Of a DNA stretch of 23,119 nt, positions 1 to 23,119 are shown piece by piece. The DNA is taken from positions 1 through 23,119 of the IMG/VR virus record IMGVR_UViG_3300047276_000834; one strand, written 5' to 3'. The notes under the pieces were generated by a model. The model saw only the letters and a list, made by a program, of their open reading frames with translations, was not told where the DNA came from and ran no database searches. The translations under genes and the position numbers were made by a program. Numbering within the stretch: position 1 is the stretch's first letter; each line of letters starts with the position of its first letter. This DNA comes from a virus.

Positions 1-1
1 A

Positions 2-469
2 GTAGATACTTTACGCACTCAAAAGCAACAAGCTGTTGCAGCTAGTGTTAAAAAACCTGAGCAAACCTCTGTTTCTCCGACAGAATCTACGGTTTCAACT
101 TACATTCCTCCTGTAGAAACCACGCTTCCATTGAGCAGTGATTCTTCGGGTTTTAGTGATGTCTCAAGTGATGGTGGTGGAAGCACCTACACACCATCGT
201 ATTCTTCTGCTTCTACACAAGGTACTGCAAGCAGTGGTCCTTCCTGGGATTCTACGTATTCCAGTGATATTCAAAAATGGTTAGATGAATATCAAAAAGA
301 ACAAGCAAGTAGAGCAACTGATTACACATCAATGCTCACAGACCTTACCTCTCAAGCTGGCAAATTTGACCCAGATCTCTTCCGCAGCCTCTTGGGTGAA
401 CTAGAATCTTCTAAGAAACGTCAAAAAGAGTGGAATGAATTCTCAGCAAAAGCAGCTTACAAATACTAA
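2..469 (+). CDS. Ser/Thr-rich probable virion protein, 5' end missing
   Basis: The reading frame is open from the first bases of the window, so the gene begins upstream and only its last 155 codons or so are visible; the TTG at 131 is an internal codon rather than a convincing start. The visible part begins with a Lys/Gln-rich stretch, continues into a low-complexity Ser/Thr/Gly/Tyr region that is probably disordered, and ends in a charged helical tail (around KWLDEYQKEQASRATDY and the LFRSLLGELESSKKRQKEW segment). I recognise no domain. Its place just before the packaging genes suggests a structural or internal virion protein, but that is only context. The next gene starts inside its last 35 bases. 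Confidence 0.7.
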   Translation, partial: VDTLRTQKQQAVAASVKKPEQTSVSPTESTVSTYIPPVETTLPLSSDSSGFSDVSSDGGGSTYTPSYSSASTQGTASSGPSWDSTYSSDIQKWLDEYQKEQASRATDYTSMLTDLTSQAGKFDPDLFRSLLGELESSKKRQKEWNEFSAKAAYKY

Positions 470-989
470 AAATTCCAGCTCTGACTTAAATATTGATGCC
501 TGTGCATTTGATGATTGGTTCTTGGATCAGCCTGGCGCTGTCCAAGAATCTTTTCATGCGTTTTCTTGTGAAAATTATTCATTCATTGAATGTTTCCTTT
601 ATGCCCGTTTCCTTGGCTATGTCGGAAACATAATTTCGTGTGAATCTTGGATCAAGAAAAAGTACCCAAAACCTGATCATAGAAAAATGCTTCTCATGGA
701 AATTGAGGAGATGAGAGAAGACATCCGTAAACTTCGTGATGATATTGAGAATTGTTCAGTTAAACGCGATGCTGGCGTCGCTCGAATTGCCGCGATGGAA
801 AAAGAGTTGCGCGGCACTATCAATCAGGTTGAGCAATACACATCCGTCAAAGACCGCAAAGGCCTATTAATGGCTGGTGCTGATCGCGCCATTCGTGAGT
901 TAATGTTTATTTTTAAAGATGATCCAATTGAATCCCCTTTGCATGAAGCAAGCATGAGCGTTTGGGCTCGCATGCAACTTGAAGAATAA
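435..989 (+). CDS. Possible terminase small subunit
   Basis: This is a 184-residue protein of unknown family lying two genes ahead of the large terminase. Residues 20-75 are aromatic and Cys-rich and could form a compact helical DNA-binding fold. Residues 85-130 (from MLLMEIEEMREDIRKLRDD onward) have the heptad-like charge pattern of a coiled coil. A DNA-binding head followed by a coiled-coil oligomerisation region, placed upstream of terL, is the usual plan of small terminase subunits, which bind the packaging site as rings. That assignment is inference from architecture and position, not recognised homology. The ATG lies inside the previous gene (35-base overlap) after a purine-rich AAAGAGTGG, which suggests translational coupling. 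Confidence 0.6.
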   Translation: MNSQQKQLTNTKNSSSDLNIDACAFDDWFLDQPGAVQESFHAFSCENYSFIECFLYARFLGYVGNIISCESWIKKKYPKPDHRKMLLMEIEEMREDIRKLRDDIENCSVKRDAGVARIAAMEKELRGTINQVEQYTSVKDRKGLLMAGADRAIRELMFIFKDDPIESPLHEASMSVWARMQLEE

Positions 990-1019
990 CCAACCGTTAA
1001 AATAAAGAAAACATTTATT

Positions 1020-1181
1020 ATGACCAAAGGCAAGATGCCGCCTCAACTTCTTGAGCATTTCAAGAAGAAAGAAGCACAAAAAGAAGATGGCACAGAAATG
1101 AGCGATAAGGAAAAACGGCGTGCCGCTTTAGATAAGGCTCGTAAATATCAAAATAAAAAACGTAAAGAACAAGAAGATTGA
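1020..1181 (+). CDS. Small basic protein, 53 aa
   Basis: A short complete frame runs from ATG at 1020 to TGA at 1179-1181. The product is almost entirely charged: it opens MTKGKMPPQLLEHFKKKE and ends in a Lys/Arg/Gln-rich helix (ARKYQNKKRKEQED). It fills the gap between the possible small terminase gene and terL, and its codons resemble those of its neighbours. A small, very basic protein at this place could bind DNA or another packaging component, but no function can be assigned. The ribosome-binding site is weak (purine-rich AAAGAAA upstream). Confidence 0.6.
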   Translation: MTKGKMPPQLLEHFKKKEAQKEDGTEMSDKEKRRAALDKARKYQNKKRKEQED

Positions 1182-1213
1182 GTTAGTATTCAGTAACTGA
1201 CTGGATAGTATTC

Positions 1214-2740
1214 GTGCCTTCTTATCTTCATCTGGCTTATCGCAGGAATGCACGTGCTGCTTCCAAAAATTACGCGATCAAGCCACATAAAGATATTGAC
1301 TCTCTCAAGAAAGCACGAGAAGATTTTGGATACTTTTGTGAATACGTAGCAGACAAGCCACCTGCGCAACACCATAAGGATTGGCATCGGCACTTTGTCA
1401 CGGAAGAGAACAGCAGCTGCCTTCTCCGCATTGCTGGTCCAAATGTTGACCTTCTTGCCCCACGGGGTTCAGCCAAGAGTACGGTCCTTGGCCTCCTTAC
1501 AGCGTGGGCCATCGGCATCCACACGCAAGCAAAACGTCCACTGCAGATTCTTTATCTGTCTTACACGGTTGACATTGCACGTTCTAAGTCGGCCACCATT
1601 AAACGAATCATTGAAAGCAAGCGATACCAAGAAGTTTTCCCAGAAGTTCGCCTTCTCAAGAACGTCACCAGTAATGAGTATTGGTCTATTGATCACAAGT
1701 TTGCTGGTATTGACGTTACAGGTGATGAGCAATTCACCCTTTGCGCTGCCGGTCTCAAAGGTTCAGTGACCTCCAAGCGTTCTCATCTTGTGATGATTGA
1801 TGACGCTATTAAATCCGCCGCTGACATCTCCAACCCTGACATCAGAAAAATAATGCAGGATAACTGGAATGCAGTGATTGCACCAACCATGTTTGAAGGT
1901 GGACGTGCGATCTGTCTTGGGACTCGCTTCCGTCATGACGACATTCACGCCACGACGTTCAACGAACAAAACAACTGGACTCAGATTGTTCTTTCTGCAA
2001 TTGGAAACGATCCCAAAACAGGGGATGAAATTTCGTATTGGCCAGAGATGTGGTCTCTGGACTATCTAAAAGAGAAAAAACGCCAAGCACCAATTGCTTT
2101 CTCTTTCCAGTACATGAATCAAATCATCAGGCAAAACGAGCTATCGCTTGCACCTGAATTAATTGTCAAAGCAGAGATTGCAACGGAATTCGATACGCTT
2201 GGGGTTGGAGTTGACCTTTCTGCTGGCACAAAAGAAAAAAACGATTACACCGTCATGATTCTTGGCGGCCGTATTGGAGATCGCATTCACATTATTGATT
2301 ATCGTCGGCTGCGCGTGATGGGCAACCTTGAAAAACTGGATGCACTCAAGGAACTTCTTAACGACTGGTCAATCCTTGGTAAGGACGCAAACGATAATTA
2401 TTTCCCGACCTACTCAACTTGCGATATTTGGAGTGAGGCGGTGCAGTACCAGGCTTCCTTGGAAGCTGACTTCAAACGCGTTTGTTTGAATCAAGAAAGC
2501 CTTTACAATCTGATCTGGCATCCAGTCAAAGGTTTCCGAGCAGACAAGCTGGCCCGCTTCCGTGGAATCATGGGTATGTTTGAAGATCGCAAGATTATCT
2601 TTAATCGCTATAGAAATTTCACAACATTATTTGAAGAGTTAACAAATTTTGGCGTTAGTAGTCACGATGATACGGTCGACGCTCTTGTCTGGCTTGTAAC
2701 CGGATTAGCAAGAAAAGGACAATTGCAAGTTGATTACTAA
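1214..2740 (+). CDS. terL: Terminase large subunit (packaging ATPase and nuclease)
   Basis: This is the motor protein that docks on the portal, pumps DNA into the prohead with ATP, and cuts the concatemer. The 508-residue length fits the family. Motifs in order: a Walker A P-loop APRGSAKST at residues 82-90, a hydrophobic Walker B strand LVMIDD at 192-197, a coupling-motif-like CLGTRF at 234-239, and an RNase H-like nuclease domain with Asp334 in GVGVDLSAG and Asp344 in the following NDYTVMILGG strand. A further acidic cluster, SHDDTVDALVW, lies near residue 487, where the third metal-binding carboxylate is expected. The start is GTG; an in-frame TAG at 1184-1186 and the lack of any other start codon between leave it as the only upstream choice, though its Shine-Dalgarno is weak. 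Confidence 0.95.
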   Translation: MPSYLHLAYRRNARAASKNYAIKPHKDIDSLKKAREDFGYFCEYVADKPPAQHHKDWHRHFVTEENSSCLLRIAGPNVDLLAPRGSAKSTVLGLLTAWAIGIHTQAKRPLQILYLSYTVDIARSKSATIKRIIESKRYQEVFPEVRLLKNVTSNEYWSIDHKFAGIDVTGDEQFTLCAAGLKGSVTSKRSHLVMIDDAIKSAADISNPDIRKIMQDNWNAVIAPTMFEGGRAICLGTRFRHDDIHATTFNEQNNWTQIVLSAIGNDPKTGDEISYWPEMWSLDYLKEKKRQAPIAFSFQYMNQIIRQNELSLAPELIVKAEIATEFDTLGVGVDLSAGTKEKNDYTVMILGGRIGDRIHIIDYRRLRVMGNLEKLDALKELLNDWSILGKDANDNYFPTYSTCDIWSEAVQYQASLEADFKRVCLNQESLYNLIWHPVKGFRADKLARFRGIMGMFEDRKIIFNRYRNFTTLFEELTNFGVSSHDDTVDALVWLVTGLARKGQLQVDY

Positions 2741-2770
2741 ACTTAGAATTAAAAGAAAAGTATTTAAGCC

Positions 2771-3064
2771 GTGGGACCGGAGTACTTAGCGATTGGTTTG
2801 ACTACTATTATTTCTGCGGTCACCGGTGGCACATGGGTTGCAAACAAAATCTTAGCTCGTCAGAGCAAAGAGATACAGCAAGCCTTTAGTTATACAAATT
2901 CTCAAAAAAGAAGGATCGATCTTTTGGAAGACCAAATTAACCGCATGCCTATAGAGTACGTACTTAAGGTTGACTTCTTAAGAGAGATCAAAGAAATGCA
3001 TGACAATTTTCGCGAGATCAATAATAAACTTGATAAGCTTATGGAAAAGATTTTGTCAAAATGA
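2771..3064 (+). CDS. Small membrane protein with coiled coil
   Basis: The 97-residue product starts with GTG, preceded by a purine-rich AAAAGAAAAG. Residues 4-27 (EYLAIGLTTIISAVTGGTWV and onward) form one hydrophobic segment that could span the membrane. The rest is a charged helix with heptad spacing, ending NNKLDKLMEKILSK. A single N-terminal membrane segment followed by a coiled coil occurs in some phage holin-, spanin- or Rz-like proteins, and also in unrelated small phage membrane proteins. It lies between terL and portal, not beside a lysis enzyme, so a lysis role is uncertain. Its stop overlaps the start of the next gene (ATGA), pointing to co-translation. Confidence 0.7.
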   Translation: MGPEYLAIGLTTIISAVTGGTWVANKILARQSKEIQQAFSYTNSQKRRIDLLEDQINRMPIEYVLKVDFLREIKEMHDNFREINNKLDKLMEKILSK

Positions 3065-3243
3065 GTTACATCCTTGAGGTCCAGGAGGACGAAAACGGGG
3101 ATCAGTATATTACGTTTCCCGATGACGTGATCGAAGAGCTTGGCTGGCAAGAAGGGGATATTCTCAACTGGGACGTGCGAGGAGAAGGTATCATTCTCTC
3201 TAAGGTGCACGATGCCTCAGGTTATGAAGTTATAGAAGAGTAG
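3061..3243 (+). CDS. AbrB/MazE/SpoVT-fold DNA-binding protein
   Basis: This 60-residue protein has the swapped-hairpin beta-barrel signature of the AbrB/MazE superfamily. An initial strand with an acidic turn (EVQEDENGDQYITFPDDV) is followed by the helix IEELGWQEGD and the strand LNWDVRGEGIILSKV. The 'IP/FP-ddv...elgw..GD.l.w' pattern is typical of dimeric transition-state regulators and antitoxins. No MazF-like toxin lies next to it, so it is better read as a small phage regulator or accessory DNA-binding protein than as an antitoxin. It starts in an ATGA overlap with the preceding gene, and therefore belongs to the terminase-portal transcription unit. Confidence 0.8.
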   Translation: MSYILEVQEDENGDQYITFPDDVIEELGWQEGDILNWDVRGEGIILSKVHDASGYEVIEE

Positions 3244-3268
3244 AATATAAAGACTGAAAGAACTAGAA

Positions 3269-3610
3269 ATGTTTTACGCAGGCGAGTCTAACGTTCCTGG
3301 CGCCCCCGGAAATCTCTTGGCGGGCAGTCCCGGCTATTTTCTTCCAGAAACGGATATTCAACAACGAATGCAGGAACGTTATTATCAGACTCCCGCCGGT
3401 CAAAAATTGAGGGAGAATATCAATAGGGTACGTGAAAAAATTAGGCAGGGTAATTTTACCCCAGGGGTTGATGCAGCTTTTATTCCAGGATCTTCAACTG
3501 TTGGCGCTATCGGTAATGTAGGTGGAATTGCAAATGCGCAATTTTTTAATGGACCTCAATACGGCCAGGTTTTAAATCCAATCAATCCGGGTTTTCTTGG
3601 TATCAGATGA
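3269..3610 (+). CDS. Unknown Gly/Pro-rich protein, possible virion component
   Basis: The 113-residue product has a Gly/Pro-rich N-terminus (ESNVPGAPGNLLAGSPGYF), a central charged helix (QQRMQERYYQTPAGQKLREN and onward), and a Gly/Asn-rich C-terminus ending NPINPGFLGIR. I recognise no domain. The disordered ends with a short helix are like many small virion or assembly proteins coded in head modules. The start ATG follows the purine-rich ACTGAAAGAAC. The stop overlaps the next gene's ATG (ATGA at 3607-3610), so the two are probably translated together. Confidence 0.65.
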   Translation: MFYAGESNVPGAPGNLLAGSPGYFLPETDIQQRMQERYYQTPAGQKLRENINRVREKIRQGNFTPGVDAAFIPGSSTVGAIGNVGGIANAQFFNGPQYGQVLNPINPGFLGIR

Positions 3611-3756
3611 AAAAGAAAAAGCTCGCAAAACAAGCTTTAGAACATCCCGAGCTTTTTACGCCAGCTGAACTTGCTTATCTAGATCGTTGGCTTTGGCATA
3701 AAAAACAGCAGAAGAAAGCTGCTAAGATAAATTTACATAAAGAGGAATATAGTTAA
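3607..3756 (+). CDS. Small basic protein, 49 aa
   Basis: A short frame from ATG 3607 to TAA 3754-3756 encodes MKKKKLAKQALEHPELFTPA followed by a helix with two Trp residues (LDRWLWHKKQQKKAA). Both ends overlap coding neighbours: its ATG shares bases with the upstream TGA, and its TAA shares a base with the portal ATG (TAATG). Such exact overlaps at both ends support a real gene. The protein is strongly basic and could bind nucleic acid or a capsid partner, but its function is unknown. Confidence 0.65.
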   Translation: MKKKKLAKQALEHPELFTPAELAYLDRWLWHKKQQKKAAKINLHKEEYS

Positions 3757-6002
3757 TGTCTGTCGACGCAAAAGCCAGGCTGCGTGAAATCGTTGATTCG
3801 TACCTTGAAAAAGACTCAGGTACTGTTGTAGACACTGGTGTTGTTGCGTCGCACCTAGCACAGATGAAGCTCTTTGGCATTCGCCAGGGAGTTGAGTTCT
3901 TTCCGGGCCAAGACAACTTTGGTGCTCAGCGCAAAGACTTTATTGACCGCGTTATTAAATACAATCAAATTGACGTACGCCTAGATTCCATCTGGGATTA
4001 CTTCTTGTGTGATGGCAAGGGCATTTTTTATATTCGTCCTACCAAGCAAAACTACCGCATCTATTACTTCCGGGAACACGAGTACCGCAGCTACTACAAC
4101 GTTGACGGCGAGCTGGAAGAGGTGGTGATCATCTACAGCTATAAGGTACGTAAGCCGGGTGGTGCTTACGACGGCATCAATGTAATCAATGCAACAGGAA
4201 CATCAATCACTGGTGAACCCGGATCCAAGCGTTACATCCGTTTATCAATTAAAGCAACTGAAATTGAAGAAACTCATTCAGATGCCGAGATGACTTTTGA
4301 CATGCCCTCTGGCATGTCTCCTGGCAAAACAAAAAACTTTAAAAACTCTCTTGGATTTATTCCTTGCGTTGAGATCTTTAACAACCCCAAAGGCTTTGCA
4401 AAAGAAGGGGTTGGTGAATTCGACGCATTAGCCAATCACATCGTTACGCACGATGAGTTGGTACGCACCATGCGCAAGAACGTGCAGTTCTTTGGTAATC
4501 CAACATTGCTGTCGTCTCGCCCCAAGACCGACTTGATCGAATCTGGTGGTGAATCGGTGGTTCAGCGCCCATCGATTGCTGCGAACTCGGGCTTTGCAGG
4601 TGCTAGCCCCTTAAGTCGTTCGATGTTTAAGGCAGATCCAGTGTCTCGTGGTGTCGACGGTCAAATCCGTGTTCCACGCGTGATCGCAAACCTGGAGCCA
4701 AACGACCGCGTTGGCTACATCGTTCCAGATGCCATCACAGGGGATCAAAACAATTTTGCTCGTCAGTATCGAGAAGAAATTCGCACTGCGCTTGGCGGCG
4801 TTGATGAGCTTTCTATTTCAGCAGGTGTAACTGCAACAGAATATAAATCTTTATTTGGACGCGTATCTGCTACTTCTAAAAAGAAAGCAAATGCAATTTA
4901 CACCTATGGTGTTTGCCGTTGTTTAGAGCTGATTATTTATCAAGAAGAACAGCTATTTAGGATGTCGCTTGCTGCAGCATTTGGCATTGAGCGTCCCGTT
5001 GAACCTGCTGCTAACGCACCTCAAGAAGAAAAAGACGCTTATACGCAAGCCTTAGAGCAATTTGATGAGCAGGTGCAAACAGCAATTAATGGTTGCATTC
5101 AAGCGCAAGATGTGCCTCCTGGCGTAACAGGCCTCATTCCAGATGGTGATGTCACTATGCTGTGGAGATGGACGGGTCCTGTTTATGAGGACTCAACCCA
5201 AGACGTACTCAATAACTCAATTGTGGTACGAAACCTACAAGAATTAGGTGTTGATAGCATTGAAGCACTGAAATACCTCTTTCCGTCTAAGACGGATGAG
5301 GAACGGGCCGAGATGTTATCTGGGTTCCCGTTCAGGATGGTGAGTGAACTCCAGGGCGCTTTTGCTCAATTCTCTCGCCTGGTGGGTGGCCTGATGCAGA
5401 CCCCTCACCCGCAGTCACCGAACCTTCCGATGGCTGCCGATCCCAGGTTGGATTTAACTCCATATCTGTATCGAACTCTAGAGGCTTTACAAAAGGAGAT
5501 GAGTTATGCAGGACGCTACCGTCCAATCGATCCCACAGACGAGCCCGACTCCGGCAGTAGCGCCGAGCAGTTACGTGACTCCGTCTTACCAGCCGAGCCA
5601 AGCCCCGGTCTCGTACCAAGCAGCCCCGGCGAATTACCAGGTGGCAGCACCTCAGGCGGCCCCGGTTTACCAACCCTCAGCCCCTACTCAGTACGCCCCC
5701 CAATCCCAACCGGAAGCCCAGAGCAACCCATGGGAATCGGCGTTCAACAAAGTAGTGAACCTGCTGAGCGCACCAGTTCAATCCCCATTCCAGGGTCAAC
5801 CATCAGCGCCGACGACGACCTACGCCCCGGCCAATTACGGTTCGACCAGCGCCCCAGCTACGCAACCATCGGTTCCGCAGACTTGGTCAACCAACCAGGC
5901 TTACTCGCCCAGCTCTTCCCCAACTTACTCGGAGGGTCTCAGCCAGGAAAGCCAGCAGGTCCTCGCCGCGTTCGGAAGCGAAGCTCCCGCAATTCTAAAT
6001 AA
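3756..6002 (+). CDS. Portal protein with long C-terminal extension in overlap
   Basis: The portal forms the ring at one capsid vertex through which DNA enters and leaves. Recognition comes from the portal-like N-terminal half (conserved stretches such as YYFREHEYRSYY followed by EEVVIIYSYKV), a middle segment HDELVRTMRKNVQFFGNP, a helical stem region, and the position right after terminase and before scaffold and capsid. Residues 1 to about 585 look like the complete portal, ending near LQKEMSYAGRYRP. The frame then runs on for about 165 Pro/Ser/Gly-rich codons to a basic tail (RRVRKRSSRNSK). That stretch is shared, in a different frame, with the scaffold-like gene at 5506. No in-frame stop precedes 6000-6002, so the tail should be translated unless there is a sequencing error or ribosomal shift. 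Confidence 0.88.
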   Translation: MSVDAKARLREIVDSYLEKDSGTVVDTGVVASHLAQMKLFGIRQGVEFFPGQDNFGAQRKDFIDRVIKYNQIDVRLDSIWDYFLCDGKGIFYIRPTKQNYRIYYFREHEYRSYYNVDGELEEVVIIYSYKVRKPGGAYDGINVINATGTSITGEPGSKRYIRLSIKATEIEETHSDAEMTFDMPSGMSPGKTKNFKNSLGFIPCVEIFNNPKGFAKEGVGEFDALANHIVTHDELVRTMRKNVQFFGNPTLLSSRPKTDLIESGGESVVQRPSIAANSGFAGASPLSRSMFKADPVSRGVDGQIRVPRVIANLEPNDRVGYIVPDAITGDQNNFARQYREEIRTALGGVDELSISAGVTATEYKSLFGRVSATSKKKANAIYTYGVCRCLELIIYQEEQLFRMSLAAAFGIERPVEPAANAPQEEKDAYTQALEQFDEQVQTAINGCIQAQDVPPGVTGLIPDGDVTMLWRWTGPVYEDSTQDVLNNSIVVRNLQELGVDSIEALKYLFPSKTDEERAEMLSGFPFRMVSELQGAFAQFSRLVGGLMQTPHPQSPNLPMAADPRLDLTPYLYRTLEALQKEMSYAGRYRPIDPTDEPDSGSSAEQLRDSVLPAEPSPGLVPSSPGELPGGSTSGGPGLPTLSPYSVRPPIPTGSPEQPMGIGVQQSSEPAERTSSIPIPGSTISADDDLRPGQLRFDQRPSYATIGSADLVNQPGLLAQLFPNLLGGSQPGKPAGPRRVRKRSSRNSK
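5492..5497 (+). promoter_or_regulatory. Strong Shine-Dalgarno for scaffold-like gene inside portal gene
   Basis: AAAGGAG-like sequence lies 8-9 bases before ATG 5506, inside the portal coding region. It is one of the best ribosome-binding sites in the window and decides the start of the overlapping frame, arguing that the frame is translated independently. Confidence 0.75.
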
Positions 6003-6429
6003 TTACGCTCTTCAGCTCGAAGGTCTTCTGGACAGTGCTGTTGCCTGGGGCCAGGAAATGACCGAAACCCTTCAGGGTTATGCGGAATTTGCTACCCAAG
6101 AGCATACCGAGAATCTTGCATATAACGAGATTCTGACTAACCCCGATGTGCTGAGTGATTACACCCTTCGTTTCTTTGGTCCCGAAGGTCCGTATCCTGT
6201 GCACGAAGGTGAAGCAGATCTGGAAGCTTATGGTTATCCAACCGAGCAGGTTGATCCATACGCTTATGGAGAGTTCCCTGCTCCTCCTGCTGCAGCCGCT
6301 CCTCAGCAGCCCGCCAACTTCTGGGGCACCTTCAACGAGATCATGGCGCGTGATCCCCAGAATGCATGGCGCGTTCTGAACCAGGCTCAGCCCAACATGG
6401 TGTCCAACAAACTCTTCGTGATGGAGTGA
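5506..6429 (+). CDS. Probable capsid scaffolding protein
   Basis: The 307-residue product is placed directly between portal and capsid genes, where scaffolding proteins are coded. Residues 1-150 are low-complexity and rich in Pro, Gln, Ser, Ala and Tyr, with repeated SYQPSQAP/NYQVAAPQ-like units; this part is probably disordered. Residues 155-240 are acidic and helical (QESQQVLAAFGSEAPAILNN and onward), and the C-terminus ends with NEIMARDPQNAWRVLNQAQP, a helical segment suited to binding capsid protein. Scaffold is needed to build the prohead and is lost before or during packaging. A strong AAAGGAG precedes the ATG. The first 497 bases overlap the portal frame, in the +1 register. Assignment is by position and composition; no sequence family is recognised. 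Confidence 0.75.
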   Translation: MQDATVQSIPQTSPTPAVAPSSYVTPSYQPSQAPVSYQAAPANYQVAAPQAAPVYQPSAPTQYAPQSQPEAQSNPWESAFNKVVNLLSAPVQSPFQGQPSAPTTTYAPANYGSTSAPATQPSVPQTWSTNQAYSPSSSPTYSEGLSQESQQVLAAFGSEAPAILNNYALQLEGLLDSAVAWGQEMTETLQGYAEFATQEHTENLAYNEILTNPDVLSDYTLRFFGPEGPYPVHEGEADLEAYGYPTEQVDPYAYGEFPAPPAAAAPQQPANFWGTFNEIMARDPQNAWRVLNQAQPNMVSNKLFVME

Positions 6430-6433
6430 GGTA

Positions 6434-6952
6434 ATGCGACCATTAGGACAAACCCGTCCTCTGCTCGCATATGGAGTCCCCGCTGCCGCTGGTCTGGTGG
6501 CTGGCGGGGCTCTTGCCGCACAGGGCGAAGACCCCGGTAGTGCTGTACTTGGTGGAATTGCTGCAGGCCTTGGCGCCCGTGGTGCTTTAGGCGCTGCACG
6601 TCTTGCCGGTAAATATGCCGGACCTGCTCGTGCAGCAGCTGCATCCAAAGCCATTGAAGGCTTAGGTGCTATTGGTGCTTCTGCCCCAGCAGGCAGTAAG
6701 CGTGCAGCGTTTGCCCGTGGTGCCATGGGCCCTGTTGCTGATGTCATCAATCGTGGTATCAGTCAAGAAGCAGCGGCAGCAGCAGGTGTTCCTCTTGCCG
6801 CAGGTCTTGCTGGCATGGGTGGCTTGGCTGCAGGTAGCCTTGCTGGATCGATTGGAATCCCTGGTTTCCAACAAGGAATTGATCCCGAGGGCTACAGTTC
6901 CAACAACACGGAGATGGCACGAATGGGCGTGTCAACTATGCAGTACATGTAA
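6434..6952 (+). CDS. Gly/Ala-rich hydrophobic virion protein
   Basis: This 172-residue protein is dominated by Ala and Gly in long weakly hydrophobic stretches (VPAAAGLVAGGALAAQ near residue 15, LGGIAAGLGARGALGAARLA near 38, AAAAGVPLAAGLAGMGGLAA near 113), with positive charges between. Such composition fits a protein that can insert into or cross membranes, for example an ejected internal head or pilot protein, but also a simple membrane protein. It starts four bases after the scaffold stop, behind a GAGTGAGG ribosome-binding site, so it belongs to the same transcript. The C-terminus (SSNNTEMARMGVSTMQYM) is polar. Function is inferred from composition and position only. Confidence 0.7.
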   Translation: MRPLGQTRPLLAYGVPAAAGLVAGGALAAQGEDPGSAVLGGIAAGLGARGALGAARLAGKYAGPARAAAASKAIEGLGAIGASAPAGSKRAAFARGAMGPVADVINRGISQEAAAAAGVPLAAGLAGMGGLAAGSLAGSIGIPGFQQGIDPEGYSSNNTEMARMGVSTMQYM

Positions 6953-6985
6953 CTTTTGAGTTACCACCTGCTAAAATTTTTGTTA

Positions 6986-7008
6986 GATAAGACACATGTG
7001 TCTTTATC
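6986..7008. repeat. Near-perfect palindrome upstream of the capsid gene
   Basis: GATAA-GACACATGTGTC-TTTATC is a nearly perfect inverted repeat (12-bp perfect palindrome with AT-rich flanks) in the 97-base gap between the Gly/Ala-rich gene and the capsid gene. It is followed by TTTC rather than a clean T-run. It could be a weak terminator, an mRNA-stabilising or processing hairpin, or an operator for the highly expressed capsid genes. Confidence 0.55.
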
Positions 7009-7049
7009 TTTCACCCGATAAAAACACTGACACTGGAGGATAAACCAAA

Positions 7050-9043
7050 GTGTTCATTGATAGCTAGTTCAGATCCTGGTAGGTATGCCCTTTCAAGATT
7101 TGGTAAATAGCTCCGTGGTTACAGTTAAACTTTTCAGCAATCTTTCGATAAGAAAGTCCTGCTTCTTTTAAAGCTTTAATCTGAGCCACGTCATCCGAAG
7201 AAAACTTTCTCAAAGATTTTTTCGGCCTCCCTTTGCTGGCAAAACCATTGTTTATGTAACAACCGTTTTTCCAGGCTCTTGTTAAATTTTCTTGTTTGGT
7301 AACGATCTCAAGATTATCAAGACAATTATTTTTCTTGTTGTTATCTTTGTGATCCACCTGAAGGGAAAAGTTACTGGTTCCATGAGAACGCAGATCTAGT
7401 CCCAAGAAGGCAACAGCCATCAAGACATGAAGATGAAAACGCTTCCTCTTTCCATTAACAAGAACTGAAACACGGTCATAAACACTGGTTGAACGAATAG
7501 GAATTTCTCGAAAATATTCTTGATTGTCGGGATCAAGTTGTTTTTCAAAAGCTTTTCCTTCCTCCGTTAAGTAAAGATTACCAAATCCAGGCACAAGTTT
7601 CGGATTCATGTTGTTTATAAACAAGTTTCCAAACGATAGCATGCCTCAACTGAACGCTCAACGTTGTCACCTCACCGAGCAATCGATGAGTGCAAACCGG
7701 ATGAATTCAGGGAAGCCCTAGCGTAAAGACGAGGGTAATCCTGAGCCAAGCCAATCAAGCGTGATTGGAAGGTGCAGAGACTACTGGGTGTAACACGATC
7801 TTGTTACGTAATACCAGATTTAGCGTCCGGCATCCCTCAGGGATGAAGAGATAGTCCACCCCTCTAAGAAACTAGAGACCAGGAGAACGACTTTCCAAAG
7901 ATTTTAGGTGCGGAACTTTATCGTCCCCACCCTGCATACATTGCCGAGATGGCAGTGGAGCCCGTGGTTGTCCATGACTTCACCCGCCAGCCTGGTCAAA
8001 CTGTTCAGCTCGACCGCTATAAGTTCTGGGGTACCCCTGGTACGAAGGACAGCCGCGAGCGTATTGCTGACCAGACCATCGGTACTGCCAACAGCCGCAA
8101 CATCACCAAGGAGAAGGTGCTTGTTGTGCTGAAGGAATACACCGGTCCTGCAGACCCGGGTGATCCGACCCAGCCTTCGACCTTCAAGATTGCACGTGAA
8201 ACTCTGATTACCGCCCAGCGCCTGCTGCTGGACACCGGTAACCTGAACATGTTCCACCAGTCCATCGGCAGCCTCACCCTGCTGGATGACTACCGCCGGT
8301 GGCGTGATCGCGTGTTCATCGACGAACTCGCCAAAGCTGAAGCCAATGGTGAAGCTTCCAGCACCCAGGGTGGTTACTACTTCCCTGGCGGCAAGAACAA
8401 AGCCGCCAACGGATCTGTTTCCTACACTGCTGCTGAATATGCCGCTCAGGTCCAGCAGTTCCAGGTGCGTACCGACTTGCTGACCGTTGTTAAGGATCTG
8501 CGTAAGCGCAACGTTCCTACCTTCGCTGATGGTCTGTATCGTTGTATTTGCGATCCCACCTTCATGATGCACCTGCGTCGTGATCCTGACTTCCGTGAGA
8601 TCGCTCGCTACAGCGGCAATCCTGGTCAAGGCATGTACATGGGCAACCCCATGATGCCTAACAACGCCAGCTTCTACATGGGTCCCCAGGCTGGTCAGGG
8701 TTACTTCCTGGCTGGTGAGCCCGTCATGCCGACTGGTGTTCAGTTCGAAGGCGTGAAGTTCTACGAGTCGACCAACTTCCCGACCAAGACTGTGTCTGCA
8801 ACCTTCGCTAGCGATGGTGCTAACACCTTCTCCAACCAGGAAGTGGCTCAGGGTTACTTCTTCGGTCCTCAGTCCATCGGTGTTGGTATCGGCGGTCCTA
8901 ACGCCCAGGTGCTCATCAACAACAACGATGACTTCAGCCGCTTCATCATCCTGATCTGGCAACTGTACGCTGGCTTCGAAATCCTGAACAAGGACTTCGT
9001 GACCACCGCCTTCAGCTTCGTCCAGGACGACGGCACCATCTGA
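7050..9043 (+). CDS. Major capsid protein, split by group I intron (7050-7058 joined to 7883-9043)
   Basis: The main shell protein of the phage head, with position after portal and scaffold and strong codon bias (C-ending AAC, TAC, TTC codons), as expected for the most abundant product. A single uninterrupted gene would have to start at ATG 7949, but the frame remains open and protein-like upstream to 7868, with no Shine-Dalgarno at 7949. A good GGAGG at 7035-7039 precedes GTG 7050, whose frame stops after five codons. Removing the intron 7059-7882 joins MFI to ENDFPKILGAELYRPHP and gives a 389-residue protein. The 3' junction could instead be at 7885 (one codon shorter). The fold is probably HK97-like, with possible kinship to N4gp56-type capsids. 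I cannot confirm the subfamily without a search. Confidence 0.85.
7059..7882 (+). ncRNA. Group I self-splicing intron in the capsid gene
   Basis: All core elements of a group I ribozyme occur in order on the plus strand: P (GAATTCAGGGAAGCC, about 7703-7717), Q (GGTAATCCTGAGCCAAGCC, 7734-7752), R (GTGCAGAGACTA, 7772-7783) and S (AAGAGATAGTCC, 7846-7857). They closely resemble the core of cyanobacterial tRNA introns. The internal guide ATCGATGA (7682-7689) pairs with TCATTGAT (7054-7061), leaving a U-G wobble at T7058 and G7685 that marks the 5' splice site. A P9 hairpin CTCTA/TAGAG (7862-7866/7873-7877) leads to the terminal G at 7882. The roughly 620-base P1 loop holds an HNH gene on the opposite strand. 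The splice sites are predictions from pairing rules. Confidence 0.9.
7064..7642 (-). CDS. HNH homing endonuclease encoded antisense within the intron
   Basis: This 192-residue protein carries an HNH core around residues 88-125: LQVDHKDNNKKNNCLDNLEI then TKQENLTRAW, the pattern typical of phage HNH homing enzymes. The N-terminal 80 residues resemble the beta-rich DNA-binding part of that family. The C-terminus (KFSSDDVAQIKALKEAGLSY onward to HGAIYQILKG) is a resolvase-like helix-turn-helix. Its likely role is to cleave intronless capsid alleles so that the intron is copied in. It fills nearly all of the P1 loop, ending within six bases of the 5' splice site, but it is on the strand opposite to the ribozyme. 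It therefore needs its own antisense transcript, and I see no obvious promoter for one. Confidence 0.88.
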   Translation of the reverse strand: MLSFGNLFINNMNPKLVPGFGNLYLTEEGKAFEKQLDPDNQEYFREIPIRSTSVYDRVSVLVNGKRKRFHLHVLMAVAFLGLDLRSHGTSNFSLQVDHKDNNKKNNCLDNLEIVTKQENLTRAWKNGCYINNGFASKGRPKKSLRKFSSDDVAQIKALKEAGLSYRKIAEKFNCNHGAIYQILKGHTYQDLN

Positions 9044-9076
9044 TAAAGAAATAAATCCAAATTAACGGAGAAATAA

Positions 9077-9874
9077 ATGTCTTATTTGTCTTCTAAAAAG
9101 ATCTATCCAGGTAACTGGACCAACGCCCTGAACGGCTGGTACAAGAACATCGACAATACCCAAGACGGTACTAACGATGGCTCCAAGGGCGGCCCCACTT
9201 CTGTGCTGGCCGTCCCTGGTTACCGCTACTTCCAGCAGCGTGGTTACGTGGCTGTGGCATGGACCTCTGGCGATGCCGCAACCAAGGGTCAGACCATGGA
9301 TGTGATCGTTCCTTCGCCTTACCGCCAGGACGACACCCGCCCAGACATCACCGGCATGGTGATCTCTGGTAATGCCACCCAGCCTGCTTTCGTGTATCGC
9401 GCTGCGATCTCTGTTGCTTCTGGTTGGGGTGATGGTCGTGTTGCTACCGGCATCTATGCCGCTACCGGTAACGTCGTTACTTTTGGTACTGGCCCTGCCG
9501 CTGTGACTGGTGTAGGCGAAGCTATTGCTCAGGCCAACCTGACCTCCACCACCTCTGGTGATGCAGCAACCAAGATTGTGTTCCCTGCTGGTTCTCAGGC
9601 TCTTAGCTCCACGCCTTTCCTGACCGCTACCGGCGCCACCGGTGTTGGTCCTTCTGGTGTGTATAAGTCCCTGACGGGCGCTACTACCTTCAAGGTATTT
9701 GCTCGTGGTACCAATACCGACACCGGCGTGTCTGGTGGTGTGTATCTGGCTGATGCTGATTACAACGCTGGCCTGAAGGGCTATCTTCTTGTTGAAGTGT
9801 GCTACATCCAGCCTGACGACGCGCCTCAGTACGACGATCTGGAAGAGTATCTTCTGGGCCGCACTGTTAGCTGA
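9077..9874 (+). CDS. Abundant structural protein, possible capsid decoration protein
   Basis: The 265-residue product directly follows the capsid gene behind a good AACGGAG ribosome-binding site. Its codon use has the same strong bias toward C-ending codons, which suggests high expression. The sequence is rich in Gly, Thr, Ala and Val and predicted beta-strands (GYRYFQQRGYVAVAWTSGD, then repeated TG/GV-rich segments such as FLTATGATGVGPSGVYKSL), with an acidic C-terminus QYDDLEEYLLGRTVS. This fits a head decoration or cement protein, or a head fibre. I recognise no family, so the assignment is from position, composition and codon bias. Confidence 0.72.
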   Translation: MSYLSSKKIYPGNWTNALNGWYKNIDNTQDGTNDGSKGGPTSVLAVPGYRYFQQRGYVAVAWTSGDAATKGQTMDVIVPSPYRQDDTRPDITGMVISGNATQPAFVYRAAISVASGWGDGRVATGIYAATGNVVTFGTGPAAVTGVGEAIAQANLTSTTSGDAATKIVFPAGSQALSSTPFLTATGATGVGPSGVYKSLTGATTFKVFARGTNTDTGVSGGVYLADADYNAGLKGYLLVEVCYIQPDDAPQYDDLEEYLLGRTVS

Positions 9875-9886
9875 TTAGGTTAAACT

Positions 9887-9914
9887 AGGACCAGAAATTA
9901 AAACATCTGGTCCT
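9887..9914 (+). promoter_or_regulatory. Hairpin abutting the start codon of the HhH gene
   Basis: AGGACCAG (9887-9894) and CTGGTCCT (9907-9914) form a perfect 8-bp stem with a 12-base AT-rich loop. The stem ends one base before ATG 9916, and there is no Shine-Dalgarno between. It may be a weak terminator for the capsid operon, a translational control hairpin, or both. Confidence 0.6.
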
Positions 9915-9915
9915 T

Positions 9916-10326
9916 ATGCTTTATCAGCACCGTAAGACTGGCGCTCGCGTCAAAGTTGTAAGCGAATGGGATAACGGCGATTGGTTCATGGTCGAAGATC
10001 AGGACGGTCGCCTTTATACCGCTTACAAAAATGAATTGACCCCTGATGAAGCTGCAACTAAAAAAGTTGCTACTCTTCAGGTTAAGGATAAGGCAGCCCA
10101 AGAAGAGCCTCGTACTTTCCCACCCGAAACACGTTTAAATATCAATAGTGCCACTCCTCAGATGATCGCTGATCACATCAAGGGAATTGGTCTTAAGACA
10201 GCTCGAGAGATTAAAGATCTTCAGATGTCCTTATCGGGTGAGAAGTTTAATAGCCTTGAGCAGTTAAGACAGATTAAGCGTGTGGACTGGGAGGCAGTCC
10301 TTGCAGCCGACTTAATCAGGGTTTGA
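9916..10326 (+). CDS. Helix-hairpin-helix DNA-binding protein
   Basis: A 136-residue protein with two parts. Residues 1-45 (LYQHRKTGARVKVVSEWDNG to about DELTP) look like a small SH3-like beta domain. Residues 70-136 form a helix-hairpin-helix region of the ComEA/RuvA type: INSATPQMIADHIKGIGLKT contains the hairpin signature IKGIGLKTA, followed by AREIKDLQ and a second helical repeat ending AVLAADLIRV. HhH domains bind the DNA backbone without sequence specificity. In this position it could act at the head-tail junction or on packaged DNA, but no specific role is established. Its start is unusual because a stable hairpin ends one base before the ATG. Confidence 0.75.
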   Translation: MLYQHRKTGARVKVVSEWDNGDWFMVEDQDGRLYTAYKNELTPDEAATKKVATLQVKDKAAQEEPRTFPPETRLNINSATPQMIADHIKGIGLKTAREIKDLQMSLSGEKFNSLEQLRQIKRVDWEAVLAADLIRV

Positions 10327-10347
10327 TCCATTCGCCACAAGACAAGG

Positions 10348-10371
10348 CCCCTGGGAGACCGGGGGTTTTTT
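10348..10371 (+). terminator. Rho-independent terminator after the capsid/HhH genes
   Basis: CCCCTGG-GAGA-CCGGGGG forms a 7-bp GC-rich stem (one T-G pair) with a GAGA tetraloop, followed by six T residues (10366-10371). It lies 20 bases after the HhH gene stop and before the M23 gene start, and is the clearest terminator in the window. Confidence 0.88.
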
Positions 10372-10397
10372 CGTTTTACAATAAAAAGAAAAAGATA

Positions 10398-11066
10398 ATG
10401 GCTGGTATTCAGTATTTTGGGCAAGTTGGCGCAACTGGAACTGCGACGGGTCCGCATAAACATGTTTATGTAAAAGAGCTTGCAACTGGCAAGTACCTGG
10501 ATCCAGCGACTATTCGCACACCTTTACTTGGTCTGCGTATTGGTGAGAAAAAGATACCTGCATTAATTAAAACTCCAGAAGGAAAAATTGAATTTAATCC
10601 AGCAGCTGGAATTACTCTTACATCGCGATACGGTCCACGGAGTGCACCAACCGCTGGCGCCAGTTCTTTTCACCAAGGTGAAGATTGGGCATTACCGGAA
10701 GGGACGCCTATTTATTACGAAGGTGGTGGCAAGTTTATTCCAAAAGCAAACCAAGGAGGGTTTGGAAATCTTGCTACGTTAATTACTGGTGACAATAAAT
10801 ATGAAGTTGGCTTGGGACACATGAAGACTCTGGGGGGTGCCTCTGATCTACCACCGACTACACTCCCTGTTGATACATCTGCTCCAGCCTCTGAGGGCGA
10901 CCTGAGCACATTGATGTCTCTTTTGCAGTTAACCAAACCAAAACAAAGAACGCTCCAAGATTCACTCCTTGAACAATCTTTGGGTGAATTAATGAACCCC
11001 CAACCGAGCATGGCTCAGCAGTTTTTGATGGGCTACATCAATGCACCGTTGCCCAGTATTGAGTAA
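10398..11066 (+). CDS. M23-type zinc endopeptidase with circularly permuted motifs
   Basis: M23 (LytM-like) peptidases cut peptide cross-links in peptidoglycan. All five catalytic residues of the family are present, but in permuted order. The motif usually at the domain's end comes first: GQVGATGTATGPHKHVYVKE, with His20 and His22 equivalent to the HxH motif. The usual opening motif follows: SSFHQGEDWALPEGTPIYY, with His92 and Asp96 as metal ligands, then GGFGNLATLITGDNKYEVGL and His141, matching the central 'YaHl' His. The remaining 80 residues form a disordered linker and a helical tail ending QQFLMGYINAPLPSIE. ATG 10398 is chosen over the in-frame ATT-rich extension from 10323, because that extension reads through the terminator. 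AAAAAGAAAAAG precedes the ATG. A virion-borne wall-opening enzyme is likely. Confidence 0.8.
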   Translation: MAGIQYFGQVGATGTATGPHKHVYVKELATGKYLDPATIRTPLLGLRIGEKKIPALIKTPEGKIEFNPAAGITLTSRYGPRSAPTAGASSFHQGEDWALPEGTPIYYEGGGKFIPKANQGGFGNLATLITGDNKYEVGLGHMKTLGGASDLPPTTLPVDTSAPASEGDLSTLMSLLQLTKPKQRTLQDSLLEQSLGELMNPQPSMAQQFLMGYINAPLPSIE

Positions 11067-11072
11067 ATTGCT

Positions 11073-11090
11073 TACTTTATAATTAAAGTA
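11073..11090 (+). promoter_or_regulatory. Candidate promoter: palindrome around TATAAT
   Basis: TACTTTA-TAAT-TAAAGTA is a perfect inverted repeat containing a consensus -10 hexamer TATAAT (11078-11083), 23 bases before the GTG at 11106. No good -35 hexamer lies at the usual spacing. It may be a promoter with overlapping operator, or a short RNA hairpin. Confidence 0.45.
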
Positions 11091-11105
11091 TAACGAAAGG
11101 TAGAC

Positions 11106-11567
11106 GTGCAGTTATCTGACTTTGACAAAAGTAGAGTTAGGTATCACCTGGGCTACTTTACCGTGTCTGTTCCAGCTGGTGATTATGCCCGCTTGGAAGA
11201 AGCAATGAATACCATCCCGGATTCATACTTCTATGACAAGGTTGTTATTCAGCTCGGTCGTTGTGATACGGCCGAAAAGAAAACAGAAGTTGCATCGACA
11301 CCTTCGACGCGAGTTGAAAGCATCCTCGGCGACGTGGATCGTACAATTCGCTCTAGTAACGCCGCCGAGTCGTTAAAAGTTTGGGACGAGATTTATCTCT
11401 ACGAAACCAATCGTCTTGCCGGCATTCTTTATGTCCCGAACTACAAGGACCCATTCCAAGCCAGATACCGTTACGAACGCTCTGGCGCTGAGTTTATTCA
11501 AGCTCTACCTGGTCCTGCAGATACTGCAGTGGGCTCTCGTCTTTATCTTCATGAGGTTTGGCGTTAA
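11106..11567 (+). CDS. Unknown protein, possible head-tail connector
   Basis: The 153-residue product starts with GTG behind a good GAAAGG ribosome-binding site. It opens with a helix-strand segment (QLSDFDKSRVRYHLGYF then YARLEEAMNTIPD), has a mixed middle, and ends with an aromatic, beta-rich part (WDEIYLYETNRLAGILYVP, then RYRYERSGAEFIQALPGPAD). It looks like a small folded alpha/beta protein of the size of head-completion or neck proteins, and it lies downstream of capsid genes where these are coded. I do not recognise the family. The stop is three bases before the next ATG. Confidence 0.7.
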   Translation: MQLSDFDKSRVRYHLGYFTVSVPAGDYARLEEAMNTIPDSYFYDKVVIQLGRCDTAEKKTEVASTPSTRVESILGDVDRTIRSSNAAESLKVWDEIYLYETNRLAGILYVPNYKDPFQARYRYERSGAEFIQALPGPADTAVGSRLYLHEVWR

Positions 11568-11569
11568 TC

Positions 11570-12406
11570 ATGGCCATTGATATCTTTAAAGCGATTCAAG
11601 CAGCAGGTGTCCCATCTCCTGTGTTTCAACGGCAAAAAGCCAAGCCACAATCCTTTGTGGAAATGGCGGCTTCCGCTCCCGTAGCAGCTTCTCCGCTATT
11701 TAAGTTCCCTGGACAGACTGCAGCTTATGCTGTACCAGCAACTGTGCCTGCAGCCCAAGTAGCCCCTGGGGCCCCTGGCGCACCTGCCGCAGCTGAACGT
11801 GCTTATCAAACCGAAAAGGCACGTGTTGCTCAGATGGCAGCACAAAATCCTGAGCTTCAGCGTTACGAAGCCGCACGCAAGATTGCAGCAGCTAAAGGTG
11901 CAACGCCAGAGCAAGTGCAGTCTGCAGAAGATATCGGCATGCAGATGTGGGCTAAAGCCAATCCTCAACTTGCGGCTAACGTTAAGCCCGGTCAGTCTGG
12001 ATACGATGCTATTCAGGGTGTTTTAAACGCAGGTGCCATGGGTGTCCCAGCAGACCTGCCCTTCACACCTGGAGCCTTGCTTGGCACCAACGCCATGCAA
12101 ACGATCCCTTCTTACGAGGGTCAGTCTGATCTACAACCTGTTGGCACACCACTGCCACGGACTCAGTTTGGTACACCTGAGAATCAGGTTCAGGCTCAGA
12201 TGTTTAATCGCTTTATGAGCGGTCCTCCTCAGCCTCCAATCTCTGCTCCGCCTGTCAACCCAGCCCAGGCCACTTACGAGGGTGCAACCAATGTTCAACC
12301 AATTGGTGACATCTCCTTAAGTCCTTTTTCTTTCAATACACCAGCTGAGAAGCGTCGTAGCGAATTGTTTCAACGCTTACTGACTAACATTTCTGCAGGT
12401 CAATAA
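11570..12406 (+). CDS. Ala/Pro/Gln-rich probable virion protein
   Basis: From ATG 11570 the product has 278 residues; a TTG 12 bases upstream is in frame, but the ATG lies behind GAGG and is the better start. After a short N-terminal helix (AIDIFKAIQAAGVPSPVF), the protein is low-complexity (PVAASPLFKFPGQTAAY, then VAPGAPGAPAAAERAYQ). It has a helical middle (EKARVAQMAAQNPELQRYEA, then GATPEQVQSAEDIGMQMW), a long disordered region with repeated QPxG units, and a short C-terminal helix KRRSELFQRLLTNI. Placed between the connector candidate and the transglycosylase, it is probably an internal or tail-associated virion protein. No family is recognised. Confidence 0.7.
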   Translation: MAIDIFKAIQAAGVPSPVFQRQKAKPQSFVEMAASAPVAASPLFKFPGQTAAYAVPATVPAAQVAPGAPGAPAAAERAYQTEKARVAQMAAQNPELQRYEAARKIAAAKGATPEQVQSAEDIGMQMWAKANPQLAANVKPGQSGYDAIQGVLNAGAMGVPADLPFTPGALLGTNAMQTIPSYEGQSDLQPVGTPLPRTQFGTPENQVQAQMFNRFMSGPPQPPISAPPVNPAQATYEGATNVQPIGDISLSPFSFNTPAEKRRSELFQRLLTNISAGQ

Positions 12407-12442
12407 TATTACTGGCATTGCTCTGCATGTAAGCCCAGCCTG

Positions 12443-12474
12443 CTGGACACGAATCATTGATTCATGGGGGCCAG
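12443..12474. repeat. Imperfect hairpin in the gap before the transglycosylase gene
   Basis: CTGG (12443-12446), GAATCA (12451-12456), TGATTC (12458-12463) and CCAG (12471-12474) form a nested inverted repeat in the 213-base stretch 12407-12619. The rest of this stretch shows no terminator T-run and no tRNA-like fold. The possible 38-codon frame at 12493 is listed separately. Confidence 0.35.
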
Positions 12475-12492
12475 TGTTGTTGCTTTAAAACC

Positions 12493-12609
12493 ATGATTCT
12501 CTGTCCTAAGTTTGTTAAACGTACCCTGACTCATCTGGCAGTTGCACTTACTCTTCAAACAGTGTTTATTCCCGGTCTCAGGGCAAGTTCAAACTGGGTA
12601 GGAGCATAA
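12493..12609 (+). CDS. Possible 38-aa protein with signal-peptide-like sequence
   Basis: A short frame from ATG 12493 to TAA 12607-12609 encodes a Lys/Arg-containing N-terminus ([14 protein letters not shown]), a hydrophobic core ([15 protein letters not shown]) and a short polar end (RASSNWVGA). That resembles a small secreted or membrane peptide, such as a tiny holin-like or signal-anchored protein. There is no clear Shine-Dalgarno, and the frame is short enough to occur by chance. It stops ten bases before the transglycosylase start, so it could also act as a leader peptide for that gene. Confidence 0.3.
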
Positions 12610-12619
12610 GCAGAAACCC

Positions 12620-13237
12620 ATGTCTTACACCACTGAACAACTCAAAGAAATTGCGCGGCAAAAAGCCCGTGATTTTGGTGTAAATGAAGACATCTTTCTG
12701 CGTCTTGTACAGAAGGAATCCGGCTGGAACCCTCAAGCTAAAAGCGGCGCAGGTGCTGCTGGCCTTGTTCAGCTCATGCCTGGCACGGCTCAAGGGCTTG
12801 GTGTTTCTAACCCCTATGATCCAGTCCAAAGCTTGACGGGTGGCGCTCGTTACTTGAGTCAACAGCTGAAGCGTTTTGGGTCTTATGACAAAGCATTGGC
12901 TGCATATAATGCAGGGCCAGGTAACGTCGAACGTTATGGTGGAATTCCTCCTTTCAAGGAAACACAAAATTATGTGAAAACAATTCTTGGCGGCGGAACT
13001 CCTCCTGCGGCAAAACCGCAAGTTGCCGAAGCCCCTGGAACTGCTCCTCAAGATTTTCTGAAAGGTTATCTTCTTCAGAATTTATTGATGGGTGGTCAGA
13101 ATGCCATTCCTTCTTTGGGTGAGCAGCTTCTAAAAACTGCATTCCAACGCCCAATGACTACTGTTGAAAGTGATATTTCAACGGCGTCCTTATTTACACC
13201 AAGGACACCGTTTTTGGAATCACTGACTCAGTTCTGA
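12620..13237 (+). CDS. Lytic transglycosylase (SLT, GH23)
   Basis: This enzyme cleaves the glycan strands of peptidoglycan without water, forming anhydro-muropeptides. The 205-residue protein has the SLT domain in residues 1-115: the catalytic Glu33 in [10 protein letters not shown], the conserved [20 protein letters not shown], then [20 protein letters not shown] and the closing AYNAGPGNV motif. Residues 120-205 are a linker and helical tail with the segment [15 protein letters not shown], similar in feel to the QQFLMGY tail of the M23 protein. No signal peptide is present, which fits a virion-associated enzyme that opens a hole in the wall during entry. Its 3' end overlaps the opposing HNH gene by 18 bases, and a terminator follows at once. 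Confidence 0.9.
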
Positions 13238-13828
13238 TTTTTTAGGCTTCACATCTGTGGAGCCTTTTTTATCGTGACGTTCTTTTGAAAATGCTTTTTC
13301 TAGCGGCCATCCACTGTTCAAACGTTTCTGCATTGACTGAGAACTAATGCCAACTTCTTTGGCCCAGTCTGCAATACACATGGTTCTCCCTTCAAATGTG
13401 TAGAGACGCGTGGCACGCTTACCTCCGCGATTCCGAGTTTGTTCTTTACGCGTAGCCCAGCGGCAGTTTTCTTTGCAGTAATCTTTGTCGTTATTAATTC
13501 TTTCCAGTTCCATTTTTGGACTGGGTTTTTCTCCCATATCTTTAAGAAAAACAGAGAAATCACTCCAAGAGGGATCATGCTTAATTCCGCGTCCGCCATA
13601 ACGTTCATAATGAGTACTATTTGGATTATTGCAACGATTACGCATTGAACACCAAGATGAGTATTCAGACATTTTTTCTTTGTATCCACCATGTTTAAAA
13701 TTTATACAACTCTTGGAGCAACAAACATATCCACGTTGTTTTATTTTTTTTCTGCAAATAGCTCCTGCATTTCCTTCTCTGGTGAATTTTTTCCCACAGC
13801 TTATACAAATAAATTCAGTTTGCAGCAT
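13220..13828 (-). CDS. HNH-type endonuclease, free-standing, antisense
   Basis: The protein has an N-terminal zinc-finger-like part ([11 protein letters not shown], then YVCCSKSC) and a central region typical of a large family of phage HNH-like homing nucleases: [20 protein letters not shown], then [15 protein letters not shown], then [20 protein letters not shown] and KEQTRNRGG. The C-terminus ([20 protein letters not shown] onward) is a helix-turn-helix-like DNA-recognition element. ATG 13828 gives 202 residues; an in-frame TTG at 13861 would add eleven. It sits on the minus strand between the transglycosylase and structural genes, and its end runs through their terminator. I see no group I core around it, so it is read as an intergenic selfish gene. 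Confidence 0.85.
13245..13270 (+). terminator. Terminator after the transglycosylase gene
   Basis: GGCTTCAC (13245-13252) and GTGGAGCC (13257-13264) pair over eight bases with a four-base loop and are followed by six T residues. On the minus strand the stem is followed by TAAAAAATC-complementary A-rich sequence, so it mainly serves the plus strand. It lies inside the 3' coding end of the opposing HNH gene. Confidence 0.82.
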
Positions 13829-13890
13829 TAGAATAAAGAAAGTTTTTGAGACCCCTGTCAATCTAACAGAGATAGGGTGTTAAGTGCAAA

Positions 13891-14670
13891 GTGAGCTCGA
13901 CATCTAGCAACAAGCAGCCCCTGTTTATTGATCGTCCGTTATTTGATACGGTACGAGTAACTACTCAGACTGTTGGTAGTCAGGCCAGCAATACGGTGTT
14001 TGTGCAAGGCGGCCAGGCCCCATCGATCCTGGTGGACATGGACGCTGCTTTCAGCGAAGATAATAACAATGGTGGCGTAGTTGATTCCATCACCATTGTT
14101 CGTAACGATCAATATCGAGCAGCTGATTACACTGTTAGCAGTGGCACTTCTGGTACTGTTGTTGCCCTAACAAGCGGTCAAATTGTTTATGTTCAATCGA
14201 CTGCCGTACTTACCAACGGTACTGCAAGTGGTGTTGGTTATTACACTTACACTGGTTCTGGCACGTTAACGGGTGTTAACACAGCTCTTAACTATTCTGG
14301 CGCAACTGTTAGTGGCTTCCAATTCCAAGGGGTTGGCTATGGCTACCAACCGGCTGTAACGTTCGTTTTTTATCAGACTCGAAATACAACTACTCCTATT
14401 CCAGCTAGTGGCGACTATCGCGTCTTGTTCTCCAAAACTGTTCCGGCCAATAGTGGTATTGTCGACTGTTCTGATGTAATGCCTCAACTTGCAGTTCCTA
14501 TGCCTACGGCAGGGAACACCAATGGACTTGGCGCTGGCGCACCTCTTCGAAACAAGGGCATTTATCTAGAGCGAGGCGACCGTATTTACGTTGGCGTTTT
14601 TGCAGAAGGTCCTAATACCTCAGGGTATACCCCTGGTGCCCACATCTACGCGCAAGGCGGTTTCTTCTAA
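13891..14670 (+). CDS. Beta-rich structural protein
   Basis: The 259-residue product starts with GTG (weak ribosome-binding site). It is rich in Thr, Val, Gly and Ser with alternating strand patterns (DTVRVTTQTVGSQASNTVF, then TVVALTSGQIVYVQSTAVL) and ends with GDRIYVGVFAEGPNTSGYT and YAQGGFF. Such all-beta, Gly/Thr-rich proteins occur as phage tail, fibre or head-decoration components. Its position after the entry enzymes and before another structural gene agrees. No family is recognised. The next gene's start follows six bases after its stop. Confidence 0.72.
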   Translation: MSSTSSNKQPLFIDRPLFDTVRVTTQTVGSQASNTVFVQGGQAPSILVDMDAAFSEDNNNGGVVDSITIVRNDQYRAADYTVSSGTSGTVVALTSGQIVYVQSTAVLTNGTASGVGYYTYTGSGTLTGVNTALNYSGATVSGFQFQGVGYGYQPAVTFVFYQTRNTTTPIPASGDYRVLFSKTVPANSGIVDCSDVMPQLAVPMPTAGNTNGLGAGAPLRNKGIYLERGDRIYVGVFAEGPNTSGYTPGAHIYAQGGFF

Positions 14671-14676
14671 TTCATT

Positions 14677-16212
14677 GTGGTCAGATCTAAAAATAGTTTT
14701 GGATCCTTTTCTTCTTTTATTAAAGAAGAAAAGGATCCTTTTTCTTTAAAACCAATTACAACTGAGTTTTCAAAAGGGGCAGTTCCAGATTCTATCAGTG
14801 CAGCAAACAGAGAATCCGCCTGGTCAAGGTGGCGCCGTGGATATGAACTTGCCACTGCCGCTTTTTACGATAACGATTTTTCTTATTCATTTCAGTATCA
14901 AATTCCTGTGCCTTCGGGTACTCCAAGTTCTGTTGTTAATCCAAACCCAATCATTTCGGGTGTTTTCGTAGGATTTCCTACAACAAATAAAGAGCTGGGA
15001 ATGCACTGGGCCGGCTGGCGCTATGCCGGTTCAATGAGAAGTGACAAATTAAAAGATCCAATTACTAATAACAAGTTATATATTGAATCAATTACAGAAG
15101 ATAGAACAAACTGGTATGTAAAACTTGCAGGTTCCTGGAGCCCGGCAAATCCTCTTCCTCCGCCGTTTTACGTTGCGGTGCCAGGTGTTCCTGGAGGGCT
15201 TAAACCTTTAATTACGGAAATTCTTGAAGACAGAGTTATAACTGTTGGTGGAGATATTATCGACAAAGATACAATTGATCCAACTACACAAAAACGATAC
15301 GGTTATTCTCAAGCTGTTTTAACTGCAGTAAATCAAAATACCGGGGTTTTAACATTTAAAAAAGCCGGCTCTGTGCAGGTCACTCCAGACCAAGAATACT
15401 TAACTCCTTCTCCTGTACCTTTTACCGTTGGTAGATATCTTATTACTGGCGCCAGATTCTGCTGTTCTTGTCAAGATTTTACGCATCGAGATTATTCGTT
15501 CTTAACCAATCCATCCGCTAGTGATCGTAAGTTTTTCCCACGTACTAGCACTGCATCAATCAAGCCCGGTCGCTATGAGGTTACAACTTTAAGTGGTGTT
15601 GTAGATAATAATGCAATGAATAGAGCAACAGTCAATAGAAAAATGGATGTTTATGCCCCCTCTGGATTCGGGGTACCTTTTTCGCAATCTACAAAAACAA
15701 TCATTGACAATAAAGCGACAAGGGATAATGTTGGCGTTTATAGAGAATTCGGCGCAACTTATTTAAGATCTACATCAAATCCGGCAATTCCTGGCTCAAA
15801 GGCAGAAGGGATGCCAATGTATGAAGACTATGTTTCAACACAAGGAACTATTACAGCTCTCACAGATAACTGGACACCATTGCTTGATGAAATGAGATAT
15901 TGCAAACATATTTATGCGCTTAAATTTAAAGATAATACATTTCCGCCAGAGCCATCGGATTTTCCTGTGGAACGGGGAAGTATGGCAGCATGGGAGCAAA
16001 GACTTGTACAAAATACAGAAAATGAACAAAAAGAAGCTGCATCTTTCTTGATGACAAAATATTCTTTGGCTTCTATGGATGTTCCTCCTTACAACTGTCA
16101 AAGCCCAATGATGATGCCAATGATGCAAAAGCTATTCAACATTCCCGCTGAGTACATTGTAATGAGTGGCTTTACCATGTTTGACAAAAATGGTCAACCC
16201 TACAAACCTTAA
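14677..16212 (+). CDS. Large structural protein, family unknown
   Basis: This 511-residue protein starts with GTG. After a charged N-terminus, residues 40-65 (SAANRESAWSRWRRGYELAT) form a basic helical segment. Then come extended beta-rich regions (GVFVGFPTTNKELGMHWAGW, WYVKLAGSWSPANP), a Cys cluster CCSCQDFTHRDYSF around residue 262 that could bind metal, and a helical C-terminus (MAAWEQRLVQNTENEQKEAA) with a Met/Pro-rich stretch (CQSPMMMPMMQKLFNIP). It is more AT-rich than the capsid genes. Size and context suggest a tail or baseplate-like component, or a virion protein of unknown role. Codons 9-22 encode a perfect hairpin that looks like a terminator. No Shine-Dalgarno is clear. Confidence 0.72.
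   Translation: MVRSKNSFGSFSSFIKEEKDPFSLKPITTEFSKGAVPDSISAANRESAWSRWRRGYELATAAFYDNDFSYSFQYQIPVPSGTPSSVVNPNPIISGVFVGFPTTNKELGMHWAGWRYAGSMRSDKLKDPITNNKLYIESITEDRTNWYVKLAGSWSPANPLPPPFYVAVPGVPGGLKPLITEILEDRVITVGGDIIDKDTIDPTTQKRYGYSQAVLTAVNQNTGVLTFKKAGSVQVTPDQEYLTPSPVPFTVGRYLITGARFCCSCQDFTHRDYSFLTNPSASDRKFFPRTSTASIKPGRYEVTTLSGVVDNNAMNRATVNRKMDVYAPSGFGVPFSQSTKTIIDNKATRDNVGVYREFGATYLRSTSNPAIPGSKAEGMPMYEDYVSTQGTITALTDNWTPLLDEMRYCKHIYALKFKDNTFPPEPSDFPVERGSMAAWEQRLVQNTENEQKEAASFLMTKYSLASMDVPPYNCQSPMMMPMMQKLFNIPAEYIVMSGFTMFDKNGQPYKP
14701..14743 (+). terminator. Perfect 17-bp hairpin with T-run inside coding sequence
   Basis: The arms 14701-14717 and 14722-14738 are exact reverse complements (starting GGATCCTTTTC), with loop TATT, and are followed by TTTTTCTTT. 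It has the form of an intrinsic terminator or attenuator, but it lies at codons 9-22 of the structural gene that starts at 14677, and encodes FGSFSSFIKEEKDP. It may terminate most transcripts from the upstream gene. Confidence 0.65.
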
Positions 16213-16330
16213 GAAGTGTTAAATAAGGTATACTTATCTTAAGTCTCACAAGACTTGTTAGGAATTCCTTAAGAAGCGGCGACCAGTGATCTACGATTCC
16301 TAGGTTCTGGGGACGCAGCTCATCTCAACC
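16213..16330 (+). promoter_or_regulatory. Intergenic region with small hairpins and a TATACT box
   Basis: This gap holds TATACT (16229-16234), a 6-bp hairpin AAGTCT-CACA-AGACTT (16241-16256), the palindrome AGGAATTCCT (16260-16269), and ATCTACGAT (16289-16297), which is repeated inverted as ATCGTAGAT (16361-16369) inside the next gene. There is no Shine-Dalgarno before ATG 16331. A promoter or recombinase-binding region is possible, but nothing here is decisive. Confidence 0.4.
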
Positions 16331-16753
16331 ATGACCCAGCCCATCCCTGTGGACCAGCGGATCGTAGATGCTTACTTCCAGCTGAACGGTCAACGCAACA
16401 ACAAAGGTGCAGCCTGGTTGTTTGGCATGATCGCAACCTATGGCGTCAAGCCGGAAGATCTTGCATCCTTTGATTGGGGACCAAACAACACCTTGGTCCT
16501 AAACAATAAAAAACGCCCTGTGAACCCGCTGCATCCACAGTGGGTTTTCTTGTTTGACCTACAAAAAAAGCGGCCTTGCGAACTGCAAGACCGCCTGGAG
16601 TCCCTTGCTCTTCACCTTTATCGTTTGATGGCTCACCAAGCCATCGACCTTAACGTTACGGACTTACTGCTTGCACACAGCATGCGTAAGAACCACTACA
16701 AATCCATCAAGCAACGGCAGCCATCTTCTCCTGTTTACGCAGGTGTTTCCTGA
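16331..16753 (+). CDS. Degenerate tyrosine-recombinase-like protein
   Basis: The 140-residue product resembles a shortened catalytic domain of cyanobacterial or cyanophage tyrosine integrases. FGMIATYGVKPEDLASFDW aligns by eye with the 'maaYGLRnhEvfrlD' motif that carries the first catalytic Arg, here replaced by Lys. Next, LVLNNKKRPVNPLHPQWVF matches the 'GKTG-R-v-PlhPeWv' strand. LYRLMAHQAI then LLLAHSMRKNHYKSI resemble the 'LRHAwAI' and 'MGHS...Y' parts, but lack the HxxR pair. If the match is right, the protein has kept the fold and DNA-binding face but probably not strand-transfer activity. It converges with an excisionase-like gene, as in a decayed lysogeny module. It could be another small DNA-binding protein altogether. 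Confidence 0.5.
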   Translation: MTQPIPVDQRIVDAYFQLNGQRNNKGAAWLFGMIATYGVKPEDLASFDWGPNNTLVLNNKKRPVNPLHPQWVFLFDLQKKRPCELQDRLESLALHLYRLMAHQAIDLNVTDLLLAHSMRKNHYKSIKQRQPSSPVYAGVS

Positions 16754-16925
16754 CAGCTTCAACGTTCCAGCGGTAGCTATCACGCGACATACAGCCAGGA
16801 AAGGCGGCGAAATGCGGCCCCAGCTTTAAGGTGCCGTCATCGCGCATTCGGAAGAGTTCCTTGCGATCAATTCCAAGGAGCTCCTCTGCTCTGGCAACGG
16901 AGACCCAGCCTCTGGTTTGAGCCAT
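16707..16925 (-). CDS. Excisionase-like helix-turn-helix protein
   Basis: A 72-residue protein with a MerR/Xis-type winged helix: WVSVARAEELLGIDRKELF gives the helix-turn-helix, RMRDDGTLKLGPHFA the wing turn, and YRWNVEAVRKHLRKQEK the last helix. The pattern 'v..a.elLGi.r..l.rlr..G.Lk.G.hf...W.v.av...L' is common in small excisionases and their regulators in cyanobacterial elements. It is transcribed toward the integrase-like gene and overlaps its 3' end by 47 bases, and it faces away from the HNH gene at 17066. It could be a directionality factor left from an integration module, or a repressor acting at the repeats in the 16926-17065 gap. Confidence 0.72.
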   Translation of the reverse strand: MAQTRGWVSVARAEELLGIDRKELFRMRDDGTLKLGPHFAAFPGCMSRDSYRWNVEAVRKHLRKQEKMAAVA

Positions 16926-17065
16926 GACTTAGGCGTCAGGGTGAACAACTCTCGTACGGTAACGGGTTAAGACCCTGGGTCAAGGGTGTTCATACTTTTT
17001 TAAGCCTAACGTGAACTTGTGTAAAGCTTAAGGAAATTAGAATGAGTTAACGGCAACTAAAGAGC
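16926..17065. promoter_or_regulatory. Divergent intergenic region with repeated GTGAAC/GTTCA sites
   Basis: The gap between the divergent excisionase-like and HNH genes holds GTGAAC at 16941 and 17011, the inverted TGTTCA at 16987-16992, a short stem GACCC-T-GGGTC (16971-16981) and a run of six T residues after position 16995. The spaced GTGAAC half-sites could be operators for the neighbouring helix-turn-helix protein. Confidence 0.4.
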
Positions 17066-17491
17066 ATGTATTACAGCGAGCATGAGCCGATTGCTTTACT
17101 CGTTGAAGTCACGCCAAAGTTAGCAAAGAAACGATTTAGAGACGAAATTTATAAATCCTGGAATCATCAATGCGCTTACTGTGGCGATGATGCTACGAGC
17201 TTGGATCATGTTATCCCACGTCATAAATCGGGGGAAACCACTCGAAAAAATCTAGTGCCAGCATGTCGGCGTTGCAATGCCTCTAAGGCTTCTTACAAGT
17301 TGCATGAATGGTATCACAATCAAGACTTCTTCTCCAAGGCTAGGCTCAATAGAATTGAAAGATGGATTGACCAAGATCCCTTCCAGATGCTGTATTGGGA
17401 GAAAGAGGCGGATCATTCTCTAGTGCATATCAATCATGTCGGACAAACGAAAGAAAGCAGTAGCTGCCTCCAAGCAATATCAGAAGGATAA
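17066..17491 (+). CDS. McrA-type HNH endonuclease
   Basis: The 141-residue protein contains the complete McrA-like HNH motif between residues 30 and 80: SWNHQCAYCGDDATSLDHVI, then PRHKSGETTRKNLVPACRRC and NASKAS. Two CxxC pairs bind structural zinc, and the DHV-His with the downstream Asn form the metal-dependent nuclease site. Residues 85-141 are a helical tail with an aromatic segment (LHEWYHNQDFF, then DPFQMLYW). It is a free-standing phage HNH nuclease, possibly a homing enzyme. In other phages an HNH protein assists terminase, but here it is far from terL. AAAGAG precedes the ATG. The last 56 bases overlap the next gene. Confidence 0.88.
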   Translation: MYYSEHEPIALLVEVTPKLAKKRFRDEIYKSWNHQCAYCGDDATSLDHVIPRHKSGETTRKNLVPACRRCNASKASYKLHEWYHNQDFFSKARLNRIERWIDQDPFQMLYWEKEADHSLVHINHVGQTKESSSCLQAISEG

Positions 17492-17723
17492 GATGGAGTG
17501 CAACAAGCCACAACGCGCTCCAAAAGGTGATAAACACAAGTATGTTGTAAAGGCTTGCCAGGACGGCAAAGAAGCAATTGTCCGTTTTGGAGCCAGGGGA
17601 TATCAAGATTTTCTTCAGCATAAAGATGAGGGAAGACGTGCTAACTTCAAGGCCAGGCACAACTGTTCCGAGAAGAAGGACAAACTGACTCCCGGCTGGT
17701 GGGCCTGTAACTACAACTGGTAA
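17436..17723 (+). CDS. DUF5754-like small basic protein
   Basis: This 95-residue protein has a basic, disordered N-terminus (SDKRKKAVAASKQYQKDK) and then a compact conserved part: KYVVKACQDGKEAIVRFGAR, then EGRRANFKARHNCSEKKDKL and TPGWWACNYNW. The 'R..F.ARH.C...kDK.tpgyWsC..W' ending matches my memory of DUF5754, a small family in T4-like cyanophages and some large viruses with no known function. The conserved His and Cys residues could bind metal. It starts inside the end of the HNH gene, overlapping 56 bases, which implies coupled translation. Confidence 0.75.
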   Translation: MSDKRKKAVAASKQYQKDKMECNKPQRAPKGDKHKYVVKACQDGKEAIVRFGARGYQDFLQHKDEGRRANFKARHNCSEKKDKLTPGWWACNYNW

Positions 17724-17727
17724 CTCC

Positions 17728-17853
17728 ATGGCAAAACCCAAGTCATCTGGCGCAATCAAAATTGAATCCAAGCCGAAAAAGACAAAACAAGGACAAGGGT
17801 TACACTCCTTGCCTAATCATGGACGCAAGAAAACTCGCGGTCAAGGTAAGTAG
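17728..17853 (+). CDS. Small basic protein, 41 aa
   Basis: A short frame from ATG 17728, four bases after the previous stop, to TAG 17851-17853. The product is very basic and Gly/Lys-rich: AKPKSSGAIKIESKPKKTKQ, then LHSLPNHGRKKTRGQGK. The clean spacing to the gene before it and the compositional bias support a real gene. It resembles small Lys-rich proteins coded near DUF5754-type genes in cyanophages, as far as I remember, but has no known function. Confidence 0.62.
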   Translation: MAKPKSSGAIKIESKPKKTKQGQGLHSLPNHGRKKTRGQGK

Positions 17854-17869
17854 AATTTGTGTATGATTG

Positions 17870-17888
17870 GGGGTAACTTGGTTACCCC
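17870..17888 (+). promoter_or_regulatory. Hairpin abutting the lysozyme start codon
   Basis: GGGGTAAC-TTG-GTTACCCC is a perfect 8-bp inverted repeat ending two bases before ATG 17891. TATGAT (17862-17867) and TAGAAT (17851-17856) lie just upstream as possible -10 boxes. With no Shine-Dalgarno between stem and ATG, the hairpin is a candidate translational switch or operator for the lysozyme gene. Confidence 0.6.
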
Positions 17889-17890
17889 TT

Positions 17891-18556
17891 ATGTCTGACT
17901 TTTCTGGTGCGATTGAATTAATCAGGAAGTACGAGGGGTATAACGAGAAGGCATACCCCGATCCTTCTACGGGTGCCGAACCGTACACCATTGGTTACGG
18001 CACTCAATATTATCCAGACGGATCTCCAGTCAGGCGGGGCCATCTCTGCACGAAACGCAAAGCCCTGGAGTATCTGTACCATGAATTGGAAGTACTGGAC
18101 ACCGAGCTGAAGCGGTTGAACCTGGGGCTTGATGAATCAATGCACCAAGCGCTTCTTTCGTTCATTCACTCAGTTGGCTGGAACTCTTTCCTATACAGCA
18201 ACATCATTGACTGCTTAGAACAAGAGGACTGGCGTGGTGCCAGCGAAGAAATTCCCAAGTGGGTCTTTGATCAAGACCACAAGATGGTGGGAGCTCTTCT
18301 GCATCGCCGCCAGGAAGAAGTCTCACTGTTCCTGCGTGAAATCAACGATAACACCTGGGTCTCTACGGAGATTCTATTGACGGCGTTTCGGAACTATTCT
18401 GCAGCCACACACCAGGTCCGTGCCATCCGCCTTCTGGAAGAAGCCATCAACCCTTATACACTGTCTGAATTTGCCAACAACTTTCGAATCGAAGAAGATC
18501 CCTGGAACGCATCCGAGTTCGATGATTTCGAGCTAAAAGGCATCTGTGACATTTAG
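17891..18556 (+). CDS. Phage lysozyme (GH24 endolysin)
   Basis: This enzyme hydrolyses the glycan backbone of peptidoglycan and probably releases progeny at lysis. From ATG 17891 it has 221 residues. The T4-type catalytic triad is visible with correct spacing: Glu15 in IRKYEGYNEKAY, Asp24 in YPDPSTGAEP, and Thr33 in YTIGYGTQYYPDG. Further family features are ALLSFIHSVGWNSF and a GALLHRRQEEVSLFL segment at the end of the domain. Residues 155-221 are an extra, acidic helical tail (TAFRNYSAATHQVRAIRLLE onward) not usual in GH24 enzymes, which could target the enzyme or bind a partner. No signal peptide is seen, so release would need a holin. An upstream in-frame ATG at 17867 would read through the hairpin and is rejected. 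Confidence 0.92.
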   Translation: MSDFSGAIELIRKYEGYNEKAYPDPSTGAEPYTIGYGTQYYPDGSPVRRGHLCTKRKALEYLYHELEVLDTELKRLNLGLDESMHQALLSFIHSVGWNSFLYSNIIDCLEQEDWRGASEEIPKWVFDQDHKMVGALLHRRQEEVSLFLREINDNTWVSTEILLTAFRNYSAATHQVRAIRLLEEAINPYTLSEFANNFRIEEDPWNASEFDDFELKGICDI

Positions 18557-18580
18557 CTCTAGAATAGTTCTAATTGAAGC

Positions 18581-18880
18581 ATGCGATTAGGAATGGACCG
18601 ATCGGTTGAACCTCGTGAGTTTGAGCTTCCATTAGAGCTTCAATTTTCCATGCGCAAGGCAGAGCTTCAAGCGCAGGAAATGACCTGGGAACAATTATAT
18701 GCCGCACTCTTAAATCTGTACCACCAACGGCTCATGGAGTGGTATGCAGTCAAGTCGTTGATGGCCGATGAGAATGTCAATATCGAATTTGATATCCCCA
18801 CCGATTTAGAATTAGCAGAACTCGCCGCCGCATGTATTTACGACGACGAGGACGATGACGACGATCTTCAGCCGTTCTGA
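18581..18880 (+). CDS. nblA: NblA-like phycobilisome degradation protein
   Basis: NblA is a small helical adaptor that brings cyanobacterial phycobilisomes to Clp protease during starvation, and freshwater and marine cyanophages carry versions of it. Residues 15-62 match the NblA helix-loop-helix pattern: ELPLELQFSMRKAELQAQEM corresponds to 'LsLEQQFSiR..E.Qvq.M', and TWEQLYAALLNLYHQRLMEW to 'sreQa...L..LYkqmm.re'. The remaining 38 residues are acidic (IPTDLELAELAAAC then DDEDDDDDLQPF), longer than in the about 60-residue host proteins. A phage copy could dismantle light-harvesting antennae and supply amino acids. The gene follows the lysozyme by 24 bases containing a TAGAA-TAG-TTCTA inverted repeat, and its end overlaps the opposing DUF3310 gene by 13 bases. 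Confidence 0.68.
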   Translation: MRLGMDRSVEPREFELPLELQFSMRKAELQAQEMTWEQLYAALLNLYHQRLMEWYAVKSLMADENVNIEFDIPTDLELAELAAACIYDDEDDDDDLQPF

Positions 18881-19410
18881 GCCTCTTTAAATTGAACGAG
18901 GCGGTCTAAGTACCACCGACATTTTTTCAAGTCGGTTACTCCTCCTTTATTTTTCCAACGCCATAAATATTTGACGCAGTTCCCCTGGAGGTAACCTTCA
19001 TAAGCTTCAGGGCTTAGCTGCGCTTCTATGGCTTCGATGCATTCAATTCCGCCGCCATCAGTGTAATGCAGAGGATGATCAACTGTATCGGGAATAATCC
19101 TGGGGGTTTCTTCTTTTACAGCCCAGGGAACAGGACAAACACCATCCTTGCATTCAGGAGAAAACCCAGATAGCTCTGAAAAGTCTACCGCTGTATTTGC
19201 AACGGTGATTTGATCTACCGGAGCAAACCACGACGTTTTGCCGACAAAATCTGCTCCATCTCCCCCGGCTCCTCCAGTTCCAGTACCAGAGACTTCGGAC
19301 GTGGTGCTGCTCCCATTGCCAGACCCTCCTCCATCGACGGAATGTAACCCGTCATTCCAGGCCGTGCCCCCTCGAGCTCCAGACTCTGCCTTGGAATCCC
19401 CTCTTCGCAT
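18868..19410 (-). CDS. DUF3310 (SaV-like) protein, with overlapping N-terminal frame
   Basis: The C-terminal 70 residues are a clear DUF3310 domain: DHPLHYTDGGGIECIEAIEA, then GYLQGNCVKYLWRWKNKGG and LKKCRWYLDRLV. This phage family is of uncertain function; it is often coded near nucleotide-metabolism genes. The first 65 codons or so are Gly/Ser/Thr-rich and share their DNA with the C-terminus of the next gene upstream (19215-19565) in another frame. No ATG, GTG or TTG occurs in this frame between that overlap and the domain, so the start must be at 19410 or the domain is reached by a -1 ribosomal shift from the upstream frame. Residues between overlap and domain include a CKDGVCPVPW motif. 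Confidence 0.78.
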   Translation of the reverse strand: MRRGDSKAESGARGGTAWNDGLHSVDGGGSGNGSSTTSEVSGTGTGGAGGDGADFVGKTSWFAPVDQITVANTAVDFSELSGFSPECKDGVCPVPWAVKEETPRIIPDTVDHPLHYTDGGGIECIEAIEAQLSPEAYEGYLQGNCVKYLWRWKNKGGVTDLKKCRWYLDRLVQFKEAQNG

Positions 19411-19565
19411 AGTGTTAGACCACGATTGTACTGGTCATACAATGGTACATCATTTTCTTCGTTATCAAGATCAGTACCAAATGTTGCCTGGCTCAAGCAA
19501 CGGCACATGACTTCGTCAATGATGTTTTGACCAAGGCCGTCGCGGTAATCTGCGAAGTTATGCAT
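19215..19565 (-). CDS. Acidic protein of unknown function overlapping DUF3310 gene
   Basis: This 116-residue frame starts at ATG 19565, in the 41-base divergent gap with the plus-strand gene at 19607. It has a helical N-terminus (HNFADYRDGLGQNIIDEVMC), an acidic middle (FGTDLDNEENDVPLYDQYNR) and a C-terminus of normal composition (GYIPSMEEGLAMGAAPRPKS, then LEEPGEMEQILSAKRRGLLR). In the 196 bases shared with the DUF3310 frame, this frame reads as the more protein-like, and the other as low-complexity. A single coding gene joined to DUF3310 by a frameshift is possible, so this could be the N-terminal half of a fused protein. No family is recognised. Confidence 0.6.
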   Translation of the reverse strand: MHNFADYRDGLGQNIIDEVMCRCLSQATFGTDLDNEENDVPLYDQYNRGLTLCEEGIPRQSLELEGARPGMTGYIPSMEEGLAMGAAPRPKSLVLELEEPGEMEQILSAKRRGLLR

Positions 19566-19606
19566 GGGAATATCTTGGCCTAAATTGCCTCGATTACAAT
19601 ATTAAC

Positions 19607-20068
19607 ATGGCAAGATTCTATAACCCACGCAGAGAAAATATTGACCGGCCGGTGGATACACCAGTTGGTTACAGGGGCCGTGTCCAATACGATCCGCAAC
19701 AAGACTCCGGTTCTTCTGGTGGAGAGGTTACTGATCTAACTCCCGAACGTCAATACGATGTCGACTTGCGTCGTCTTAGTCGAGATGAACGCGCAACAGC
19801 TGGAGCGGCCGATACTGCAAATACAGTCCAACAAGCGCGTGTCTCCAGGTTTCTCAAAGCCTCGCGTCTTGCAGAAAAATATAGATCTCAAGCTGATACG
19901 CGGTATCCAAATATTGGCACGTCAGAAAGAAGATTGCCCGCTTCCAGGGCTGGTGTTGTTCTCCCAAGTCTAGGCGAAGCACCTGGGGCAAGGGGCAGTG
20001 TTAACTACCCCAATAAACCACAACCTCGCTCAGGCAAGCCTTACAACTGGCTTGATGATTTTAGTTGA
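19607..20068 (+). CDS. Arg/Gly-rich protein of unknown function
   Basis: The 153-residue product is probably largely disordered and rich in Arg, Asp, Gly and Pro: ARFYNPRRENIDRPVDTPVG at the start, a central helix QQARVSRFLKASRLAEKYRS, and a tail ending PQPRSGKPYNWLDDFS. A TACAAT hexamer lies about 20 bases before the ATG and could be a -10 box. The stop codon directly abuts the stop of the dCTP deaminase gene on the other strand, with no gap. Function is unknown; such sequences are common among minor virion proteins. Confidence 0.65.
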   Translation: MARFYNPRRENIDRPVDTPVGYRGRVQYDPQQDSGSSGGEVTDLTPERQYDVDLRRLSRDERATAGAADTANTVQQARVSRFLKASRLAEKYRSQADTRYPNIGTSERRLPASRAGVVLPSLGEAPGARGSVNYPNKPQPRSGKPYNWLDDFS

Positions 20069-20656
20069 TTAAACCTTACTGAAGACAACTTCAGGAGCTT
20101 GGTTTTGATACTTGCCCTTACGATCTTGGTAGCTGACCTCACAAGGATTCCCGCGATAGAACAGCAGCTGGGTCACGCCCTCATCGGCGTAAATGCGATT
20201 GAAGAGTCCAGTGCAGTTACTGATCTCCAGCGTGAGATAACCTTCCCATCCGCTTTCGGCCGGTGTGATATTCACAAGAATGCCGGAGCGGGCGTAAGTA
20301 GATTTACCGACCGCAACAACGGTTACATCACGGGGGAGCTTGAGGCGTTCACGTGCCACGCCCAAGCAATATCCGTAAGGGGGCAGTAGAAAATACTGAC
20401 CTTTCTCATCCTCCAGCAATTCAGCTTTCGTTAAGATTTCAGGTTTAAAGTCCTTTGGGTCGCACTCGCCCTCAGAGATGCGTCCAAAAATAAGACATTG
20501 CTCTGGTGATAAGCGAATGTCGTAACCATAAGAGCTCAAGCCATAGCTCAGAATACGACGGCCATTTTCCTTGCTAACGAGACGATCCTGGAAAGGAACA
20601 ATCATCTCTTCTTCTTCTGCAAGGCGACGGATTTCTTTATCGCAGAGAACGCTCAT
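20069..20656 (-). CDS. dcd: dCTP deaminase
   Basis: The enzyme deaminates dCTP to dUTP, which feeds thymidylate synthesis during phage replication. The 195-residue length equals the bacterial enzyme's (about 193). Motifs of the dUTPase-fold superfamily are in order: SSYGYDIRLSPE at 41-52 (substrate pocket), YFLLPPYGYCLGVA at 88-101, GKSTYARSGILVNITPAESG at 117-136 with phosphate-binding Ser/Arg residues, and EGYLTLEISN with Glu144 as the catalytic Glu equivalent to Glu138 in E. coli. The closing segment KYQNQAPEVVFSKV matches the nucleotide-covering tail. A bifunctional dCTP deaminase/dUTPase cannot be excluded. It is the last gene of the minus-strand cluster, after the methyltransferase-like gene. 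Confidence 0.93.
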   Translation of the reverse strand: MSVLCDKEIRRLAEEEEMIVPFQDRLVSKENGRRILSYGLSSYGYDIRLSPEQCLIFGRISEGECDPKDFKPEILTKAELLEDEKGQYFLLPPYGYCLGVARERLKLPRDVTVVAVGKSTYARSGILVNITPAESGWEGYLTLEISNCTGLFNRIYADEGVTQLLFYRGNPCEVSYQDRKGKYQNQAPEVVFSKV

Positions 20657-20688
20657 AGACCTTTTAAAGCTTTTTCAATATAGATCAT

Positions 20689-21276
20689 TCAGCAAAGAAC
20701 GCGGCCTTTTTCTGAGTAAATGTCAATAAATCGCTGGGTCGCTTCACCAACATCATCTTTTGGTTGCAAATAAACCAAAAAAGAAGTGCATGTGTTATGT
20801 CTTTTAATCCCCTCATTTGTGCGTGCTACAAGAGTCGGCACTGTTCTTAGGATGCAAACAGGGAAATCAAAGAGTCGTTGTTCGTAACGAAACATGTCAG
20901 GACAGTTGGAAAAGTACAGGCCCTCCTCTATTTCGTTGTGATACCAGGCTTTAAATAAACGCCTAAACCACACAGCATGAGAAGATGTCAAGGTCGCTGA
21001 ACAAGCCCTAGTCATCTTCCAGCGTTCGTTCTTTTTGTCCCAGAAGTATGTACCACTGGGTGGAAATAAGTAAACTTTGCCGAACCACTCCTGATCGTTT
21101 AGACCGTCGTCACTTGGCGTGTAATAGTTTTTGGCATTGACATATTCATTTGCAAATGATGAACTGGCCACATCAAGATCAATGTGACCCATAAGGGCAT
21201 GAGCAGAAGCAACAAGATCAGCGTTGGTAACCAACTCCAAATCTTCGCGGCGCATGCCGCTTTTAGTAATTGCCAT
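20689..21276 (-). CDS. Dam-family DNA adenine methyltransferase-like protein, altered active site
   Basis: The 195-residue product follows the phage Dam-type (DNA N6-adenine methyltransferase) pattern: an N-terminal helix, the acidic strand GHIDLDVASSSFANEYVNAK at 30-49, YYTPSDDGLNDQEWFGKVYL at 51-70, and the region where the catalytic motif [D/N]PP[Y/F] belongs. There the sequence is FPPSGTYFW (71-79), so both the polar first residue and the aromatic last residue are replaced. C-terminal segments (YFSNCPDMFRYEQRLFDFPV, then DIYSEKGRVL) are well-formed. The protein may be a catalytically inactive DNA-binding relative, or use neighbouring residues. It starts in a TAATG overlap with the upstream gene, and so belongs to a minus-strand operon with the deaminase downstream. 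Confidence 0.72.
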   Translation of the reverse strand: MAITKSGMRREDLELVTNADLVASAHALMGHIDLDVASSSFANEYVNAKNYYTPSDDGLNDQEWFGKVYLFPPSGTYFWDKKNERWKMTRACSATLTSSHAVWFRRLFKAWYHNEIEEGLYFSNCPDMFRYEQRLFDFPVCILRTVPTLVARTNEGIKRHNTCTSFLVYLQPKDDVGEATQRFIDIYSEKGRVLC

Positions 21277-21662
21277 TACTTGTCAGTTGCTTTGTTGTAA
21301 TCGATTTCAAAATAACGAATGCCCTCGTCATCGTTAATGACATATCCAGCTTTTTCTGTTGGATCAATCTTTTGTGCGGCTGATAAAATGCGTCGGAAGC
21401 TTTCCGCAAGGTCACCGTCATTATTGCGCTCACACTCTTCTTGAGCAGAGTGGATTTCTTTTAGGGTCCAGAAGAACATTGAGCGTTCCTTGTTCTTTGG
21501 CTGGAACACCATCACGCCGGGTCCTTCAGCATCCCACAGTTTGCAATAATGCTCGCCCATGTCACCAAGAATTAAACGCACCGTTGCATCCAACATGCGG
21601 ACTTTTGTATCGTCCATTTCAGGACCGATAGCTTGGGCGATCAGTTTTTCCCTTCTATTCAT
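21276..21662 (-). CDS. Unknown protein of the minus-strand operon
   Basis: A 128-residue acidic protein with a helical N-terminus (NRREKLIAQAIGPEMDDTKV), a middle with aromatic strand-like segments (EHYCKLWDAEGPGVMVFQPK, then SMFFWTLKEIHSAQEECERN), and a short beta-rich end (AGYVINDDEGIRYFEIDYN). I recognise no domain. Its start overlaps the stop of the upstream gene by eight bases, and its stop overlaps the start of the methyltransferase-like gene, so it is part of a tightly coupled run of early-type genes. Confidence 0.7.
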   Translation of the reverse strand: MNRREKLIAQAIGPEMDDTKVRMLDATVRLILGDMGEHYCKLWDAEGPGVMVFQPKNKERSMFFWTLKEIHSAQEECERNNDGDLAESFRRILSAAQKIDPTEKAGYVINDDEGIRYFEIDYNKATDK

Positions 21663-22137
21663 TGGATGTTAAACCTTGTTTTTGTAGGACTTCCTGAAGC
21701 CTTGGAAGTGGTTGATAAATAACGACCAGCTTACCAAGTACTCCGCGTTTCTTGACGAGCTTACCGTTTTCATCCCGTAACTTGTCAAATTCTCCAGATC
21801 GAATTAAGTATTCGGCAACGCAACGTAGCCGTCTTTTTAAAGGTAACTCTGCTGCTGGGAACTTACTACAAATAGTATCTGGTTGCATATCACGAAATGC
21901 CACCCGCAATCGATTGGCAAGCGTCATATTTGAATTCACATCTTCTTCTTCGTAATTCCGGATAATCTCAAGGTAACGACGGAGGCAGTCATCATCAAAA
22001 GATCCTTCAGGCGGAAGGAAGCATTCCACTTGAAGAGCGAGAGAAGCTGGAAGAAGCTCCTGATAATTCTCAATTGTGACCTCATCAATCAAGAATGTTT
22101 CAAACCTATGCGCCAGGGGTACTGTCTTCTTCTGCAT
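21655..22137 (-). CDS. Unknown basic protein of the minus-strand operon
   Basis: The 160-residue product is mostly helical: TIENYQELLPASLALQVECF, then DDDCLRRYLEIIRNYEEEDV, then ELPLKRRLRCVAEYLIRSGE, which with the last strand KLVKKRGVLGKLVVIYQPLP resembles a winged-helix element. This could be a DNA-binding protein, but no family is recognised. It overlaps the upstream HTH gene by 32 bases and the downstream gene by eight. Confidence 0.68.
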   Translation of the reverse strand: MQKKTVPLAHRFETFLIDEVTIENYQELLPASLALQVECFLPPEGSFDDDCLRRYLEIIRNYEEEDVNSNMTLANRLRVAFRDMQPDTICSKFPAAELPLKRRLRCVAEYLIRSGEFDKLRDENGKLVKKRGVLGKLVVIYQPLPRLQEVLQKQGLTSNE

Positions 22138-22582
22138 CTGGTGTCTCTTCTAGGGAAGCAAGATAAGCATCAATGGAGTGTTCATTAATCCGATACATAG
22201 TATTTGAGGAGGTTTTGTAGTCCTTTGCTTTTAATTCAGGATTTTTTGCAAAAGAACGAACCAATTGGTTCCAGGGAATTCGCAAGCGCTCCCGTTTGCT
22301 AGCTCCAGGATTCACATTGACGTAGTGGATACCTTCAATCCAACCCCTGCCAGATTGCTTGGTTTTACCAATGGCAATCCAGTTGCGAATCGTTTGATCA
22401 GTAACCGACAGACGCCTGGCACATTCCTCAGTCGAAATGTATTCATCGGCATAAACCTCTGGATTGGTATGGCCCTTTTCTCCTGCACCCTGCTGGAGAG
22501 CCCAAATACTGGCAAGAATGTTACGAATTCCTTTTAATTCGTGAGCAACATCCTCTAAACCTTTGCGGATTCCGTAAGACAT
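22106..22582 (-). CDS. Helix-turn-helix (MerR/HTH_17-like) DNA-binding protein
   Basis: The 158-residue protein has an N-terminal helix (GIRKGLEDVAHELKGIRNIL), then a MerR-type HTH in residues 45-80: ADEYISTEECARRLSVTDQT followed by IRNWIAIGKTK, and GRGWIEGIHYVNVNPG as the wing. The C-terminal half carries a second helical segment (RIPWNQLVRSFAKNPELKAK, then YRINEHSIDAYLASLEE) that could help in dimer or DNA contacts. It is the first gene of the minus-strand operon that ends with dCTP deaminase, so a role as regulator or replication-associated DNA-binding protein is plausible. The ATG follows an AGGT-like sequence. Its start lies 48 bases from a divergent plus-strand gene. Confidence 0.78.
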   Translation of the reverse strand: MSYGIRKGLEDVAHELKGIRNILASIWALQQGAGEKGHTNPEVYADEYISTEECARRLSVTDQTIRNWIAIGKTKQSGRGWIEGIHYVNVNPGASKRERLRIPWNQLVRSFAKNPELKAKDYKTSSNTMYRINEHSIDAYLASLEETPDAEEDSTPGA

Positions 22583-22630
22583 ACCTCAATCGTTTTGGCT
22601 AAATGCTAATGTATTTGTACAAGATTTGTT

Positions 22631-22987
22631 ATGACCATGGACGAACAAGTCCAAAGCAGCACTCCGCCAGAGTTTCAAGCTCCCATAAAGCTTTCGGTGG
22701 AGCAGATTGAGATGCTGAAAGCAGTGGCCAGAGAACGTGCGATTGCTCAAGCAGCTGCTGAACAGGCGGCCCAACCCGTTCAACCGCAACGAATTGCTAG
22801 CCCTCCCCCTTCTATTGTTCCTCCGCAACAACAGCAACAACCTCAAATTATTTATTTACGCCGCAATTTTACGGTCGCTGAAATTCTTTTAGTATTGCTT
22901 TTGTCTTGTGGTATTGTCACTGGTGTGCAAGCATTATGGGGACTTGGGTCACGCATGCTACCTCAGGTTGAAATAAAGGTCAAATAA
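22631..22987 (+). CDS. Single-pass membrane protein with proline-rich linker
   Basis: A 118-residue protein with a helical N-terminal part (IKLSVEQIEMLKAVARERAI, then Ala/Gln-rich), a Pro/Gln-rich linker (PPPSIVPPQQQQQPQ), and one hydrophobic segment at about residues 84-104 (VAEILLVLLLSCGIVTGVQA), with a short basic end. This arrangement fits a membrane-anchored phage protein: a holin-like or spanin-like protein, or a host-membrane effector. Another ATG lies two codons downstream. No family is recognised. Confidence 0.68.
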   Translation: MTMDEQVQSSTPPEFQAPIKLSVEQIEMLKAVARERAIAQAAAEQAAQPVQPQRIASPPPSIVPPQQQQQPQIIYLRRNFTVAEILLVLLLSCGIVTGVQALWGLGSRMLPQVEIKVK

Positions 22988-22993
22988 AATACA

Positions 22994-23029
22994 GCAAACC
23001 TAAACTATAATTTTAGTTATAAGGTTTGC
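22994..23029 (+). promoter_or_regulatory. Candidate promoter within a hairpin upstream of the last gene
   Basis: GCAAACCT (22994-23001) and AGGTTTGC (23022-23029) form an 8-bp stem enclosing AACTA...TAGTT with a TATAAT hexamer at 23006-23011, about 30 bases before GTG 23040. It shares the combination of palindrome and -10-like hexamer with the site at 11073-11090. Promoter, operator or terminator of the previous gene are all possible. Confidence 0.42.
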
Positions 23030-23039
23030 AGGCGTATAC

Positions 23040-23119
23040 GTGGCCAACAGGCGGATTTCTGATCTACCAGCAATTACTTCGGTCGACATCAGTGATGCCG
23101 ATCTATTCACTGTTGTTCG
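23040..23119 (+). CDS. Start of a probable tail or fibre protein, cut by right edge
   Basis: The visible 26 codons read ANRRISDLPAITSVDISDAD followed by LFTVV, from GTG 23040 behind an AGGCG. The pattern 'R.IsdLPait.vdisd.DLf.VV' is typical of the N-termini of phage tail-fibre, tail-spike or adhesin-type virion proteins, where this segment attaches the fibre to the particle. Only the beginning is in the window, so neither length nor receptor-binding part can be judged. Confidence 0.6.
   Translation, partial: MANRRISDLPAITSVDISDADLFTVV

What the first reader, a model, noticed from the sequence alone, without database searches (positions are those of the whole stretch)
10398..11066. Circularly permuted M23 peptidase with all catalytic residues
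The C-terminal M23 motif (TGPHKH, His20 and His22) precedes the N-terminal motif (HQGED, His92 and Asp96) and the central His141. All five family residues are present, and flanking sequence matches too (GxxGxTGxxTGPHxH before; HxGxDwxxPxGTPI and GGxGN after). Order reversal within an otherwise intact domain is the mark of circular permutation. In the M23 fold the ends are near the same sheet, so the permutation is structurally believable.
Basis: partly seen in the sequence, partly recalled or inferred. Interest (0 to 1): 0.72.

Follow-up and report, generated by a model that had tools for sequence, protein, structure and literature searches.

The report
Circularly permuted phage M23 peptidase
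A freshwater cyanobacterial virus, and dozens of its relatives, carry a cell-wall-cutting zinc enzyme whose two halves are joined in the reverse of the usual order while every catalytic residue is kept; the papers searched do not describe this rearrangement for this enzyme family.

Summary
ORF 10398-11066 (+, 222 aa) belongs to a relative of Synechococcus phage S-EIVl. Its residues 5-37 match the C-terminal end of the M23 peptidase domain (GxTGxxTGPHxH), and residues 65-145 match the N-terminal part (HxGxD, GGxGN, GHM). Profile comparison gives two crossed alignments (E 1.7e-22 and 2.9e-10), and so does the PDB search. This is neither an assembly error nor a decaying tandem. All 54 distinct full-length homologues keep the order. 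H20, H22, H92, D96 and H141 are invariant in the 30 representatives, the HxH-to-HxxxD spacing is fixed at 74 residues, and dN/dS is 0.02-0.12. AlphaFold2 gives one confident domain; distances between catalytic residues could not be measured. The permuted order also occurs, usually with HxD in place of HxH, in Acinetobacter and Moraxella phage tape-measure proteins, cyanophage S-TIM54 and probably P60-type podoviruses. The gene lies in the virion module, and in sister phages its slot carries an M15-like head on the same C-terminal tail. Most likely it is a virion-associated zinc endopeptidase that opens peptidoglycan at entry. It is a new variant of a known kind; no description of a permuted M23 was found in the held library. 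Activity and virion location are inferred.

The parts
10398..11066 (+). gene of the permuted M23 peptidase, 222 aa, ATG start, stop included
   Evidence: 54 distinct full-length homologues
10410..10508 (+). residues 5-37: the C-terminal segment of the canonical M23 domain (GxTGxxTGPHxH ... LDPA), here placed first
   Evidence: hhalign E 2.9e-10 to canonical M23 columns 96-127; Pfam fragment to profile 67-96; PDB chains
10455..10463 (+). H20-K21-H22, the HxH motif (H20 general base/water activation, H22 zinc ligand, by homology)
   Evidence: invariant in the 30-sequence alignment; roles from PMC9662197
10509..10589 (+). residues 38-64: linker joining the old C-terminus to the old N-terminus
   Evidence: lies between the two crossed alignments; pLDDT about 95
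10590..10832 (+). residues 65-145: the N-terminal segment of the canonical M23 domain (TSRYGPR, HxGxD, GTPI, GGFGN, GHM), here placed second
   Evidence: hhalign E 1.7e-22 to canonical columns 5-84; Pfam; PDB
10671..10685 (+). H92-Q-G-E-D96, the HxxxD motif (zinc ligands by homology)
   Evidence: invariant in the 30-sequence alignment
10818..10820 (+). H141, third catalytic histidine (GHM)
   Evidence: invariant; role by homology to LytM H260, PMC9662197
10848..11063 (+). residues 151-222: flexible C-terminal tail, helical in part; the same tail is carried by M15-like enzymes in sister phages
   Evidence: low pLDDT; shared with L036-L043
10344..10369 (+). terminator-like stem-loop between the HHH gene and this gene
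   Evidence: consensus match only
12620..13237 (+). partner gene: SLT lytic transglycosylase head with its own conserved tail (residues 126-205)
   Evidence: Pfam SLT 2.7e-27; head swapped, tail kept in relatives
17867..18556 (+). T4-type lysozyme, the likely endolysin of the phage
   Evidence: Pfam Phage_lysozyme 1.3e-19; PHROG endolysin

Best explanation
The gene encodes a zinc metallo-endopeptidase with a circularly permuted M23 (LytM/lysostaphin-type) domain. The chain starts at the GxTGxxTGPHxH strand pair, passes through a linker of about 30 residues that replaces the original ends, and finishes with the HxxxD-GH(M/L) part. The new ends replace the short hairpin that normally links the GHL strand to the GxTG segment. 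H22, H92 and D96 would hold the zinc, and H20 and H141 would activate the water, as in LytM. The domain is followed by a flexible tail that is shared with other enzymes in the same gene slot, so the tail probably loads the enzyme into the virion. The enzyme would then cut peptidoglycan cross-links during entry, next to the SLT transglycosylase that cuts the glycan strand. Shown: order, conservation, purifying selection, one confident predicted domain, tail sharing, gene position. Inferred: zinc binding, catalysis, substrate bond, virion location, and loading by the tail.
For: Crossed alignments to canonical M23: hhalign E 1.7e-22 (query 65-145 to 5-84) and E 2.9e-10 (query 5-37 to 96-127), nothing else above noise. 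The same crossing appears on single PDB chains 6muk, 3slu and 9m7n. A profile built only from canonical domains found the permuted order in every full-length member it listed, and otherwise only in Acinetobacter/Moraxella tape-measure proteins and S-TIM54. There are 54 distinct full-length homologues; all five catalytic residues are invariant in the 30 representatives and the HxH-HxxxD spacing is always 74. dN/dS is 0.02-0.12 over the domain. AlphaFold2 pLDDT averages 94-97 in most blocks of residues 21-150, with strands at 4-10, 20-27, 95-98, 104-108, 111-116, 124-130 and 135-145, one for each core strand of the domain. Tape-measure homologues align collinearly with the permuted family, probability 99.1, E 8.8e-19. 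Gene position is between the major capsid protein/HHH genes and further conserved structural genes, with a separate T4-type lysozyme as likely endolysin. The same tail is found on an M15-like head.
Against: No atomic coordinates were available, so the closeness of the catalytic residues is inferred from fold confidence and homology. Foldseek against the PDB gave no M23 hit; that is expected of a sequential aligner on a permuted chain, but it is not positive support. No proteomic evidence for presence in the virion was at hand (the S-EIV1 paper is not held). No activity data exist.
Confidence: 0.83

Rival explanations
1. The protein is the leftover of a tandem of two M23 domains: the C-terminal half of one and the N-terminal half of another, which no longer form a working active site.
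For: Circular permutation usually arises through tandem duplication and trimming, so such an intermediate is plausible (general knowledge).
Against: All five catalytic residues and the 74-residue spacing are fixed across the family; dN/dS 0.02-0.12; no tandem or second M23 copy in the window and none in the homologous ORFs; pLDDT stays high across the junction.
Confidence: 0.03
2. The active site is completed between two molecules: the HxH strand of one subunit pairs with the HxxxD part of the other in a domain-swapped dimer.
For: The linker of about 30 residues between the halves could allow a swap; a sequence and a single-chain model cannot exclude it.
Against: The single-chain model is confident over both halves and the linker; domains inside long tape-measure proteins have the same order, where a swap would be less easy.
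Confidence: 0.07
3. The gene is the phage's endolysin, made late to lyse the host from within, and not a virion enzyme.
For: PHROG models that hit it are mostly labelled endolysin.
Against: A separate T4-type lysozyme with endolysin models lies outside the structural block; this gene lies between capsid and other structural genes in every locus checked; relatives of the permuted domain sit in tape-measure, tail and structural proteins; the tail is shared with another enzyme head in the same slot.
Confidence: 0.08
4. It is a non-catalytic M23-like binding or regulatory domain, as in LytM factors such as EnvC.
For: Degenerate M23 domains exist (PMC9662197), and relatives in tape-measure proteins have Asp in place of the zinc His.
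Against: In this family every catalytic residue is kept; only the S-EIVl member has HxD.
Confidence: 0.05

Closest known systems
M23B peptidases (LytM, lysostaphin, MepM/ShyA; PDB 3slu and 6muk M23 proteins; Brochothrix phage NF5 gp16, 9m7n)
   Same: both conserved segments, all five catalytic residues, GxxGxTGxxTGPHxH and HxGxD...GTP...GGxGN...GH signatures
   Different: the order of the two segments is reversed; the connecting hairpin (positions 78-89 of the local canonical profile) is missing; a new linker of about 30 residues joins the old ends
Synechococcus phage S-EIVl 'peptidase M23 family' AHV82231
   Same: same gene slot, same permuted order, 34% identity
   Different: the zinc ligand His of HxH is Asp (GAHLD); Pfam gives it no hit; the deposited name says nothing of the permutation
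Acinetobacter and Moraxella phage tape-measure proteins (for example Acinetobacter phage R3177, Moraxella phage Mcat20)
   Same: same permuted order, collinear profile match E 8.8e-19
   Different: embedded inside long tape-measure proteins; HxD in place of HxH
Synechococcus phage P60 gp33 and S-CBP1/DSL-LC07 homologues
   Same: GPHLD ... H(x)8D ... H order at the C-terminus; Foldseek probability 0.99 to the model
   Different: very diverged: E only 0.017 in Foldseek and profile comparison not significant; HxD; H(x)8D spacing
NlpC/P60 superfamily with permuted members (LRAT-like, YaeF/G6R)
   Same: precedent for circular permutation in a superfamily of peptidoglycan peptidases (PMC6403190)
   Different: unrelated cysteine enzymes

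Membership tests
Peptidase family M23 (PF01551; MEROPS M23B) | H(x)nD zinc motif | tested here: met
   H92/D96 invariant in the 30 representatives
Peptidase family M23 (PF01551; MEROPS M23B) | HxH motif | tested here: met
   H20/H22 invariant in the 30 representatives; Asp for H22 only in S-EIVl
Peptidase family M23 (PF01551; MEROPS M23B) | third catalytic His about 30 residues before HxH | tested here: inconclusive
   H141 is present and invariant in its own sequence context, but because of the permutation it follows HxH instead of preceding it
Peptidase family M23 (PF01551; MEROPS M23B) | linear order H(x)nD before HxH | tested here: not met
   crossed order; it is therefore filed as a permuted variant and not as an ordinary member
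Peptidase family M23 (PF01551; MEROPS M23B) | significant match to the family profile | tested here: met
   29.6 bits against cut-off 28.7, profile 2-54; 21.2 bits, under the cut-off, in a second search mode
Peptidase family M23 (PF01551; MEROPS M23B) | M23 beta-sheet fold with one zinc site | tested here: inconclusive
   confident AlphaFold2 domain with the expected strands; no coordinates to superpose; Foldseek PDB no M23 hit
Peptidase family M23 (PF01551; MEROPS M23B) | zinc-dependent peptidoglycan cleavage | not testable with these tools
   needs purified protein
Circular permutation of a known domain | both segments align to one domain in crossed order, joined by a linker, without duplication | tested here: met
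Virion-associated peptidoglycan hydrolase | gene in the structural module | tested here: met
Virion-associated peptidoglycan hydrolase | protein present in virions | not testable with these tools
   S-EIV1 paper not held

The most novel reading that the evidence does not exclude
Circularly permuted M23 domains form a widespread and so far unnamed branch of phage virion enzymes that arose more than once. It comprises an HxH type in freshwater cyanophages, an HxD type in tape-measure proteins of Acinetobacter and Moraxella phages and in T7-like cyanophages, and a third in S-TIM54. Opening the chain at the hairpin would free both ends for insertion or tail fusion while the active site stays whole.
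Probability: 0.45. Interest if true: 0.72.

Novelty: new variant of a known kind. Interest (0 to 1): 0.6.

Why it matters
M23 is one of the main families of peptidoglycan peptidases, and every text found describes it as H(x)nD followed by HxH; the 2022 family review does not contain the word 'permut'. A natural permutant with a complete active site shows that the fold tolerates new ends. It also explains why such domains are half-matched by Pfam, as in this window, or missed altogether, as in S-EIVl and P60 gp33. It gives a clear handle for finding hidden peptidases in tape-measure and internal virion proteins.

Tried and rejected
Assembly error: rejected, more than 50 distinct homologues from independent contigs. 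Tandem remnant: rejected, see rivals. Foldseek against the PDB: no usable hit, as expected for a sequential aligner. AlphaFold2 of the M15-like sister head: pLDDT 49, not used for a fold search. A single origin of the permutation: the tree needs three changes, but one clade is not rejected (AU p 0.081; long branches; 110 columns), so the number of origins is open. Profile comparison with P60-type domains: not significant, so that link rests on Foldseek and motif order. One search, protein 5, scanned the wrong stretch of L221 and is to be ignored; one search is the corrected scan. Gammaproteobacteria survey with the tape-measure profile: of 369 genomes only the Acinetobacter genome it was centred on spans the permuted domain; 7 of 99 Acinetobacter genomes do. 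Most of the genome-contig hits, and all those inspected outside Acinetobacter and L141, are canonical. A search for a gene in the window in canonical order found none.

Full report
What the window is. The 23,119-base window is a virus record related to Synechococcus phage S-EIVl. Its putative portal/structural protein is 72.5% identical over 98% of its length, and gene order is shared. Structural genes run from the terminase (1214) through a portal-like protein (3756), major capsid protein (7949) and an HHH protein (9916) to the gene in question (10398). They are followed by two conserved unknowns, an SLT transglycosylase (12620), more structural genes and a T4-type lysozyme at 17867.

The observation. 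The ORF is 10398-11066, 222 aa. Pfam finds M23 only over residues 91-144, profile 2-54 of 96. When the first 46 residues are scanned alone, the single Pfam hit among 24,736 families is again M23, at profile 67-96 (E 0.11). A profile-profile comparison of the 30-sequence family with 54 canonical M23 domains gives exactly two good alignments. Query 65-145 goes to canonical 5-84 (probability 99.5, E 1.7e-22), and query 5-37 goes to canonical 96-127 (96.8, E 2.9e-10); the next is noise. The PDB search gives the same crossing on single chains (6muk, 3slu, 9m7n). This is the signature of a circular permutation.

It is conserved. They include 54 distinct full-length proteins that keep the order. H20, H22, H92, D96 and H141 are invariant in 30 representatives down to 42% identity. 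The spacing between HxH and HxxxD is 74 residues in every one, and 72 in S-EIVl. dN/dS over codons 1-150 is 0.02-0.12, though dS is near saturation in several pairs. A profile built only from canonical domains and run over 11,576 ORFs listed the permuted order only in this family, in Acinetobacter and Moraxella tape-measure proteins, and in S-TIM54.

Where the chain was cut. In the local canonical profile the family matches 2-77 and 90-121. Positions 78-89 are missing; they hold the short hairpin (VxxGxxVxxG) between the GHL strand and the GxTG segment. The old ends are joined by residues 38-64. AlphaFold2 gives mean pLDDT of 94-97 in most blocks of residues 21-150 (79 over 81-90, 81 over 11-20), with strands corresponding to all seven core strands of the canonical domain. 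The C-terminal 70 residues are low-confidence with helices. The tool returns no coordinates, so the distance between catalytic residues is not measured. Foldseek against the PDB found nothing. Against viral models the best named hit was P60's virion protein (probability 0.99, E 0.017).

It is broader than this family. Acinetobacter phage R3177 and 23 other Acinetobacter phage records, and six Moraxella phages, match the domain in tape-measure or tail proteins; those read through have the permuted order with GPHLD or GAHLD in place of HxH. Their profile aligns collinearly with the cyanophage family (probability 99.1, E 8.8e-19). Cyanophage S-TIM54 has it, with HAH, in a structural protein that also holds a phage tail lysozyme domain. 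P60 gp33 and the S-CBP1 and DSL-LC07 homologues end in GPHLD ... H(x)8D ... FxHG; this last group rests on motif order and Foldseek only, since profile comparison is not significant. H(x)nD spacing is known to vary, for example H(x)7D in phi29 gp13 and H(x)12D in LasA (PMC9662197). A tree places the permuted forms in three places, but one origin is not rejected (AU p 0.081).

Function. The neighbourhood, the separate lysozyme, and relatives in tape-measure and internal virion proteins all point to an enzyme carried by the virion. The strongest hint is modularity. In L036-L043 the same slot, flanked by the same neighbours at 85-98% identity, holds a different head on the same C-terminal tail. 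Its motif HSPTGYHxxGxAIDV ... GPGDPGHxTHVH matches the M15 muramoyl-pentapeptide carboxypeptidase 1lbu best, though weakly (E 0.067). The SLT slot shows the same pattern: the tail (residues about 123-205) is kept and the head exchanged in L036, L037, L041 and L043. The tails therefore look like loading or anchoring segments. The likely role is to cut peptide cross-links during entry, with the transglycosylase cutting glycan. Zinc binding, bond specificity, virion location and loading by the tail are inferences.

What is known. No paper in the held library was found that describes a permuted M23. The 2022 M23 review has no occurrence of 'permut'. The permuted peptidoglycan peptidases described are NlpC/P60 relatives (PMC6403190). 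Subscription papers and preprints were not searched, so novelty is provisional. The S-EIVl member is deposited as 'peptidase M23 family' with no remark on order.

Verdict. It is a new variant of a known kind.

Noticed in passing
L036-L043, for example L039:7509-8129: The slot of the permuted M23 gene holds an M15-like head (HxxTGYH..GxAIDV...HVH) on the same C-terminal tail: exchange of two zinc peptidase types on one tail.
   Followed up: partly
window 12620-13237; L036:4066-4761, L037, L041, L024:11082-11774: The SLT transglycosylase slot also exchanges its head (SLT against an SLT/Phage_lysozyme2-like head); in L036, L037, L041 and L043 the tail (about residues 123-205) is clearly the same.
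   Followed up: partly
L044, L048, L132, L190, L212, L221, L224-L226: Permuted domains outside the main family mostly carry HxD in place of HxH, so Asp stands where the zinc His is expected; L051 shows HxD in canonical order too.
   Followed up: partly
Moraxella phages Mcat18, Mcat21, Mcat22 (hits H45-H47); L134: The tape-measure reading frame is split within the permuted domain (two annotated tail proteins; PHROGs 20119 and 20905 meet there).
   Followed up: no
window 7064-7642 (-), 13220-13861 (-); L024:7398-7856 (-): Reverse-strand ORFs that look like HNH-type endonucleases sit between structural genes, one close to this gene slot in a relative.
   Followed up: no
window 11106-11567: The next gene (153 aa, no Pfam hit) is among the most conserved of the module, 82-98% identical in every locus compared.
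   Followed up: no
L141: A contig assigned to a Lake Lanier bacterial MAG carries the start of a member of this phage family, probably a phage contig binned with a bacterium.
   Followed up: no
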